From: Rhizobiales bacterium Y(2018)
GTDB taxonomy: Bacteria > Pseudomonadota > Alphaproteobacteria > Rhizobiales > Aestuariivirgaceae
Direction of reading: 5' to 3'
Length of the DNA stretch: 64,000 nt
Assembly (NCBI GenBank): GCA_005502925.1
Contig: SCPD01000017.1
Span: 62,001 to 126,000 of the forward strand
In this document: piece by piece, positions 1-64,000 of the stretch
How positions within the stretch are numbered: the first letter of the stretch is position 1
How the letters are laid out: each line of letters starts with the position of its first letter
Translations under genes and position numbers: made by a program
Notes under the pieces: generated by a model
Told to the model about the DNA's origin: nothing
Database searches by the model: none
Seen by the model: the letters and a program-made list of their open reading frames with translations, nothing else

Positions 1-684
1 ATAGCCGCCGGGGCCGGAGGTCGAGATCAGATAGGGCACCGCATCGGCGCCATTCTGCATCAGATGCAGGCTCAGCTTGCGGGCAATGCTGCGCTCGCTG
101 TCGCCCGGCTCATAAAGGCTCGGCAGCACATCGAGGCTGTCGCAGACGATATCGCCGGCGAGCTTGATGCGGGCCACCTCGCCCGGTGATTTCACGCTGC
201 GCAGCCGCGCCATGAGCCTGCTGCAATCGACGAAGGTCAGCGGCTGGATACGGTCGCGGATGGCGAGGAAATCGTTGAAGGGCAGGCCCAGCCGGCATTC
301 CGGCCCGAGCTCGGCGCCGATCCAGCCGAATTCGCGTTTCACATTGGCAAGAGTGGAGCTCACCAGCGATACGCCTTCATCGCCGGGCTGCGGCGACGGC
401 CAGGTCTCGATCCGGTCGATCGCCGAGGTGGCGCGCATGACCACCGCGCCATGTTCGGAAACGATGGCGACGGGGTCACCCACCCGCGGCAGGACGAAGA
501 ACCACGGCCGGGTCAGGCTCAGCCAGAAAGGTGTGACGAGCCCGGTCAGGTAATTGAAATTGAACTCCGACGTGATCAGCAGCGCATCGAGCTTGGCTTC
601 CGTCATCATCGCGCGGGCGCGCTCCATGCGCGCTTCGAATTCCGGCCGGGTGAATGCCGCGGGGCGCTGGCGGGCGCTCGTCAT
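1..684 (-). CDS. M24-family (creatinase/Xaa-Pro peptidase-like) hydrolase, N-terminal part only
   Basis: Reading starts at the ATG at 682-684 behind a clear GGAGGA site (691-696) and runs off the left edge, so 228 residues are visible and the catalytic C-terminus is missing. The visible part is the creatinase-type N-terminal domain (about residues 15-165, with the YLTG strand near residue 47) followed by the linker RSVKSPGEVARIK that opens M24 'pita-bread' catalytic domains. The family covers prolidases, creatinase, ectoine hydrolase and DMSP lyase DddP; the metal ligands that would help separate these lie outside the window. It is the downstream gene of a minus-strand cluster with an aldehyde dehydrogenase and a ThDP enzyme, so a catabolic amide or peptide substrate is likely. 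The family is secure; the substrate is unknown. Confidence 0.8.
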   Translation of the reverse strand, partial: MTSARQRPAAFTRPEFEARMERARAMMTEAKLDALLITSEFNFNYLTGLVTPFWLSLTRPWFFVLPRVGDPVAIVSEHGAVVMRATSAIDRIETWPSPQPGDEGVSLVSSTLANVKREFGWIGAELGPECRLGLPFNDFLAIRDRIQPLTFVDCSRLMARLRSVKSPGEVARIKLAGDIVCDSLDVLPSLYEPGDSERSIARKLSLHLMQNGADAVPYLISTSGPGGY

Positions 685-721
685 TGTTGTTCCTCCATCC
701 ATTTTTTTGTGCCCACAGACT

Positions 722-2152
722 TCAGAGATTGAAGACGACGAGACGCTGATCGGTCATATCCTCGATCGCATAACGTGGTCCCTCGCGCCCCATGCCGCTG
801 TCCCGGACGCCGCCATAGGCCAGCTGATCGGTTCTCCAGGTCGACGTCCCGTTGACGATGATGCCACCGGTCTTGAGCTTGCGCACGAGATCGAAGGTCG
901 TTTGATTCGAGGCGGTGAAGATACCGCATTGCAGCCCGAAACGGCTCCGATTGGTGAAGTCGACGACCTCGCTCAAATCATCATAGGGAAGGATGCTGAC
1001 GACCGGGCCGAAGACTTCGTTGCACACCACCTCCATCTGAGGCTTGACGTCGACGAGAACGGTAGGCTCATGGGCGGCGCCATGGCGGGCACCACCGGTC
1101 AGCACTTTCGCGCCATCTTTCCGCGCATCGTCGACCCAGCTTTCGACCCGCTTCGCCGCCGCCTCATCGATCAGCGTACCGACATCGGTTGCAAGATCGA
1201 GCGGATCGCCGAGCTTCAGCTCTTTCACCTTGTCAAGCAGGATAGCGACGAAGATATCGAAGCGCGAGCGCTCGACCAGCACCGTCTGCACCGAAATACA
1301 GCTCTGGCCGGCAAGGCGCATCGAATTGCGCGCACAGGCCGTCGCCGCCGCGGTGATATCGGCGTCGGAATGAACGATGGTCACGCCGTTGCCGCCGAGC
1401 TCCAGCGCCACGCGCTTCAGGCCGCTGCCGGCCTTGATCGCCGTGCCCGCCTGGGTCGAGCCGGTGAAGGTGATGAAGTCGACGCCCGGATGGGCGACCA
1501 GCGCCTTGCCGATCTCGGCGCCGCCATGGACGACATTGAGCGCGCCCTCTGGAAAGCCCGCTTCCTGGACGATCTCGATCATCCGCTGGATGGCGAGCGG
1601 CGTCTGCGGCGGCGGCTTCAGCACGATCGCATTGCCGGCGGCGAGCGCCGGCGCGATTTTATGCGCGGTGAGATTGACCGGCGCGTTGAAAGGCGTGATC
1701 GCCGCCACGACGCCGACCGGAAAGCGCAGCAGGAATGCATAACGCCCTGCTCCCATGGCCGATCCGTCGAGCGGCACATGGCGGCCTTCGATGCGGATCG
1801 CCTCGCCGGCCGACAGCGAGAAGGTGTCGACGGCGCGGTCGATCTCGCCCTGCGAATCGCGCAGGGCCTTGCCGCTTTCGCGGCTGAGCAGCTTGGCGAT
1901 CTCCGCCTTCTCGGCGACAAGCCGGCCTGCAATCTTCTGCAGGCGGTTCTGGCGTTCATGGCCGGGCATCGCCGCCATGGCGTCCGCTCCTTTGCGCGCC
2001 GCGGCAATGGCGTCATCGAGATCGCTGAGCGTCGCTTGTGCCGAGGCGCCCACCGTGTCGCCGCGATAGGGATCGACGATGGGATGCAGGTTCTTGGAGC
2101 TGCGCCAGGCGCCGGCGATCAGCATCGGCGCGTCTTTGTGGTCTTTCGTCAT
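722..2152 (-). CDS. NAD(P)-dependent aldehyde dehydrogenase
   Basis: This 476-residue protein has the normal length and motifs of the aldehyde dehydrogenase superfamily. Asn156 in PFNAP is the oxyanion residue, FTGSTQAG near 229 belongs to the Rossmann fold, Glu251 in ELGGNG is the general base, and Cys285 in GQSCIS is the nucleophile. It would oxidise an aldehyde to the acid in the cytosol. The best resemblance is to the succinate-semialdehyde/phosphonoacetaldehyde/GapN-type branch, but the substrate cannot be fixed. It lies 15 bp downstream of the ThDP-enzyme gene and 37 bp upstream of the M24 gene, so the three are probably co-transcribed. A decarboxylase or ligase handing an aldehyde to a dehydrogenase would make sense of the pair. 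Confidence 0.93.
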   Translation of the reverse strand: MTKDHKDAPMLIAGAWRSSKNLHPIVDPYRGDTVGASAQATLSDLDDAIAAARKGADAMAAMPGHERQNRLQKIAGRLVAEKAEIAKLLSRESGKALRDSQGEIDRAVDTFSLSAGEAIRIEGRHVPLDGSAMGAGRYAFLLRFPVGVVAAITPFNAPVNLTAHKIAPALAAGNAIVLKPPPQTPLAIQRMIEIVQEAGFPEGALNVVHGGAEIGKALVAHPGVDFITFTGSTQAGTAIKAGSGLKRVALELGGNGVTIVHSDADITAAATACARNSMRLAGQSCISVQTVLVERSRFDIFVAILLDKVKELKLGDPLDLATDVGTLIDEAAAKRVESWVDDARKDGAKVLTGGARHGAAHEPTVLVDVKPQMEVVCNEVFGPVVSILPYDDLSEVVDFTNRSRFGLQCGIFTASNQTTFDLVRKLKTGGIIVNGTSTWRTDQLAYGGVRDSGMGREGPRYAIEDMTDQRLVVFNL

Positions 2153-2167
2153 AGGGGCCTCTCGAGA

Positions 2168-3949
2168 TCAGAGCAGGACGCGGCTGCCGAAAACCGGCTC
2201 GCGATGCTGAAGCGGCGGCAGCTGCCAGGTGCCGGTGCTCGGCGGCTTTATGTCGGAGCGCACATGCACATCGATCAGGCAGGGTTTACCGAGGCGCAGC
2301 GCATGCTGAACGGCGCCGCCCAGCTCGTCTTCATGTCTGACGGTGAGCCCTTCGACGCCGCAGGAACGCGCCATCGCGGCGAAGTCCGGATTATAGGCGT
2401 CCTTGTTGGAACCGTGATGGAAGGCGGTGCCGATCTCGCGCCCGTCGAACAGACCGTGCTGCAGGTCGCGGATGGCGCCCCAGGCAAAATTGTTCCACAC
2501 GATCCATATCGCCGGAATATCATATTCGACCGCCGTACACAGCACATGCGGCGCCATGGTGAAGCCGCCATCGCCGACCACCGCCACATGCGGCCGGCCG
2601 GGTGCGGCGAGGGCCGCGCCGAGCACACCGCACACCCCGAAGCCCATCGCCGAAAAGCCCCAGGAATTGAGCATCGCTTGCGGGTGTCGCGCCTTCCAGA
2701 ACTGCATGAACCAATTGTGATGCTGGCCTGAATCGAGGCTCAGGATCGTGTCGGCCGGCAGGATGCGCTGCAGATCAGCGACGATCGTTTCCGGCCTGAC
2801 CGGAGATGCGCTCTCTGTCTCGTCAGGTTTGAGAAAGTCATGCCACTCGCGCTGCCAGCCGGCGATCGCCTTGCGCCACTGGGCGAAGCGGGTATTGGCG
2901 TCGAAGCTCTTGCGATTGCCGAGTTCTTCCACGAGCTGGCGCAGGAAGGTGCGCGCATCGGCGGTGGCGCCGATGGTGACCGGGTAATTGCGGCCGATCT
3001 CGGCGGGATCGATGTCGATATGGACGAGTTTGGTCGCCGGGAAATTCCATGAATAGCCCTGGATCCAGGTCGAGGACGAGCGGTCGTCGAAACGCGCGCC
3101 GACCGCGATGACGAGATCGGCATGCCGGCCCGCCTGGTTCGCCGGATAGGCGCCATTGCGGCCGATGAAGCCCAAGGACAGCGGATGATACATGTCGAGC
3201 GTGCCCATGCCATTGGGCGAGCTGATCACCGGGATGGCGAAACGCTCGACGAGCTCTGTGAGATCCACCGAGGCTTCCGACAAGGTCACGCCATGCCCGA
3301 CGAACAGCACCGGACGTTCGGCTTTGGCGACGAGATCGGCAATCTCGGCGATGGTCTCGCGCGCCACGCCGGAGCGGATCGTCGTGCCCTTGGCATCGGA
3401 CGGTGTCACCGTCACATCGGCTTCTTCCTGGAAGACGTCATAGGGCACGTCGAGATGCACCGGGCCAGGACGTCCCGACACCATGAGATTCATGCTCTGG
3501 CGCAAAGCCAGCGGCAACATCTCCGGCCGTGACGGCTGGAAGGAGCGTTTCACATAGGGCCGCATCACCGAGGGAAAGTCGCCCTGGAAATGCTGGTAGG
3601 ATTCCTGGAACGGCCCGCGATTGAACTGCGAGGTCGGCACATTGGCGGTGATGGCGAGGAAGGCCGAGGAATCGGCCTGGGCGCACGCAGTCGCCATGAC
3701 GATATTGGCCGAGCCCGGCCCGCAGGAGGTCAGTGTCGCCACCGGTCTGTGCGCCACACGGAAATAGGCGTCGGCCATATGGCCCGCCACCTGCTCATGG
3801 CGCGGCGAGATCAGCTTGATCTTGTCCTGATAGTCGTAAAGCGTATCGAGGATGCCGACATTGCCATGCCCGCAGATGCCAAAAATATAGGGCACCTCTT
3901 CCTTGGCGAGAAATTCGGCAATGATTTCAGCGCCCTTCATCTTTCCCAT
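2168..3949 (-). CDS. Thiamine-diphosphate-dependent enzyme, acetolactate-synthase-like
   Basis: The 593-residue protein has the full three-domain ThDP fold: PYR domain with catalytic Glu52 (SPRHEQVAGH), a central domain (about 195-345, with IDIDPAEIG), and a PP domain with the metal/ThDP motif GDGGF (459-463) ending in NN (486-487). CGHGNVG near 26 resembles IolD-type hydrolases, while the overall layout is that of acetolactate synthase, glyoxylate carboligase and related decarboxylases. It is the first gene of the catabolic unit. Its promoter (4012-4038) carries a site similar to the one in front of the IclR gene. A housekeeping IlvB role is unlikely because no small subunit gene is adjacent. 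Substrate unknown. Confidence 0.88.
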   Translation of the reverse strand: MGKMKGAEIIAEFLAKEEVPYIFGICGHGNVGILDTLYDYQDKIKLISPRHEQVAGHMADAYFRVAHRPVATLTSCGPGSANIVMATACAQADSSAFLAITANVPTSQFNRGPFQESYQHFQGDFPSVMRPYVKRSFQPSRPEMLPLALRQSMNLMVSGRPGPVHLDVPYDVFQEEADVTVTPSDAKGTTIRSGVARETIAEIADLVAKAERPVLFVGHGVTLSEASVDLTELVERFAIPVISSPNGMGTLDMYHPLSLGFIGRNGAYPANQAGRHADLVIAVGARFDDRSSSTWIQGYSWNFPATKLVHIDIDPAEIGRNYPVTIGATADARTFLRQLVEELGNRKSFDANTRFAQWRKAIAGWQREWHDFLKPDETESASPVRPETIVADLQRILPADTILSLDSGQHHNWFMQFWKARHPQAMLNSWGFSAMGFGVCGVLGAALAAPGRPHVAVVGDGGFTMAPHVLCTAVEYDIPAIWIVWNNFAWGAIRDLQHGLFDGREIGTAFHHGSNKDAYNPDFAAMARSCGVEGLTVRHEDELGGAVQHALRLGKPCLIDVHVRSDIKPPSTGTWQLPPLQHREPVFGSRVLL

Positions 3950-4011
3950 CGGCTCCCTCGGAAATTATCGACCTGGCCGGACCGTCTGGTGCGGCCTCTC
4001 TGGGTCTGGTT

Positions 4012-4038
4012 CGTATATCTCACAATATCGCATGTCAA
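4012..4038 (-). promoter_or_regulatory. Promoter of the ThDP-enzyme operon with a candidate IclR site in its spacer
   Basis: On the minus strand TTGACA (4033-4038) is followed 15 bp later by TATACG (4012-4017). The spacer is short and the -10 is imperfect. The 16-bp site CTCACAATATCGCATG (4019-4034, plus-strand reading) fills the spacer and matches the IclR-promoter site at 5199-5214 in 13 of 16 positions. A regulator bound there would block or reshape the promoter. The sequence match is seen; the regulatory role is inferred. Confidence 0.5.
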
Positions 4039-4087
4039 CCGACAATGTAGAAATACTGTGGATGACACGTTTGCGCTCCCCTTGTGG

Positions 4088-4309
4088 GCAGGGCTATCGC
4101 ATTTAAGATTATGTGAAAGCGGGAAGTCCTCCCACGTTTCCCCTTGTAACTTGCCGATGTCCGCGTGTGCTAGGTTGAACAGCGCGGTGGCGGACGGAAA
4201 ACCGGTATCCACTTTTCCTGATCGCGCGCCTGTCCATCCTGCGGACGGGAGAGGGGGAAATCCAGGTGAGACCTCGTCTCCTCAAAAATCACAAATGCGA
4301 TAGCCCTGC
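4088..4309. repeat. 222-bp MITE-like element with 17-bp perfect terminal inverted repeats
   Basis: GCAGGGCTATCGCATTT at 4088-4104 recurs as its exact reverse complement at 4293-4309, and after two mismatches GATT also matches. No transposase gene lies between. The interior holds a GGAAAA...TTTTCC inverted repeat (4196-4218, core AAAACCGGTATCCACTTTTCC less its ends) that resembles an intergenic repeat I recognise from Rhizobiales genomes. Flanking octamers are only partly similar, so no clean target duplication is visible. The rest of the 409-bp gap 3950-4358 holds the promoter described separately and no gene that I can support. A non-autonomous transposon remnant is the simplest reading. Confidence 0.55.
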
Positions 4310-4358
4310 ATTTGCGGGGAAGGCAAACACAGAGATAAATCCGAACCCGTTGTGAGTC

Positions 4359-5174
4359 TCAGGCCTTCGCCTTGCCTTCCAAAAAGCCCAGCTCGGCCGA
4401 CAGCCGGTTGGAGGCGGCGATCACCTTCTGCGTGAGCTCGGGCAATTGCTGTAGGCTCACGCGCCACAAAGGTCCCGAAAGGCCAAGCGCCGCGATGACC
4501 TTGCCGGTGTAATTGCGCACCGGTGCGGCGATGCATCTGAGCTCGCCGTTGAATTCGCGGTCATCATAGGCGGCGCCTACCCGGCGCGCTTCCTTCAGAT
4601 CGGCAATAAGCCGTTCCGGACTGGTAATCGTGCTGTCGGTGACGGATATGAGCTTATTGCGTGCCAGATAGGCCTCGATATCCTTATCGGAAAGCTGGGC
4701 CAGCAGCGTCTTGCCGATCGCTGTGCAATAGGCAGGCCGCTGCGCGCCGACGCGTTCCGACAGCCTGACCGTGGCCTTGCCTTCATGGCGCGCCAGGATG
4801 ACCGCCATGTCGTTGGCCATCACCGCGATATGCGTCGTCTCGCCTGTTTCATTGGCGAGCCATTCGAGATGCGGCATGGCGTCGGCGACCAGATTGGCCT
4901 CCGTCGCCGCGCTCGCCGCGAGACCATAGATATAAGGCCCGATGCGATATTTCTTGTCGGCATCCTGCTTCACCGGCCCGATCACGCAGAGCGTGCGCAG
5001 GAGATGGAAGGTGGTGCTGGTATGGAGCCCGATCGCCTTGCTGATCTCAGCCAGCGTCAGAGCATGGTCGGCGCGCGCGATCAGATCGATGATGGCAAAG
5101 CCACGCTCGATCGACTGCACGGTGCGGACCTGACTCTTTTCAGCGCTGTCGGCCGGGCCCTTCATGTCATCCAT
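4359..5174 (-). CDS. IclR-family transcriptional regulator
   Basis: The 271-residue protein begins with a disordered N-terminus, then an IclR-type winged helix-turn-helix (about residues 17-80, LTLAEISKAIGLHTSTTFHLL) and the GAF-like effector domain (about 90-265; YCTAIGKTLLA and ELRCIAAPV are typical). These proteins act as dimers or tetramers that sense small organic acids. It is divergent from nothing; it sits upstream of the ThDP-enzyme operon in the same orientation, about 410 bp away, and probably controls it, because a near-palindromic site in its own promoter recurs in that operon's promoter. Effector unknown. Confidence 0.93.
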   Translation of the reverse strand: MDDMKGPADSAEKSQVRTVQSIERGFAIIDLIARADHALTLAEISKAIGLHTSTTFHLLRTLCVIGPVKQDADKKYRIGPYIYGLAASAATEANLVADAMPHLEWLANETGETTHIAVMANDMAVILARHEGKATVRLSERVGAQRPAYCTAIGKTLLAQLSDKDIEAYLARNKLISVTDSTITSPERLIADLKEARRVGAAYDDREFNGELRCIAAPVRNYTGKVIAALGLSGPLWRVSLQQLPELTQKVIAASNRLSAELGFLEGKAKA

Positions 5175-5198
5175 CTCGGCAATCCTGCAAAAAGGCTT

Positions 5199-5214
5199 CT
5201 TACAATATCGTAAG
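5199..5214. promoter_or_regulatory. Candidate IclR autoregulatory operator
   Basis: CTTACAATATCGTAAG has 5-bp inverted arms (CTTAC/GTAAG) around a 6-bp AT-rich centre and lies 25 bp upstream of the IclR start codon. A 13/16 match is found in the promoter of the ThDP-enzyme operon (4019-4034). Similar sites in two promoters near one regulator point to its operator, although no binding data exist. Confidence 0.5.
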
Positions 5215-5252
5215 ACTGACTTAGCCCTCCACGGTCCAATTCACAAGTGGCC

Positions 5253-6347
5253 TCACCGAACCGGGGCGAGCTGCGCCAGCAGCCGGGCAAGGTCGACTTG
5301 CCGCCGGCAACCGGTCTTGCCGAGCACGCTCTTCAGCTGGTTGCGCACGGTTTCGACGCTTTTGCCGTCGGCTCGGGCGATTTGCTCCGGCGTCTGCCCG
5401 GCGGCGATCCGCGCCGCCACCACCACCTCCGCCGGCGAAAGATCGAACAGCGCCTGGAGCAGCGGCGTCGCCTGAGTTGGCGTCGTCGAAGCCGTAGTGA
5501 GGACTAGGATAGCCGCCGCCTGCCCGAAAAGATCATGCGCGGCGCGGCGGATCGGCACCACATGCAGCACTGCGGGCGGCGCGTCTTCCTCGGGCAGAAG
5601 CGGCAACGAACGCACGCCCTGCCCCGTCGCAATCAGGCCGAGCGTCTCCGCGAGCAGCCCGTCGGCGCGCCGGTCGGTGAGCGCGATACGGTTGCCGAGG
5701 CGCGTCGTCCACAGGCTTCTGGCGGCGTCGAACTCGGCATTGGCGACCAGCACGGTGCCCGCCCGGGTGACCGCGCAGGCCGCCAGCCCCAGCCCCGACA
5801 GCGTCTCGACCGCGGTGCGCGCCCGCTCGAAGGCGAGCCGCGCCGCGACAAGCGACGAACGCGCCAGATGCGGCCTGAGGCCATCGAGGCTCCGGACGAT
5901 CGTCGGCGTAAAAGGCCCGTGCCGGTAGTCGCCCTCGGCGCTCAGGATGATCGTGTCGCCGGTCGGCACATTGATTGCCGTGGCGATGCCGCGGCCGAAA
6001 CCGTTCGGAATCAAACATTCCGTATACAGCGGTTCGGCGAGCAATTCGGCTTCTGTATAGACATCGCGATCGTTCACAAACCCGGCCCGTTTCACCGCCA
6101 TCAGGCGGCGCGAACGTTCCGGTCCGCGGGGATGGTCGTAATGCTGGCGGGCGAGTTCCTCGGCGAGCGGCGAGCAGCCGATCCACTTGAAGCTTCCTTC
6201 CCTGGTGGCAACCAGGGCCGCGACGCGGCACTCCGCCACCTCCGTGAAGCCGCGCAGGACTTGCGGCCAGAATTCCGGCAGCACGGCAGCTTCATAGATG
6301 CCGTCCACCAAGTCCTCATGCGCCGATCCGCCGTCAGACCGTATCAT
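5253..6347 (-). CDS. LuxR-type HTH transcriptional regulator
   Basis: This 364-residue protein ends in a LuxR/FixJ-type helix-turn-helix (about 295-355: LSPAEVVVAARIAAGQTPEQ, then the recognition helix SVETVRNQLKSVLGKTGC). The N-terminal 280 residues have no recognisable autoinducer-binding signature; they look like the GAF/PAS-like sensor region found in a rhizobial family of similar length. No response-regulator aspartate domain is present. The gene lies between the IclR gene and the ABC importer, all minus strand, with 62 bp before the importer's last gene, so it may be transcribed separately. Its target is unknown; the neighbouring importer is one candidate. Confidence 0.85.
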   Translation of the reverse strand: MIRSDGGSAHEDLVDGIYEAAVLPEFWPQVLRGFTEVAECRVAALVATREGSFKWIGCSPLAEELARQHYDHPRGPERSRRLMAVKRAGFVNDRDVYTEAELLAEPLYTECLIPNGFGRGIATAINVPTGDTIILSAEGDYRHGPFTPTIVRSLDGLRPHLARSSLVAARLAFERARTAVETLSGLGLAACAVTRAGTVLVANAEFDAARSLWTTRLGNRIALTDRRADGLLAETLGLIATGQGVRSLPLLPEEDAPPAVLHVVPIRRAAHDLFGQAAAILVLTTASTTPTQATPLLQALFDLSPAEVVVAARIAAGQTPEQIARADGKSVETVRNQLKSVLGKTGCRRQVDLARLLAQLAPVR

Positions 6348-6409
6348 CGCTCGCCCCGGAACTGTTACAGGCGAGACACTAGCAGAACGGAGAGAAAGTC
6401 AAAGTCGGT

Positions 6410-7369
6410 TCAGGAAGCCGGCCGCGAAGGCCGCAGCCGGTCTAGGAGGCTCACCAGGCCGCCCGGCGCCAGCCGCAGGATGAGCACCATGACGACGGCG
6501 ACGACGATGAAGCGGGCTTCCTCGAAGCCCTGGATGCCGGCCAGCGCCTCAGTCAGGAAGGTCAGCGCCAGCGCCGCGGCGATCGGGCCATAAAGCGTAC
6601 CGACGCCGCCGAGCAGCACCATCGACAGGACCAGTGACATCGTGCCGAAGCCGAAGACCTCGGGCGAGGCGACGCGCAGATAGATCGCGTAGAACCCGCC
6701 GGCGATGCCGGTAAAGATGGCGCTCAGCACCAAAACGAGGATGCGCTGGCGCGACACCGAGATGCCGCGCGCAGTCGAATAATCCTGCGCGTCGCGCACC
6801 GCCAGCAGCGCCTTGCCGAAAGGCGACTGCACCACGAAACGCAGGAACAGCGTCGACAGCACCAGCAGCCCCAGCGCGACATAGTAGTAGCCGAACTTGA
6901 AATCGCGGATGAAGCTGTAGTCGCCGAGCTGCAGATAGGGAATGCGCACCATGCCCTCGCCGCCGCCGGTGATCTGCGACTGGCTGAGCACCAGCTGCAT
7001 GGCAAGCTGGCTGACGGCGAAGGTGACGAGCACCACATAGATGCCTTTGAGCCGCGCCACCGGTGCGGCGATGAGAAACGCCGCCCCAGCCGCGGTGATG
7101 CCGCCGAGCGGAATGGCGAGCCAGGGTGTGATGCCGAAGGTCTTGGCGGCGATCGCCGCCGTATAGACGCCGACGCCGAAGAAGGTGAGATGCCCGAAAT
7201 TGAACACACCGCAATAGCCGAGGCTCAAATTCCAGTTCGCGGCGACGATGGCATAGATGAAGGCGATGATGAACAGATGGCGCGTATAGCTGTCGGTCGC
7301 CAGGAACGGCACGACGAGCAGCAAAGCGAGAGCAAAAAGGGGCGCGAAGCGGCGCAGCGAAGTCGTCAT
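6410..7369 (-). CDS. livM: Branched-chain amino acid-type ABC transporter permease (LivM family)
   Basis: The start is the ATG at 7367-7369, which overlaps the stop of the upstream permease gene by one base; longer upstream reading would run through that gene in another frame. The 319-residue protein is very hydrophobic with about 8-10 membrane helices and the LivM-type stretch NLSLGYCGVFNFGHLTFFGV near residues 45-65. The C-terminal region (GGVGTLYGPIAAAL) is the conserved loop that contacts the ATPase. It forms the inner-membrane channel with the LivH-type partner. It is the last gene of a five-component importer operon. Substrate could be amino acids, amides, urea or aromatic acids, since this family is broad. 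Confidence 0.93.
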   Translation of the reverse strand: MTTSLRRFAPLFALALLLVVPFLATDSYTRHLFIIAFIYAIVAANWNLSLGYCGVFNFGHLTFFGVGVYTAAIAAKTFGITPWLAIPLGGITAAGAAFLIAAPVARLKGIYVVLVTFAVSQLAMQLVLSQSQITGGGEGMVRIPYLQLGDYSFIRDFKFGYYYVALGLLVLSTLFLRFVVQSPFGKALLAVRDAQDYSTARGISVSRQRILVLVLSAIFTGIAGGFYAIYLRVASPEVFGFGTMSLVLSMVLLGGVGTLYGPIAAALALTFLTEALAGIQGFEEARFIVVAVVMVLILRLAPGGLVSLLDRLRPSRPAS

Positions 7370-8232
7370 CACGCCCTCCCGAACAGGCCGTTGGGCCGGA
7401 AGATGAGGACGGCGATCATCAGAAGGAACAACGCGAAGGGCGTCCAGTAGAGCCCGAGCCACAAGATGAGAAAGGCTTCGAGAAGCCCGATGACATAGGC
7501 GGCACCGGCGGTGGCGCCAAGACTGCCGAGCCCGCCGAAGATCACCACGATCATCGCCTTGACCAACGGCTCCGATCCCATGACCGGCGTGATGAAGCGG
7601 ATCGAGCCCAGAAGTGCCCCGGTGAGCCCGGCGAGCGCCGCGGCAAGGCCGAAGGCGATGGCGAAAGCATAGGGTACATCGATGCCGATCAGCGCCGCTG
7701 AATCCTGGTTCTGGCCGACGGCGCGCAAAGACCGCCCGCGATTGGTCATCGCCGTGAACCGCCACAGCAGCAGAAGCACGATCGGCGCCAGCAGGATGAT
7801 GATCGCCTCGTGCCAGGAGATCGTGGCGCCGAAGATCGACACATCGCCGGTGACGAGGCGCGGCAGTTGCTTGAGTTTGGCGCCCCAGATGAGCTGTGCG
7901 CCTTTTTCCAGGATGATCAGGGCGGCGAGCGTCGTCATCACGGTGACGAGCAGCATGTGCCTTGTGCCGTAGAACGGCCGGATCAGCAGATATTCAATGA
8001 CGATGCCGCACAGCGCCGCGACGGCGACGCCGGCGAGGATGCCCGGCAGGAGCCCCAGCCCCATCCCCTCGCTCACCGTCCAGGCGGCATAGGCGCCGAT
8101 CATCATCAAGGCGCCATGGGCGAAATTGAACACGCCGAGCGTCGTCCACACCACGCTGAGGCCGCTCGCCATCAGGGCATAGAGCGATCCGAGCAATATG
8201 CCTGAGACGAGGGTTGCGACGATCGAATTCAT
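7369..8232 (-). CDS. livH: Branched-chain amino acid-type ABC transporter permease (LivH family)
   Basis: The 287-residue protein has the LivH layout: an N-terminal helix pair with GILLGSLYALMASGLSVVWT, the motif GVFNFAHGALMMIGAY (about 33-48), and the conserved FGGLGSLGATAGA loop near 230. About eight membrane helices are visible. It pairs with the downstream LivM-type protein. The gene overlaps its upstream neighbour (the LivF-type ATPase) by 4 bp and its downstream neighbour by 1 bp, so translation is probably coupled. Confidence 0.94.
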   Translation of the reverse strand: MNSIVATLVSGILLGSLYALMASGLSVVWTTLGVFNFAHGALMMIGAYAAWTVSEGMGLGLLPGILAGVAVAALCGIVIEYLLIRPFYGTRHMLLVTVMTTLAALIILEKGAQLIWGAKLKQLPRLVTGDVSIFGATISWHEAIIILLAPIVLLLLWRFTAMTNRGRSLRAVGQNQDSAALIGIDVPYAFAIAFGLAAALAGLTGALLGSIRFITPVMGSEPLVKAMIVVIFGGLGSLGATAGAAYVIGLLEAFLILWLGLYWTPFALFLLMIAVLIFRPNGLFGRA

Positions 8233-8954
8233 GCCTCGCCTCCTTGGCCGAAATAGAGCTGCATCACTTCCCGATGGTCGAGGCCGTCACTGCGGTCGAT
8301 CTCGCGCGCCACCGCGCCATGTTCGATCATGTAGAGGCGCTGCGTCAGCGCGAGCAGGAATTCGACATCCTGTTCGACGACGATCAGCGGCACGCCGCTG
8401 CGCGCGATGGCGCCGACCGCTTCCGCCAGCTCTTCCTTGAGGCGCGGCGACAGGCCGAGCGTCGGCTCATCGAGCATCAGAAGGCGCGGATCGCACATCA
8501 ATGCGCAGCCGATCGACAGCATCTGCCGCTCGCCACCGGACAGGGTCCGGGCCAGTTGCTTGCGCCGCTCGGCGAGCCGCGGAAACAGCGCCAGCACCTG
8601 CTCCATGCGCTGCTTAGCCCCTGCACGGGCGCGTGGCGCGAAGGCGGCGAGTTCCAGCGTCTCGGCGATCGCCATGTCGCCGAACATCGTATTGGCCTGC
8701 GGCGAATGCACGAGGCCGGCATTGACGATCGCCGCCGGCCGTTGCCGGCTGATATCGGCGCCGTCGAAGCGGATGCGGCCGGCGCTCGCGCGCAGAAGCC
8801 CCGATATGGTCCGCAGCAAGGTCGTCTTGCCATGCCCGTTCGGTCCGAACAGGCCGATCGACTCGTCGCGCCCGACATGGAGGGTGAGATCGCGCAGGAC
8901 GGTAATGGCGCCATAGCCGGCGCTGATCCCATCGACGCTCAGAAGCGCGGTCAT
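8229..8954 (-). CDS. livF: ABC transporter ATP-binding protein (LivF family)
   Basis: The 241-residue ATPase has Walker A GPNGHGKTT (about 35-43, with His in place of the more common Ser/Ala), the signature LSGGERQM (about 138-145) and Walker B LLMLDEPTLGLSP (about 157-169), with the LivF-type SPRLKEEL after it. It energises the LivH/LivM channel together with the LivG-type ATPase. Four-base overlaps join it to both neighbouring genes. Confidence 0.95.
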   Translation of the reverse strand: MTALLSVDGISAGYGAITVLRDLTLHVGRDESIGLFGPNGHGKTTLLRTISGLLRASAGRIRFDGADISRQRPAAIVNAGLVHSPQANTMFGDMAIAETLELAAFAPRARAGAKQRMEQVLALFPRLAERRKQLARTLSGGERQMLSIGCALMCDPRLLMLDEPTLGLSPRLKEELAEAVGAIARSGVPLIVVEQDVEFLLALTQRLYMIEHGAVAREIDRSDGLDHREVMQLYFGQGGEA

Positions 8955-9685
8955 TGGGTGCGTTTCCCGAGATAGGCTTCGATGACGTCGGGCTGGCGCA
9001 TCACTGCGCGCGGCTCGCCTTCCGCCAGCTGCTGGCCCTGATTGAGGATGAGAAGCCGCTGCGAGACCGACATCAGCAGGGTCAGCACATGTTCGATGAG
9101 GAGGATCGTCACGCCGGCGGCATTGACGTTGCGCAGAAGCGTGTCGAGCGCCTGGATCTCGGGCTTGGTGAGCCCCGAGGCCGGCTCGTCGAGCATCAGG
9201 ATGTCAGGCTTGGACACCAGCGCCGAGGCGATCATCAGCTGCTTCTTTTCGAAGACCGACAATCCCGCCGACGCCATGTCGCGCCGGTGGGGAGCGAAGG
9301 AGACCAGCGCGAAGGCCTCCTCACTGCGCTCCGCGGCTTGCCGCCGGTCGAGGCCGCCGCAGAAGACGGCGCTGACAGCAAGCGTCTCCCGGGCGCTGAG
9401 ATCGGGGAATTCCGCGTCCTTCTGGAAGGTCCGGCTGAGTCCCATCCGCGCGATCTTGAAGGCCGGCTGGCCGTCGATGCGCTTGCCCTTGAACCACACC
9501 TCGCCGGCATTGGGCCCGAAGGGAATGCCGGTGATGATGTTGAACAGGGTGCTCTTGCCGGACCCGTTGGGTCCGGCAATGCCGAAGATCTCGCCAGGTG
9601 CTACTTCGAAGGAGACATCGCGGACCGCTTTCAGTCCGCCGAAGGACTTCGAGACCCGCGATATCTTGAGGATGGGCTCGCTCAC
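8951..9685 (-). CDS. livG: ABC transporter ATP-binding protein (LivG family)
   Basis: This 244-residue ATPase carries Walker A GPNGSGKST (about 38-46) and Walker B ILMLDEPASGL (about 160-170). The ABC signature is degenerate: where LSGGQ is expected (around 144-150) the sequence reads GLSVFEKKQLMIASAL, as is usual in LivG proteins. It overlaps the LivF-type gene by 4 bp and follows the binding-protein gene after only 4 bp, so the whole importer is one transcription unit. Confidence 0.93.
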   Translation of the reverse strand: MSEPILKISRVSKSFGGLKAVRDVSFEVAPGEIFGIAGPNGSGKSTLFNIITGIPFGPNAGEVWFKGKRIDGQPAFKIARMGLSRTFQKDAEFPDLSARETLAVSAVFCGGLDRRQAAERSEEAFALVSFAPHRRDMASAGLSVFEKKQLMIASALVSKPDILMLDEPASGLTKPEIQALDTLLRNVNAAGVTILLIEHVLTLLMSVSQRLLILNQGQQLAEGEPRAVMRQPDVIEAYLGKRTQ

Positions 9686-9689
9686 CTCT

Positions 9690-10922
9690 TCACTTCATCC
9701 AGGAGGGCTGCTTGAAGTCGCCGGTCTTGTATTGCGGCGGATAGAACATGATCCGCTTGCCGTCGAGGATCTGGTAGAACTGGATCGGCACGTGATCATT
9801 GTCCTGGACGCTCAGATGCGTCTTGGGATCGAACATCACGCGGCCCACCGCCGTCACCTTGTCGGTTTTGCCGATGGCGGCGCCGATCTCGGTGCGCTTC
9901 GCGGGATCACCGACGGTCTTCAGCGCGTCGGCATAGATCATCACCTCTTCATAGAGCATGATCCCGTAGCTGCCCGGCTCATTGCCATAGGCCGCTTCGT
10001 ATTTCTTGAGCAACTCGTCGGCGCGGGGGCTCGCCTCCCGCGGCAGCACGCCGCCCAGGAGATTATAGACGACGCCCGATGACTTCTCCTTGGTCAGCGT
10101 CAGGAATTCCGGCACCGACGGCGCATATTGGATGAACACCAGGCTGTTGGTCGGGTTTTCCATGAACTGGGTCATGAAGGTCGCGGCATTGGCCGACACA
10201 TAGTCGGTGTTGATGAGCAGAGCCGGCGGATCCTGATGGACCTTGGCCAGGAAGGCGCGCCAGTCGTTGATCTCGCCGAACGGCAGGAGATCGTTCTGGG
10301 TGATCTGCCAGCCGGCCGCCTCGAAGGCCTTGGTCATGCCCTCGGCGATGCCCTTGGAATAGGGATTGTCGGAGGCGATCATCGCCACCTTCTTGTTCGG
10401 CAGCTTGAGCTGGCCGTCGGCGACGAGCTTGTCGATGGCCGGCACGATCTCGGTATTGTAGCCGTCATAGGAGGGCGTCAGCGACCACACGGTGCCAAAA
10501 TTTTCAGGATTCGGCGAGACGATGCCGGCGGTTTGCGCCGAGTTGCCGGCGATCAGATAGACCATTCCCTGCTCCGCCATCATTTCGATCTCGAAATTGG
10601 TGGTCGAGGCATAGCCGGTCACGATGGCGCCCATATCCTTGTCGCCGAGCAGACGCTCGGCGGCGGTGGCGACCGCGTCGGCGCTGGCATCACCGATATC
10701 GCCGACCACGACCTCGAATGTGTCGCCATTGACGCCGCCGGCCTTGTTGAGGTCTTCGACCGCGAGCTTGGCGCCGCGGACCATATCTTCGCCGTCGGCG
10801 GCCTGCTTGCCGGTGACCGGCGCCAGCACGCCGATCTTGACGACGTCGGCGAGCGCCGACTGGACCATGAACCCGAGGACGAGAGCGCTGACCGCGCCCA
10901 ATAGGCCCTTCTTGGCAGACAT
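9690..10922 (-). CDS. livK: Periplasmic substrate-binding protein of the LIV-type importer
   Basis: The ATG at 10920-10922 is chosen because a GGGAGA ribosome site precedes it and a Sec signal peptide follows at once (MSAKKG, hydrophobic core, cleavage after SALA near residue 25). The 410-residue mature region is a type I periplasmic binding protein: VVKIGVLAPVTG starts the first Rossmann lobe, and VAMIASDNPYSKG begins the second. The protein captures the ligand and delivers it to the LivHM channel. The neighbouring M20 deacylase gene, 29 bp upstream, suggests an N-acylated amino acid or similar amide as ligand, but that is inference. Confidence 0.92.
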   Translation of the reverse strand: MSAKKGLLGAVSALVLGFMVQSALADVVKIGVLAPVTGKQAADGEDMVRGAKLAVEDLNKAGGVNGDTFEVVVGDIGDASADAVATAAERLLGDKDMGAIVTGYASTTNFEIEMMAEQGMVYLIAGNSAQTAGIVSPNPENFGTVWSLTPSYDGYNTEIVPAIDKLVADGQLKLPNKKVAMIASDNPYSKGIAEGMTKAFEAAGWQITQNDLLPFGEINDWRAFLAKVHQDPPALLINTDYVSANAATFMTQFMENPTNSLVFIQYAPSVPEFLTLTKEKSSGVVYNLLGGVLPREASPRADELLKKYEAAYGNEPGSYGIMLYEEVMIYADALKTVGDPAKRTEIGAAIGKTDKVTAVGRVMFDPKTHLSVQDNDHVPIQFYQILDGKRIMFYPPQYKTGDFKQPSWMK

Positions 10923-10951
10923 GTTGTTTCTCCCTGTATGTTTGTGTGTTG

Positions 10952-12262
10952 TCAGCGTGTGCCGCAATTATCGATCACGGTGGCGGCGATCACCTTGGTC
11001 GTCTCGATGAGGCTCGGTATGTCGACGCATTCGTTCTTGCCATGGAAACCGTCGCCCGACGGCCCGTAGATCACCGGCACCACGCCGGCGCCGGCATAGT
11101 GGGCAGCATCCGTCACCGCCTCGAAGCCCTTCACCTCGGGCGCCTTGGCCTGCACGGACGTCGCATGGGCGACGACCGACTTCACCAGCGGATGGTCGAC
11201 GGCTGTGTTCAGCGGCGGGAAGTTGAGATCGAAGAGATCCCACAGGATCTTCGGCGGATTGTCGCGCATCCACGCATCGGCGGCGGCGAAATGATGGACG
11301 AAGCTCTCGAACTCCGCCTTCACGTCCTCGAATTTCTCGTTGGGTAGGAATTTGTAGTCGAGATCGATGGTCACGACGTCCGGAATGATCGCCGCATTGC
11401 TCATGATCAGCGGATTGCCGTCGGGTCCAAGGCCGGCGCCGCCGCGGATGACGCCCGGATTGATCGTGGCGAGACCGGCCGGCACCAAGGGATGCCAGGT
11501 GTTGCGGCAGCGTGACATCTCGAAATCGCGCAGCGCGCTCAGGAAACGGTTGGCGAGCTCGATGGCATTGACGCCGGGCTCCAGGCGGCCCGCAACATGT
11601 GGCTGCGGAAAGATCGAATTGAAGCGCCAGCCGGCATGCGCCGCCTTGCCGAAGATAGTGACCCGAACCCAGGTCAGGCCGCCTTCCGCCGGCACGACAT
11701 TGCCCCAGGTCGGCTCGGCGATGAGCGCCCGCTTGGCGAGCTTGCCACGCTTCACCGCGTCCATGGCGCCGAAGCCGCCGGCTTCCTCATCGACCACGGT
11801 ATGGATCGACAGACGCCCGTCGAGCTTGATGCCGGCCTTGCGGATTGCATGCGCCGCGGCCATGCAGGCGGCGACTCCGCCTTTCATGTCGACGGCGCCG
11901 CGGCCCCAGACGCGGCCATCGGCAATCTCGCCGCTGAAGGGTTTGCGCGCCCAGCCATCGGCGTCGCCGGTCGGCACGACGTCGATATGGCCGCACAGGA
12001 TGAAGCTTTTGTCTTCGCTGCCGTCCCAGTTGGCAACCAGATTGGGCCGGCCGGGAAACACGTCCCATTGCTCGGTCGCGAAGCCGTCCGCCTTCAGGCG
12101 CTTGTCGATGACGCCCTGGACCGCCGCCTCTTCATTGAGGCCGGCCGTCTGCTCGAATTTCGGATTGACCGAGGGAATGCGCACCAGCTCGGACGTAAGC
12201 TCGACCACATAATTCGGATCGGCATCGATCGCGGCCCATACCGCCTTGATGGCTTCGCTCAT
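10952..12262 (-). CDS. M20-family metallopeptidase/deacylase (ArgE/DapE type)
   Basis: The 436-residue protein has the complete two-zinc M20 site: CGHIDVVP (His92, Asp94), GRGAVDMKGG (bridging Asp125), DEEAGG (Glu159 base, Glu160 ligand), and a C-terminal GDGFHGKNE His. Members hydrolyse N-acyl amino acids, N-succinyl-diaminopimelate or dipeptides in the cytosol. It is the first gene of the operon with the LIV-type importer, so import and deacylation of the same compound is the likely job. No signal peptide is present. Exact substrate is unknown; ArgE or DapE housekeeping roles are less likely from this context. Confidence 0.92.
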   Translation of the reverse strand: MSEAIKAVWAAIDADPNYVVELTSELVRIPSVNPKFEQTAGLNEEAAVQGVIDKRLKADGFATEQWDVFPGRPNLVANWDGSEDKSFILCGHIDVVPTGDADGWARKPFSGEIADGRVWGRGAVDMKGGVAACMAAAHAIRKAGIKLDGRLSIHTVVDEEAGGFGAMDAVKRGKLAKRALIAEPTWGNVVPAEGGLTWVRVTIFGKAAHAGWRFNSIFPQPHVAGRLEPGVNAIELANRFLSALRDFEMSRCRNTWHPLVPAGLATINPGVIRGGAGLGPDGNPLIMSNAAIIPDVVTIDLDYKFLPNEKFEDVKAEFESFVHHFAAADAWMRDNPPKILWDLFDLNFPPLNTAVDHPLVKSVVAHATSVQAKAPEVKGFEAVTDAAHYAGAGVVPVIYGPSGDGFHGKNECVDIPSLIETTKVIAATVIDNCGTR

Positions 12263-12608
12263 GGCACCCCTCTTCTATTGCGACGGCCCTGGCCGCGCTG
12301 CTCCCTGACGGGGCGATAGTGATGTAGAAAAAATATCATTGTCAATCAGATTTCATAAACTGAAGAAAAAAATTCAGAATCAGAGGACAAGGCATCACTT
12401 CACCCCCTGTAGTGGCCTCCCGTCGGCCAACGACAAAAGCAAATACATATTTCATTTCATGTTATCAAGATAAAAAATGGATCAAATAGTTCAAAAATGG
12501 ATCAAGCCCTCTCGCTCCGGAATTCGAACACGGCGCTTCTATGAGTTGCGGCAAGTCAGGCCAGAGGAGCTTGTGTTAATATCACAACAATACCGACCGT
12601 CGCGGCTC
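12263..12608. promoter_or_regulatory. AT-rich regulatory gap upstream of the M20/LIV operon
   Basis: This 346-bp gap is much richer in A+T than its surroundings and holds no gene I can support. A minus-strand TTGACA (12340-12345) is a candidate -35 for the M20/LIV operon, though no good -10 follows. AAAAATGGATCAA occurs twice exactly 20 bp apart (12473-12485 and 12493-12505), spacing that would put two sites on one face of the helix. TTGTG/CACAA arms (12571-12587) form a third possible site. The repeats are seen; their binding protein is unknown. Confidence 0.45.
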
Positions 12609-14918
12609 TTATTCCTTGATGGCCCAGGCCTTGTAGGCGCCGTCGACGACCACCGTGCCTTCGACTTCCTTCTCGAAGCCCGGGAAAGTCTGGCCCCAGT
12701 CCTGCAGCGCGCGGATATAGGAGAGCCACGGCCCGTCGGCCGATCCGAAATTCTCGCCCGGCAGAACGATCGGAATGCCTGGCGGATAGGGAATGATGCC
12801 GACGCCGGCGATGCGGTTGGCGAGCGCCTCGACGGGCAGCAACTCCGCTTCGCCCGCCATCAGCATGCCATTGGCGCGGCGCGGCAGCATCTGCGGCTCG
12901 GGCAGCACGCAGAAAGCCTGGGCCTGCAGCTGGCCGGCGCGGCTTTCCTTCATATGCCGGAACATCTTGTCGGCAAGGTCCCTGAGACCCATGCCGCCAT
13001 AGACGCGCGGCGCTTCCGCGACGAGGTCCGGCAGGCATTCGACCAGCGGACGGTTGGCGTCGTAATCATCCTTGAAATCGAGCAGCACGCTCATCAGCGT
13101 GCCCCATTTGCCTTTGGTGATGCCGATCGAGAACAGACACAGCACCATGTGATCGGTGGTGCGCGACGGGATGTTGCCGAAATGATGGAGATAGGCCGAC
13201 AGCACCGGCGCCGGTATTCCGCTCGCCTGCATTTCACCATCATCGCCCATGCCCGGACAGACAATGCCGACCTTGATCGGGTCGAGCATGCACCAGCCGT
13301 CAGGCAGGCCGTCGAAACCGTGCCATTTTTCGCCCGGATGCAGCACCCAGCATTGCGGATCGGTGATGAGCTGCTGCAGATCGGCATCAGCAAAGGTGAC
13401 GTTCTTATCCGTCTTCGGGTCCTTCACCTTGGGCGCGTTCCACGGCCAGAAGAACCAGTCCTTCTTGCGGGCGAATTCACGATGCGCGCGCGCCAGGGTC
13501 TGGCGGAAGCTGACGGCCTCCTCGATCACCTCATCGGTGAGCGCCTTGCCGCTCGGACCATCCATCATCGAGGCGCCGATCTCGTTGGAGGCGATGAGCG
13601 CATAAAGCGGCGAGGTCGTCGTCTGCGCCATATAGCTCACATTGAAGCGGCTATGCTCGATCGGATTGCGCCCATCGCGGATATGGATGTAGGACGACTG
13701 CGACAGCGCCGCGAGCAGCTTGTGCGTCGATTGCGTCGAAAAGACCGTCGGATCGCTGTCCTTATGCGCCTTGGGATCGCCACGCATGGCGAAGCGGTTT
13801 TCATAGATCGGGTTGAAGCGGGCATAGCCGAACCAGGCTTCGTCGAGATGGATGCGGTCGACGGACTTGCCGAGCAGCTCCTCGACATGGACGGAATTGT
13901 AGCAGAGCCCGTCATAGGTGGAATTGGTGACGACCGCATAGACCGGGTCCGGCTTCACCGCATGCGACTTCAGCGGATGCGTATCGAGCTTGGCGCGGAT
14001 GGCCTTGGGCTCGAATTCCTCCGGCAGGATCGGGCCGATGATGCCATAACGGTTGCGGGTCGGCACCAGGAAGGCCGGGATGCCGCCCGACAGGATCAGC
14101 CCCTGCTCGATCGACTTGTGGCAGTTACGGTCGCACAGCGCGAACTGTCCGTCGCCGACGGCGGCGGCGAAGATGGTGCGGTTGGCGCCGGATGTACCGG
14201 TGAGGCCGGAATAACTCCGATGTGCGCCGAAGACGCGCGCCGCATAGGCTTCGGCCTCGCCGATCGGCCCCGAATGCTCGAGCAGCGAGCCGAGCCCGCC
14301 ACGCTCGATGCCGGTGTCGGCGCGGAACAGGTTCTCGCCGAAGAAGTCGAAGAAGATACGCCCCGCCGGCGTCTTGGTAAAAGCGACACCTCCCTGGTGG
14401 CCGGGGGCCGCCCAGGAATATTCGGCAAGGTTCATGTAGCTGAGCAGCGCCCGGTTGAAGGGCGGCAGGATGTTGCGCTGATAACGTTGGATCGCCGCCA
14501 TGACACGGCTGGCGATGAAGGGGATGGTGTCGGCGTGGAGCCACACATATTCGTCGGTGAGCTGCATCACCTCGACCGTCAGGTCGTCCCGGCTCGCCTG
14601 GTCGGCCATCAGCATGATCGGTACGGTGGCGTTGCGGCTGCGGATGGTTCTGAGCAGGTCCAGGGCCTCGGCGCGGCTCTTCTTGTCCTTGCCCTCGCGC
14701 GTCGTCCAGTCGATCAGGATCGCATCGATCGAGGCGTCGGAGAGGAACACCGAGCGGCCGTCATGATAGCTCGCCGCCTCGACGACCTCGATATCGCGCG
14801 AGGTGAGTTCGTCCGCCAGCGCCCTGACCGCCCGCCCGCCGACGCTTTTCGGCACCGCAAGCTCCTCATCGATGATGAGGACCTCGAGTTTCTGGAGCTT
14901 GATCGTTCGTTCGAGCAT
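12609..14918 (-). CDS. Orn/Lys/Arg-type PLP decarboxylase with N-terminal wing domain
   Basis: The 769-residue protein matches the fold-type I basic amino acid decarboxylases: a flavodoxin-like wing domain (about 1-140), the PLP core (about 160-590; APGHQGGVAF near 171, LDEAWF with Asp359, and Schiff-base Lys400 in STQSTHK) and a C-terminal domain. It would turn lysine, ornithine or arginine into cadaverine, putrescine or agmatine with release of CO2 in the cytosol, giving acid resistance or polyamines. There is no linked CadB/AdiC-type antiporter, so a biosynthetic or general role is as likely as acid resistance. It is divergent from the AMP nucleosidase gene across 183 bp. Confidence 0.93.
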   Translation of the reverse strand: MLERTIKLQKLEVLIIDEELAVPKSVGGRAVRALADELTSRDIEVVEAASYHDGRSVFLSDASIDAILIDWTTREGKDKKSRAEALDLLRTIRSRNATVPIMLMADQASRDDLTVEVMQLTDEYVWLHADTIPFIASRVMAAIQRYQRNILPPFNRALLSYMNLAEYSWAAPGHQGGVAFTKTPAGRIFFDFFGENLFRADTGIERGGLGSLLEHSGPIGEAEAYAARVFGAHRSYSGLTGTSGANRTIFAAAVGDGQFALCDRNCHKSIEQGLILSGGIPAFLVPTRNRYGIIGPILPEEFEPKAIRAKLDTHPLKSHAVKPDPVYAVVTNSTYDGLCYNSVHVEELLGKSVDRIHLDEAWFGYARFNPIYENRFAMRGDPKAHKDSDPTVFSTQSTHKLLAALSQSSYIHIRDGRNPIEHSRFNVSYMAQTTTSPLYALIASNEIGASMMDGPSGKALTDEVIEEAVSFRQTLARAHREFARKKDWFFWPWNAPKVKDPKTDKNVTFADADLQQLITDPQCWVLHPGEKWHGFDGLPDGWCMLDPIKVGIVCPGMGDDGEMQASGIPAPVLSAYLHHFGNIPSRTTDHMVLCLFSIGITKGKWGTLMSVLLDFKDDYDANRPLVECLPDLVAEAPRVYGGMGLRDLADKMFRHMKESRAGQLQAQAFCVLPEPQMLPRRANGMLMAGEAELLPVEALANRIAGVGIIPYPPGIPIVLPGENFGSADGPWLSYIRALQDWGQTFPGFEKEVEGTVVVDGAYKAWAIKE

Positions 14919-15101
14919 GGTTTTACCTCAAGCATTGTCGGACAGTGACCCGCCCCATCAGTTCTACCAGAATAAACAAGAGGATGATGAAGGTTGGCTG
15001 ACGCTATGGTGAGTCCCTCCGGGCCGTCAAATGGCGCCACCCGGCTGCTGCCTGTGGCGCGTCCCGAAGGCGTGCTATAGCACCCCGGCAAAGGAGTGCC
15101 T

Positions 15102-16580
15102 ATGAACCGCCCGGACCGCCCCGAAACCGAAGCTTTGACGCCCGAAATCGCCGTGGAGCGCCTGATCGCGCTGCATGAGGATTCGGTGGATGCCTTGCGC
15201 CAGGCGCTCGACCGGTTCTTCACCCAGAGCATTCCGCCCTCCTCCAAGGAGCGTGCCCGCTTCCGTTATCCCGAACTGCGCCTCGTCTATGGCTCGGGCC
15301 AGGCTCAGCCCTCGCTGGCACGCGCCTATGCCAAGTTCGAAAGCCCCGGCATCTATGCAACGACCATCACCCAGCCGCGCGCCTTCCGCGACTATCTGGT
15401 CGAGCAGTTGCGCCTCCTCGTCGCCGACTATCCGACCACCATCTCGGTCGGCCGCAGCAACCAGGACATTCCCTATCCTTACGTGCTCGATTCGGGCGAC
15501 GAGCTCGGCCGCGACAATGTCTCGGCCGCCGAGCTCGCGCGCCACTTCCCGGCCCCCGCACTTTCCGCCATCGGTGACGAGATCGCCGACGGCCTGTGGA
15601 CGCCGCCCAAGGGCGAGCCGATGCCGCTGGCGCTTTTCGACGCCACCCGCACCGACTATTCGCTGAAGCGCATCGTGCATTATACCGGCACTAACTGGCG
15701 TCATGTGCAGCCCTGGATCCTGCTCACCAACTATCACCGCTATGTCGACCAGTTCGTCAATTGGGGCATCGAGCAGATCCGCGCCAACGGTCCCTATGAT
15801 GCGCTCGTCCTGCCCGGCGGGATCATGATCGGGCGCGACGGCCTGGCGGTCGAGGATTGCGACACCGCCATCACCTCCTCGCCGTGGCATCGCTTCCAGA
15901 TGCCGGGCTACCATCTCCTGCGCCGTGACGGAAAGGGCGGCGTCACTCTCGTCAATATCGGCGTCGGCTCCTCCAACGCCAAGAACATCACCGACCATCT
16001 GGCAGTCCTGCGCCCGCATTGCTGGCTGATGATCGGCCATTGCGGCGGCCTGCGCCAGTCGCAGCGCATCGGCGACTATGTGCTGGCACATGCTTATTTC
16101 CGTCAGGACCGCATCCTCGACGGCGCCGTGCCGCCCGATATCCCCATCCCGGCGCTGGCCGAAGTGCAGGTGGCGCTGCAGGAAGCCGCCGCCAAGGTGA
16201 CGGGCGAACGCGGCGAGCAGTTGAAGGCCCGATTGCGCACTGGCACCGTCGTCACCAATGACGACCGGAACTGGGAGCTGCGCTGGTCGCAGGAGCGCCG
16301 CCGCATCAACCTGTCGCGCGCGATCGCCGTCGACATGGAATCGGGCACCATCGCCGCGCAAGGTTATCGCCTGCGTGTGCCCTATGGCACCCTGCTCTGC
16401 GTCTCCGACAAGCCGTTGCATGGCGAGATAAAACTGCCCGGCGCCGCCAACGCCTTCTACGACCGCGCCGTCGGCGAGCATATGATGATCGGCCTCGCGG
16501 CCATCGATCTCCTGCGCAGCGAGCTGAAACAGCTCCACTCCCGCAAGCTCCGGAGCTTCGACGAGCCGCCTTTCAGGTAA
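15102..16580 (+). CDS. amn: AMP nucleosidase
   Basis: The ATG at 15102 is preferred over an in-frame GTG at 15096, because the GTG lies inside the AAGGAG ribosome site that serves the ATG. The 492-residue protein has the AMN N-terminal domain (about 1-170) and the C-terminal nucleoside-phosphorylase-like domain (about 200-480; MIGHCGGLR and VDMESGTIAAQGYRLRVPYG, which form the active site). It hydrolyses AMP to adenine and ribose 5-phosphate and so controls the adenylate pool and purine salvage. It is transcribed alone and ends at a hairpin facing the TRAP genes. Confidence 0.95.
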   Translation: MNRPDRPETEALTPEIAVERLIALHEDSVDALRQALDRFFTQSIPPSSKERARFRYPELRLVYGSGQAQPSLARAYAKFESPGIYATTITQPRAFRDYLVEQLRLLVADYPTTISVGRSNQDIPYPYVLDSGDELGRDNVSAAELARHFPAPALSAIGDEIADGLWTPPKGEPMPLALFDATRTDYSLKRIVHYTGTNWRHVQPWILLTNYHRYVDQFVNWGIEQIRANGPYDALVLPGGIMIGRDGLAVEDCDTAITSSPWHRFQMPGYHLLRRDGKGGVTLVNIGVGSSNAKNITDHLAVLRPHCWLMIGHCGGLRQSQRIGDYVLAHAYFRQDRILDGAVPPDIPIPALAEVQVALQEAAAKVTGERGEQLKARLRTGTVVTNDDRNWELRWSQERRRINLSRAIAVDMESGTIAAQGYRLRVPYGTLLCVSDKPLHGEIKLPGAANAFYDRAVGEHMMIGLAAIDLLRSELKQLHSRKLRSFDEPPFR

Positions 16581-16598
16581 AGCATCGGGCCGAAGGAA

Positions 16599-16622
16599 CA
16601 GAGCGCCGCTGGCGGCGCTCTG
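16599..16622. terminator. Hairpin between convergent amn and TRAP genes
   Basis: CAGAGCGCCG and CGGCGCTCTG form a perfect 10-bp GC-rich stem with a 4-nt loop, in the 52-bp gap between two converging genes. There is no strong T-run on either side, so it would be a weak intrinsic or a bidirectional RNA-stabilising terminator. Confidence 0.6.
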
Positions 16623-16632
16623 CAACGCTTCG

Positions 16633-17712
16633 TCAGCGATAGGGATAGCCGGCCTTGGCCTGATCCGCCGCATAACGCTTGAAGATGTCCACGACACGTT
16701 TGGCGCGCTCGGACTGGCCCGCCACCTCGTCCCAGAAGGATTCGGCGTCCTTGATGACCTGCGCCCATTCCTCGGCCGGCAGCGCCGTCTGCTCCATCTT
16801 CTCGCCATTGACGCGCAATTGCGCCTCACCGCCCCAATACCAGATGTTCCGATAATAATGCGACTGATCGATCGTCGCCTTGTACAGCTGCTGCAGATGC
16901 GGCGGCACTTTTTTCCAGCTTTCTGTGTTGGCAAAGTAAGAGCCGAACCAGGCGCCAGTTACCGAGTTCGACAGCGCGAACTTGCATACATTGGCCCAGC
17001 CGACTTCATAAGCTTCCGTGAAGCCGCACCAGGCCACGCCGTCGAGATCGCCGGTGCGCATCGAGACTTCGACATCGTCCCACGGAACGGTGACCGGGAT
17101 CATGCCGTAGCGGGAAAGGAACTTGCCGGCGGTCGGCACGCCGAAGACGCGCAGACCATTGAAATCTGCAAGGCTGCGGATCGGCTTCTTCACCGTGAAG
17201 ATGTGCAAGGGATCCCAGGCGCCGGTTGACAGATAGGTGACGTTAGGCACCTCCGCATAGGCTTCCTGCCAGATCTTATCGAGCCCGTAATACATGAACA
17301 TCGACGCCACATCGAGGCTGTAGCGGGTGGCGAACGGGAAGTAGCCGCCGAAGACGGCGATGTCGACAGGTGAGGCCATCGTCGCTTCGTCCGATTGGAT
17401 GGCGTCCAGCGTTCCGTTCTGCAGCGCCCGGAACAGCTCCGACGTCGGAACGAGCTGGTCGGCATAATAGAGCTCGATCGTCATCTCGCCATTGGCGGCG
17501 GCGTTGAAGGCATCGATCTGCGGCTTGATGACATGAGCGCCAAGCGGTGCCCCAGAATAGGTCTGCAGGCGCCATTTGATCGGGGCCTGCGCCCGCACGA
17601 TCGCCGGCGCAGCGAGGATCGCCGGGGCGGCGATGCCCGCAGTGGCGAGGAACCTCCGGCGGCTGGCCAGTATGCGTTCCGATGGGCTGGGATTGGTCGT
17701 GTCGTCAGTCAT
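16633..17712 (-). CDS. dctP: TRAP transporter substrate-binding protein (DctP family), Tat-type signal
   Basis: The ATG at 17710-17712 follows an AGGAGAG site, so the upstream in-frame ATG at 17754 is rejected. The 359-residue protein starts with a twin-arginine-like signal (SRRRFLATAG, then a hydrophobic stretch to AIVRAQA near 42) and continues as a DctP-fold binding protein (WRLQTYSGAP, FGVPTAGKFL, and the conserved arginine region near YDLDGVAWCG). It binds a ligand, usually an organic acid, in the periplasm for the DctQM permease. It is the last gene of the TRAP operon, 28 bp after dctM. Confidence 0.92.
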   Translation of the reverse strand: MTDDTTNPSPSERILASRRRFLATAGIAAPAILAAPAIVRAQAPIKWRLQTYSGAPLGAHVIKPQIDAFNAAANGEMTIELYYADQLVPTSELFRALQNGTLDAIQSDEATMASPVDIAVFGGYFPFATRYSLDVASMFMYYGLDKIWQEAYAEVPNVTYLSTGAWDPLHIFTVKKPIRSLADFNGLRVFGVPTAGKFLSRYGMIPVTVPWDDVEVSMRTGDLDGVAWCGFTEAYEVGWANVCKFALSNSVTGAWFGSYFANTESWKKVPPHLQQLYKATIDQSHYYRNIWYWGGEAQLRVNGEKMEQTALPAEEWAQVIKDAESFWDEVAGQSERAKRVVDIFKRYAADQAKAGYPYR

Positions 17713-17740
17713 TTGCTCTCTCCTGTCGTTTCCGTCGTAA

Positions 17741-19072
17741 TTATCCTCGGACATAAGCGGGCAGCCATGTCGCGATCTGGGGGAAGATCATCAGCAAGAC
17801 TATTGTGAGGATGATCATGATCACGAATGGCCAGATCGATTTGTAGATATCGACCAGCGTGATCTCCTTCGGCGCGAGGCCGCGCATGAGAAAGAGATTA
17901 TAGCCGAAAGGCGGGCTGATATAGGCGATCTGGCAGGTCATCGTGTACAGGATGCCGAACCAGACCATCTGGTTGTCGACGCCGAGATCGAGCCCCGCGA
18001 CGAGCGGTATGTAGAGTGGCGCGACGATGACCAGCATGGCCGTGTCGTCCAGGAACATCCCCATGATGATGAAGCTGGCCTGCATCAGCACGATCACCAT
18101 CCAGGGCGACAGGTTCCAGTTGTGGATGAAGACATTCTCGATCGCCCGCACCGCGCCTATGCCGTCGAAGACCGACGAGAAGGCCAGCGCGCCGAGGATC
18201 ACCCACATGAACAGCGCCGTGACCGACATGGTTTCCCGCGCCGTCTCGTCCAGTAAGGCCACGGTCAGCCTGCCCTTCCAGGCGGCCGCCAGCGTCGCGG
18301 AGGCGGCACCGACGGCGGCACTTTCGAGAAGGCTCGTATAGCCGGCGACGAAGAGACCGATCATCAGCGCGAAGATCAGGAACGGGATGATGCCGGCCCT
18401 GAGCAGCTTCAGCTTCTCAGCCAACGGCATCGCCAGCTCTTCGTCGCTCAGCTTCGGCGCCAGTGATGGATTGATCTTGACGCGGATCCAGACATAGATG
18501 GCGAAGATAGCGGCCATCAGGAGGCCCGGAAGTATGCCGGCCAGCCACAGGTCGGACACCGGCTGACGCGCGATCACGGCATAGAGCACCATGACGACCG
18601 AGGGCGGAATCAGGATGCCGAGCGTCGAGCCGCCCTGAACGACGCCGGTAATCAGGACTTTGTCATAGCCCCGGCGCAGCATCTCGGGCAGCGCGATCGC
18701 CGAGCCGATGGCGAGACCGGCGACTGAAAGGCCGTTGATCGCGCTGATGATGACCATAAGGAAAATAGTGCCGAGCGCCAGGCCGCCGGACAATTTGCCG
18801 AACCACACATGCATCATCTGGTAGAGCTCTTCGGCAATGCCGCTCTTGGCCATCATGTGTCCCATGTAGACGAAGAGCGGCAACGTCAGCAGCGCATGCC
18901 AGGAGAACAGCTTGAATGCCGCATTGAAGGGCAGCTCGGCGGAGGCATTGCCATAAAGAGCGAGCGCCGAGGCGGCCGCGACCGCGCCGATCATCGCGAA
19001 GACGCGCTGCCCGGTCAGCATGAGAAGGAGCATGCCGGCAAACATCAGGACTGCGATTGCCTCGTAGCTCAT
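17741..19072 (-). CDS. dctM: TRAP transporter large permease (DctM family)
   Basis: The ATG at 19070-19072 overlaps the end of the small permease gene by 4 bp and gives 443 residues, the usual DctM length. About twelve membrane helices are visible; the segments LPLFVYMGHMMAKSG (about 65-80) and GSTLGILIPPSVVMVLYAV (about 150-170) are diagnostic. It is the ion-coupled channel of the importer. ATG-stop overlaps with dctQ indicate translational coupling. Confidence 0.95.
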   Translation of the reverse strand: MSYEAIAVLMFAGMLLLMLTGQRVFAMIGAVAAASALALYGNASAELPFNAAFKLFSWHALLTLPLFVYMGHMMAKSGIAEELYQMMHVWFGKLSGGLALGTIFLMVIISAINGLSVAGLAIGSAIALPEMLRRGYDKVLITGVVQGGSTLGILIPPSVVMVLYAVIARQPVSDLWLAGILPGLLMAAIFAIYVWIRVKINPSLAPKLSDEELAMPLAEKLKLLRAGIIPFLIFALMIGLFVAGYTSLLESAAVGAASATLAAAWKGRLTVALLDETARETMSVTALFMWVILGALAFSSVFDGIGAVRAIENVFIHNWNLSPWMVIVLMQASFIIMGMFLDDTAMLVIVAPLYIPLVAGLDLGVDNQMVWFGILYTMTCQIAYISPPFGYNLFLMRGLAPKEITLVDIYKSIWPFVIMIILTIVLLMIFPQIATWLPAYVRG

Positions 19073-19572
19073 GCCAGCACCTTGCCGCGCGCTTTCGCGA
19101 GATCTTTGAAGAATATCGAGACGCACTGCAGGATCATGAGGACCAGGCAGATGACCATGAGGATCTTGATCGGCACCAGCGAAGGCGCCCACAAGGACGG
19201 CAGGCGCTGGTTGGTGGCCCAGGAATATTGCAGCGAGGACACCGCGCCCCACAACATCACGGCAAGATAGAAGATGACGATCCATACCGTGACCATGTCG
19301 ATGCGCGCTTTGCCGCGCTCCGAAAGATTGGCGTAGATCAGGTCGAGCCGGACATGCGTGTCGTCCTTCAGCGCCTTGGGTCCGGCGAGGAAATAGAACG
19401 CCGCCAGGGTGAACTGCGCGGTCTCGACCGTCCAGTTCTGCACGAAGCCGAAGGCCTTGTCCGATAGGACGTCGAACAGCAGGACGCCGATCATCACGTA
19501 GATCAGATATTTGGCGAAGGCGCCGACGAAATCGGCGATCCTGTCCATGAACCGCACATAAGACGCGATCAC
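19069..19572 (-). CDS. dctQ: TRAP transporter small permease (DctQ family)
   Basis: This 167-residue protein has four hydrophobic helices (about 15-40, 52-75, 95-115, 135-155) and the DctQ-type arginine/glutamate pattern near AGPKALKDDTHVRLDLIYA. It assembles with DctM. The listed start is a GTG at 19570-19572; an in-frame ATG eight codons further in (FMDRIADF) is an alternative. The gene begins 16 bp after the DeoR gene ends, so regulator and transporter are probably co-transcribed. Confidence 0.9.
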   Translation of the reverse strand: MIASYVRFMDRIADFVGAFAKYLIYVMIGVLLFDVLSDKAFGFVQNWTVETAQFTLAAFYFLAGPKALKDDTHVRLDLIYANLSERGKARIDMVTVWIVIFYLAVMLWGAVSSLQYSWATNQRLPSLWAPSLVPIKILMVICLVLMILQCVSIFFKDLAKARGKVLA

Positions 19573-19588
19573 GCGAGCCGTCTCCTTC

Positions 19589-20344
19589 TCATATCACGAG
19601 CACTCCCGAGGCCTTGAGGACGGCGCGCAGGCCGTCCGAGGGGGCGGCATCGCTCACCAGCATATCGATTTCGTCGAAACGGCAGATCTTGTGGGCCGCC
19701 TGCCGGCCGAATTTCTCCGCATGCGCCACGATCACGACCTTGCGCGCATTGCCGCACATCGCGCGCGCGACGGAGGCCTCGTCGAAATTTGCCGCCGACG
19801 GACCGGCCGCCGCATCTAGCGCGGCGACGCCGACGATCGCATAGTCGGCATGAAAGCGGCCGATCTGCTCGATCGCGTCGGCGCCGACGGACTCGCCATT
19901 GTCGGGGGCATAAATGCCCCCGATCAGATGCACACGCGCCTTGCCGCGGCCGCGCGACATCACCTGCGCGATCCGCACGGAATTCGTGACGATCGTCAGA
20001 TCCGCGATCTCGCTCAGCGTCTGGGCGCAGGCGAGTGTAGTCGAGCCTGTATCGATGAAGCAGGTATCACCGGACGTGATGACCTGCGCCAGCTTGCGCG
20101 CGATCTCGCCTTTCTCGGCCGCAGCCTCGTCCATGCGCTGTTCGAAAGTGCCCTCCGCGTGGAGACGCAAGCGCCGCGCGCCACCATGCACCCGCTGCAG
20201 CGTGCCTTTTTCGGCCAGCAGCATGAGATCACGACGGACCGTCTCCGCCGAGACCCCGAAGTCAGCGGCAAGCGCATCGACGGTTACCTCGCCCTCGCGC
20301 TCGATGGCCTCCAGTGCGCGGGCTTGGCGCTGCTTTGGCTTCAC
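19589..20344 (-). CDS. DeoR/GlpR-family transcriptional regulator
   Basis: The GTG at 20342-20344 is chosen: AGGGGA lies about 6 nt upstream and the protein becomes 251 residues, the usual family length; the longer reading starting at 20437 would put the promoter repeats inside the gene. The N-terminal DeoR helix-turn-helix (about 4-58; VTVDALAADFGVSAETVRRD) is followed by the sugar-phosphate-isomerase-like sensor domain (about 75-235; FIDTGSTTLACAQ, VHLIGG). DeoR proteins sense phosphorylated sugars or polyols, which fits the divergent kinase operon. It probably represses both the TRAP genes and that operon. Confidence 0.93.
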   Translation of the reverse strand: MKPKQRQARALEAIEREGEVTVDALAADFGVSAETVRRDLMLLAEKGTLQRVHGGARRLRLHAEGTFEQRMDEAAAEKGEIARKLAQVITSGDTCFIDTGSTTLACAQTLSEIADLTIVTNSVRIAQVMSRGRGKARVHLIGGIYAPDNGESVGADAIEQIGRFHADYAIVGVAALDAAAGPSAANFDEASVARAMCGNARKVVIVAHAEKFGRQAAHKICRFDEIDMLVSDAAPSDGLRAVLKASGVLVI

Positions 20345-20513
20345 AACAGATCCCCTATTCCGGGCTAGGTGAATTTGACTTACCAAATTTGACCATGTCA
20401 ACAGATAAAGCATCATTTTCCTACCTAAAACGGTCAATTTTACCGGGCAATATTGACAATATGGGCAGTTTTGCCGAGATATTGCCCAATCAGGTCACCT
20501 GCAGAGCGTATTC
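20345..20513. promoter_or_regulatory. Divergent promoter region with repeated DeoR-type sites
   Basis: A minus-strand promoter TTGACA (20396-20401), 17-bp spacer, TCAAAT (20373-20378) serves the DeoR gene. AATTTGAC occurs at 20372-20379 and 20386-20393, exactly 14 bp apart, covering the -10 and spacer, and an inverted copy GTCAATTTT lies at 20433-20441. TTGACA at 20453-20458 is a candidate -35 for the plus-strand operon. DeoR proteins usually bind repeated short sites, so autoregulation with control of both sides is likely. Confidence 0.55.
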
Positions 20514-21902
20514 ATGCCCAATCAGGCGCCAGCATTGTCGGGTCGCTTCGACGTCGCCGTCATTGGCGCCGGCATTGTCGGCTGCGCCATCGCCCGCCGC
20601 TTCGCGCTGGCCGGCGCCCGTGTCGCCGTCATCGAGAAGGCGGTCGACATATTGGATGGATCGTCCAAGGGAAATTCGGCGATCCTGCATACCGGCTTCG
20701 ACGCACTGGTCGGCTCGCTCGAACACAGCTGCATCGCCTCCGGCTACGCGGAATATCTGTCGATCCATGGCCGTCTCGGATTGCCGCTGATCCGCTCCGG
20801 TGCGCTTGTGGTGGCCTGGACCGAGGAAGAGGAAGCGATATTGCCCGCATTGATCGAGCAGGCGCATCAGAACGGGGTGACGGATGTCGAAACCTTGTCC
20901 GCCACAGATTTGCGCGCCGCCGAGCCCGGCCTGAGCGCACGGGCCCGCGGCGGATTTCGCGTGCCGCGCGAATTCCTGATCGATCCATGGTCGGCTCCTT
21001 TCGCCTATCTCCTGCAGGCTTGCCAGAACGGCGCCGAGATCCTGCGCGGCGCCGAAGTGACCGGCGGATGCCGTGCCGGCGACTGGATCCTGGAGACAAC
21101 GCGCGGAACGGTGCGCGCTGGACTGGTCGTCAATGCCGCCGGGCTCTGGGGCGATCTTCTGGACGAGAAGCTGATCGGGCGCCGCGACTTCCACATCAAG
21201 CCGCGCAAAGGCCAGTTCGTCGTCTACGACAAGCCCGCGGCGGCGCTCGCTTCCCACATCATCCTACCGGTTCCCAACAAGGTGACGAAGGGCGTCGTCG
21301 TCTGCCGCACCGCCTTCGGCAATCTGCTGGTGGGCCCGACGGCCGAAGACCAGGATGACCGCGAGCACGCTCTCCTGGTTTCCGAGATGCTCGCGTTCCT
21401 GCGACGGCGCGGCGAGGAAATCCTGCCGGGCCTGAAGGATCATGCCGTCACCGCCATCTATGCCGGCTTGCGGCCGGCGACCGAATTCAAGGATTACCAG
21501 ATCCGCTTGCATGACGGGCTGAGCTACATCACCGTCGGCGGCATACGCTCGACCGGTCTTTCCGCGGCATTGGGCATCGCCATCCATGTCGAAGATCTGG
21601 CGCGTCTGGCGCTGACGCCACCCACGGCACCCGCCTGGCCGAAGGTTTCCAACATCAGCGAGTTTGGTGCACGCGACTGGCAGTGCGAGGGCAATGGCGG
21701 CGTCGCCTGTCATTGCGAGTTGGTCACGCGGCGCGAAATCCTCGCGGCACTCGAGGGTCCCCTGGCGGCGCGCTCGCTTGCCGGGCTCAAGCGGCGGACG
21801 CGGGTGACGATGGGACGCTGCCAGGGCTTCTACTGCTCGGCGGAATTGTCACGCCTGACGGACGGACGCTTCGATCGCGCGATGGCGGAGGTGGCGGAGT
21901 GA
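20514..21902 (+). CDS. GlpA-like FAD-dependent dehydrogenase with C-terminal [2Fe-2S] (BFD-like) domain
   Basis: The 462-residue protein opens with a DAO/GlpD-type FAD fold (GAGIVGCAIARRFA near 14-27, then the GNSAILHTGFD region) and ends with a BFD-like domain whose four cysteines, CHCE and GRCQGFYC (about 400-445), can hold a [2Fe-2S] cluster. This layout is that of anaerobic glycerol-3-phosphate dehydrogenase subunit A, and also of opine/cyanide-synthase-type oxidases. With the kinase gene downstream, oxidation of a polyol phosphate such as glycerol 3-phosphate is the best guess. It is the first gene of a three-gene operon, divergent from the DeoR gene. Confidence 0.88.
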   Translation: MPNQAPALSGRFDVAVIGAGIVGCAIARRFALAGARVAVIEKAVDILDGSSKGNSAILHTGFDALVGSLEHSCIASGYAEYLSIHGRLGLPLIRSGALVVAWTEEEEAILPALIEQAHQNGVTDVETLSATDLRAAEPGLSARARGGFRVPREFLIDPWSAPFAYLLQACQNGAEILRGAEVTGGCRAGDWILETTRGTVRAGLVVNAAGLWGDLLDEKLIGRRDFHIKPRKGQFVVYDKPAAALASHIILPVPNKVTKGVVVCRTAFGNLLVGPTAEDQDDREHALLVSEMLAFLRRRGEEILPGLKDHAVTAIYAGLRPATEFKDYQIRLHDGLSYITVGGIRSTGLSAALGIAIHVEDLARLALTPPTAPAWPKVSNISEFGARDWQCEGNGGVACHCELVTRREILAALEGPLAARSLAGLKRRTRVTMGRCQGFYCSAELSRLTDGRFDRAMAEVAE

Positions 21903-23107
21903 GCCTTCCCGGCGAAGTCGATGTCATCGTGATCGGCTCAGGCCCAGCCGGCCTCGGCGCGGCGACGGAGCTCGCATCGGTGGCGCGCGTCCTCGTGCTC
22001 GACCGGGAAACAGAAGCTGGCGGCATCCCCCGGCATTGCGGGCATTTTCCTTTCGGCCTGCGCGAGTTCCACCGATTGATGAGAGGACCCGACTATGCGC
22101 GTGCGCTCGTTGCCCGTGCCGAGGCTTCGGGCGTTCGGATCGCCACGGGCGTGAATGTCGTGAAGCTGCATCCGGGGCCCCGTGTGACGGTGACGTCTGA
22201 CCAGGGACCGCATGAGATCAGGGCAAAACTCGTGCTGATTGCGACGGGCGTGCGCGAGACCTCGCGCGCCCAACGCCTGATCGGCGGCGAAAAGCCGGCC
22301 GGCGTCCTGTCGACGGGCGCCTTGCAGAGCCTCGTCTATCTCGAAGGCAAGCGTCCTTTCCGCCGTCCCATCATTCTCGGAACCGAGCTCGTCTCCTTCT
22401 CGGCGATCATGACATGCCTGCATGCCGGCATCCGTCCGGTCGCCATGATCGAGCCCGGCCCGCGCATCACCGCGCGGCGGCCAGCAATCGTCTATCCCTG
22501 GCTCAAACGGGTGCCTGTTCATCTCTCGACAAATATCCGGCGCATCGAGGGCCGCGAGCATGTCGAGCGTGTCGTGCTCGCAGGTCCGGAAGGCGAGAGC
22601 ACGCTGGCTGCCGACGGCGTTATCGTCACCGGCCGCTTCCGTCCCGAGGCGACGTTGCTGGAGGGCAGTCATCTCGAGCGCGACCCGGCGACCGGCGGCC
22701 CGGTGATCGACAATTTCGGGTGCTGCAGCGATCCTTCCTATTTCGCCGCCGGCAATGTGCTGCGCCCGGTGGAGACGGCGGGCTGGAGCTGGGCCGAGGG
22801 CGTGGCGATCGGAAAAACCATGCGCGCAGGCTTGCAAGGAAAGCTTCCCGACATTGCGCGCCACCGCGTAACAACCACCGGCGATGCCATCGGCTGGGTC
22901 CTTCCGCAAACCGTGCGCGCGCCGGAGAATGCTGCCTTCGACCGTTTCCAGATGCGGGTCAACCGGCCGGTCAGAGGACGTCTTTCATTGCGCGTGGCCG
23001 GGTCCGAATATGCCTCCCGCAGCATCGTCAGCCGTCCCGAGCGGCGCATCACGCTGCCACTGCCGCCGACAATCGGCCCGGTGGAAATCCTGTTGGAGGA
23101 AAAATGA
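21899..23107 (+). CDS. NAD(P)/FAD-dependent oxidoreductase (partner of GlpA-like enzyme)
   Basis: The GTG at 21899 overlaps the stop of the preceding gene as GTGA, behind a GGAGG-rich site, and yields 402 residues. The N-terminal dinucleotide fold VIVIGSGPAGLGAA (about 9-22) and the second fold around residue 160 place it in the pyridine-nucleotide-disulfide oxidoreductase type used as the second subunit of octopine oxidase, HcnB and GlpA-linked enzymes. A single FGCCSDPSYFAAGN stretch near 278 aligns with the FAD-binding C-terminal motif. It probably passes electrons from the GlpA-like subunit to the next acceptor. Confidence 0.85.
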   Translation: MSLPGEVDVIVIGSGPAGLGAATELASVARVLVLDRETEAGGIPRHCGHFPFGLREFHRLMRGPDYARALVARAEASGVRIATGVNVVKLHPGPRVTVTSDQGPHEIRAKLVLIATGVRETSRAQRLIGGEKPAGVLSTGALQSLVYLEGKRPFRRPIILGTELVSFSAIMTCLHAGIRPVAMIEPGPRITARRPAIVYPWLKRVPVHLSTNIRRIEGREHVERVVLAGPEGESTLAADGVIVTGRFRPEATLLEGSHLERDPATGGPVIDNFGCCSDPSYFAAGNVLRPVETAGWSWAEGVAIGKTMRAGLQGKLPDIARHRVTTTGDAIGWVLPQTVRAPENAAFDRFQMRVNRPVRGRLSLRVAGSEYASRSIVSRPERRITLPLPPTIGPVEILLEEK

Positions 23108-24528
23108 GGGCGCTCGCCATCGACCAGGGCACGACGTCGACCCGGGCTCTGCTCGTCGACGAGACCGGCACAAGAGCCGTCCACACGGTTGAGCACCGCC
23201 AATATTATCCGGCACCCGATCATGTCGAGCACGACCCGGTCGAGCTCCTTGCCAATGTGAGCGCATGTCTTGTGGCGGTATCCGAGGTCGATTTCGTGGG
23301 CTTGGCCAATCAGGGCGAGAGCTGTCTCGCCTGGGATGGCCAGACCGGCCAACCCATTACACCGGTGATCGTCTGGCAGGATGCCCGCACGGCGGCCTTA
23401 TGCGATCGCCTCAAGAGCGATGGCGCCGAAACCTTGACGCTGGCCCGGGCCGGCCTGCCGCTCGATCCCTATTTCTCGGCCTCGAAGCTCGGCTGGATCA
23501 TGACGCAGGTGCCGGAGGCCCGTGCGCTTCTGAAAGCGGGCCGCCTGCGGCTCGGTACAACCGATGCCTTCTTCCGTGACCGGCTCACCGGAACATTTGC
23601 AACCGATCCCAGTACCGCATCCCGCACCAGCCTGCTGAACCTGGCCGCCGGCGCCTGGGACCTTGAGCTTTGCGCCCTGTTCGGTGTGCCGATCGAGGCA
23701 CTGCCGGATATCACGGCCACCACGGGCGATCTGGGAATGTTGCCGGGCGGCCACAGGCTCACCGCTTCGATGGTGGACCAGCAGGCCGCCCTCTATGGCC
23801 ATGGCGCGCGAAAAGCCGGAGACGCCAAGATCACATTCGGGACTGGCGCCTTCGCCCTTGCCCTTACCGACAGTTCGACATCACCTGCCGGAGTCCTGCC
23901 GACGATCGCCTGGTTGGAGCACGGCAAGCCACCCGTCTATGCGCTGGACGGCGGCGTCTATGCCGCCTCGTCGGCCGTTAATTTCGCGCGCCAGCTCGGC
24001 TTCTTTTCGAGCTTCGAGGAGATCAATCACTTCGATGCGGCGCCCGCAGTCTCGCGCGGCATTGCCTTTGTCCCGGCGCTTGCGGGTCTCGCCTGCCCAC
24101 ATTGGGATCGCACGGCACGGGGCGCCTGGATGGGCCTGTCGCTTGCAACGACACGCAGCGACATGGCCCAGGCGGTGCTCGAAGGCGTCGCATTTCGGAT
24201 GGCCGAGGTGATGGCGGCGATGTCGATTGCGACGTCCGCTTCCGTTCCCGTGAGCATTGATGGCGGCATGAGCCGAAATCCCTGGTTCTGTCAGTTCCTG
24301 GCCGATGTGCTGGGCCGGCCGCTGCGCATTTCCGATGAGCCGGAGCTCACCGCACTCGGCTGCGCGCAGCTGGCGGCGCGGGGCGCCGGCCTGGAAATCA
24401 CGCGGCCACCGAATGGCCACCTGATTCAGCCGCGCCCCGTCCCCCGTGAATGGCACGATACATTCCGTGCCGCCCGGACGGCTGTCCAGTCGATGGGAGC
24501 GTCCGTGGCCGCGCACATTCCTGGCTGA
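23104..24528 (+). CDS. FGGY-family kinase, glycerol-kinase-like
   Basis: The ATG at 23104 overlaps the previous stop (ATGA), giving 474 residues, normal for FGGY kinases. The N-terminal ATPase fold IDQGTTSTRALLVDE (about 6-20) matches glycerol kinase, FGTGAFAL and LDGGVYAASSAVNFARQLG (about 240-300) form the second lobe entry, and IDGGMSRNPWFCQFLADVLG (about 385-404) is the C-terminal FGGY signature. It would phosphorylate a polyol or sugar with ATP. Context (GlpA-like dehydrogenase, DeoR repressor) favours glycerol or a related C3-C4 polyol; xylulose or erythritol remain possible. Confidence 0.9.
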   Translation: MRALAIDQGTTSTRALLVDETGTRAVHTVEHRQYYPAPDHVEHDPVELLANVSACLVAVSEVDFVGLANQGESCLAWDGQTGQPITPVIVWQDARTAALCDRLKSDGAETLTLARAGLPLDPYFSASKLGWIMTQVPEARALLKAGRLRLGTTDAFFRDRLTGTFATDPSTASRTSLLNLAAGAWDLELCALFGVPIEALPDITATTGDLGMLPGGHRLTASMVDQQAALYGHGARKAGDAKITFGTGAFALALTDSSTSPAGVLPTIAWLEHGKPPVYALDGGVYAASSAVNFARQLGFFSSFEEINHFDAAPAVSRGIAFVPALAGLACPHWDRTARGAWMGLSLATTRSDMAQAVLEGVAFRMAEVMAAMSIATSASVPVSIDGGMSRNPWFCQFLADVLGRPLRISDEPELTALGCAQLAARGAGLEITRPPNGHLIQPRPVPREWHDTFRAARTAVQSMGASVAAHIPG

Positions 24529-24573
24529 TGCCTGCCCCGCGGGAACCAACAGCCCTCGCCGCCGTTTCCTTAT

Positions 24574-25410
24574 ATGCGCGCTCAATGGAAGGGACATTTA
24601 CGGCTTTCCCTCGTTACCATCGCCGTCGAATTGCACGCGGCGACGGAGGCTTCGGCGCGGCCGAGCCTGCATCAGCTCGACAAGAGATCCGGCAAGCGCA
24701 TCCGCTATGAAAAGATCGTGCCCGGCAAGGGCAAGATCGCCGACGAGAACATCGTCAAAGGCTTCGAGCTCGGTTCCGGCAAGCATGTCATCCTGACGCC
24801 GGAAGAGCTCGACAAGATCAAGCTCGCCACCAAACACAGCATCGAGCTTTCGCAATTCGTCGACTATTGCGACATCGACCCGCGCTATTTCGAACGTCCC
24901 TATTATCTGACCCCGGCCGATGACGTCTCGGCCGAAGGTTATGTCGTCATCCGCGAAGCGCTGAAGGCCTCGAAGAAAGCCGGCATCGGCCAGATGGTGA
25001 TGCGCGGCAAGGAAAACCTCGTGGCCGTGCGGCCCTGCGGCGACGGCCTGCTGCTCGAGACCTTGCGCTACGCCGATGAGCTGAAAAAATCCGACAAGGT
25101 CTTCTCGCATGTTCCCAACAAACGCCCGGCGAAGGACATGATCGAGCTGGCGAGCGAGCTGATCGAGCGCAAATCCGGCGCCTTCAAGCCCACTGCCTTC
25201 AAGGATCACTATGGTGACGCGCTCAAGGCGCTGGTCGCCGAGAAACGCAAGCGCGGCAAGGTCACCGATGTCGAGGAGGAAGAAGCGCCGCGGCCCAAGG
25301 GCGACAATGTCATCGACTTGATGGACGCTTTGAAAAAAAGCATCGGCGGCAAGAGCGCCAGTGCGCCCAAGCCGCGAAGGACGGCAGCCCGGAAGAAGGC
25401 GCGCCGCTAG
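24574..25410 (+). CDS. ku: Ku protein (bacterial non-homologous end joining)
   Basis: The 278-residue protein is a single-domain prokaryotic Ku: WKGHLRLSLVTI at residues 5-16 opens the beta-barrel core, and GLLLETLRYADE and the lysine-rich tail (from about 215, ending in RRTAARKKARR) are typical. Ku binds double-strand ends as a homodimeric ring and recruits LigD. It ends 2 bp before the ligase gene, and the three genes form one operon. No clear ribosome site is visible before the ATG, but the conserved motif fixes this start closely. Confidence 0.95.
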   Translation: MRAQWKGHLRLSLVTIAVELHAATEASARPSLHQLDKRSGKRIRYEKIVPGKGKIADENIVKGFELGSGKHVILTPEELDKIKLATKHSIELSQFVDYCDIDPRYFERPYYLTPADDVSAEGYVVIREALKASKKAGIGQMVMRGKENLVAVRPCGDGLLLETLRYADELKKSDKVFSHVPNKRPAKDMIELASELIERKSGAFKPTAFKDHYGDALKALVAEKRKRGKVTDVEEEEAPRPKGDNVIDLMDALKKSIGGKSASAPKPRRTAARKKARR

Positions 25411-25412
25411 CC

Positions 25413-26972
25413 ATGCCCGCAGCCCAGGCCGATACGCTCAGTACCTATCATCGCAAGCGCGATTTCAAAGCGACCTCCGAGCCGCGCGGCCGCGTCGGCC
25501 GGCATGTGGGGCACTCCTTCGTCATCCAGAAGCACGACGCCACGCGCTTGCATTTCGATTTCCGCCTCGAGCTCGACGGGGTTCTGAAGAGCTGGGCAGT
25601 CACCAAAGGCCCAAGCCTCGATCCGGAAGAGAAGCGTCTGGCCGTCCGGGTCGAGGATCACCCGCTCGATTATGGCGGCTTCGAAGGCACCATCCCCGAA
25701 GGCCAATATGGCGGCGGCACCGTGATGTTGTGGGATGAAGGCACCTGGGAGCCGGAAGGAGACTCACATGAGGGCCTGCGCAAGGGCAAGCTCAGCTTCA
25801 TTCTGCATGGCAAGCGGCTCAAGGGCGGCTTCGCCTTGGTGCGCATGCGCAAGGACCGCAGCGCAGGCAAGCGCGAGAACTGGCTGTTGATCAAGCAGCG
25901 CGATGATGAAGCGGATGCGAAGCTCGATCCCATCGAGACCTGGCAGACCAGTGTCAGGACGAAACGCAGCATGGCCGGTATCGCCGGCAAGGCGAAACGC
26001 AAAACCGGCAACAGGCGGGACACATCCCTTCCTCCCTTCATCGCGCCGCAGCTCGCTTACCTGAAAGAGCAGCCGCCCGAGGGCAAGCAATGGATTCACG
26101 AGATCAAATATGACGGTTATCGCATCATCGCGGCAGTCGCCGGCGACGAGATACGCCTCTCTACCCGCAGCGGCCAGGACTGGACCCGAAAATTCACGTC
26201 CATCGCGAAGGCTTTGCGCAAGCTGAAAGCGCAAGCACTGATCGACGGCGAAGTGGTCGTCTTCGGCGCTGCAGGCCGCACCAGCTTCTCGGCGCTCCAG
26301 CAGGCTCTGTCGGAAAACGATGATGCGGCATTGCGCTATATCGTCTTCGACCTGCTGATCCTCGACGGCGAGGATCTGCGCCGATCGCCTTTGAGCGAGC
26401 GCAAGAAGCGGCTGAAAGCCCTCTTCGGCAGAATGGCGGCGCCGCTCTCTTATGGCGATCACATAACGGGCGACAGCGACAAGGTTCTGCGCGAAGCCTG
26501 CCGCCTCGGCGTCGAAGGCCTCGTCTCCAAGGACAAGACGAGCCCTTACGTCTCGCGTCGCGCGCTGAGCTGGATCAAGAGCAAGTGCCTCGGCCGCTCG
26601 GAATTCGTCATTGGCGGCTATCGTCCCTCCGACAAGAAAGGGCGCAGCTTCGCCTCGCTGCTCGTGGGTGAATATGACAAGGGTGGCCGCCTCCTCTATC
26701 GCGGCCGTGTCGGCACCGGTTATGACGAGGCGGTCCTGCGGTCGCTCGGCGCCAAGCTCAGAGCGCGAGAGATCGAGAAATTCCCATTCATCGAAGTGCC
26801 GCGCGCCATTCGCGGCCGTGCCCGCTGGGTGAAGCCCGATCTCGTCGCCGAGATCGCCTTTACCGAGAGAACGCGCGACGGCATTCTGCGCCATCCCGTC
26901 TTTCTGGGCCTGCGCGCCGACAAGCGGGCGCGCGACGTGACCGGCGCGGACAGAGCGGAGATAAAAGCATGA
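25413..26972 (+). CDS. ligD: LigD-type ATP-dependent DNA ligase with 3'-phosphoesterase domain
   Basis: The 519-residue protein has an N-terminal phosphoesterase domain (about 30-180; QKHDATRLHFDFRLE with His41 and His47, and His83 in VEDHPLDYGGFEGTIPEGQY) followed by the adenylation domain (nucleophile Lys232 in EIKYDGYR) and the OB-fold domain (about 400-510). It trims 3' ends and seals breaks held by Ku. The usual third domain, the polymerase, is absent here and is encoded by the next gene, which overlaps by 4 bp. Confidence 0.95.
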   Translation: MPAAQADTLSTYHRKRDFKATSEPRGRVGRHVGHSFVIQKHDATRLHFDFRLELDGVLKSWAVTKGPSLDPEEKRLAVRVEDHPLDYGGFEGTIPEGQYGGGTVMLWDEGTWEPEGDSHEGLRKGKLSFILHGKRLKGGFALVRMRKDRSAGKRENWLLIKQRDDEADAKLDPIETWQTSVRTKRSMAGIAGKAKRKTGNRRDTSLPPFIAPQLAYLKEQPPEGKQWIHEIKYDGYRIIAAVAGDEIRLSTRSGQDWTRKFTSIAKALRKLKAQALIDGEVVVFGAAGRTSFSALQQALSENDDAALRYIVFDLLILDGEDLRRSPLSERKKRLKALFGRMAAPLSYGDHITGDSDKVLREACRLGVEGLVSKDKTSPYVSRRALSWIKSKCLGRSEFVIGGYRPSDKKGRSFASLLVGEYDKGGRLLYRGRVGTGYDEAVLRSLGAKLRAREIEKFPFIEVPRAIRGRARWVKPDLVAEIAFTERTRDGILRHPVFLGLRADKRARDVTGADRAEIKA

Positions 26973-27874
26973 GCGAGAAGGACATAGTCATCGAGGGGGT
27001 CACCCTCACCCATCCCGACAAGGTGCTCTACCCCGAAGTCGGGCTCACCAAGCGCCAGCTCGCCGAATACCTGGCCGCCGTCGCCGAACCCTTCCTGCAC
27101 CATGCCGCCAACCATCCTTTGAGCCTGGTGCGCTGTCCGGATGGCATCGGCGACAAATGCTTCTATCAAAAGCATCTGAGCGCCCGCATGCCCAAGGGCT
27201 TCAAGACCGTCGCCATCCGCGAGAAGGACGGCGGCAAGGCCGACTATCTCTACATTGACGACATCGCCGGCCTCGTCGGCGCGGCCCAGATCGGTGCGCT
27301 GGAGCTCCATCTCTGGGGCGCGCCCAAGGACGATCTCGAACATCCCGACCGCCTCGTCTTCGATCTCGATCCGGATGAAAGCGTTCCTTTCGCCGAGGTC
27401 AGGACCGCGGCCGGCGATCTACATGACGTCCTGGCCGCCGCCGACCTCGAAAGCTTCGCCATGGTTACCGGCGGCAAGGGCATCCATGTCATCGCCCCGC
27501 TTTCGGGACGCAACAACTGGGACGAGGTGAAGACCTTCGCGCAAGGCATCGCCCAGGGCTTCGCCGCGCGTGAGCCCGACCGCTTCCTCGCCACCGCCAG
27601 CAAGGCCAAGCGCAAGAACCGCATCTTCATCGACTGGCTGCGCAATGAGCGCGGCGCCACCGCGGTCGCCCCCTATTCGCCGCGCGCCCGGAAGGGCGCT
27701 CCGGTCGCCGCCCCGGTCAGCTGGAAGGAGCTTGCCCGTCTGGACGGTGCAAATGCCTTTGACACCGTTTCCATGGCCAAACGGTTGAAAAGGTTAAAGT
27801 CCGATCCCTGGCCCGGCTACAAGCACGACAAGTTTATCGGCAAGGCGACGATCAAGGCTGTCGCTGCCGCGTAA
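26969..27874 (+). CDS. LigD polymerase (primase-like) domain protein
   Basis: This 301-residue free-standing protein matches the LigD Pol domain: LTHPDKVLYPE at 13-23, the catalytic Asp132/Asp134 pair in LVFDLDPDE, TGGKGIHV near 155, and a third acidic residue in FIDWLRNERGATAVAPYS (about 218-235). It adds ribo- or deoxyribonucleotides during end joining. ATGA overlap with the ligase gene suggests both are made together, acting as a split LigD. Confidence 0.94.
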   Translation: MSEKDIVIEGVTLTHPDKVLYPEVGLTKRQLAEYLAAVAEPFLHHAANHPLSLVRCPDGIGDKCFYQKHLSARMPKGFKTVAIREKDGGKADYLYIDDIAGLVGAAQIGALELHLWGAPKDDLEHPDRLVFDLDPDESVPFAEVRTAAGDLHDVLAAADLESFAMVTGGKGIHVIAPLSGRNNWDEVKTFAQGIAQGFAAREPDRFLATASKAKRKNRIFIDWLRNERGATAVAPYSPRARKGAPVAAPVSWKELARLDGANAFDTVSMAKRLKRLKSDPWPGYKHDKFIGKATIKAVAAA

Positions 27875-27951
27875 CATTTTTTTGCCGCCACAGCACTGCC
27901 GCAATCGCTCCCCATGTGATGAACCTGTTTCCACCAGGAGTTTTTTCGTCC

Positions 27952-28674
27952 ATGGATCGTCGCTCGCTCGCTGCACTGGGTCTTACCGGAATCGCAGCCG
28001 CCGCCGCTCTCGCCACCCCTTCCCTAGCTCAGGAGTCCAAGACCATGCCGCGCGTCATTTCCCTCAACGGCCACGGCGAGGTGAAGTCCAAGCCCGATAT
28101 GGCCATCGTCAATGTCGGTGTCATGTCGCAGGCCGCGACCGCGCGCGAGGCGCTGACCGAGAACACCAAGGCGATGCAGAAGATCTTCGCGGCACTCCAG
28201 GGCGCCGGCATCGAGGGCAAGGACATCCAGACCTCGAATTTCTCGGTCAATCCGCGTTATCAATATGACCAGAATAATCAGAAGCCGCCGGTCGTAGTAG
28301 GTTATGATGTTTCCAACATGGTTTCGGTATCGGTGCGCAAGCTCGACACGTTGGGCGCGGTGCTCGATACGATGGTGAGCGAAGGCTCGAACCAGATCAA
28401 CGGCGTCGGCTTTGCCATTGCCGATGACGAGAAGCTCAGGGACGAAGCCCGCAAGCTCGCCGTCGCCGATGCCGAGCGCAAGGCCAAGCTTTATGCCGCG
28501 ACCATGGGCCTGACCGTCGGCCAGGTCATGTCGGTGAGCGAAGGCAACTTCCAGCCGCCGCAGCCCGTATTCTACGGCAAGGCGGTGCGCCAGGATTCGG
28601 CCGGCAATGTTCCGATCGCCGAGGGCGAGCAGACCGTGGCCGCCGATGTGAACATCACCTGGGAGATCAAGTAA
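27952..28674 (+). CDS. SIMPL-domain (DUF541) exported protein
   Basis: The ATG at 27952 is preferred over an in-frame GTG at 27916 because AGGAG lies 11 bp upstream and a Sec-type signal peptide (MDRRSLAALGL, hydrophobic run, SLAQ near 26) starts right there. The 240-residue protein carries a SIMPL domain (about 35-235: RVISLNGHGEVKSKPD, VGYDVSNMVSVSVRKLD, RDEARKLAVADAERKAKLYA). Members are periplasmic or outer-membrane proteins linked to envelope stress; BP26 of Brucella is one. The gene seems to be on its own. Confidence 0.88.
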   Translation: MDRRSLAALGLTGIAAAAALATPSLAQESKTMPRVISLNGHGEVKSKPDMAIVNVGVMSQAATAREALTENTKAMQKIFAALQGAGIEGKDIQTSNFSVNPRYQYDQNNQKPPVVVGYDVSNMVSVSVRKLDTLGAVLDTMVSEGSNQINGVGFAIADDEKLRDEARKLAVADAERKAKLYAATMGLTVGQVMSVSEGNFQPPQPVFYGKAVRQDSAGNVPIAEGEQTVAADVNITWEIK

Positions 28675-28705
28675 CGGCCGTAAGCCGTTGATTTGACTCT
28701 CGCTT

Positions 28706-28735
28706 GGCATGTCGGCTCCGCAAGGCCGGCATGCC
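28706..28735. terminator. Hairpin between SIMPL gene and the next small gene
   Basis: GGCATGTCGGC and GCCGGCATGCC can pair over 11 positions (one G-T) around an 8-nt loop. No T-run follows, so it may be a weak terminator or an mRNA-stabilising stem. Confidence 0.45.
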
Positions 28736-28754
28736 CCGATAAGGAGACCGGATC

Positions 28755-29045
28755 ATGGCTTTCCGTCATCTGATCGTCTGCGCGATGCTCGCGGCCTTTA
28801 CGCCGACCGCGCTGCCGGTATTTTCCGGCACCGCCGAGGCCGCCACCCAAACGACTCAGAAAAAGAAAAAGACGGTCCAGAAAAAGAAGACCGCCGAGCC
28901 GCGGGTGAAGAAGAACTTCCGGGCGCCGCGGCCGGGCGAGCCCAATGCCGGCTGGACCGACGACTGCCTGGCCTATTACCAGATCTACGGCCGCACTCCG
29001 CCGATCTGCGGAAAGTACGGCCGCTCCTTCATGACCTGGGATTAA
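28755..29045 (+). CDS. Small lysine-rich exported protein of unknown function
   Basis: The ATG follows a GGAG site (AAGGAGACC) and gives a 96-residue protein. Residues 1-29 look like a signal peptide (AFRHLIVCAMLAAFTP, cleavage after AEAA). The mature part has a lysine cluster (about 35-47) and then a compact tail, GWTDDCLAYYQIYGRTPPIC, with two cysteines that could form a disulfide. I do not recognise the family. It is short but the coding signature, ribosome site and signal peptide support it. Confidence 0.7.
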   Translation: MAFRHLIVCAMLAAFTPTALPVFSGTAEAATQTTQKKKKTVQKKKTAEPRVKKNFRAPRPGEPNAGWTDDCLAYYQIYGRTPPICGKYGRSFMTWD

Positions 29046-29048
29046 CGA

Positions 29049-30074
29049 TTACACAGGCGTGTCCAGAAGCGCCTGGACATGCCGGTCGAGGAATTTGACG
29101 TCTTCCGGATTGGTGCCCGGCCCGCCGGCGAAATGCCCCCATATCGATGGCATCGGGATGAGCTTGGCGCGCGGCATATGCTCGACCTCGATGGCGCTGT
29201 CCTCCGGCGGGAAATAGAGATCGGTCTGGCCGGGCATGACATAGGCCAGCGCCTTGATGGCCCCCAGCGCCTTGCGGAAATCGCCTTTGAAGAGCTCGTT
29301 CCGGCTGATGTCGCCATTCTGCCAGGTCCACAGCATGGCGAGCAGGTTGTTGGCGTCCTTGGGCAGGAAGAAGCCTTCCCAGAATGCGACCAGGAAGTCC
29401 TCGAGCGAGGAGAAGCCCAGCACCTTGAGGTCGAGCTCCTCGCGATAGAAGGATTGCGAGAAACCCCAGCCGGCATAGACACGCGCCATCGCCCTGAGCC
29501 CCCGGGCCGGCTTTTCCTTGTACCAGCCATTGTTCCAAGCGGCGTCCGCCGTCAGCGCCGCTTTCACGCCTTCGAGGAAGACGAAATTATGCCGCGAGCA
29601 TTTGGCCGACCCGCAGAACGGCAGGATGCGCTCGACCATATCGGGATAGAGGCAGCCCCAATGGAAGGTCTGCAGCGCGCCCATTGACCAGCCGATGACG
29701 AGCTTGACGCGCTCGATGCCGAGTTCGTCATGCACCAACCGGTGCTGCAGCCTGACATTGTCGTAGGGCGTCACCTGCGGAAAACGTGACGCATTGTAAG
29801 GCTCCGGCATGTTGCTCGGCGAGGACGACAGGCCGTTGCCCAGCATGTTCGGGATGATGATGAAATATTTGTCGGGATCGAGCGCCATGCCGGCGCCGAC
29901 GAGCCATTCATTGTCGTAATGCTGGCCCGAATACCAGGTCGGATAGACGACCACATTGTCCTTCTTCGCATTGAGCTTGCCGAAGGTCTTGTAGGCGAGC
30001 TTGCAGTCTCGGAGCGCCGCGCCCGATTGCAGGACGACCGTTCCCGCGTCATAGATCGAATAATCGTTAGGCAT
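29049..30074 (-). CDS. MetX-like alpha/beta hydrolase
   Basis: The ATG at 30072-30074 lies behind a GGGAGAG site, so longer upstream readings are dropped. The 341-residue protein belongs to the homoserine O-acetyltransferase fold: nucleophile Ser130 in GWSMGALQ, Asp in GQTDLYFPPED, and His in WGHFAGGPG form the triad. NMLGNGLSSSPSN near 76-88 is the conserved MetX-type loop. Many relatives are esterases or amidases rather than MetX; here the gene lies next to an NCS1 permease, not methionine genes, so hydrolysis of an imported compound is likely. The genes are 74 bp apart in the same direction. Confidence 0.85.
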   Translation of the reverse strand: MPNDYSIYDAGTVVLQSGAALRDCKLAYKTFGKLNAKKDNVVVYPTWYSGQHYDNEWLVGAGMALDPDKYFIIIPNMLGNGLSSSPSNMPEPYNASRFPQVTPYDNVRLQHRLVHDELGIERVKLVIGWSMGALQTFHWGCLYPDMVERILPFCGSAKCSRHNFVFLEGVKAALTADAAWNNGWYKEKPARGLRAMARVYAGWGFSQSFYREELDLKVLGFSSLEDFLVAFWEGFFLPKDANNLLAMLWTWQNGDISRNELFKGDFRKALGAIKALAYVMPGQTDLYFPPEDSAIEVEHMPRAKLIPMPSIWGHFAGGPGTNPEDVKFLDRHVQALLDTPV

Positions 30075-30148
30075 GAGTTCTTCTCTCCCTGATAGATCGG
30101 GGAGGCCGTTTGCCTGGCCTCCCTTTGTCTTGCTGATTGTCGGACGTC

Positions 30149-31471
30149 TCAGGCTTCGCGCATCACCTTCGACAGGATGAAATAGGCGATCGCCGCGACG
30201 ACGAAGGCCGAGATCGCCGTCGACCAGTGCGGTGCGTAGAACTCCACCAGCAGCGCCACCGCCGACCCGGCGGCCCAGGCGATGAAGGCGGGCGCCCGCC
30301 AGTCGACGGTCGTGACCGAGTTCTTGCGCGTCACATACTGGTCGATGAGGATGATGGCGCCGATCGGCGGCACCAGGATGCCGAGCAGCGACAGCCATTC
30401 GATGAAGAAGGCCCAGATATTGCCGGCCGCCACCAGGATGCCGATGGCGCCGAGGACGATCGCCATCAGGCGCATATTGCTGCCGAGAATGCGCGACCAG
30501 CCGGTTGCCGCATTATAGAGGCAGTGGGCGCAGACCGAGCCCAGATTGCAGTAGAGGAAGATGAAGGCGAGCAGGCTCAGCCATGCCATCTGCTTGCCGT
30601 TCATATAGCCGAACATATTGTCGACGCCGAAGGGATTGGCGTTGGGCACGGCGAGCGCCGCCGTCATCACGCCGCCGACCAGCATGGCGACCAGATTGGC
30701 GAAGGGAAAGGCGCTGAAGGTCGATATCAGCGAGCTCTTGCGGTCCGCTGCCCAGCGGTTGAAGTCGGCCGTCACCGTGCCGGCGTCGATGAAGAGCGCG
30801 ATGACGACGGTCAGGCCCACGCCCATCGACATCGTCGCGACGCCGTTATTGCCCGGATACGCCATGATGGCGCTCCAGCTCGTCGTGCTGGCGGCATCCG
30901 CGGCCACCCAGAGTCCGAGAATGACGAAGAGCGGCACCGAGACGACGCCGATCCAATGCAGGCCGCGCACGCCGACAAAGGTGATGCCGACATAGAGGAG
31001 CCCGGCGATGACGGTCATCGCCACATAGTTCAGATTATAGGTCGAGCTGATGAGCGCGCCGGTGATGCCGGTCTGCACCGCATACCAGCCGAGCAGCAAC
31101 GTCGACAGCAGGCCCGAGGCCAGCATGTAGCCCTTGCGCCCGAAGACGATGCTGGCGAGCAAGGCGAAATTCATGCCCTTCTCGGTGCCGAGCAGGCCCA
31201 GGAGCCCGACATAACAGAACATGATCAGGTTTCCGATGATCATGGCCTTGAGCGCGTCGGCGAACCCCATACCGAGCACCAGGATCGATCCGGTCATCGC
31301 CCCGGTGATGATCATCGGGAAGCCGATCCACACCATGGTGACCGAGAACAGGCTTCGCCGCGCCTGCGCCGGTACGGGCGAGTGTTCGTATTCCTCACCC
31401 AATATATGATCGGCCTCGGCTTCGAGCTGGGTGAGCGAGGAGGTCCGATAGCTTTCCTGATTGTCCGACAT
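30149..31471 (-). CDS. NCS1-family permease (purine/cytosine permease-like)
   Basis: The 440-residue protein is an NCS1 transporter with about twelve membrane helices. The N-terminal segment SLFSVTMVWIGFPMIITGA (about 40-60) and the following MGFADALKAM stretch match cytosine/hydantoin-type carriers, and the FYIDAGTVTADFNRW-like loop (ALFIDAGTVTADFNRWA near 223) is the usual cytoplasmic gate. It would import a nucleobase, hydantoin or allantoin-like compound with Na+ or H+. The mRNA leader holds a strong terminator hairpin and a promoter-proximal palindrome, so expression is probably attenuated or repressed. Confidence 0.9.
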   Translation of the reverse strand: MSDNQESYRTSSLTQLEAEADHILGEEYEHSPVPAQARRSLFSVTMVWIGFPMIITGAMTGSILVLGMGFADALKAMIIGNLIMFCYVGLLGLLGTEKGMNFALLASIVFGRKGYMLASGLLSTLLLGWYAVQTGITGALISSTYNLNYVAMTVIAGLLYVGITFVGVRGLHWIGVVSVPLFVILGLWVAADAASTTSWSAIMAYPGNNGVATMSMGVGLTVVIALFIDAGTVTADFNRWAADRKSSLISTFSAFPFANLVAMLVGGVMTAALAVPNANPFGVDNMFGYMNGKQMAWLSLLAFIFLYCNLGSVCAHCLYNAATGWSRILGSNMRLMAIVLGAIGILVAAGNIWAFFIEWLSLLGILVPPIGAIILIDQYVTRKNSVTTVDWRAPAFIAWAAGSAVALLVEFYAPHWSTAISAFVVAAIAYFILSKVMREA

Positions 31472-31544
31472 GAGCGTTCCCTCGAGTTTGTTTTCTGGTC
31501 AGGCACGAAGCAGCCATGCGCATGAGGACGAGAGCCCACATACG

Positions 31545-31594
31545 AAAACAAAAAGCCCCCACCGAGATCCGTTGGATCTGCTGATGGGGGCTTT
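31545..31594 (-). terminator. Strong terminator/attenuator in the NCS1 permease leader
   Basis: Reading the minus strand, AAAGCCCCCA (plus 31585-31594) pairs perfectly with TGGGGGCTTT (plus 31552-31561), enclosing a 6-bp AGATCC/GGATCT stem, followed directly by a T-rich run (TTTTTGTTTTC). This is an intrinsic terminator. No minus-strand gene lies upstream, so it must stop transcripts that begin just ahead of the permease, 75 nt before its start codon. Confidence 0.75.
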
Positions 31595-31609
31595 CAAGCC
31601 GTGATTTGT

Positions 31610-31667
31610 CGGCAATATTGCCGATATGGAATGACCGGAACTATAACCGATGGCCGGTGTTTGTCCA
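31610..31667 (-). promoter_or_regulatory. Promoter and palindrome driving the permease leader
   Basis: On the minus strand TGGACA (31662-31667), a 16-bp spacer and TATAGT (31640-31645) make a good sigma-70 promoter. CGGCAATATTGCCG (31610-31623) is a perfect 14-bp palindrome just past the predicted start. It could be an operator or, in RNA, a small hairpin. The remainder of the gap 31472-31813 holds a CTGCTG/CAGCAG inverted repeat (31743-31764) and no other gene I can support. Confidence 0.55.
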
Positions 31668-31813
31668 TATCAATTCCGTGCGACCCGTTCGGCGTTGCAT
31701 ATGCCGCGTTGCTTTCCTGGACGCGGTAACACCGTCAACACGCTGCTGACTTATATTGACAGCAGACTGGGTTAGGTCTTCCCTGATCCAGCAACCAAGC
31801 GCAGAGCCCTTCG

Positions 31814-32779
31814 ATGCCCGTCTGTGAAGCAGACCCCTGGCGACTGCAGTATTTCGAGAAAGTCCCCTGCCCGGCCGACGTTTTGATCCCGACCGAGGAT
31901 TGCGACGCCTGGGCGTGGAATCCGCATGAGAATTGGATCTACGACAAATTGCGCGTGGCGGAGAGCCAGGGTCTCGATTGTGGTCCGCATGGCGTGACGC
32001 CGAAACGCTTTCCGGTCTTCTCCAAGCCCATCGTCAATATGAAAGGCATGGGCGTCGCCAGCGGTCCCTTCCACACGCTCGCTGAATATGAGGCCGGCTA
32101 CACGCCCGGCCATTTCTGGACGGCGCTTCTGACCGGCGAGCATGTCTCGACCGATTGCGCCATCGTGAACGGCGAGATCCGCTGGCTCCGCCACACGACC
32201 GGCACGCCCTTCGCGCAGGGCATGTTCAACTATTGGACCGTTCATGCCGCGACGCGGCCCGAGCTTGAGGCCTATATCCGCGACTGGGCGGGCGAACATC
32301 TCGCTCTCTATACCGGCATGCTCAATGTCGAGACGATCGGCGGCCGCATCATCGACGCGCATTTGCGCTTCGCCGATCAATGGCCCGATCTCTATGGCAA
32401 GGGCTGGGTCGAAGCGCTGGTCCGGCTCTATGCCGAGAAGCGCTGGTTTTTCCCCGAAGAAAGCGAACGGCGCGACGGTTATTCCGTGGTGCTCTTCGGC
32501 CGCCATGGCCGACGCTACCGCCATCCGGCGCCCGAGGCCGTCAAGACGGTGCGCGCGCTGCCCGGCATATCGAGCGTGCAGATCACTTTCCACGAGACGA
32601 GGCCCGCGGAAGACCACGCCGCCCCGCCCGGCGGCTTCCGCCTCGCCATCATCAATGCGCTCGACCGCGAGGCGGGCTTCGCCGCCCGCCGCCTTCTCGC
32701 CAGATCCTTTCCGGCCGAGGATCTTCTGTGGCCGGAAGGAGCGCGTGATCCCGTCATGGCCGACGAGGTGGTACGTTGA
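31814..32779 (+). CDS. Conserved hypothetical protein, possibly ATP-grasp-like
   Basis: The 321-residue soluble protein has no signal peptide or membrane helix. The central part (about 100-200; ALLTGEHVSTDCAIVNGEI and NVETIGGRIIDAHLRFADQW) has the rhythm of an ATP-grasp fold, where a substrate-binding strand is followed by an acidic metal-binding strand, but I cannot place the ATP-binding lysine with confidence. FPVFSKPIVNMKGMGVASGP near 67-86 is another conserved-looking block. It is divergent from the NCS1 permease and precedes the protease gene. Function unknown. Confidence 0.7.
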   Translation: MPVCEADPWRLQYFEKVPCPADVLIPTEDCDAWAWNPHENWIYDKLRVAESQGLDCGPHGVTPKRFPVFSKPIVNMKGMGVASGPFHTLAEYEAGYTPGHFWTALLTGEHVSTDCAIVNGEIRWLRHTTGTPFAQGMFNYWTVHAATRPELEAYIRDWAGEHLALYTGMLNVETIGGRIIDAHLRFADQWPDLYGKGWVEALVRLYAEKRWFFPEESERRDGYSVVLFGRHGRRYRHPAPEAVKTVRALPGISSVQITFHETRPAEDHAAPPGGFRLAIINALDREAGFAARRLLARSFPAEDLLWPEGARDPVMADEVVR

Positions 32780-32924
32780 TGTCGCCGTCAGGCGACTAGT
32801 CTCGTTTACCCTGTCCGCTGCTTTCGGGCTCTTTCTACAATTTTAGATTTTACCTTAAGGCAAGCAATAGGTGGCCCGGATAAGCCTTCGATCAGCGAAG
32901 TTCGTCTGACGGAGAAAGTAGCGG

Positions 32925-35018
32925 ATGCCTGCCACGAGCACGATTACCTCGACCGGCAATGCCTATGTCGACGGTGTACTGTCCGGCACCAAATGGGCGG
33001 TAAACAGCTTCACCTACAGCTTCCCATCGAGCGCTTCCTTCTACGGCTCCGGCTATGGTTCAGGCGAGCCGCTCTCCAATTTCGAGGCGCTGAACCCCGT
33101 GCAGATGGCGGCGGTCCGCGCGATACTCGCCGACTATTCCGCCGTCGCCAACATCACCTTTCAGGAGATCACCGAGACCTCCAGTCAGCATGCCGATTTC
33201 AGGCTCGCGGAGTCGGATAAGCCGGGCACGGCCTGGGCCTACTATCCCACCACCCTAGCCGAGGGCGGCGACGCCTGGTTCAACAATTCGAAGAACTATT
33301 ACGACAATCCGGTCATCGGCACCTATGCCTATGCCTCCTTCATTCACGAATTGGGTCATGGCTTGGGATTGAAGCATCCCCACGAGACGTCAGGCGCGTT
33401 TGGTGCGATGCCGAGCGACCGCGACTCCCTAGAATATTCGATCATGAGCTATCGCTCTTATACCGGGCAGTCGACGAGCGGCGGTTATACGAACCCCTAT
33501 GGCAATTATCCGCAGTCCCTGATGATGTATGACATCGCGGCGCTGCAGAAGATGTACGGCGCCAATTTCAATACCAACAGCGGCAACACCACCTATAGCT
33601 GGAGCACGACGACCGGCGAGATGTTCGTCAACGGAGCCGGCCAGGGCGCGCCCGCCATCAACAAGATTTTCCTCACCGTTTGGGACGGCGGCGGAAGCGA
33701 TACGTATGATTTCTCGAACTATGCGACCAACGTCACCGTCGACCTGCGGCCGGGCCAGTGGTCGACGGCCGCGGCGGCGCAGCTGGCGCTTCTCCATTAC
33801 GACGGATCGAAGGTCGCCGCCGGCAATGTCGCCAACAGCCTCCTCTACAATGGCGACCTGCGTTCGCTGATCGAAAACGCGATCGGCGGCTCGGCGAGCG
33901 ACATCCTCATCGGCAATGTGGCGAACAATGTCCTCGATGGCGGCGCCGGTAATGACCGGCTCACCGGCGATGCCGGCAATGACACGCTGCAGGGCGGCGA
34001 CGGCACCGACACCGCCGTGTTCAGCGGGCTGCGTTCCCAATATCAGGTGACGCAGCTGGCTGACGGTTCATTCAGTGTCGCGGACTTGCGCAACGGCTCT
34101 CCCGACGGAACGGACATTCTGCGCAATATCGAGCAGTTCCAGTTCAGCGACAAGCAATACACGCTGGCGGACATATTGACGACCACGACGACACCGCCGC
34201 CGGTGGACCCTTCTCCGGTCGGACTGACCCTCACCGGCACCTCCGCCAACAACACGCTCCAGGGCGCCGCCCTGAATGACATCATTTCCGGTCTCGCCGG
34301 CGCCGACATGCTCTATGGTTATGCCGGAGCCGACACGCTCGATGGCGGTACCGGCAATGACAAGCTTTATGGCGGCGACGGCAATGACCTCCTGATCGGC
34401 GGTACGGGCGGCGACAGGCTGGATGGCGGGTCGGGCATCGATACGGCCAGCTACGCAAATGCCACGGCCGCTGTGATCGCCAATCTGAGCTCCAGCTCGG
34501 CCAACCGGGGCGATGCCTATCAAGACGTCTTTGCCGGCATCGAGAACCTGACCGGCAGCGATTTTGCCGACACGCTCACCGGCAACGGCTCGGCCAATGT
34601 TCTGTCCGGCGGCGCCGGCGCCGACAAGCTCTACGGGTCTGGCGGCAACGACACACTGATCGGCGGTGCGGGCGCCGACACTCTCGATGGCGGCAGCGGC
34701 ACGGACACCGCCGTCTTCACGGGCAAATCCACCGACTATAGCTGGGTCAAGAACAGCAACGGCTCCTGGACTGTGACCGATCTCCGGGCCGGTTCTCCCG
34801 ATGGGAAGGACACGCTGGTCGGCATCGAGCTCATGCAATTCAACGACAGCCTGCTGTCTCCGACCGCGGCGAGCTCGTCGAGCACCGTCACCACATACAA
34901 GGCGACCGAGCCCCATCTGGATCTCCTGCCGCTGCCTTCTTACGACGAGCAGCCCATGGGCTGGCTCGCCTCCCATGGCTGGTCTGGCACTTGGGACAAG
35001 GGCTTCCTCTTCACCTGA
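32925..35018 (+). CDS. Serralysin-like M10 metalloprotease with RTX repeats
   Basis: The 697-residue protein is a secreted zinc metalloprotease. HELGHGLGLKH (141-151) is the metzincin HExxHxxGxxH site and SIMSY (172-176) the Met-turn. Between about 300 and 620 there are three groups of calcium-binding RTX nonapeptides (GGAGNDRLTG, GGTGNDKLYG, GGAGADTLDG). No N-terminal signal peptide exists, as expected for type I secretion; the C-terminal end (residues 650-697) should hold the secretion signal. The ABC and HlyD genes for export follow about 380 bp downstream. Unusually, RTX blocks are separated by linker domains that contain repeated TAVFSG/TAVFTG segments. Confidence 0.93.
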   Translation: MPATSTITSTGNAYVDGVLSGTKWAVNSFTYSFPSSASFYGSGYGSGEPLSNFEALNPVQMAAVRAILADYSAVANITFQEITETSSQHADFRLAESDKPGTAWAYYPTTLAEGGDAWFNNSKNYYDNPVIGTYAYASFIHELGHGLGLKHPHETSGAFGAMPSDRDSLEYSIMSYRSYTGQSTSGGYTNPYGNYPQSLMMYDIAALQKMYGANFNTNSGNTTYSWSTTTGEMFVNGAGQGAPAINKIFLTVWDGGGSDTYDFSNYATNVTVDLRPGQWSTAAAAQLALLHYDGSKVAAGNVANSLLYNGDLRSLIENAIGGSASDILIGNVANNVLDGGAGNDRLTGDAGNDTLQGGDGTDTAVFSGLRSQYQVTQLADGSFSVADLRNGSPDGTDILRNIEQFQFSDKQYTLADILTTTTTPPPVDPSPVGLTLTGTSANNTLQGAALNDIISGLAGADMLYGYAGADTLDGGTGNDKLYGGDGNDLLIGGTGGDRLDGGSGIDTASYANATAAVIANLSSSSANRGDAYQDVFAGIENLTGSDFADTLTGNGSANVLSGGAGADKLYGSGGNDTLIGGAGADTLDGGSGTDTAVFTGKSTDYSWVKNSNGSWTVTDLRAGSPDGKDTLVGIELMQFNDSLLSPTAASSSSTVTTYKATEPHLDLLPLPSYDEQPMGWLASHGWSGTWDKGFLFT

Positions 35019-35042
35019 TGAAAAGAAACACGGCTGACGCAT

Positions 35043-35264
35043 ATGTATGACTGGATTCCTATAGACCGCTGGGTCGAATGCGCGAGCATGGAACGGCCGG
35101 GCATCGTTTTCGAGATCCGCAATGCCCACGGACAGGCGCTGACGACCGTCTGTCTGCCCGAGCTGCCCAAGGCGCCCTTCGACTGGACGGCGCCGCCGCT
35201 CGAATTTCGCACCGTTCCGCAAGCGCCCGCCACCCACTCGTCGCCACTCCCCAGCCCCTCCTGA
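35043..35264 (+). CDS. Small unknown protein between RTX protease and its exporter
   Basis: The 73-residue reading frame starts 24 bp after the protease stop and has no strong ribosome site. It is rich in Trp and Pro (WIPIDRW, PFDWTAPPLEF) with two cysteines, and ends in a proline/serine tail. It has no signal peptide, so it is unlikely to be a periplasmic Inh-type protease inhibitor. Its position suggests co-expression with the protease. Coding status is probable, not certain. Confidence 0.55.
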   Translation: MYDWIPIDRWVECASMERPGIVFEIRNAHGQALTTVCLPELPKAPFDWTAPPLEFRTVPQAPATHSSPLPSPS

Positions 35265-35396
35265 TCGATGGCCGTATATTTTGAGCGACATGAAGAAATA
35301 GAGCGGCGCCATTAACCGATCGTGCAGCGTTGCGCCCTATGATCGCCGGCTGATCGCAATCAAATCGACTCCCGACGGCGACAAGTCGAGACCCCC

Positions 35397-37118
35397 ATGC
35401 TCAAGCTGATGGCCCCTCCCGCCTCCGAGTTGCGCCAGGCCTTTTCGCGCTTCAAGGGCACATTTCTGTGGCTCGCCCTCTTCAGCGGCATCATCAACAT
35501 TCTCATGCTGACGGGCGCGCTGTTCATGCTCGAGGTCTATGACCGCGTCCTGCCGAGCGGCAGCGTGCCGACCCTGGTGGCGCTTGCCATTCTTGCCTCC
35601 GTGCTTTTTGGCGCACAGGCGCTCTTGGATGTCATCCGGTCGCGCATCCTCGTCCGCATCGGTAATTCCCTCACCCGCTCGCTCAGCCCGCGCCTGTTCG
35701 ACACCCTCCTGCATCTTCCCCTGGCCAGGGGAAATGGCGGCGACGGGCGGCTGTCGCCGCGCGATCTCGACCAGATCCGGTCCTTCATCTCCGGCGGCGG
35801 GTTGTTGTCCCTGTTCGATCTTCCCTGGATACCGGCCTATCTGGTTTTCTGCTTTGCCCTGCATTTCTGGATCGGCGTCACCGTCAGCATTGGCGCCCTC
35901 ATTCTCCTCGTCCTGACACTCGTCACCGAACTACTGACGCGCAAGCCGTCGGCGGAAGCCATCCTTACCGCCACCCGGCGTGACGCCTGGACACAAGCCT
36001 GCAAGCAGAATGCGGAGGCCGTCGCGGCGATGGCGATGAAGCAGCAGCTCCTGGCCAAATGGGAGGTCTTCAATCTCCGCTTCCTGAAAGCTCAGGAACA
36101 GGCACAGGACATCAGCGGGGGCTTCGGCGCGCTGTCGAAGGCGCTGCGCATGCTGCTGCAATCGGCCGTGCTCGCCGTCGGCGCCTATCTCGTCATCTAT
36201 GGACAGGCGACGGCGGGCATCATCATCGCGGGCTCGATCCTCAGCGCCCGGGCTCTGGCGCCTGTCGAGCTTGCGATTGCGAACTGGCGTGGCTTCCAGG
36301 CGGCGCGGCAAGGCGCCAGGCGGCTCGATCTGGCGCTTGCCGACACGCCGACGCACGCCATGCAGCTTTCCCTGCCCAGGCCCAGGTCCAATCTCTCCGT
36401 CGAAAATGCGGGTATTTCCCCGCCCGGCGCATCCCATCACGTGATCACCGATGTGAGTTTTACGCTCTCGGCAGGCACGGCACTCGGCATCATCGGTCCC
36501 AGCGCCTCCGGCAAATCCTCGCTCGCGCGGGCACTCGTCGGCATATGGCCCTTGGCGAACGGCAAGATCTGCCTCGACAGCGCCGCTCTGAAACTCTGGC
36601 CGTCGCAAACGCTCGGCGACAATATCGGTTATCTGCCTCAGGAAGCCCAGCTCTTCGACGGCACCATGGCGGAGAACATCTCGCGCTTCGCGCCGGAGGC
36701 CTCCGCTGAGGACATCATCACGGCGGCGAAGGCGGCCGGCGTGCATGAGATGATACTGACATTTGCCGACGGCTATGCGACGCGTATCGGTGAGGGCGGC
36801 TTTCTCCTTTCGGCCGGACAGCGGCAGCGGCTGGGACTGGCCCGCGCTCTGTATCGCAATCCCTTTCTTGTCGTTCTCGACGAGCCGAATTCAAATCTCG
36901 ACTCCGACGGAGAAGAGGCCCTCACGCGCGCCATCATGGACATCCGGGCGCGATCGGGCATCGTCATCATCATCGCGCATCGCCCGAATGTCCTCGCGGC
37001 GGTCGACAAGCTGCTCGTGCTGGCGGAAGGCCGCGTTCAGGCCTTCGGACCAAAGGCCGATGTGCTGCAGCGGGCCCGCCGGCCGGCGCCGGTTGCCATT
37101 GCGGGAGGCCGGTCTTGA
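35397..37118 (+). CDS. Type I secretion ABC transporter (PrtD/HlyB-like)
   Basis: The 573-residue protein has a membrane domain (about six helices, residues 20-310) and a C-terminal ATPase: Walker A GPSASGKSS (about 365-373), the signature LSAGQRQRLGLARAL (with Ala in place of the usual second Gly), and Walker B FLVVLDEPNSNLD. There is no N-terminal C39 peptidase domain, as in PrtD-type exporters. It drives export of the RTX protease upstream. The TTG start of the HlyD gene overlaps its stop. Confidence 0.93.
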   Translation: MLKLMAPPASELRQAFSRFKGTFLWLALFSGIINILMLTGALFMLEVYDRVLPSGSVPTLVALAILASVLFGAQALLDVIRSRILVRIGNSLTRSLSPRLFDTLLHLPLARGNGGDGRLSPRDLDQIRSFISGGGLLSLFDLPWIPAYLVFCFALHFWIGVTVSIGALILLVLTLVTELLTRKPSAEAILTATRRDAWTQACKQNAEAVAAMAMKQQLLAKWEVFNLRFLKAQEQAQDISGGFGALSKALRMLLQSAVLAVGAYLVIYGQATAGIIIAGSILSARALAPVELAIANWRGFQAARQGARRLDLALADTPTHAMQLSLPRPRSNLSVENAGISPPGASHHVITDVSFTLSAGTALGIIGPSASGKSSLARALVGIWPLANGKICLDSAALKLWPSQTLGDNIGYLPQEAQLFDGTMAENISRFAPEASAEDIITAAKAAGVHEMILTFADGYATRIGEGGFLLSAGQRQRLGLARALYRNPFLVVLDEPNSNLDSDGEEALTRAIMDIRARSGIVIIIAHRPNVLAAVDKLLVLAEGRVQAFGPKADVLQRARRPAPVAIAGGRS

Positions 37119-38428
37119 CGTCGCCCGTTCCGCGCCCTGAAGGCGATCCCTCGATACGCCGGCACATCACGCTTGGCCTGGCCGTCATCGCCCTTCTGCT
37201 GGGCGGGATGGGCAGCTGGGCGATGGTGAGCAAACTGGCTGGAGCGGTCATCGCTCCGGGCACTCTCGTCGTCGAGAACAACGTCAAGAAAGTGCAGCAT
37301 CCGACCGGCGGTGTCGTAAAGGACCTGCGCGTGAAGGAAGGCGACACGGTCACGGCGGGCGAGCTTCTGATCGCGCTCGATGGCACCCAGGCGCGCGCCA
37401 GCCTCGACATCATATTGGGCGGCATCGACGAGCTGGCGACCCGGAAGGCGCGCCTCGAAGCGGAGAGCGAAGGCGATGACGAGTTCGCCTTCCCGGCTGA
37501 GCTCGCTGAGCGGGCCCGGGAGCCGGGACTGGAGAAGATTCTGGCCGGCGAGCGGAAGTTGTTCGCGTTGCGCAAGGCCGAGCGCATCGGCCAGAAGCGG
37601 CTCTTGCGCGAGCGGATCGCCCAGCTTGGCAAAGAGGTCGAAGGGCTCACCGCGCAAGCCGCCGCCAAGGAGCAGGAGCTTTCCCTGATCGCCAAGGAGC
37701 TGGCCGGCACGCAGCAACTCTATCAGAAGGGGTTGATGACCCTGTCGCGCCTGACCGACATCGAGCGCACCGCGGCCCGCCTCGAAGGTGAACGGGCACA
37801 ACTTGTCGCCGGCACGGCCGAAGCCAAGGGCAAGATCGCCGAGATGGAGCTGGAGATCATCCAGATCGATCAGAAGCTGCGCGCGGAAGTGGGGGCCCAA
37901 CTTGCCGAGCTCAGGACCAAGCTCGCCGAGCTACAGGAACGCAAGACCGCCGCCCGCGACCAGTTGGACAGGCTCGAGATCCGCGCGCCGCAATCCGGCA
38001 CGGTCCACGAGCTCACCGTGCACACGGTTGGTGGCGTCGTGCAGGCGGCCGAGCCGTTGCTGCTCATCGTTCCCTCGTCCACAGCACTGGCGGTGGATGC
38101 CAGAATTGCGCCCAGAGAAGTCGACCGGATGCAGATCGGACAGAAGGTTGCCCTGCGCTTCTCGAACTTCAATCAGCAGACGACGCCCGAGATCAATGGC
38201 CGGCTGGTGCGGGTCTCGGCCGATGTGTCGGAAGACGTGCGGACGGGTCTCAGCTACTACACGGCCCGCATCGACATCTCAGCCGATCAGCTTGGACGAC
38301 TCGGCATGGTCAAGCTCCTGCCCGGCATGCCGGTGGAGACCTTCATCGCGACCGACGAGCGGACCGTGGCCTCTTATTTGCTGAAGCCTCTGTCGGATCA
38401 ACTCTTGCGGGCCTTCCGCCAGGAGTAA
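37115..38428 (+). CDS. Type I secretion membrane-fusion protein (HlyD family)
   Basis: The TTG at 37115 overlaps the ABC gene stop (TTGA) behind a GGGAGG site. The 437-residue protein has one N-terminal membrane helix (about 15-40), a barrel/lipoyl part (about 45-95; APGTLVVENNVKKVQHPTGG), a long alpha-helical hairpin (about 105-290) and the second lipoyl half (about 295-330; IRAPQSGTVHELTVHTVGG). It links the inner-membrane exporter to an outer-membrane TolC channel. No TolC gene is in the window, so one must come from elsewhere. Confidence 0.92.
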   Translation: MTSPVPRPEGDPSIRRHITLGLAVIALLLGGMGSWAMVSKLAGAVIAPGTLVVENNVKKVQHPTGGVVKDLRVKEGDTVTAGELLIALDGTQARASLDIILGGIDELATRKARLEAESEGDDEFAFPAELAERAREPGLEKILAGERKLFALRKAERIGQKRLLRERIAQLGKEVEGLTAQAAAKEQELSLIAKELAGTQQLYQKGLMTLSRLTDIERTAARLEGERAQLVAGTAEAKGKIAEMELEIIQIDQKLRAEVGAQLAELRTKLAELQERKTAARDQLDRLEIRAPQSGTVHELTVHTVGGVVQAAEPLLLIVPSSTALAVDARIAPREVDRMQIGQKVALRFSNFNQQTTPEINGRLVRVSADVSEDVRTGLSYYTARIDISADQLGRLGMVKLLPGMPVETFIATDERTVASYLLKPLSDQLLRAFRQE

Positions 38429-38439
38429 GTACCTCGGCA

Positions 38440-38739
38440 TCATCCACCGGCGATCGCCTCGCCATAATGCTCGACCAGCGGAAACGGCGCGTAGAAATGA
38501 TGCAGCCGGCGCTTCCATTCGAGATAGCGATCCGAGCCGCGGAAGCCCTGCGTATGGGCTTCCAGCGTTTCCCACTCGACCAGCAGCAGATATTTGCCCC
38601 GGCTCTCGATACAAGGCTTGACCGCGATGCGGATGAGGCCGGGCGTCGCCTGGATCAGCGGCAGCGCCTCACGCATCGCCTGCTCGAACTCGGCTTCGAG
38701 CCCTGACTTCACCTGCAACAGCGCGTGTTCGAGGATCAT
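38440..38739 (-). CDS. Antibiotic-biosynthesis-monooxygenase (ABM) domain protein
   Basis: The 99-residue protein is one ABM/dimeric alpha-beta barrel domain: LLQVKSGLEAEFEQAMREA (about 7-25), an LIRIAVKPCIESRGKYLLLV strand pair (about 35-54), WETLEAH, and a C-terminal helix. Such proteins are heme-degrading or quinone monooxygenases or unknown small enzymes. It converges with the HlyD gene, 11 bp apart, and has no clear operon partner. The substrate is unknown. Confidence 0.85.
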   Translation of the reverse strand: MILEHALLQVKSGLEAEFEQAMREALPLIQATPGLIRIAVKPCIESRGKYLLLVEWETLEAHTQGFRGSDRYLEWKRRLHHFYAPFPLVEHYGEAIAGG

Positions 38740-38857
38740 CGCCGATATCCCTGCGATGGAATAATGTCACAACTCACTTGACGCTTCCCCAACGTAATAT
38801 ACTCTTCCAAATGTTGCCTCCCCTGTTTAGCGCAGCAACTAACTCCGGAAGAGCCCC

Positions 38858-41578
38858 ATGACACCCGACACACCGGCGTCCGCCCGAGAGTTCGTTGCTG
38901 AATCAGGTATGGTGCCGGATGCCCGGCGATGCAAATGCGAGGACAACGCTCAAGCTGATTTCGACCCCAAAGGGTTTGATGCGGTGTTGGCCCGGGAATA
39001 CGAGACCATCCGGGCACGCCGGAACACATTTGGGATCACCAGCAGCATCGGGACAGAAGAACAGCCGGACCAACGGCCGGCGGATCTGTTTGGGATCGCA
39101 CTGTCGGGTGGAGGAATCCGGTCTTCCTCATTCTGTCTCGGCGCCCTTCAGGCTCTGGATCAATATGGTCTGCTCTGCCGCGCCGACTATCTTTCGACTG
39201 TTTCCGGTGGTGGCTACATAGCCGCCAGCATGGTTGCGGCGATGAACGCGGGCGCCGAGGACAATACCCGAGAACGATCACCCACAGGATGGGCTTTCCC
39301 ATTCACCGCAGGCAGCAATTCTGATGTCAGCGACACCAAGCTTGTCGGTCACATAAGAGACAACGGCAAATTTCTAGCCCCCCACGGGCTCCCCGACATA
39401 GGTCTGTCCTGCGCAGTGCTGATGCGCGGCCTCGCTGTCAATCTCCTGATGCTTCTGGCTGTTCTCCTGCCGCTGGCGACGATCATCATCATCGCGAACC
39501 CGACCACCGACAAGCTGCGACACAGCATTTTGCTCGATTTGGCAACCCGGTTTGGGCCGGATACATGGAGCAAGCTTTCCTTCCTGAGTGATCCTTTCAT
39601 TCTGTCGAAGATGACGGCAATTGTCCTCATTTACTGGCTAATAGGATGGGCCATTTTTCGCTCTCACAAGGAAAGCGATGCGCTACGCAAAGCGAGAAAA
39701 CGGTCCGCGAAAGCAGCTGGTTCAACACAAGACGAGACCACGAGACTCGCACAGCGAGTTCCCGCCCAAGAGCAGAGCGGCAAGGGTGCGAAGCTCGGAC
39801 GCTTCCTGTTGATCGTGCTGATCATCGCTCTTGCCATCGAAGTTCAGCCGCAGATCATCAATGGGCTTCTCGCCTGGATGAAGGCAAAAGGGGACGGAAG
39901 CTGGCTCAACACAATCGTCACTTTGGCGATCGCCGCAGGCTCGATCATCATACCCACGGCCGTATTCGAGTCAAAACTGGTCGCGTGGATCGAGCACGCC
40001 ATGAGCTCCTCCAAATGGGGCATATGGCTGCAAGCTCTTCTGGCACGCGCCGCATTTTACGCTTTGGGCCTGGCACTGCCTTTGGTCGTCTATGGGCTTT
40101 TCCTCTTTCTTGTCATCGTGGGCATCAAGCTCCCCTCTGTGGAGGGAAATCACTATCCCTACAGTCCCAGCCTCCTCGTGGCACCGGACTGGACTCTGGC
40201 GAAATTCCTGGGGATCACGCTTGGCCTTCTTCTCTGCCTATGGCTCGCATTGATCATTCGCTCTCACTATGGCCGACTGCACACGATTTTGAAGCGACTT
40301 GAATTCGACGCCAAGGTCGTTCTCGTAATTCTATCGGCGGCGGCGCTATTGGCCGCTTCGGCTTACGCAACACGTGTCGGCTCGGGCGAGCAGGAATGGA
40401 TTGTCCTTACCAATTACACGCTTTTGACCGCTATAGTTCTGGTCATCGCCGCGAATTTCACCGAGAACGCCAACGGGCTGCATAGGCTCTATCGGGACCG
40501 GCTGCGGCACACCTTCAACCTCAACCACATTGCTCTGCATGAGCTGGACGATCGATGCCCCTATCTCCTGATAAATGGCACCCTGAATGTCAGACGCCCC
40601 CGAACGAAAAAGAAACACCGGTGGGCTGGCGCGCAACCACAAGCCGAAACCTCCGATCACTTTTCGGCGGATCCGGCGAAGCGCGGGCGGAACGCCGAGT
40701 TCTTCCTGCTATCCCGGCACTTCATTGGCAGTGATGCCACCGGCTACGCGTGTTCGCGGGAGCTGAACAAGCAGCAGCCGGAACTGGACCTTGCCGCCGC
40801 GGTTGCGATATCGGGCGCCGCCGTTTCCTCGAGCATGGGACGAGTAGGAATAGGTCTTCTGGGGCCAACTCTGGCCCTGCTCAATCTCCGGCTGGGTTAC
40901 TGGTTGCGCAACCCCAAGAAACTCGATCCCGATCAATTGGGATGGGAGGAGATATTTCGTCGTTATCTGTTCGACGAGGCCTTCGGCCATCTCCACACCG
41001 GCAGCCCGCGGATCTACATCACCGATGGCGGACATATCGACAATATCGGCCTCTACCAGCTGTTGAAGCGGCGCTGCCGATTCATCATTGTCATCGACGC
41101 CGAGGCCGATCCGGGTATGAATTTCAGCGCCTTTGCCGACGTCCAGCGCTTCGCGCGCATCGACGAGGGTGTACTCATCTCCCTCGACTGGCGTCCCATG
41201 AGAGCGGCAACTCTGGCACGTTTGGAGGATCGCACGAAATCCCCGGACGCGCATAAGCTGCATTTCGCCGCCGGCCATATCCTCTATAAGGATGGATCAA
41301 AGGGAATGCTGCTTTATGTAAAGGCCACAGTGACCGGGGATGAGCCCGATTACATCCTCGACTACGAACGGCGCTATCCAACCTTCCCACATGAATCCAC
41401 GAGCGACCAGTTCTTCTCGGAAGAGCAGATGGAAGCCTACCGAGCCTTGGGATTTCATGCCATGCGTGTCGCGCTTGACCAGCCCCCGGCGATAAATGCG
41501 GATGCCACCGCCGCCGAGAAAGAACGCGACCGCCTCGTCAATGAGCTCAAGAATAGTTGTAAGCCAGTCCCAGCCTGA
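38858..41578 (+). CDS. Large patatin-like phospholipase with an inserted multi-helix membrane domain
   Basis: The 906-residue protein begins with a patatin block: SGGGIRS (83-89) as oxyanion loop and TVSGGGY with nucleophile Ser116. The catalytic Asp lies far away at 723 in DGGHIDNIG. Between them, about residues 185-560, are roughly eight hydrophobic helices in groups, which split the hydrolase fold into two halves. The enzyme would cleave acyl esters at the membrane. G+C seems lower and codon use less biased than in the flanking genes, which hints at horizontal origin. It converges with the carbonic anhydrase gene. Confidence 0.85.
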   Translation: MTPDTPASAREFVAESGMVPDARRCKCEDNAQADFDPKGFDAVLAREYETIRARRNTFGITSSIGTEEQPDQRPADLFGIALSGGGIRSSSFCLGALQALDQYGLLCRADYLSTVSGGGYIAASMVAAMNAGAEDNTRERSPTGWAFPFTAGSNSDVSDTKLVGHIRDNGKFLAPHGLPDIGLSCAVLMRGLAVNLLMLLAVLLPLATIIIIANPTTDKLRHSILLDLATRFGPDTWSKLSFLSDPFILSKMTAIVLIYWLIGWAIFRSHKESDALRKARKRSAKAAGSTQDETTRLAQRVPAQEQSGKGAKLGRFLLIVLIIALAIEVQPQIINGLLAWMKAKGDGSWLNTIVTLAIAAGSIIIPTAVFESKLVAWIEHAMSSSKWGIWLQALLARAAFYALGLALPLVVYGLFLFLVIVGIKLPSVEGNHYPYSPSLLVAPDWTLAKFLGITLGLLLCLWLALIIRSHYGRLHTILKRLEFDAKVVLVILSAAALLAASAYATRVGSGEQEWIVLTNYTLLTAIVLVIAANFTENANGLHRLYRDRLRHTFNLNHIALHELDDRCPYLLINGTLNVRRPRTKKKHRWAGAQPQAETSDHFSADPAKRGRNAEFFLLSRHFIGSDATGYACSRELNKQQPELDLAAAVAISGAAVSSSMGRVGIGLLGPTLALLNLRLGYWLRNPKKLDPDQLGWEEIFRRYLFDEAFGHLHTGSPRIYITDGGHIDNIGLYQLLKRRCRFIIVIDAEADPGMNFSAFADVQRFARIDEGVLISLDWRPMRAATLARLEDRTKSPDAHKLHFAAGHILYKDGSKGMLLYVKATVTGDEPDYILDYERRYPTFPHESTSDQFFSEEQMEAYRALGFHAMRVALDQPPAINADATAAEKERDRLVNELKNSCKPVPA

Positions 41579-41587
41579 CTCCAGCCC

Positions 41588-42220
41588 TTACACGACTGCC
41601 CAGCGGCGCGCCTCTTCGTCATAGACATTGAGCTCGCCGAGAGAGATGTCGAACCAGGCGCCGTTGAGGGTGAGTTCGCCCTTGGATTCGCGCACGCGCA
41701 CCCACGGAAAGGTGCGCAGATTGGCGAGCGAATGCTCGACCGAGGCCTGCTCGACCAGCGTCAGCCTTTGCGCCAGGCTGAGCTTCTCGTCATCGACGAT
41801 CGCCGCGACATCGCGCACGCCGGCGAGCCATTTGCCGATGAAGTCGCCGGTGCTGAGCGGATCGCCCGGCTCGGTGATCGCCCTGATGCCGCCGCAGCGG
41901 CCATGGCCCATGATGACGATGTGCTTGACGCCCAATTGCAGCACGGCGAATTCGAGTGCCGCACTGGTCGAATGGTGGCGTCCGTCCGGCGCATAGGGCG
42001 GCACCAGATTGGCCACATTGCGCACGACGAAGATTTCGCCGGGCCCGGCATCGAAGATCGTCTCGGGCGCGGCGCGCGAGTCGCAGCAGGCGATCATCAT
42101 GACCGTCGGCTTCTGCTGGCCCTCGCCGAGTTTCCGGTAACGCTCGGCCTCTGAGGCATAGCGCCCGGCGCGGAAGCTCGCATAGCCGTCGAGTAACCGT
42201 TGCGGGAAGTTGATGCTCAT
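41588..42220 (-). CDS. Beta-class carbonic anhydrase
   Basis: The ATG at 42218-42220 overlaps the upstream gene by 4 bp and gives 210 residues, standard for beta-CA. Zinc ligands are Cys45 (CCDSR, with Asp47/Arg49 dyad), His107 and Cys110 (GHGRCGG). It interconverts CO2 and bicarbonate. It is the last gene of a minus-strand operon behind the nitrilase-family and GNAT genes. CO2 released by an amidohydrolase pathway would explain the link, but that is inference. Confidence 0.94.
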   Translation of the reverse strand: MSINFPQRLLDGYASFRAGRYASEAERYRKLGEGQQKPTVMMIACCDSRAAPETIFDAGPGEIFVVRNVANLVPPYAPDGRHHSTSAALEFAVLQLGVKHIVIMGHGRCGGIRAITEPGDPLSTGDFIGKWLAGVRDVAAIVDDEKLSLAQRLTLVEQASVEHSLANLRTFPWVRVRESKGELTLNGAWFDISLGELNVYDEEARRWAVV

Positions 42221-43143
42221 TCCGCCGCCTCCGCTTTGTGGACTGAAAGATCGACTAGTTTTGCCCGCGGCAAGCTGCCTGCCCCTGGCTGCTCGCCCCA
42301 ATGCCGGTAGGTCTGGACGCCGCCCGTCTCGCGCACCCGTTTCAGGAGATCGAGATCGACCTTGGCGGCCACCCATTGCGGCTTGTTGAGCTCGCCCAGC
42401 GCGATGACGCCGCCCGGCGGGAAACCCTGGTCGGACGGCGCGAAGATGCCGGCGGCACCGCAATTATTCTCGACCGCGGTGCAGAAGGGCGCCGGCCCCA
42501 CCGTCGGCGAATGCACCGTATAGACCTGGTTCTCGAGCGCCCGCGCCATGGCGCCGGTGCGCACCCGCCAATAGCCGTGCTCGGTCTCGGTATTGGAGGG
42601 CGCCAGGATCACATCGGCGCCGGCCTCGGCGAGCGCCCGCGACAGCAGCGGAAACTCGATATCGTAGCAGATCACCAGACCGACCCGCGCCGGGCCGATG
42701 TCGAAGACGGTGAGCGCGCGCCCGGCCGCGATCTTCCACGGATCGCGCTCCCAGGGCGTCATCATCAGCTTGGCGTAGCGGCCCATCCGGCCCGACGGCC
42801 CGAAGAAACGCGCCACATTGAGTGTCGAACCATCGGCCTGGCGCTCCGGCGCGCTCGCCGCGACGATCGCCACGCCAAACCGCCGGGCCAGCTTTTCGTG
42901 CACGCGGTCGGCTTCCGGTAGCCGTCTCGACACCGCATCGATCGAGCGCTGCAGATCATGGCCGGCGTCCGGGCCGTCGAGCGACACCAGCTCCATGGAG
43001 GCATATTCCGGAAACACCAGGAGCTCGGCGCCCTGCCCCGCGGCCTCCGCGACCCAGCGCTCGAGCTTCGCCTCGTAGTCGGCGAAACTGCCAAGCGCGT
43101 CGAGCGGATATTGCGCCGCCGCGATCGTCAGGCTTCGGCTCAT
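42217..43143 (-). CDS. Carbon-nitrogen hydrolase (nitrilase superfamily)
   Basis: The 308-residue enzyme has the Glu-Lys-Cys triad: Glu46 (VFPEYASM), Lys125 (RYAKLMM) and Cys159 (VICYDIEFP). It hydrolyses an amide or nitrile in the cytosol. It lacks synthetase domains and is not a full-length NAD synthase. Four-base overlaps with both neighbours tie it to the GNAT and carbonic anhydrase genes. In some relatives a GNAT domain is fused to this hydrolase, which fits the pairing here. Confidence 0.92.
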   Translation of the reverse strand: MSRSLTIAAAQYPLDALGSFADYEAKLERWVAEAAGQGAELLVFPEYASMELVSLDGPDAGHDLQRSIDAVSRRLPEADRVHEKLARRFGVAIVAASAPERQADGSTLNVARFFGPSGRMGRYAKLMMTPWERDPWKIAAGRALTVFDIGPARVGLVICYDIEFPLLSRALAEAGADVILAPSNTETEHGYWRVRTGAMARALENQVYTVHSPTVGPAPFCTAVENNCGAAGIFAPSDQGFPPGGVIALGELNKPQWVAAKVDLDLLKRVRETGGVQTYRHWGEQPGAGSLPRAKLVDLSVHKAEAAE

Positions 43144-43730
43144 AGATCCCTCATCCAGAATTGCAGGGTCTGCTCGGTCTCGGCCGTATTGCCGATCTCG
43201 GTCCAGTGATAGGTCGTAACCAGTCCCCTTACAGGCCGGTATTGTCTTTTTGTCCAGAATGCATCGAGCGGGCGGTAATCGGGCGGCCGGCGCGGATCGT
43301 CCTTTGCCCGGACGACAGCGCAGAAGGTCGAGCGGGTCAATCCGAGCTGACGTGCCTGCGCTTCCCTTGCATCGAAGAAGGCATGCCCCAGGCCCCGACC
43401 GCGATAGCGGGCCGAGAGCACGGACTCGGCACAGTAGAAGATGGTCGCGATATCGAAGCCCTGGGCCGCGAAGGGCGCTTTGAACTCGTCATGCTCGGCG
43501 ATGAGCGGCAGGCCGGTCGAGGCGCCGACGATCTTGTCCCCATCCCGCGCCACCACGATGACGGCGCCCGGCGCTTGCGCCAGCTTGGTCAGATAGCGCC
43601 GCTCATAGTCGAGCGAGCCTTCATAGAGATAGGGATAGGAGCGGAACACTTCGATCCGGAGACCTGCCACGGCGTCAAGGCCGTCCTCAAGCCTGTCGCC
43701 CGTCAATATTTCGGTGGTGATCCCGCCCAT
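43140..43730 (-). CDS. GNAT-family N-acetyltransferase
   Basis: The ATG at 43728-43730 is taken as start; a longer form from 43796 adds a 22-residue extension with no family likeness. The 196-residue protein has the GNAT fold: VVARDGDKIVGASTGLPL (about 57-74) and the acetyl-CoA loop YRGRGLGHAFF (about 110-120). It is the first gene of the GNAT/nitrilase/carbonic anhydrase operon, with 4-bp overlap to the nitrilase gene. The acceptor substrate is unknown. Confidence 0.85.
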   Translation of the reverse strand: MGGITTEILTGDRLEDGLDAVAGLRIEVFRSYPYLYEGSLDYERRYLTKLAQAPGAVIVVARDGDKIVGASTGLPLIAEHDEFKAPFAAQGFDIATIFYCAESVLSARYRGRGLGHAFFDAREAQARQLGLTRSTFCAVVRAKDDPRRPPDYRPLDAFWTKRQYRPVRGLVTTYHWTEIGNTAETEQTLQFWMRDL

Positions 43731-43813
43731 GCTGAGGGCGGAGCTAAAGCAAAAGGCCGGGGCCTGCAAGTTTCCCGGCAGGTTCCCACATGGCACCGTT
43801 TCGCCAAACGAAT

Positions 43814-43837
43814 GGGAGCGCCGTCTCCGGCGCTCCC
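43814..43837. terminator. Hairpin downstream of the PhoX-like gene
   Basis: GGGAGCGCCG and CGGCGCTCCC form a perfect 10-bp stem with a TCTC loop. It lies 171 bp past the end of the minus-strand PhoX-like gene (in its direction of reading) and 84 bp before the GNAT start; ATTCGTTTGG follows on that strand, a weak T-run. Confidence 0.45.
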
Positions 43838-44007
43838 CGTGTCCTGCCCCTCATTCCGCAAGCGTTACGCAAACCTGCCGCGAAACGAGGGCTCTCTTGA
43901 AGTCCTGATCATCATCGCCGCACTTCACGACAGGCTGATGTCAGTTTCCGCACAATCCATTTCGAATCTGATTTCAACGACTTGGGTGGGCCGCTTGAAT
44001 CAGATCC

Positions 44008-45948
44008 TCAACCGCCAATCGGCCCGCCGCCCTCGCGCGTGATCGCCATGACCGACGGGCGCGGCGGCATCTTGTCGTTGAAGTCCGGCCAGCGCGTGGT
44101 GAGCTTCTCGATCGTCTCCGATCCTTCCGCCGGATGCTGCACCGACACGAACATCGTGGTGCCGTCCGGCGTGAAGGCCGGGCCTGTCGCTTCCGCATCG
44201 GTCGGACAGCAGAACAACGCCTTGGGTAAGGCTCGCGCCGGGCCGTCGGTATCGACGGCGAAGATGCCGTCGGCGAGATCGAAGTCGTTCATGCCGTCGG
44301 TCGCCACGAACATGCGGCCCTTGGGATCGAAGGCGATATTGTCGGGCGTCATGAAGAAGCCGTCGGCCGTCGTCTCGGGATGGAATTTGGCGCCGGTCTC
44401 GGGCTTCGAGGGATCGCCGCACAGAATGAGAATGTCCCACTTGTACTGGGCCGCCGTATGGTCGGCGTCCTTGCCTTCGCCCGGCGGGATCATCTCGATG
44501 ATATGGCCCCATTTGTTCTCGGGCCGCGGATTGGCGCCGTCGACCTTCTCAGGCTTGCGCTTGGCCGACTTGGTCAGCACCGCATAGACGCGGCCCGACA
44601 CCGGATTGGTCTCGAAATCCTCCGGCCGGTCCATGCCGGTGGCCCCGAGCTTGTCGGCGGCGAGCTGCGTCTTGATCAGCACCTCGCCCTGATCGGCGAA
44701 ACCGTTCTCCGCCGTGAGTGGACCTTTTCCGTGGACCAGCGGCAGCCAGTTGAGCGTACCGTCGGCCTCGAATTTGGCGACCGACAGCTCGCCTTCGTCA
44801 AGTATGCCGATATTGGCCTTGCGATCGTTGGCATTGAAGGGCTTGGCCGAGACGAAGCGATAGAGATATTCCTGGTGATCGTCATCGCCCATATAGACGG
44901 CGACGCGGCCATCCTTGTTGACGACGACAGTGGCGCCCTCATGGCCCATGCGGCCGAGCGCCGTGCGCTTCACCGGCGTCGAGCCCGCTTCATAGGGGTC
45001 GATCTCGACCACCCATTGGAAGCGGTTCACCTCATTGGGCTCCTTCTCGATATTGAAGCGCTCGTCGAAACGGGCGAAGCCGTAATAATCGGCGGGCTCA
45101 TAGCCGATGCGCTCCATCAGCTCCTTATTGGGCGTCTTGGCCGCATCGCCGCCGAAGAACTCATAGGCGAATTCCTCGCAGGTCAGGATCGTGCCCCAGG
45201 GCGTATAGCCACCGCCGCAATTGGCCATCGTGCCTTTGACCTTGGCGCCAGTCGGATCGGCTGCGGTCTTGAGCTGGGCGTGACCCGCCGCCGGGCCGGC
45301 GATCTCCATCTCGGTCTCGACCGTGATGCGCCGGTTGAGCGGCGAATTGGCGACGAGCTGCCATTTGCCGTCCTTCTTCTCGATCTCGGCAACGCTGTGG
45401 CCCATCGCCGATTTGCAGATCTCGACCAGCTCGGCCGTCATCGTCTTGCCGAGCGTCTCGTCGTCCTTGGCGATGAAACCCGGCACCATGATATGAGGAT
45501 TGGGATATTCGTGGTTGACGCAGAGCAGCCCGCGCTCCGAGGACGCCGAGCCGAAGGGCATCGGCAGATAGCCGACGAAGTCATTGTTGTAGCCGAACTG
45601 GCGGGCCTGCGTATTGCCCGACTGCTGGGTGGGGTCGAACTCCATCGCGTCCGCCGTGAGCTTATCGCCCCAGCGTAAGAGCACCTCGGCCGTGTAGCCC
45701 GGCGCCACGTGATGCGTCTGGTCATAGACGCGCTTGAGCTCGGTGAAGGTGAGCGAGGACTGGGTGCCGCCGGCGATCGCCTCGCCGCCGAAGATCGAGC
45801 CGGTGAAGCCCGGTGCGATGGCCGAGGCCGCGGCGATGGCCGCCCCGCCGCGCAGCATGTCACGGCGCGACAGACGCTCGCCGAGCACGCTGCGGAAATT
45901 GGGGGACGACGATTTGGATCGGATGGTGTCGGGGTCGTGGCGGGTCAT
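44008..45948 (-). CDS. PhoX-like (DUF839) Tat-exported protein
   Basis: The 646-residue protein starts with a twin-arginine signal (SRRDMLRGGAAIAAAS, about 27-42) and continues as a PhoX/DUF839 beta-propeller. PhoX is a periplasmic Ca/Fe alkaline phosphatase; conserved blocks NHEYPNPH (about 139-146), CGGGYTPWGTILTCEEF (about 240-256) and TDGMNDFDLADGI (near 570) support the family. I cannot confirm each metal ligand, so the phosphatase activity is likely but not certain. It has no obvious operon partner. Confidence 0.87.
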   Translation of the reverse strand: MTRHDPDTIRSKSSSPNFRSVLGERLSRRDMLRGGAAIAAASAIAPGFTGSIFGGEAIAGGTQSSLTFTELKRVYDQTHHVAPGYTAEVLLRWGDKLTADAMEFDPTQQSGNTQARQFGYNNDFVGYLPMPFGSASSERGLLCVNHEYPNPHIMVPGFIAKDDETLGKTMTAELVEICKSAMGHSVAEIEKKDGKWQLVANSPLNRRITVETEMEIAGPAAGHAQLKTAADPTGAKVKGTMANCGGGYTPWGTILTCEEFAYEFFGGDAAKTPNKELMERIGYEPADYYGFARFDERFNIEKEPNEVNRFQWVVEIDPYEAGSTPVKRTALGRMGHEGATVVVNKDGRVAVYMGDDDHQEYLYRFVSAKPFNANDRKANIGILDEGELSVAKFEADGTLNWLPLVHGKGPLTAENGFADQGEVLIKTQLAADKLGATGMDRPEDFETNPVSGRVYAVLTKSAKRKPEKVDGANPRPENKWGHIIEMIPPGEGKDADHTAAQYKWDILILCGDPSKPETGAKFHPETTADGFFMTPDNIAFDPKGRMFVATDGMNDFDLADGIFAVDTDGPARALPKALFCCPTDAEATGPAFTPDGTTMFVSVQHPAEGSETIEKLTTRWPDFNDKMPPRPSVMAITREGGGPIGG

Positions 45949-46071
45949 CTGCGCCTCCTGGGTTTGCTTGCCTTGGGGGCTCGCAAACTCAGGCGCGAAG
46001 ATGAACGCTGAATGACGGTTCCGACTCTATTTCAAGGGCTTAGGACTGTTCTTTGAATCAAGGCCTTAATC

Positions 46072-46485
46072 TCACTTGCCCAGGACCTGCTTTGTCCAGT
46101 CCTTGAGATTGTAGTGAGTCGAGACGCGCGCGATCTTGCCGTTCTTGATCTCGAAGAAGGCGCCGACGCGCAGTTTGTAGGTCTGCCCCTTGGCCTTGGG
46201 CAAGCCCGGATCGGTCGCGAGATACTTGCCCTTGAGATCGAATTCGGCCGCGGCGTGTGCGCCCGTCGTGTCGGTCATCACCACGATGTTGGACAGCGTC
46301 TCCTTGTAGCTCTTGTTCATATGGGTGAGGAATTCCTTGAACAGCGGCTTGCCCTTGCGGCGCTCGCCCTGGCTCACTTCGTGGACGAAGCTGGTGGCGA
46401 GGCAAGACAGCATGCCGTCGACATCCTGCTTGTTGAAGGCGGCATAATAGGTCTGGACGAGCTTGCGGGTCTGGGCGGCGGTCAC
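46072..46485 (-). CDS. NTF2-fold / SnoaL-like protein (ketosteroid-isomerase-related)
   Basis: The GTG at 46483-46485 has AGGAG seven nt upstream and gives 137 residues; the longer reading runs through another gene. The helix-strand pattern (VQTYYAAFNKQDVDGMLSCL, KPLFKEFLTHMN, ATEFDLKG-like AAAEFDLKGKYLA, and GAFFEIKNGKIARVSTHYNL) matches the NTF2 superfamily. Its substrate is unknown. It lies between the CadC-like and PhoX-like genes. Confidence 0.82.
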   Translation of the reverse strand: MTAAQTRKLVQTYYAAFNKQDVDGMLSCLATSFVHEVSQGERRKGKPLFKEFLTHMNKSYKETLSNIVVMTDTTGAHAAAEFDLKGKYLATDPGLPKAKGQTYKLRVGAFFEIKNGKIARVSTHYNLKDWTKQVLGK

Positions 46486-46549
46486 GATGGCACTCCTGAA
46501 TGGACAACGCGCCCGTTTAGCCCGGGCCTGCGGCTGGAGCAACGACCGT

Positions 46550-48187
46550 TCAGCGATCGATGCTACGCAAGAGCGCCTCGAACCGCGGATGGGTGCGCAG
46601 AGAAACGAGATCGCTGTCATGCCGGGCCCTGACACGCAATCGGCCGCGAATGAGAGGAGTAGAGCGCTCCAGCAGGCCAACGGCGGTCTCTGTGTCACCA
46701 ATGAGGGCATAGGCGCAGGCGGCATTGTACAAAGTGAGGACGTCATCGGGCTCCAGCAGAAGCGCCAGGGACGCCCAGTCGCGGGCACGCCCAGTCTCGC
46801 CGAGCCTCGCGAGCGCGGTGGCGCCCAGGGCGGCGGCATTGCCGTGCTCCGGATGCCGCTCGAGCTCGCGCTCGATCTTTTCCAGGCCGCGGCGCAAAGC
46901 CGTTTCCGCCTCGGCGTGACGCCCCATATCCTTATAGGCCTGGGCCAGCAGGATGAGACACCTGAAGTCGTCGGGCCGCACCGCATAGGCCCGCTCGAAA
47001 TACGCTGCCGCCTCGACATATTGTCCCGTCGCCTGGCACGTGCGGGCGCAGTATTTGAGCGCCTCGAACAGATTGGGATCGAGCGCCATGGCGCGGCGGA
47101 ACTCTGTGTCGGCCTCGTCATGGCGGTCGAGAGTCAAAAGCGCCAGGCCGCGCGCGGCATGGGCCTCCGCGAGATCGGGGTCGAGCTCCAACGCCCGCGT
47201 GCTCGCCGCCAGGATCGTCTCCGGCGTGGCGTCCGACGCACTCGACATATAAAGCTCCGACTCGCAGTCGGCGAGGCCGGCAAAGGCGCGCGCATAGTTG
47301 GGATCGAGCTCGGTCGCCCGCCGGAATATGCGCTTGGCGATCTCGAGGCTGCTCTTCGTTTGCCGATGGAAGAACTGCCGCCCTCTCAGATAGTGCTCAT
47401 AGGCCTCGACATTGCTCGTCGGCACCTTCGCGATGGCCTCGCTTTCCTTGGGCAGCAGCCGGATGCGGAGCGACTCGACGATCCGGCGCGTGATGTCGTC
47501 CTGCACGAGAAAGACATCGACGAGATCACGATCATAGCGCTCCGCCCACAGATGCCCGCCGGTCTCGCCGTCGATCAATTGGGCGACGATCCGCACCCGC
47601 TTGCCGGCCTTGCGGACGCTGCCCTCGAGCACGTAGCGCACACCGAGCTCCTGGCACAGGCGCTGCGCATTCACGGCCGCCCCCTTGTAGGCGAAGGTCG
47701 AATTGCGCGCCGGCACGAACAGCCCGGAAATCTTGGCAAGATCGGTGATCAGATCCTCGCTGATGCCGTCGCTGAAATACTCCTGCTCGGGATCACCGCT
47801 CATATTGACGAAAGGCAGGATGGCGATAGACGCTCCCGTCGCGGCGGCGGGGCTGTTGACCACCTCGCGGCTGCCCTCCGCAGCCCCCACTTCCGCCACG
47901 AAGCGGAAGCCGCGGCCGTGAACGGTCCGGATGATCTTCTGGTCATCGCCCGTGTCGTTGACCGCTTGCCGCGCCGCCTTGATCCGGCTGCTGAGGGCGG
48001 ATTCCGACACGATGCGCTCCTTCCAGATCGTCCTGTGGATCTCGTCCTTGGTGACGGTCCGGTCGCGGTTCTCGACCAGATAGCGCAGGAGGTCGAAGAC
48101 CTGGGGCTCCACCGGCTTCGGGCCATCGGCGCCGCGCAGCTCATATCGCTCGGTGTCGAGCTCCCAATCGCCAAACCGGTAGATCAC
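46550..48187 (-). CDS. CadC-like regulator: OmpR-type DNA-binding domain, TolB-like and TPR region
   Basis: The GTG at 48185-48187 (AAGGA upstream) gives 545 residues. Residues 1-100 form an OmpR/PhoB-type winged helix (EPQVFDLLRYLVENRDRTV, IRTVHGRGFRFV); about 120-260 is a TolB-like domain (SIAILPFVNMSGDPEQEYFS, YVLEGSVRKAGKRVRIVAQL), usually adjoining adenylate-cyclase or TPR proteins; and about 270-530 has TPR repeats. No membrane helix is visible, so this is a soluble regulator. Target genes unknown. Confidence 0.88.
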   Translation of the reverse strand: MIYRFGDWELDTERYELRGADGPKPVEPQVFDLLRYLVENRDRTVTKDEIHRTIWKERIVSESALSSRIKAARQAVNDTGDDQKIIRTVHGRGFRFVAEVGAAEGSREVVNSPAAATGASIAILPFVNMSGDPEQEYFSDGISEDLITDLAKISGLFVPARNSTFAYKGAAVNAQRLCQELGVRYVLEGSVRKAGKRVRIVAQLIDGETGGHLWAERYDRDLVDVFLVQDDITRRIVESLRIRLLPKESEAIAKVPTSNVEAYEHYLRGRQFFHRQTKSSLEIAKRIFRRATELDPNYARAFAGLADCESELYMSSASDATPETILAASTRALELDPDLAEAHAARGLALLTLDRHDEADTEFRRAMALDPNLFEALKYCARTCQATGQYVEAAAYFERAYAVRPDDFRCLILLAQAYKDMGRHAEAETALRRGLEKIERELERHPEHGNAAALGATALARLGETGRARDWASLALLLEPDDVLTLYNAACAYALIGDTETAVGLLERSTPLIRGRLRVRARHDSDLVSLRTHPRFEALLRSIDR

Positions 48188-48361
48188 TGATCTGTCCTTG
48201 TTCCTTCAGGGATAAATCCATCGCAAAAACAATAGCTAACATGGAAATCCCGGCATCCTGCGCCCGAATTCAGGAAACCCTCATGAAATCTCCCAGTGGT
48301 GTTCAAGCATGCGCCGGCCGTCATCGCTACCCTGTTTTCACAGTCAGAACGGAGACCAGCC

Positions 48362-48556
48362 ATGAAAGACCTCACCTTGATCCTGCAGGAATCACTCTCT
48401 TCACGGATATTGAGATTTCTGGCCCGACGCCACCGGGCACGGCGGGATGCGCGGCATCTCGCGCGCCTCGAGGACTATCTCCTGCGCGATATCGGCCTTA
48501 CCCGCGATGAAATCGAGAGGCCATCTTCCCCGCTGATCTCGGGCAATCGCTTTTGA
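48362..48556 (+). CDS. DUF1127 small protein
   Basis: The 64-residue protein ends with the DUF1127 signature LEDYLLRDIGLTRDEIE (about 36-52) after an arginine-rich stretch (ARRHRARRDARHLA). DUF1127 proteins are small RNA-binding or regulatory proteins common in alphaproteobacteria; some control phosphate or carbon use. GGAGA precedes the ATG. It stands alone and converges with the ArsR gene, 4 bp apart. Confidence 0.88.
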   Translation: MKDLTLILQESLSSRILRFLARRHRARRDARHLARLEDYLLRDIGLTRDEIERPSSPLISGNRF

Positions 48557-48560
48557 GCCG

Positions 48561-49256
48561 TTACGGCAGCGTGATGCCGAAAGTGTCGCGAAAGCCCTCG
48601 ACTCCTTGCGGTGTGAAAGTGACGGCCCGGCTGTCGCGGCCGCGTTTGATCCAGCCGAGATCGAGACAGCGCTGGCACAGTCCGGCGCCAAGCCGGCCGG
48701 CCAGGTGCGAGCGCCTTTCGCTCCAGTCGAGGCAGGTACGGCAGAGCGGCCGGGTGTTTTTGGGCTCATCGAGATTGAGGCCGAAATCGCGGAAGAAGCG
48801 ATGCCCCTCCTCCGTGACGGCGGCCGCACCGTCGGACAAGACGATGAACTGCCGGGCGCTCAGCCGGTCGGCGAGTGTGACGGCGAGCCAGCCGGCCAGA
48901 TGGTCGTAGCAGGTTCGCGCCGTCCGCATGGCCTGATCCTTGGGGCCGGTCGGGCGGTAGCGCCTGGGGCCATTGGCGGCAACGATCATCAGGGCCTCCA
49001 TCGCGGTCGCGATCTCGGGCGAGGCGAGGCGGAAATAATGATGCCGACCCTGTTTCTCGAGCGCGATGAAACGGGCCTCGGTGAGCTTGGCCAGATGCCC
49101 GCTGGTCGTCTGGGCGCTCACCCCGGCATGCCAGGCGAGTTCACCTGCCGTCAGCGCCCGCCCGTCGGCAAGCGCCTGCAGGATATTGGCGCGCGCCGGA
49201 TCGCCGATGAGGGCCGCCACTTCGGCGAGGCTGTTGCCGGAAACGATATTGGTCAT
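48561..49256 (-). CDS. ArsR-family regulator with C-terminal CxxC pairs
   Basis: The ATG at 49254-49256 gives 231 residues. The ArsR winged helix (about 5-85; LTAGELAWHAGVSAQTTSGH) is followed by an extension that holds CRTC (near 172) and CQRC (near 197) around LDWSERR. These four cysteines could bind zinc or sense redox or metals. It is divergent from the EamA transporter gene with a 26-bp perfect palindrome in between, so it likely represses itself and the transporter. Confidence 0.9.
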   Translation of the reverse strand: MTNIVSGNSLAEVAALIGDPARANILQALADGRALTAGELAWHAGVSAQTTSGHLAKLTEARFIALEKQGRHHYFRLASPEIATAMEALMIVAANGPRRYRPTGPKDQAMRTARTCYDHLAGWLAVTLADRLSARQFIVLSDGAAAVTEEGHRFFRDFGLNLDEPKNTRPLCRTCLDWSERRSHLAGRLGAGLCQRCLDLGWIKRGRDSRAVTFTPQGVEGFRDTFGITLP

Positions 49257-49297
49257 GGCGCCGACTATACGCCTCCGCCCCGCTCTGGTCAGCCGTG

Positions 49298-49323
49298 AAT
49301 GCTTCGGCCGCGGCCGAAGCATT
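49298..49323. promoter_or_regulatory. 26-bp perfect palindrome between ArsR and EamA genes
   Basis: AATGCTTCGGCCG followed directly by its exact reverse complement makes a 26-bp palindrome with no spacer, 41 bp upstream of the ArsR start and 67 bp before the EamA start. ArsR-family repressors bind such long inverted sites. This is the likely operator for both genes. A cruciform or terminator role is less likely, because the genes diverge here. Confidence 0.7.
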
Positions 49324-49390
49324 GGGCAGCGACGCGCTGCGTGACCCATGTCACAGATCGGGGCCACCGCACCCGATTAGGATGACCGCC

Positions 49391-50302
49391 ATGACCGCTC
49401 CCCGCTCGCTCACCGTCGAACTCCTGCTGCTGGCGCTCCTCGCCACGCTCTGGGGCGCTTCCTACACGTTCATCAAGCTCGGCGTCGCCACCATCCCGCC
49501 CATCACCTTCATCGCCGCGCGCACACTCATTGCCGCCCTCATCCTGCTCGCCGTGCTGCGCCTGCGCGGCTTGCGCCTGCCACGCGACCGCACAACCTGG
49601 AAACGTTTCGCCATCCAGGCGGCGCTCAACAGCGTGATGCCCTTCACCCTCATTGCCTGGGCCGAGCTCACCATCGATGCCGGCCTCGCCGCCATCCTCA
49701 ATTCCACCACACCGATCTTCACCTTCCTTCTGACCATTCTCATCACCCGGCACGAGCCGACCACCTTGCGCAAATTGATCGGCGTCTTTGCCGGCATCAT
49801 CGGGATCTGCCTGATCATCGGTGTCGAGGCCCTGAACGGCGTTGGCCGCGAGCTGCTGGCTCAGCTCGCAATGCTGATCGCCACGGTGAGCTACGCCGGC
49901 GCCGCCATCTTCGGGCGCAATTTCAAGGATCTCGATCCGATGATGCCGGCGGCAGGCTCGATGCTCTGCGGCGCCGTCATCCTCATTCCGTTGAGCCTTA
50001 TCGTCGATCATCCCTGGACGCTGTCGCCTTCGACGAGTTCGCTCCTGGCGCTGCTCGGGCTCGCCGTCTTCTCGACCGCCCTCGCCTTCTGCATCTTCTT
50101 CCGCCTGGTGAACACTCTGGGTTCGGTCGGCACCACGGCGCAGGCCTATCTGCGCGTGCCGATCGGCGTCGCCATCGGCGCACTCTTCCTGGGCGAGCGC
50201 CTCACCGACACCGCCTGGATCGGTCTCGTCTGTGTGGTGGCGGGCGTCGCCGCCATGACCATCCCGCCGCGCAAACGCAACGCGACTGCCGTCACTTCTT
50301 GA
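49391..50302 (+). CDS. EamA/DMT-family transporter
   Basis: The ATG at 49391 follows AGGA at 9 nt; an ATG three codons earlier (49382) is possible. The 303-residue protein has ten membrane helices in two EamA repeats (about 10-135 and 150-290), the first with LWGASYTFIKLGV. Such carriers export metabolites or amino acids. The divergent ArsR gene suggests induction by the regulator's ligand. Its 3' end overlaps the convergent channel-like gene by 11 bp. Confidence 0.92.
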   Translation: MTAPRSLTVELLLLALLATLWGASYTFIKLGVATIPPITFIAARTLIAALILLAVLRLRGLRLPRDRTTWKRFAIQAALNSVMPFTLIAWAELTIDAGLAAILNSTTPIFTFLLTILITRHEPTTLRKLIGVFAGIIGICLIIGVEALNGVGRELLAQLAMLIATVSYAGAAIFGRNFKDLDPMMPAAGSMLCGAVILIPLSLIVDHPWTLSPSTSSLLALLGLAVFSTALAFCIFFRLVNTLGSVGTTAQAYLRVPIGVAIGALFLGERLTDTAWIGLVCVVAGVAAMTIPPRKRNATAVTS

Positions 50303-50708
50303 CCTTTGGCGGGTTGGGTTTCGCCGGGGCGGGCTTCGGCCGGCTCGCCGCGGCATCCTCCTGCAAGTGGAAACGGTGCAGCGTGCGGTGGAAAACCGGC
50401 AACAGAGCGAGGCCGGCTATGCCGAAGACGAAGATACCGGAGAAGATCGCATAAAGCCCGGCGAAGATCTTGCCGCCATTGGTGGCGAGCGTGCCGATCG
50501 GCCCCATGCCGGAAAGGATCATCGCCGCATTGACGAAGGCATCGACGGTGCTCATGCCCTCGAAACCCATATAGCCGGCCATGCCGACAATGAGCCAGAC
50601 GACGATGAGGCCGAAGCTCCACAGGACGTTGCGCGCCTGACGCCGGAAGAAGACGCGCCGCGAGGCGAGCGGATGGGCTTTGGGCTCGAAATGATAGAGC
50701 TGATCCAC
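50292..50708 (-). CDS. Two-helix channel-like membrane protein with non-canonical filter
   Basis: The listed GTG start (50706-50708) keeps the VDQLYHFEPKAHPL block and leaves 60 bp to the divergent AraC gene; a further GTG at 50757-50759 would add 17 residues, and neither has a clear ribosome site. The 138-residue protein has two membrane helices (about residues 28-50 and 82-104) joined by a re-entrant-like segment FVNAAMILSGMGPIGTL where TVGYGD stands in potassium channels. The layout resembles a minimal KcsA pore, but the selectivity residues differ. The C-tail is Pro/Lys-rich. Confidence 0.65.
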   Translation of the reverse strand: MDQLYHFEPKAHPLASRRVFFRRQARNVLWSFGLIVVWLIVGMAGYMGFEGMSTVDAFVNAAMILSGMGPIGTLATNGGKIFAGLYAIFSGIFVFGIAGLALLPVFHRTLHRFHLQEDAAASRPKPAPAKPNPPKVKK

Positions 50709-50768
50709 CCATATGTGGTGGCATGGACGGGTGGTGACGTCAATCTCAGGGCGTGGCACATTACGGCG

Positions 50769-51644
50769 ATGTCACGCGCTTTGGCCGCACCGGAAGATCG
50801 CGTCATCCGCCGCCTCGCTTATGAGGGCGAGGCCGGCCAATGGGAGATGCTGCGCTGCGCGCCCCATGCGGCGCTCAAGCCCCATGTCATCGACTATTCG
50901 GGTTACCGCGAGACGCAAGGGGCGGAAATCTGGCGGCGCGAATTGCCCTGCAGCTTCGTACCGCTGATCATCAATTTCGGCCCGGCCTTCCATTTCCGTG
51001 ACGACCCGCAAAGTCCCGACACCCAGACAAGCTTCACCGCCGGCGTCTATACGCGACCGGTGATCGTCGGCTCCAAGGGCGCCGCTTTCTGCCTGCAGGT
51101 GAATTTCACCCCGCTCGGCGCCTGGCGCTTCTTCCGCCTGGCGCAATCGGATCTCGAAGGCCGCACCGTGTCGCTCGACGACATATTGGGCGCGCAAGGC
51201 CGGCTCTTCGCCGCCGAGCTGCATGATGCGCCAGGCTGGCCTGAGCGCTTTGCGTTGCTCGATGACTTTCTCGGCAAGCGCATTCTGGCGGCGCGCGAGC
51301 CCAATGCCAATGTGCACGAAGTCTGGCAGGCGCTGTCGGCGAGCCATGGCGCCGCCTCGATCACGGCACTCGCCGAGACGACCGGCGTCAGCCGCCGCCA
51401 TCTCGCCAAGCTCTTCCGCGCCGAGATCGGCGCTACGCCCAAGACCATGGCGCGCATCTTACGCTTCGAGCATGCACGCAATCTCGCCCATCACGTGCCG
51501 CGCCTCGGCTGGGCCGATCTGGCTTACGAGGCGGGTTATGCCGACCAGGCCCATCTTGCCCGTGAATTCAAGGAGTTGTCGGGCATGACTCCCCAGGAAC
51601 TGCTGCGCCGCGACCGTGTCGAGACCGGTATTCTTGAGCAGTAA
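50769..51644 (+). CDS. AraC-family transcriptional regulator
   Basis: The 291-residue protein has a C-terminal AraC double helix-turn-helix (about 190-285; ITALAETTGVSRRHLAKLFR, then LAYEAGYADQAHLAREFKEL and the closing GMTPQELLRRD) and a beta-barrel-like N-terminal sensor (about 15-150). It lies 60 bp from the divergent channel-like gene and 72 bp upstream of murA in the same direction, so either may be its target. Confidence 0.9.
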   Translation: MSRALAAPEDRVIRRLAYEGEAGQWEMLRCAPHAALKPHVIDYSGYRETQGAEIWRRELPCSFVPLIINFGPAFHFRDDPQSPDTQTSFTAGVYTRPVIVGSKGAAFCLQVNFTPLGAWRFFRLAQSDLEGRTVSLDDILGAQGRLFAAELHDAPGWPERFALLDDFLGKRILAAREPNANVHEVWQALSASHGAASITALAETTGVSRRHLAKLFRAEIGATPKTMARILRFEHARNLAHHVPRLGWADLAYEAGYADQAHLAREFKELSGMTPQELLRRDRVETGILEQ

Positions 51645-51716
51645 AATAGGCTCTAAACACTCCCTATCCCGCCCGAATCTCTTGATTCGATTCCGTTTGT
51701 TCAACAAGGAGCCGCC

Positions 51717-53000
51717 GTGACCCGTTTCCTGATCGAGGGCCGCCACCCGATCTCAGGCGCGATCGAGCCCAAGGGCAGCAAGAATGCCGCGCTGCCGATC
51801 ATCGCCGCCACGCTTCTCACTGACGAGGCGGTCACCTTGACCCGCCTTCCCGACATCGCCGATGTGCGCGTGATGGCCAATCTGCTGCAGGAGATGGGTG
51901 CCACCGTCAGCCCGATCACCAACAACCGGGCCACCTTCCAGGCGGCGACGCTGCGCCATTCGGCGCCCGACCGCACGCTGTCGCAAGCCATCCGCGCCTC
52001 CTTCCTCCTGGCGGGCCCCCTTCTCGCCCGCACCGGCAGCGCGACCTTGCCGCGCCCCGGCGGCGACCGCATCGGCCGACGCCCGCTCGATGCGCATATC
52101 CTCGCCTTCCAGGAAATGGGCGCGGAAGTCGACATCACGCCGGACAGCTATTGCCTGACCGCCCCCAAGGGTCTCAAGCCCGCCGACATCTTCCTGGTCG
52201 AGATGAGCGTCATGGCGACCGAGAATATCGTCATGGCGGCTGTGCTCACACCAGGGACCACTCATATCCACAACGCCGCCAGCGAGCCGCATATCCAGGA
52301 TCTCTGCCAATTGCTCATCGCCATGGGGGCGCGCATCGACGGCGTCGGCTCCAATGTGCTGACCATCGAGGGCGTCACGTCGCTCCATGGCGCCACCCAT
52401 GAGATCGGGCCGGATTATCTGGAAGTCGGCAGCTTCATCGGCCTTGCCGCAGCAACCGGCGGTGATCTCCTGATCCGCAACTGCCGCCCGCGCGAGCACC
52501 GCATGACGGCCATCGCCTATGGCCGGCTCGGCATCGAATGGGAAGTGCGCGGCGAGGACATCTATCTCCCCCGCCACCCGAAGCTCGAGATCCGCGAGGA
52601 CATGCATGGCGCATTGACCAAGATCGATGACGGTCCCTGGCCGGCCTTCCCGGCCGATCTCGTATCGATCGTGCTGGTCGTGGCGACCCAGGCCGCCGGC
52701 ACCATCCTGATCCACGAGAAGATGTTCGAAAGCCGCCTGTTCTGGGTCGACAAGCTGATTTCGATGGGCGCCCGCATCGTGCTGTGCGACCCGCACCGCG
52801 CCGTCGTCGTCGGCCCCTCGCCGCTCTCGGCTCAGCGCCTGTCGAGCCCCGATATCCGCGCCGGCATGGCGCTCGTCATCGCAGCACTCTGCGCCGAGGG
52901 CAAGAGCGAGATCCAGAATGTCGAGCAGATCGACCGCGGCTATGAAAGGCTCGACGAACGCCTGCGCGCTTTGGGCGCCAGGATTGAACGGGCAGACTGA
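51717..53000 (+). CDS. murA: MurA-type UDP-GlcNAc enolpyruvyltransferase with Asp at the catalytic Cys position
   Basis: The GTG at 51717 sits 5 nt after AAGGAG. The 427-residue protein is a full EPSP-synthase-fold MurA: Lys22 in PKGSKNAAL, Asp314 in PAFPADL, Arg381 in DIRAG and Arg407 in DRGYER are all kept. The loop that holds Cys115 in E. coli (PGGC) reads [11 protein letters not shown] here, with Asp117. The reaction moves enolpyruvyl from PEP to UDP-GlcNAc, the first peptidoglycan step. Asp at this place is known to keep activity and block fosfomycin. It lies beside regulators, not division genes, so it may be a second copy. Confidence 0.9.
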
Positions 53001-53893
53001 CCCACAAACTTTGCGATCAGCCATTCCTCGAGGGCACGCGCCGCCGGCGCCTGCTCGGTCTCGGGGGGCGCGATCAGATAATAGGGAAACGCCGCCGGCA
53101 CCGACAGCCGGAACGGTCTGACGAGGCGCCGGCTCGCCAGATCATCGCGCACCGTTGCGAGATCGCCCATCGCCACGCCATAGCCGGCGCGCGCCGCTTC
53201 GAGGGAGAGATGCGCGCTGTCGAAATAGACGCCACGCACCGACCGCGTCGCTGAGAGCCCCGCCGCCGCAAACCAGCGCGACCAGGCTTCATCCGTATAT
53301 TCATGGAGCAGCGTATGACCGAGGAGATCCTGGGGCGCTTTAAGTCCCGGCTTGCGCCGCTTCAGCGCCGGACTGCAGACCGGGAAGAACTCGGCATGGC
53401 CGAGGCGCACCACGCGTTTGCCCGGATGTTCGGCGCTGCCATAGGCGATGGCGAGATCGGCGCGGTCCGCCATCTTGGGATGGCGCCAATATTCAGTCAG
53501 CACATGAACGGCGACATTGGAATGAAGTGAGAGAAACTCACCGAGCCGCGGCACCAGCCAGTTGGCAGCGAGCCCCGGCACGCAGGAAAGCGTGATCTCG
53601 CCTTCGATCTCGCCGCTTTTGATGGCGCTCGCCGCGCGCGTCAGGCGCTCGAAGGAATCATGCACTGCCGCAAGGAGCTGCGCGCCCGCCGGCGTCAGTC
53701 CCATCGGCCGCTGGCTGCGGTCGAAAAGCGGGCTCGCCAGCTGTTCTTCCAGCGCCCGGATCTGATGCGAGACGGCGCCATGCGTCACCGCCAGCTCCTC
53801 GGCGGCACGCACGAGATTGCGATGCCTGGCCGCCGCCTCGAAGGCGCGCAACGCATTGAGCGGCAGGCGGTTGCGCGAGATCGAGGGCGGCAT
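52940..53893 (-). CDS. LysR-family transcriptional regulator
   Basis: The 317-residue protein has the LysR winged helix (about 8-68; [36 protein letters not shown]) and the periplasmic-binding-protein-like effector domain (about 95-300). It resembles the GcvA-like branch. Its 3' end overlaps the 3' end of murA by 61 bp in convergent orientation. It is divergent from the deiminase/peptide operon and most likely controls it, through sites at 53901-53922. Confidence 0.93.
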
Positions 53894-53900
53894 GGGTCGG

Positions 53901-53922
53901 GCTCACTGTGAACTAAGCTCAC
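53901..53922. promoter_or_regulatory. Candidate LysR sites in the divergent promoter
   Basis: GCTCAC occurs at 53901-53906 and 53917-53922, 16 bp apart, and GTGAACTAAGCTCAC (53908-53922) is a near-palindrome of 15 bp with one mismatch. It sits just upstream of the LysR start and about 90 bp before the deiminase gene. LysR regulators use such T-N11-A-type dyads. No binding is shown. Confidence 0.45.
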
Positions 53923-54009
53923 ATTAGCACAGAAGTTTTCTCGTTTTGCAATGCGGCACCCGGGTGAGACGATAGCTCCGTCAACGGATAAAAAATTGGA
54001 GGACGCGAG

Positions 54010-54903
54010 ATGAGTGGTGCGAATGGCGCCGTGGCCTGGGGTGTGTCGGCGCAGACCGGCGAATTGACCGATGTGCTGCTCGGCAAGCCCGATCATTTTC
54101 GCTGGGTGCCGCTCAATTCGATCTCGGCCGTGACCTTCGCCAATCAGGAGCAGATGGGCCATCGCTTCGACCAGCAGAAGGCCATGCATCAGCATCGCCT
54201 GATGGTCGATGCCTATGAGAAGGCCGGCGTGCGCTGCCATTTCGCCGAGGCCGATGAAGGCCTGCCCTCCAGCGTCTTCACTCGTGATTCGAGCTTCATG
54301 ACACCCTGGGGCGCCGTCATCACCTCGATCCAGACACCGCCGCGCCGGCGCGATTACGCGGTCGCCTCCGAATTCTACCGCGAGGCCGGTATCCCGATCT
54401 GGAAATGGGTGACCGCCGGCCATTTCGAAGGCGGCGATTTCGTTATCCTCAAGCCCGGCGTGGCGCTGCTCGGCTGGTCGGGCGATCGCTCGACCAAGGA
54501 AGGCGCCGATCAGGTCGCCGGCTGGCTGCGCGAGAAGTCCTGGGAAGTCCAGATCGTGCCGATCCCACCGCAATTCGTGCATATGGATGCGGTAGTGGTG
54601 ATGCTCGAGAAAGGCGTGGCGCTCGTCTGCGAGGATGCGCTGCCGCCCTATGGCCTCGACTACATCCAGAAGAAACACGGCATCGAGATCATCAAGGTCG
54701 CTTATGCCGACTGCGTGAAGCTCGGCGGCAATGTCGTGAGCCTCGGCAAGAAACGTGTTTTGTCGATGAGCCACAATGTGAATGTGAACCGCCAGCTGAA
54801 GGAAGCCGGCTTCGAGGTCACCGCCGTCGACTATGAAATGTTCGCATTGGGCGGTGGCGGCGTTCATTGCTCTTGCCATGAGCTGCGCCGCAATCCCGAT
54901 TGA
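54010..54903 (+). CDS. Arginine-deiminase/DDAH-superfamily hydrolase
   Basis: The ATG follows TTGGAGGAC. The 297-residue protein has the guanidino-group-modifying fold: FEGGDF (about 138-143), HMD (about 193-195) and the catalytic Cys287 in GGGGVHCSC. Members hydrolyse arginine, agmatine, methylarginines or related guanidino compounds to citrulline-type products. The length fits DDAH or small deiminase types better than classical arginine deiminase (about 400 residues). It is the first gene of the peptide-import operon, so the substrate may come from imported compounds. Confidence 0.88.
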   Translation: MSGANGAVAWGVSAQTGELTDVLLGKPDHFRWVPLNSISAVTFANQEQMGHRFDQQKAMHQHRLMVDAYEKAGVRCHFAEADEGLPSSVFTRDSSFMTPWGAVITSIQTPPRRRDYAVASEFYREAGIPIWKWVTAGHFEGGDFVILKPGVALLGWSGDRSTKEGADQVAGWLREKSWEVQIVPIPPQFVHMDAVVVMLEKGVALVCEDALPPYGLDYIQKKHGIEIIKVAYADCVKLGGNVVSLGKKRVLSMSHNVNVNRQLKEAGFEVTAVDYEMFALGGGGVHCSCHELRRNPD

Positions 54904-54938
54904 ACCTGCAATAATCAAATATAACTGGGGAGGATGGA

Positions 54939-56486
54939 ATGACGAAAACTATCATGACGAACCGCCGCCAGATCCTGGCCGGCATGTCGGCCTTTGCCGC
55001 GGCGGGCCTGATCGGCGGCATCACGCCGGCCCGCGCCCAGGCGCCACGCAAGGGCGGCAAATTCAGATATGCCATTGTCGGCGCCTCGATCTCGGATGCC
55101 TTCGATCCCTCGACCTTCGCCGATATCGCGCCCGGCATGATGAGCTGGCAGAGCCGCAGCAATCTGGTCGAGCTTGGCCCCGACCTTAAGCTCAAGCCCG
55201 AGCTCGCCGAAAGTTTCGAAGGCACCGATCAGGCACGCAAATGGATCTTCAAGCTGCGCAAGGGCGTCGAATTCCATAATGGCAAGACGCTGAGCCCTGA
55301 GGACGTGATCTTCTCGCTCGGGCTTCATACGCGGCCTGATTCAAAATCCTCGATCAAGCCGACGCTCGACGGCATCGCCGACATGAAGGCCGACGGCAAG
55401 GACACGCTCATCATCACGCTGAAGGAGCCGAATGCCGATTTCCCCTTCGCGCTCGCCGATTACCACGCCCAGATCCTCCCCGCCGGGACGACCAACTTCA
55501 ATGACGGCATCGGCACCGGCCCCTATGTGATGAAGACCTTCGATCCGGGCGTGCGCTGCACCGGCGCCCGCTTCGCCAATTATTGGAAGGAAGGCCATGG
55601 CAATTTCGACGAGGTCGAATGCCTGGCGATCTCCGACAGTACCGCGCGCATGAACGCGCTCTCGACCGGCGATCTCGACGCGGTCATGTTCGTCGATCTC
55701 AAGACGCTGAGCCTCATCGAGCGCAATCCCGCCATCAAGGTCATCAAGGTGCAGAGCGGGGCCCATATGACCTTGCCGATGCATGCCACTGTGGCGCCCT
55801 TCGACAATAACGACGTGCGCCTCGCCCTCAAATTTGCGCTCGACCGCCAGGAGCTCGTCGACAAGCTGTTGCGTGGCAATGGCGTCGTCGGCAATGACCA
55901 TCCGATCCCGCCCTCGAGCCCCTATTACGCCGCCGACCTGCCGCAACGCGCCTATGACCCCGACAAGACGCGCTTCCACCTGAAGAAGGCCGGGCTCGAC
56001 AAGCTCACCGTTCAGCTCAGCGCTTCCAATGTGATTCTCGATATCGGTTCCGACACGGCGTCCCTCTATCGCGAAAGCGCCGCCAAGGCCGGCATCGACA
56101 TCGAAACCGTGCAGGAGCCGGCCGACAGCTATTGGTCGAATGTCTGGCAGAAGAAACCCTTCTGCGCGAGTTACTTTGGCGCCAGGCCGACGCCCGACGG
56201 CATCTTCTCGTTGGCCTACGGCACCAAGGCGCCGTGGAACGAAAGCTTCTGGTCCAATGCCCGTTTCGACGAGCTGATGAAGCAGGGCCGTGCCGAGCTC
56301 GACGAGGCCAAGCGCAAGGCGATCTATGGCGAAATGCAGCGCATCCTCAACGAGGAAGGCTCGACCATCGTCCCGCTTTTCCCGGCGGTGATCGATGCCA
56401 CCTCCGACAAGATCGCCACCGGCACGGTCGCCGGCAATCTCAACATGGATGGCGGCCGCGCCGCCGACCGCTGGTGGTTCGCCTAA
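54939..56486 (+). CDS. Peptide-type ABC importer substrate-binding protein (family 5, Tat-like signal)
   Basis: The 515-residue protein has an NRRQILAGMSAFAAAG signal with paired arginines (about 7-22) and cleavage near ARAQA. The mature part is an extracellular solute-binding protein of the peptide/nickel family (LKPELAESFEGTD, WIFKLRKGVEFHNGKTLSPEDV about 96-118, and the closing NMDGGRAADRWWFA). It binds a peptide-like ligand in the periplasm. Thirty-five bp separate it from the deiminase gene; a strong stem-loop follows at 56541-56580. Confidence 0.92.
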   Translation: MTKTIMTNRRQILAGMSAFAAAGLIGGITPARAQAPRKGGKFRYAIVGASISDAFDPSTFADIAPGMMSWQSRSNLVELGPDLKLKPELAESFEGTDQARKWIFKLRKGVEFHNGKTLSPEDVIFSLGLHTRPDSKSSIKPTLDGIADMKADGKDTLIITLKEPNADFPFALADYHAQILPAGTTNFNDGIGTGPYVMKTFDPGVRCTGARFANYWKEGHGNFDEVECLAISDSTARMNALSTGDLDAVMFVDLKTLSLIERNPAIKVIKVQSGAHMTLPMHATVAPFDNNDVRLALKFALDRQELVDKLLRGNGVVGNDHPIPPSSPYYAADLPQRAYDPDKTRFHLKKAGLDKLTVQLSASNVILDIGSDTASLYRESAAKAGIDIETVQEPADSYWSNVWQKKPFCASYFGARPTPDGIFSLAYGTKAPWNESFWSNARFDELMKQGRAELDEAKRKAIYGEMQRILNEEGSTIVPLFPAVIDATSDKIATGTVAGNLNMDGGRAADRWWFA

Positions 56487-56540
56487 CCAAGTCTTCCTTC
56501 GCTATCGGCACGCGCCGATCATCCGCGTCCCTTCACGATC

Positions 56541-56580
56541 CTGGCCGTCGTCATGCGTCGAGATGCTTGACGACGGCCAG
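56541..56580. other. Intercistronic 13-bp stem-loop between binding protein and permease genes
   Basis: CTGGCCGTCGTCA (56541-56553) and TGACGACGGCCAG (56568-56580) are exact reverse complements around a 14-nt loop. Stems at this place often protect a highly expressed binding-protein mRNA from decay. It lies at the spot where a first permease gene (DppB type) would be expected but is absent. Confidence 0.7.
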
Positions 56581-57406
56581 CAAGGCGGTTAGCTTTCCCC
56601 ATTGCCGGAACGATCCGGCAAAACGAGCGCAGCCAGTCATCCTCGCGGCCCTCCTCGGCAGTTGGTTCGGGCTCGGCGGCAGTCCGACCGACATCGTCGG
56701 CCGGCGCCTGCAACCGCCCTCGCTGGCCTTTCCGGCGGGCACCGACAATCTCGGACGGTCGGTGCTGCCACGGCTCCTGGCCGGCGTCACCACCACCCTC
56801 CTCCTCTCAGCCGCTGCCGTCGTACTGGCGGCGCTCATCGCGACGATCAGCGGCATCATGGCCGGCTATTACGGCGGCCGGATCGGCGGAACGATCATGC
56901 GGATCGGCGATATCCTCTGCGCCTTCCCGGCCATCGTCCTCGCCATCCTGGTCGCCGCCGTCGTCGGTCCCGGCTCCATCGCGGCCCTCGCCAGCATCGT
57001 CCTCGTCACCGTGCCGCTGATGACCCGCATGGTCGGCCAGGCCGCCCGGCAGGTGGCGCAACGCGAGTTCATCACCTCGGCCATCATCAGCGGCGTCGGC
57101 ACCCGCACCCTCATGATCCGGCATATCCTGCCGAATGTGGCGGGGACGATCGCGATTCAGGGGACTTATGCTCTCTCCGTCGCGATCCTCGTCGAAGGTG
57201 GGCTGTCCTTCCTCGGCTATGGCGTCCAGGTGCCCAACGCCTCTCTCGGGCTCCTGGTGCAGGAAGGTGCGGTCTACATGGTGAAGGCGCCATGGCTGAT
57301 CCTGGCGCCTGGCGCCATCCTGGTGATCGCGATCCTCGCCATCAACCTCATCGGCGACAGCCTGCGCGACCGTTTCGATCCGCGCGAAGCGAGGTCGCTG
57401 ACATGA
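56567..57406 (+). CDS. Peptide-type ABC importer permease (DppC family), start uncertain
   Basis: The frame runs open from within the previous gene, and no good ATG exists before the conserved part. A TTG at 56567-56569 gives 279 residues, but it lies in the stem-loop, so its use is doubtful. The conserved core (AGTDNLGRSVLPRLLAGV, then GFLS-type FLGYGVQVPNASLG) is a clear DppC permease with about five helices. The first helix (PVILAALLGSWFGLGG) looks short compared with relatives. A frame change around 56600-56640 or an N-terminal loss is possible. ATGA overlap joins it to the ATPase gene. Confidence 0.75.
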   Translation: MTTASKAVSFPHCRNDPAKRAQPVILAALLGSWFGLGGSPTDIVGRRLQPPSLAFPAGTDNLGRSVLPRLLAGVTTTLLLSAAAVVLAALIATISGIMAGYYGGRIGGTIMRIGDILCAFPAIVLAILVAAVVGPGSIAALASIVLVTVPLMTRMVGQAARQVAQREFITSAIISGVGTRTLMIRHILPNVAGTIAIQGTYALSVAILVEGGLSFLGYGVQVPNASLGLLVQEGAVYMVKAPWLILAPGAILVIAILAINLIGDSLRDRFDPREARSLT

Positions 57407-58269
57407 GCCCGATCCTCGACATCGCGAATGTGACCATCGAATATCCAGGCAACGGCGCCCGCGTTCGCGCGCTCGACGGCGCGACCTTGCGCGTCGATGC
57501 CGGTGAGACCGTCGGTCTCGTCGGTGAATCGGGATCCGGCAAAACCACCCTCGGCCTTCTCGCCGGACGCTTGCTGCCGCGCAGCGCCATGGTGACCGGC
57601 GGACAGGTCCGCATTGACGGCCAGGATGTGCTGGCGCTCGATGACCAGCGCCGGCGCGCGCTGCGCCGCGAATGCCTCGGCTACATTCCACAGGATCCGG
57701 TCGCCGCCCTCGATCCGACCATGCGGATCGGCCGGCAGCTCGAGCTCGTCCTGCGCGGCCTGCCCCACGACACCGCCAGTCTTCTGCGGCATCTCGACAG
57801 TGTCCAGATCAATGAGCCCGACCGCGTGCTGCGCCTGTTTCCGCATGAGATTTCGGGCGGCATGGCGCAGCGCGTCATGATCGCAATGGCCATGGCGCGG
57901 ACGCCACGTTTGCTGGTGGCCGATGAGCCGACCGCCTCCCTCGACAGCCATGTCCGCACCGAGGTGACGAAGCTGATCTTCAGCCTCGCCGCCAAGGCCG
58001 GCGCGACCGTGCTCTGGCTCAGCCACGATCTGCGCTCGGTCAGCCGCTGGTGTGAGCGTGTCGTCGTCATGTATGGCGGCAAGGTGATGGAGGATGGACC
58101 GGCGGCGCAGGTCCTGCGGCACCCGACGCATCCCTACACGATCGCGCTGGCGGCGTCGGACCCGGCCCGGGCGGAGCCCGGCCAGCGCATCGGCACCAAG
58201 CCGTACGATCCGACCGCATCCGACACTGAGATGCCTTCCGTCCGGATAGCCGCAGGAGGTGGGAGATGA
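57403..58269 (+). CDS. Peptide-type ABC importer ATPase (DppD family)
   Basis: The ATG at 57403 overlaps the permease stop (ATGA) and gives 288 residues. Walker A GESGSGKTT (about 42-50), signature ISGGMAQRV (about 151-159) and Walker B LLVADEPTASLD are present, followed by the C-terminal HPYTIALAAS oligopeptide-ATPase tail. It powers uptake together with the next ATPase. It is somewhat shorter than the usual DppD, mostly at the C-terminus. Confidence 0.93.
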   Translation: MSPILDIANVTIEYPGNGARVRALDGATLRVDAGETVGLVGESGSGKTTLGLLAGRLLPRSAMVTGGQVRIDGQDVLALDDQRRRALRRECLGYIPQDPVAALDPTMRIGRQLELVLRGLPHDTASLLRHLDSVQINEPDRVLRLFPHEISGGMAQRVMIAMAMARTPRLLVADEPTASLDSHVRTEVTKLIFSLAAKAGATVLWLSHDLRSVSRWCERVVVMYGGKVMEDGPAAQVLRHPTHPYTIALAASDPARAEPGQRIGTKPYDPTASDTEMPSVRIAAGGGR

Positions 58270-59021
58270 ACGAGCCGGTTCTGGCGCTCGACGACGTCAC
58301 CACAGCCTTCACCAGCGGCTGGGGCCCTCATCACTCGGTCATCGCCGCGATGCGCGATGTGACATTCGCGGTGCATGCCGGCGAGACACTCGGACTGGTC
58401 GGCGAATCCGGCTCAGGCAAGTCGACGACCGCCAGCGTCGCGCTTGGACTGCGCACGCCGACATCAGGCCGCGTGCGCTTTCTCGGCAAGCCTTTCGGCG
58501 ACCGCAAGGATCGGATCGGACTTCTCCAGGCCGTGTCGCAGAATCCGCTCTGGTCGCTCAATCCCCGGCTTCGGGTCGGACTGTCGATCGCCGAGCCGCT
58601 CGCGGCACTCGACCGCTCATCCCTGGCGAGCCATGCTGCGGCGGTTGAAGCGATGCTCGACAAGGTCCGGCTCGACCGCGCTCTGGCGCAGCGTTTCCCG
58701 CATGAGCTTTCCGGCGGCCAGCGCCAGCGGGTCACGATCGCCAGGGCCCTCATCACCAAGCCGCGCTTCATCATCTTCGATGAGGCCGTCAGCGCGCTCG
58801 ACGTCTCCGTCCAGGCCCAGATCCTCAATCTCATCACCGATCTGCAGGCCGAGCACGGCTTCGCCGCGCTGTTCATCTCGCATGATCTCGCGGCGGTGCG
58901 CTACATCGCGCATCGCATCGCCGTGATGCGGCGGGGCCAGATCGTCGAGCTGGCGGAAACCTCGCGTTTCTATGCGCGGCCGCAACATGAATATTCCCGT
59001 CAACTTCTGGAGGCATTGTGA
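58266..59021 (+). CDS. Peptide-type ABC importer ATPase (DppF family)
   Basis: The 251-residue ATPase has Walker A GESGSGKST (about 45-53), the signature LSGGQRQRV (about 147-155) and Walker B FIIFDEAVSALDVS, typical of DppF. It overlaps both neighbours by 4 bp. It lacks the longer C-terminal domain found in many DppF proteins. Confidence 0.94.
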   Translation: MNEPVLALDDVTTAFTSGWGPHHSVIAAMRDVTFAVHAGETLGLVGESGSGKSTTASVALGLRTPTSGRVRFLGKPFGDRKDRIGLLQAVSQNPLWSLNPRLRVGLSIAEPLAALDRSSLASHAAAVEAMLDKVRLDRALAQRFPHELSGGQRQRVTIARALITKPRFIIFDEAVSALDVSVQAQILNLITDLQAEHGFAALFISHDLAAVRYIAHRIAVMRRGQIVELAETSRFYARPQHEYSRQLLEAL

Positions 59022-60046
59022 CCACCAACCGCGACCATCGTCTCTGCGGCGTCCCCAGCTGGGGCGAACGCCGCGGCAATAGCGAGATCCGCCCCGTTCC
59101 ACGCACCGGCGGCCATAAGGATCTCGTCGAATACGACTTTCCCGGCATCGAGGTCGGGGTCGGGGTCGCCGACTATGCCGAAGGCCCGACGGGCGCAACC
59201 GTCATCCACATTCCGGCCGGCGCCCGGCTCGCCATCGATGCCCGCGGCGGCGCCATCGGCATGAGCAACGGCTTCGAATATTTCGCCCATGCGATCTGCC
59301 TGACCGGCGGATCGGTCTATGGCCTCTCCGCCGGCGCCGGCGTCGCCGAGGAGCTGCATGCGCAGCACGGCAATCGCGGCTCGGTCGATGATCTCAAGCT
59401 CGTCTCGACCGCGGTGATCTACGACTTCTCGGCGCGCGACAATGCGATCATCCCGGACGCGGCGCTCGGCCGGGCGGCGGTGCGCGCCGCCGCCCATGGT
59501 GCTGTCCCGGTCGGCCGTGTCGGCGCCGGGTCCAGCGCCAGCGCCGGCAAGATCGACCATGCCCGGACCGAATTCACCGGCCAGGGCGCCGCTTTCGGCA
59601 AGGCCGGCAAGGCACGGGTGCTGGTCGTCACGGTCGTGAATCCGGTTGGCGTCATCGTCGGCCGCGACGGCTCGGTGATTCGTGGCAATTACGATGCCGC
59701 CAGCGGCCGGCGGCGGCCATTGGCGAGCGACTGCCTGGAGATGCTGGAGCAATCGCAGCCGGCGCGGGCGGCGCGCGGCAACACGACCGTCACCGCCGTG
59801 GTTACCAATGTGCGCCTCACCGACAAGGAGCTCATCCATTTCGGACGCCAGGTGCATTCCTCGATGAACCGCGCCATCCAGCCCTTCCACACGGCGCTCG
59901 ACGGCGACACCTTGTTTGCGCTGACGACCGATGAGGTCGAACTCGCGCCGCCGCCCGACCGCGACAATGGCTTGATGAACTCCATCGCGCTCGGCACCTT
60001 TGCCTCCGAGCTCGCCTGGGATGCGGTGCTGAGGGCTGTGAGATGA
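59018..60046 (+). CDS. P1-family (S58/DmpA-like) self-processing peptidase, first copy
   Basis: The GTG at 59018 overlaps the ATPase stop (GTGA). The 342-residue protein has the DmpA fold with the glycine-rich N-terminal part (EGPTGATVI, RGGAIGMSNGFEY), the NPVGVIVGRDGSVIRG core (about 208-223) and the self-cleavage site GNTTVTAVV, where Asn255-Thr256 is the likely cut and Thr256 the new nucleophile. DmpA-type enzymes remove N-terminal residues, including D- and beta-amino acids, from short peptides or amides. It is a cytosolic enzyme of the import operon. Confidence 0.9.
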   Translation: MTTNRDHRLCGVPSWGERRGNSEIRPVPRTGGHKDLVEYDFPGIEVGVGVADYAEGPTGATVIHIPAGARLAIDARGGAIGMSNGFEYFAHAICLTGGSVYGLSAGAGVAEELHAQHGNRGSVDDLKLVSTAVIYDFSARDNAIIPDAALGRAAVRAAAHGAVPVGRVGAGSSASAGKIDHARTEFTGQGAAFGKAGKARVLVVTVVNPVGVIVGRDGSVIRGNYDAASGRRRPLASDCLEMLEQSQPARAARGNTTVTAVVTNVRLTDKELIHFGRQVHSSMNRAIQPFHTALDGDTLFALTTDEVELAPPPDRDNGLMNSIALGTFASELAWDAVLRAVR

Positions 60047-61098
60047 ACAAGGGATCGACCATGCCGCTTTACGACGACAGCCTGCCTCACCGTCTGACAC
60101 CGCCGCCATTCTGGGAGAAGCGCCCCGGCAACCGGGATGTGACTCTCGTGCCGACACATGGCGAAGGCCGGGACAAGGTGGCCTTCGACTTCCCCGGCAT
60201 CGCCGTCGGGACCGCTGAATATGCCGAAGGACCGACCGGCGCCACGGTGATCTCCATCCCCGCCGGCGCTCGCACCGCCGTCGATGCCCGCGGCGGCGCC
60301 ATCGGCATTATCGGCCGGTATGAGGACCTCAACCACGCCATCTGCTTTGCCGGCGGATCTTCCTACGGTCTCGCGGCCGCGACCGGGGTCAGCGAGGAGA
60401 TGCTGGCGCAGCTCGGCAACAAGGTAAGCTGGCAGGATCTGCGCTCGACATCGGGCGCCGTGATCTATGACCTCGCCGCCCGCGACACCGGGATCGTGCC
60501 CGACGCGGCGCTCGGCCGGGCGGCCTACCGGGCAGCGCGCAGCGACTGGATTCCGGTCGGCCGCGTCGGCGCCGGCATCGGCGCCTCGGCCGGCAAGATC
60601 GACCTGGCCCGCTGCGAATTTACGGGCCAGGGTGCCGCTTTCGCCAAACTCGGCCCCATCCGCATCCTCATCGTCACCATCGTCAATCCTGTCGGCGTCA
60701 TCGTCGGCCGCGACGGTACCGTGATCCGCGGCAATTACGATCGCGAGACAAGCGAACGCCGCCTGCCGGTCCTGGATTATGAGCGCGCGCTGCGTGAAGG
60801 GACAACACCGACCACGGCCGCCGGCAACACGACGGTCACCGCGGTGGTGACCAATGTGCGCCTGGACGACAAGGAGCTGCGGCTGTTCGGCCGCCAGGTG
60901 CATTCCTCCATGCATCGGACGATCCAGCCCTTCCACACCAACCATGACGGCGACACATTGTTCGCTCTGACGACCGACGAGGTCGAGCTGCCGCCGGCGG
61001 GAAGCACACGTCTCGGCGAGCATGCGGTCAATTCCATCGCGCTCGCATCGGTCGCCTCGGAGCTTGCCTGGGACGCCGTACTGGCGAGCGCCCGATGA
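60043..61098 (+). CDS. P1-family (S58/DmpA-like) self-processing peptidase, second copy
   Basis: The 351-residue protein is a paralogue of the one just before it: nearly every motif is shared (EGPTGATVI, NPVGVIVGRDG, GNTTVTAVVTN with cut Asn262-Thr263, and FALTTDEVEL). The N-terminus and the loop before the cleavage site differ. The pair may have different specificity or form hetero-oligomers. It overlaps both neighbours by 4 bp. Confidence 0.9.
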   Translation: MNKGSTMPLYDDSLPHRLTPPPFWEKRPGNRDVTLVPTHGEGRDKVAFDFPGIAVGTAEYAEGPTGATVISIPAGARTAVDARGGAIGIIGRYEDLNHAICFAGGSSYGLAAATGVSEEMLAQLGNKVSWQDLRSTSGAVIYDLAARDTGIVPDAALGRAAYRAARSDWIPVGRVGAGIGASAGKIDLARCEFTGQGAAFAKLGPIRILIVTIVNPVGVIVGRDGTVIRGNYDRETSERRLPVLDYERALREGTTPTTAAGNTTVTAVVTNVRLDDKELRLFGRQVHSSMHRTIQPFHTNHDGDTLFALTTDEVELPPAGSTRLGEHAVNSIALASVASELAWDAVLASAR

Positions 61099-62168
61099 CG
61101 GTCCATCGTTACGAGACGGATGAGTCCGATTCGTTCCGCCGCGGCGAGGCCATCGGACGGGCCTTCGCCGGCGAGATCATCGCGAATATCGAAGGATACC
61201 GGGAGCTGTTCCGCGCCGTCCGCGTCGACGAAGCCGGCTTGCCGGCGCTGGGAGAAACGGCGCTGGACCATATCGATCGCTGGGCGCCCGATCTCGGCGC
61301 CGAGTTGCACGGATCGGCCAAGGGTGCCGGCATCCCCCTCTGGCAGATCGGCATGCTGAATGCCCGCACCGAGATCCTCGCCACCGTCAAGGCGATCGGC
61401 GAAGGCGAATGCTCGACCTCGGTGATCCTTCCCGACAGCGGCCCTCCCCGCACCATCCAGACCTGGGACTGGCACGATGTCTCGAACGAGAACACGCTGG
61501 TGGTGCGCTACCCGACACGCGGCGGCCGGACGGTGCGCTATTTCACCGAATTCGGCATCCTCGGCAAGATCGGGCTCAACGACGCCGGCATCGGCGTGCA
61601 TTTCAACATTCTCAACCATGAGAGCGACGGCCAGGGGATCGGCGTTCCCGTCCATGCTGTGGCCCGCGCGGTTCTCGATGGCGCGAGCAATCTCGCTGAA
61701 GCCGTGGCGATCGCGCAATCGGCGGAGGTCTCCGCCTCGACCGTACTCACCCTCGTGTCCTATGCCGACGGCAAGGCGGATGCCGCTCAGGTGGAACTGA
61801 GCTCGGGCGGCCATGCCACGCTCCATGCGCCGGAAGATGGATTCCTGCTGCACACCAACCACTTCCTCGACCGGCGGCTGGCGGCGGGCGAGCTTTCGCC
61901 CACGGAGTCGAGCACCTTTCCCAGGCTCGAGCATCTCCAGGCCCGGCGCGCGCTGCTGGCCGCCATCGATCCGGTGGATCGGGTGGCGGGCCTTCTCGTG
62001 CATCAGGCCGATGGCGCGCCGATCTGCTGCCACCCGGATCCCGCACTCTCCTTCGAGAATCGCTGGCAGTCGCTGATCACGATCGCGCTCGATCTCGAAC
62101 GGTCGCGGCTCGAATTTCACGAAGGTGGCCCCTGTACGGTGAGGCGCGAATCCTGGCAGGTGTTCTGA
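61095..62168 (+). CDS. C45-family acyltransferase/hydrolase (Ntn type)
   Basis: The 357-residue protein resembles peptidase C45 (isopenicillin N acyltransferase-like) enzymes. IPLWQIGMLNARTEIL (about 80-95) is typical, and Cys106 in GEGECSTSV would be the N-terminal nucleophile after self-cleavage. TWDWH and FNILNH (about 118-180) carry substrate-site residues. Members hydrolyse or transfer acyl groups on amides and beta-lactam-like compounds. It overlaps the preceding peptidase gene by 4 bp. Confidence 0.85.
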   Translation: MTVHRYETDESDSFRRGEAIGRAFAGEIIANIEGYRELFRAVRVDEAGLPALGETALDHIDRWAPDLGAELHGSAKGAGIPLWQIGMLNARTEILATVKAIGEGECSTSVILPDSGPPRTIQTWDWHDVSNENTLVVRYPTRGGRTVRYFTEFGILGKIGLNDAGIGVHFNILNHESDGQGIGVPVHAVARAVLDGASNLAEAVAIAQSAEVSASTVLTLVSYADGKADAAQVELSSGGHATLHAPEDGFLLHTNHFLDRRLAAGELSPTESSTFPRLEHLQARRALLAAIDPVDRVAGLLVHQADGAPICCHPDPALSFENRWQSLITIALDLERSRLEFHEGGPCTVRRESWQVF

Positions 62169-62181
62169 GAGAGGTGGAGGA

Positions 62182-63231
62182 ATGACCCGGAAGCCGGCCC
62201 CGCCTGCGGGCGCGGTCACGATCATCGATGTGGCGCAGGCGGCCGGCGTCGCCAAGACGACGGCATCCGATGCGCTACGCGGGCGCGGACGGGTGTCGCC
62301 GGCGACGCGCGAGGCGGTGGTGGCCGCCGCAGCGCGCCTCGGCTTCTCGATCAACCGCTCGGCGCGTTCGCTGCGCACCGCGACAACCGGCGCCATCGGC
62401 CTCTATATTCCGCAGGTGCTCGCCCATACCGAGCATTATATGTCCTTCATCTATGGCGTCGTGAACGAGGCGGCGGCCTTCGATTACGACGTCACCCTGA
62501 TCGTCGCGTCGGGCCATGCGAAACACGGCTACGCGCCGCATGTCGACGGCATCGTCCTCATCGACCCCGTGGCCGAGGATCCCATGATCCAGAGGCTGCT
62601 CGACACCGGCCTTCCGATCGTCTCCTCCGAAAGGCTGCTCGGCCCCCGCCAGACGACCGGCGTCGTGTGGTCGAACCACGCGCAGTATTTCACGCTGCTG
62701 CTCGAGCATCTCGCCGAGCGCGGCGCCCGGCACCCGGCGATCATCGCCTCGACCACCCATTCCGAATGGTCCTTCGCCGTCCAACAGGCCTATGCCGACT
62801 GGTGCCGCGCGGCGGATGTCACGCCGCATCAGGCGCTCGCCCCCTTCGCGGCGCCACCGCCTCGCCTTCAGGAGATTGCCCGCGCGATGGTGACGGACGC
62901 TCCGGAGATCGATGCCTTCATCGGCGCGGGTGATGGTGTCGCCGCCGCGGTCGCGCAGGCGCTCGCCTCCGATGGCGTGCGCATCGGCAGCCGGATGCTC
63001 ATCGCCTCGGGTGTCGACAGCAGCGCCACACTCGCCGCCCAACCGCCGATCACCGCGATCAACACACAGGGCGGCGAAGGCGGCCAGCTCTGCGCCCGCC
63101 TGCTGTTCGACCTGCTGCAGGGGCGCGCGGAACCCGGCGTGGAGCTCGAATTGCCGCTTGAGATCTATTATCGTGCCTCCACGACCGGAGGTCACATTTC
63201 TTCAAGACCGGGCCGCAAACGAAGATCATGA
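62182..63231 (+). CDS. LacI-family transcriptional regulator
   Basis: The 349-residue protein has the LacI helix-turn-helix (about 13-60; VTIIDVAQAAGVAKTTASDAL) and the periplasmic-binding-like sensor domain (about 70-330). It follows the C45 gene by 13 bp, with AGGTGGAGG just before the ATG, so it belongs to the operon and probably regulates it. Sugar or amino-acid-like ligands are usual for the family. Confidence 0.92.
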   Translation: MTRKPAPPAGAVTIIDVAQAAGVAKTTASDALRGRGRVSPATREAVVAAAARLGFSINRSARSLRTATTGAIGLYIPQVLAHTEHYMSFIYGVVNEAAAFDYDVTLIVASGHAKHGYAPHVDGIVLIDPVAEDPMIQRLLDTGLPIVSSERLLGPRQTTGVVWSNHAQYFTLLLEHLAERGARHPAIIASTTHSEWSFAVQQAYADWCRAADVTPHQALAPFAAPPPRLQEIARAMVTDAPEIDAFIGAGDGVAAAVAQALASDGVRIGSRMLIASGVDSSATLAAQPPITAINTQGGEGGQLCARLLFDLLQGRAEPGVELELPLEIYYRASTTGGHISSRPGRKRRS

Positions 63232-63258
63232 TCGTCTCACTGTCAAAGGAGACTGATC

Positions 63259-63687
63259 ATGGACAAGATGCCCACCACCGACACGCCGATCGTTTATGCC
63301 GGCGTCTGTTGCTATCGCGACGCACCCAAGATGCTCGACTGGCTGGAGCGCGCTTTCGGCTTCAAGAAACACGTCGTCTATACGGGCGATGACGGCAAGA
63401 TCGTGCATGCCGAGATGGCTTTCGGCACATCGCTGCTGATGATGTCGAGCCAGCGTGACGACGGCGTGCTGGGCAAGCTGGTGCGCCCGCCGAGTGAGCT
63501 CGGCGCCAACAGCCAGGCCATCTATATCGCCGTGCCCGACGCCGATGCCGTCCACGCTACCGCCAAAACGGCCGGCGCCGAGATCGTCATGGGCCTCGCC
63601 GACCAGCCCTATGGCAGCCGCGATTTCATCTGCAAGGATCCGGAAGGCCACATCTGGTGCTTCGGCACCTACGCGCCGCGCGTTTGA
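63259..63687 (+). CDS. VOC-family (glyoxalase/bleomycin-resistance fold) protein
   Basis: The 142-residue protein has one VOC domain in which two beta-alpha-beta-beta units are seen: VYAGVCCYRDAPKMLDWLER (about 11-30) and AIYIAVPDADAVHATAKTAG (about 89-108), closing with SRDFICKDPEGHIWCFGTYAP. His and Glu metal sites are partly visible. It is similar to PhnB-like uncharacterised proteins. It follows the LacI gene by 27 bp behind AAGGAG; linkage to that operon is possible. Confidence 0.88.
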   Translation: MDKMPTTDTPIVYAGVCCYRDAPKMLDWLERAFGFKKHVVYTGDDGKIVHAEMAFGTSLLMMSSQRDDGVLGKLVRPPSELGANSQAIYIAVPDADAVHATAKTAGAEIVMGLADQPYGSRDFICKDPEGHIWCFGTYAPRV

Positions 63688-63689
63688 CG

Positions 63690-63796
63690 CCCTCGCCCTT
63701 CGATGCTGCAAGACTCACAAATCTTTCTCCTTCCCCGCGCCTTGCGTGGGGAAGGAGGAAATGTGTGAATTTGATAGACGCTACGCGGGGCGAGGG
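63690..63796. repeat. Nested inverted repeats (possible palindromic repeat unit)
   Basis: An inner perfect 10-bp stem CTCCTTCCCC/GGGGAAGGAG (63727-63736 and 63748-63757) lies inside outer arms CCCTCGCCC (63690-63698) and GGGCGAGGG (63788-63796). It is between the VOC gene and the convergent phosphatase gene. This pattern resembles dispersed intergenic palindromes of alphaproteobacteria and may also serve as terminator for both genes. Confidence 0.5.
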
Positions 63797-63803
63797 TGTT
63801 CTC

Positions 63804-64000
63804 TCAAATCTGATTCCACCTTCGCAGCACCGCCTCGCTCATGTCGTGCTCGTAGCCCAGAACCGACATACTCGCCGTGTCCAGCACGAAGAGCGTACCG
63901 TCCGCAGGCGCAAGGCCGAGCCAGCGGGCGGTGAGCGTGCGCAGGAAATGCGCTGACGAAAACACCAGCACATTGCCGCCCAGCGCGCGCAGCGCCGTTA
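63804..64000 (-). CDS. Histidine phosphatase family protein, C-terminal end
   Basis: The last 65 or so residues are visible before the window edge (stop at 63804-63806). GGNVLVFSSAHFLRTLTARW matches the second catalytic block of histidine phosphatases, where His follows SSA/SSG, and the end VLGYEHDMSEAVLRRWNQI is typical. The N-terminal RHG site is outside the window. Substrate unknown. Confidence 0.8.
   Translation of the reverse strand, partial: TALRALGGNVLVFSSAHFLRTLTARWLGLAPADGTLFVLDTASMSVLGYEHDMSEAVLRRWNQI

Follow-up and report, generated by a model that had tools for sequence, protein, structure and literature searches.

The S58 and C45 families include enzymes that act on unusual amides, and DmpA-type aminopeptidases of family S58 carry a Gly-Ser cleavage site. 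Two other relatives are relevant here: acyl-coenzyme A:isopenicillin N acyltransferase (PDB 2x1d) in family C45 and, in S58, the nylon-waste enzyme NylC (PDB 5xyg and others; pOAD2, Agromyces and Kocuria). For NylC, passages of PMC6021441 give Asn266/Thr267, Lys189 and Asn219 as the autocleavage and presumed catalytic residues. Homologues of these enzymes occur together in the 64,000-nt stretch analysed here, the window, which comes from Rhizobiales bacterium Y(2018) (GCA_005502925.1, SCPD01000017.1 positions 62,001-126,000, forward strand). We consider it about 75% probable that a conserved catabolic cassette, serving to import and cleave an amide-linked oligomer, is present at window 56567-63231 in a damaged and probably horizontally acquired copy (Table 1). 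This reading is supported by two congeners, one carrying the full unit (G003, the closer) and one with an empty site (G002).

A first-pass annotation had described eight reading frames spanning 54010-62168, with 4-bp overlaps and flanked by a divergent LysR and a terminal LacI gene. These features are all present, with overlaps at dppC/ATP1, ATP1/ATP2, ATP2/S58a, S58a/S58b and S58b/C45. Pfam and NCBIfam assign the frames to ADI/DDAH, SBP_bac_5, BPD_transp_1, two ABC ATPases, two Peptidase_S58 and C45 (Pfam AAT, NF040521). Elsewhere in the window, an AT-skew peak at 6-8 kb probably arises from minus-strand permease frames, which we take to be of branched-chain-amino-acid type.

Table 1. Features of the locus in window coordinates
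Feature	Position	Strand	Basis or remark
LysR-type regulator (GcvA-like), divergent; unit 1, outside cassette	52940..53893	-	Pfam/NCBIfam; stays with unit 1 in G002, which lacks unit 2
DDAH/ADI-like guanidino hydrolase, Cys287; unit 1, outside cassette	54010..54903	+	Pfam
Orphan family-5 solute-binding protein SBP1; unit 1, outside cassette	54939..56486	+	Pfam
Unit 2 promoter TTGACG, 17 nt, TAGCTT	56567..56595	+	Six upstream regions aligned, hexamer positions conserved
Unit 2 LacI-type operator TTGCCGGAACGATCCGGCAA (predicted), directly 3' of -10	56602..56621	.	Sequence scans
Deletion junction	56635..56639	.	2733 bp of G003 (L025 7555-10287) missing: SBP2, DppB, first dppC codons; blastn and pairwise alignment
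dppC remnant, start lost; unit 2	56639..57406	+	Pfam, blastn
OppD/DppD-like ATPase; unit 2	57403..58269	+	Pfam/NCBIfam
OppF/DppF-like ATPase; unit 2	58266..59021	+	Pfam/NCBIfam
S58a, NylC-type Ntn hydrolase; unit 2	59018..60046	+	56% identity to NylC
S58b, NylC-type Ntn hydrolase; unit 2	60043..61098	+	58% identity to NylC; predicted autocleavage Asn262/Thr263
C45 autoproteolytic acyl-amide hydrolase, predicted nucleophile Cys106; unit 2	61095..62168	+	NF040521
LacI-type regulator; unit 2	62182..63231	+	Pfam; final ~14 codons run into old host sequence
Unit 2 3' edge against the G002 empty site	63190..63209	.	Window 63190 continues at L026 6768

The S58 proteins belong to the NylC type. Among 17 PDB matches the scores are 399 bits for NylC, 172 for Nyl12 and 86 for poly(hexamethylene adipamide) hydrolase, with weaker matches to L-aminopeptidase/D-esterase (70 bits) and ThnT (43 bits). 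The kinship to NylC is near full-length and exceeds that to other S58 proteins. Seven compared active-site positions (Y142, K185, N215, N262, T263, D302 and D304) are identical in S58a, S58b and NylC, so that the Asn/Thr cleavage site and the presumed catalytic residues are kept; the Tyr and the two Asp are presumably active-site residues of the NylC type as well. The pair had initially been annotated as DmpA-type. This assignment is rejected: DmpA, BapA and ThnT (S58, P1 family) share the Pfam S58 domain, but their kind scores far under NylC, none of the 17 matches was named DmpA or BapA, and both window proteins have Asn-Thr, not Gly-Ser. Unlike NylC, the window genes form a duplicated pair in a LacI-operator importer operon with a C45 gene. 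In a tree built by a quick method without bootstrap and with one very long outgroup branch, NylC falls inside the clade of cassette proteins, where its sister (98) is the S58 protein of Leucobacter sp. OLIS6. This protein, the closest relative found (88% identical to NylC), itself sits in a cassette, and NylC appears from these sequence relationships to derive from such a cassette, of which it may be a recruited member.

The partner hydrolase is an autoproteolytic C45 acyltransferase/hydrolase: it scores 228 bits against NF040521 (cut-off 85), and its Cys nucleophile motif, EC(S/T)T, is found in 38 of 38 C45 proteins compared. It shares these features with PDB 2x1d, to which it scores only 77 bits, but, unlike that enzyme, it repeatedly accompanies an importer together with NylC-type enzymes.

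The cassette is found, conserved, in many actinobacteria, and unit 2 was probably acquired from this group. Using tblastn, 39 loci with an S58 protein at least 53% identical, a cut chosen after the data were seen, were compared with 41 other loci; in high-GC loci, reading frames were called with simple scripts, and several that proved antisense or wrong were discarded. At least four of the five importer genes are present in 39/39 cassettes, C45 in 35/39 and LacI in 37/39, while the other loci include three with at least four importer-type genes and none with C45. One of the four cassettes lacking a detected C45 gene (L081) is on a sequence that stops 0.6 kb past S58. Arthrobacter castelli (L093), whose S58 protein falls just below 53% and which has only an unrelated, reversed importer, was counted outside the cassettes. 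The cassettes span six named actinobacterial families, between which they have diverged, and the operator described below is shared by five of these. Synteny across genera had been proposed as a check on the first-pass annotation; it holds for the importer, twin S58, C45 and LacI genes and fails for the deiminase (0/39 cassettes). For the former set of genes, the idea stands that they form an undescribed system for taking up and cleaving unusual amides: a literature search with most subscription papers outside it found no printed description of the cassette or of a natural NylC substrate. A Variovorax cassette (L054, L055 and L101) similarly combines an SBP2-like protein, four further importer genes and S58, but has RpiR in place of LacI, M81 (MlrC-like) in place of C45, a divergent second S58 and no operator.

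Regulation by LacI is predicted from a conserved palindrome with a central CG, located at the promoter, that tracks the LacI gene. The promoter call is based on the six-region alignment, the consensus promoter scan not having flagged it. The operator, TGCCGGAWCGWTCCGGCA, is found again at cassettes having a close LacI. With up to two mismatches it occurs in 37 of 46 cassette loci, whereas 1.07 Mb from other loci, which overlap in part, gave one match, with two mismatches; the 7.1-Mb genome of the strain itself contains one exact site and none for the reversed control. Agromyces soli has a further operator 75 kb from its cassette, 34 bp before another NylC-type gene. The nine cassette loci without it include the three nearest NylC (L074, L078 and L130), where LacI proteins are only distant (28-33%).

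Most likely, the cassette serves to take up a natural oligoamide, hydrolyse it and then remove the amine. In the complete form, the binding protein and Dpp-type importer would take an amide-linked oligomer into the cell. There, in the cytoplasm, one or two NylC-type Ntn endohydrolases would cut its internal amide bonds and the C45 Ntn hydrolase a further acyl-amide bond, a division of labour that we infer together with the catabolic purpose. Removal of the freed amine would fall to an aminotransferase-type enzyme or a copper amine oxidase, whose gene usually lies nearby. Until substrate or product is present, a LacI repressor on the operator directly 3' of the -10 box would silence the operon. 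Indeed, an amine-removing gene (CuAO or AT3-type) lies close to 34/39 cassettes; among the five where none was detected, the L060 sequence begins 0.3 kb before SBP2. AT3-type genes are also close to 3/41 other loci. In the window's genus, neither an AT3 gene nor a gene for the MOSC reductase discussed below adjoins the cassette; in the strain's own genome, the MOSC query matches through its reductase half only, and the AT3 domains reach 39-40%. The back-end genes vary between cassette lineages, and the cassettes may therefore not all have one substrate.

Two readings of the substrate, neither an alternative to the cassette system, can be distinguished. The chances are even that it belongs to other natural amides, namely peptides containing beta-, D- or omega-amino acids, isopeptides, or amines in N-acylated form, for example conjugates of phenethylamine or ethanolamine. 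The action of S58 and C45 relatives on unusual amides is consistent with this, as are an AGAO-like copper amine oxidase in L053 (795 bits to phenylethylamine oxidase) and an AT3 domain, part of a fusion in L063, whose nearest relative is ethanolamine-phosphate phospho-lyase. By itself, however, this reading leaves the MOSC reductases and glutarate genes of the cassettes unexplained. A MOSC-FAD-NAD-2Fe2S fusion adjoins 10/39 cassettes and 0/41 other loci (domains Pfam-checked in four of the ten, MOSC_N only below cut-off). Glutaryl-CoA dehydrogenase (L080: 623 bits to 3sf6) is close to 9/39, with aldehyde dehydrogenase and a CoA-transferase, whose Frigoribacterium homologue (L067) fits succinate-glutarate CoA-transferase best, below cut-off.

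These genes would find a place if the substrate were a desferrioxamine-type hydroxamate oligomer of N-hydroxy-N-succinylcadaverine units, a reading that we regard as unlikely. The NylC-type enzymes would cut the amide at the NH-(CH2)5 side and C45 the other acyl bond; the MOSC reductase would take off N-OH before amine removal, and the C5 chain would exit as glutarate to glutaryl-CoA dehydrogenase. Against this, no locus shows a direct desferrioxamine link, MOSC and glutarate genes belong to different cassette types and never occur together in the loci seen, and the L063 AT3 fusion is superfluous to the scheme. Moreover, hydroxamate siderophores are usually handled by binding proteins other than family 5. 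In its favour, hydroxamic acids are reduced by MOSC enzymes, and fused domains of this kind occur in some YcbX proteins (passages of PMC10637980). Desferrioxamines are degraded by bacterial amidases and serve as carbon and nitrogen source, although according to the passages of PMC11800396 degradation is restricted to the iron-free form and does not affect any amide of a peptide backbone. Bisucaberin B, two amide-joined units, is a product of desferrioxamine B degradation (passages of PMC6270104). The amidase breakdown of desferrioxamine in the soil bacterium Azospirillum irakense would be a parallel, in that degradation leads to amide-linked HSC units, but these passages of both sources name no gene, and its connection to the cassette is hypothesized from gene content.

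The importer had been annotated as a peptide-type system; the window copy is broken. Between SBP1 and dppC, G003 has 2733 bp more, encoding a second SBP, DppB and the true dppC start, which complete the unit SBP2–DppB–DppC–OppD–OppF–S58a–S58b–C45–LacI. With these 2.7 kb missing, the window lacks the cognate SBP, DppB and the start of dppC, and thus the full set of SBP, two permeases and two ATPases that the complete cassettes share with Dpp/Opp/Nik-type importers; the remaining permease and ATPases lie under every listed NCBIfam cut-off (for the ATPases, among the best 25 families). No usable dppC start was found: from 56480 to GTG 56762 there is one in-frame start, a TTG within the -35 box, and the next upstream, TTG 56132, falls within SBP1. 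The S58a, S58b, C45 and LacI frames and the promoter are intact. Relocation of the importer genes was rejected, a genome search having found no cognate SBP2 or DppB. The same result argues against an assembly error concealing a complete importer; the assembly is in 37 contigs, but the gap is internal to a contig with clean flanks, and such an error is improbable.

The eight genes had been interpreted as one unit. The congeners and unit 2's own promoter and operator show instead two separate units brought together by deletion, and the LysR/deiminase/SBP1 unit is a chance neighbour of the cassette. SBP1 is an orphan: in G002, no importer permease or ATPase was found in the 10 kb 3' of it. Cys287 of the deiminase was correctly identified. 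The protein can be placed only at superfamily level (Pfam ADI 72 bits and DDAH_eukar 68 bits, both above cut-off), its best score, 83 bits, lying below the NCBIfam equivalog cut-off of 300 for DDAH or arginine deiminase. A single pathway including deiminase and SBP1 could appeal to adjacent genes on one strand and to an SBP1-dppC gap of only about 150 bp after the deletion, which makes read-through possible. It is nevertheless very improbable, given the absence of the deiminase from all cassettes, the occurrence of unit 1 alone in G002 and the separate promoter and operator of unit 2. In addition, among 20 deiminase loci fetched, several on short contigs, S58 or C45 was found only at the full G003 locus. 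We give equally little credence to a recent adaptation of the cassette to nylon waste, which the 56-58% identity to NylC might suggest, since divergence over six families is too great for a recent origin and the cassette neighbours are glutarate-type, not adipate-type.

NylC is well known as an enzyme that attacks a synthetic polymer, and nylon is described as having no natural analogue (passages of a 2026 review, PMC13215870). The natural substrate may now be sought through a conserved importer operon whose operator is shared and whose NylC-type enzymes include one with 88% identity to NylC; the operator, the partner hydrolase and the downstream enzymes are all named for this search. Further NylC-type enzymes, chosen by pathway, may also be of use for polyamide recycling.

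A deletion has joined two separate units at this locus in the window. The genes named by the first-pass annotation are present: a divergent LysR, an ADI/DDAH-like enzyme, a family-5 binding protein, one BPD permease, two ABC ATPases, two S58 proteins, a C45 protein and a LacI regulator. Neighbouring frames share five 4-bp overlaps. Two features speak against a working operon: no DppB-type permease occurs among the window reading frames at the locus, and dppC lacks a usable start codon. Among the genomes of the collection, the nearest congener (G003, DNA 93-94% identical) is colinear with the window except for 2733 additional bp, which carry the genes for another binding protein, SBP2 (539 aa), and for DppB (323 aa), plus the true dppC start. 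Neither a copy of SBP2 (seven matches at E<=1e-20, at most 30% identity) nor a cognate DppB (39 matches at E<=1e-20, at most 40% identity) was found elsewhere in the window genome. A second congener, G002, retains LysR, the deiminase and the first binding protein, SBP1, at 93-94% identity; nine bases past the SBP1 stop its sequence rejoins that of the window, and the whole of unit 2 (SBP2 to LacI) is absent. Unit 2 is therefore a separate block.

Coordinates of features at the locus and in related genomes
Feature	Location	Remark
Putative operator TGCCGGAWCGWTCCGGCA	window 56603-56620	central-CG palindrome
Imperfect palindrome, 19-nt arms	window 56541-56559 and 56562-56580	overlaps unit 2 -35 box; also in G003, with two changes
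G003 colinearity	up to window 56635, again from 56639	2733 bp extra between
G002 resumption	as at window 63190	
AT skew 0.257	window 6001-8000	minus-strand frames for membrane permeases are the probable cause
Further deiminase match (L035)	G000:C11:594129-594992	window genome
Third NylC-type gene, Agromyces soli	L171:7270-8292	behind an operator site; faces away from a frame that weakly matches amidohydrolase models
One-mismatch operator elsewhere, Streptomyces (L172)	G425:C1021:107918-107935	

A predicted promoter (TTGACG, a 17-18-nt spacer and TA--TT) lies 5' of the putative operator in 6/6 aligned upstream regions, with a 17-nt spacer in the window. In the window, unit 2 thus carries a predicted promoter and a putative operator of its own, both intact and distinct from the deiminase unit. 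Matches to the deiminase number up to five per genome in the bacterial family of the host, some of them (L035, L040, L042) beside a LysR gene 43-44% identical to that of the window.

Unit 2 was either inserted in the common ancestor of the window strain and G003 or cleanly lost in G002. Kinship favours insertion: among 397 sampled genomes of the order, evidently without G003, which would match S58b, relatives of S58b at E<=1e-30 are confined to the window genome and three others (36-47% identity), whereas the closest outside relatives belong to actinobacteria (Leifsonia, 84%). The G+C content of unit 2 is higher (67.6% versus 63.2% in window 1-53893), but MurA has 66.3%, so this lends weak support to acquisition. 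Unit 2 in the window is a broken and probably acquired copy of a cassette.

Searching the species genomes with an S58 alignment gave at least 155 relatives, of which the best 80 loci were kept. In 39 of these, S58 identity to one of the window pair is 53% or more, a cut chosen after inspection. At least four of the five importer genes are found in 39/39 of these cassettes, a C45 gene in 35 and a LacI-type match in 37 (three only 28-33% identical). The deiminase, which the first-pass annotation had included in a single unit, occurs in none of the 39. Among the 41 other loci, three have at least four importer-type genes (L093, unrelated, L101 and L128) and C45 was not found. Six cassettes (Leifsonia, Agromyces, Microbacterium paraoxydans, Herbiconiux and two Nocardiopsis) show precisely the nine-gene order with twin S58 genes; the Streptomyces order is LacI-SBP-B-C-D-F-S58-C45. 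Cassettes of Nonomuraea, other Microbacterium and others have a single S58, and so does one Nonomuraea gerenzanensis entry of the plasmid collection. In three Variovorax loci (L054, L055, L101) a related cassette has RpiR and M81 (MlrC-like) genes in the place of LacI and C45, together with a divergent second S58.

With up to two mismatches, TGCCGGAWCGWTCCGGCA is found in 37/46 cassette loci (the 39, L053, L054, L055, L101, L128, G003 and the window), located 5' of SBP2, copper amine oxidase, AT3 or LacI genes, or between divergent MOSC and SBP2 genes. The nine loci without it have no LacI match (L087, L088), only a distant one of 28-33% (L074, L078, L130) or another cassette type (L054, L055, L101, L128). 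Other, partly overlapping loci, 1.07 Mb in all, contain a single site, at two mismatches. In the window genome (7.1 Mb) the window site is the sole exact one, with two further two-mismatch sites and none for the reversed control; 16 actinobacterial genomes picked among cassette hosts have one to three sites each at up to one mismatch (control 0). In Agromyces soli, an exact site 75 kb from the cassette lies 34 bp 5' of a further NylC-type S58 gene that shares 54% identity with window S58b.

The C45 nucleophile motif is conserved in 38/38 proteins (35 cassettes, L053, G003 and the window). For 34/39 cassettes an amine-removing gene is found nearby, either an AGAO-like copper amine oxidase (23) or an AT3-type gene (11), never both; the 41 other loci have 0 and 3, respectively. 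The L053 oxidase scores 795 bits to phenylethylamine oxidase, and the best PDB match of the L063 AT3-type gene is ethanolamine-phosphate phospho-lyase. A MOSC-FAD-NAD-2Fe2S reductase (10/39) or a PaiB-like FMN protein (25/39), never both, is also nearby, and neither is near any of the 41 others. Glutaryl-CoA dehydrogenase (623 bits in L080), accompanied by aldehyde dehydrogenase and CoA-transferase, lies near nine of the 39 (eight Nonomuraea and one Actinomadura-labelled record). The one CoA-transferase scored with NCBIfam, from Frigoribacterium, best fits succinate-glutarate CoA-transferase, below its cut-off. In the window genome only the reductase half of the MOSC-reductase query has a match, and AT3 domains are at 39-40%. 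The substrate would be taken up and its amide hydrolysed, with N-O reduction or another redox step, followed by deamination and, for some hosts, a route through glutarate. Desferrioxamine-type oligomers would fit these signs and are a candidate substrate, though not the more likely one. Such oligomers are degraded by bacterial amidases (PMC11800396, PMC6270104); PMC11800396 adds that the iron-free form alone is attacked and that a peptide-backbone amide is not involved.

Among solved structures, S58b is closest to the NylC 6-aminohexanoate-oligomer endohydrolases (399 bits), ahead of Nyl12 (172), a poly(hexamethylene adipamide) hydrolase (86), an L-aminopeptidase/D-esterase (70) and ThnT (43). 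S58b and S58a are 58% and 56% identical to NylC, and in both of them Tyr142, Lys185, Asn215, Asn262, Thr263, Asp302 and Asp304 match the NylC residues. For NylC, Asn266/Thr267, Lys189 and Asn219 are named in PMC6021441. The tyrosine and the two aspartates also count among the active-site positions. Judged by sequence, the pair is NylC-like. The window genome has two more S58 genes (L001 and L002, contigs C13 and C22), which score 363 and 191 bits with the general S58 model, versus 62 and 48 for the window pair.

In a tree of 94 rows, made by a quick method without bootstrap and with one very long outgroup branch, one clade (99*) unites NylC and L093 with the 50 S58 rows that come from the 39 cassettes, L053, G003 and the window; the rows of Variovorax and L128 fall outside it. 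The a and b copies go back to a single duplication (pair 96*, copies 95* and 83). The sister of NylC is the S58 of Leucobacter sp. OLIS6 (98*, 88% identical), followed outward by L074 and L078 (93 each); all three of these genes are located in cassettes. The literature searched yielded neither a description of the cassette nor a natural substrate of NylC. The simplest reading is that NylC was recruited from such a cassette. As a system, the cassette is a conserved and so far undescribed home for NylC-type hydrolases, with a shared putative operator.
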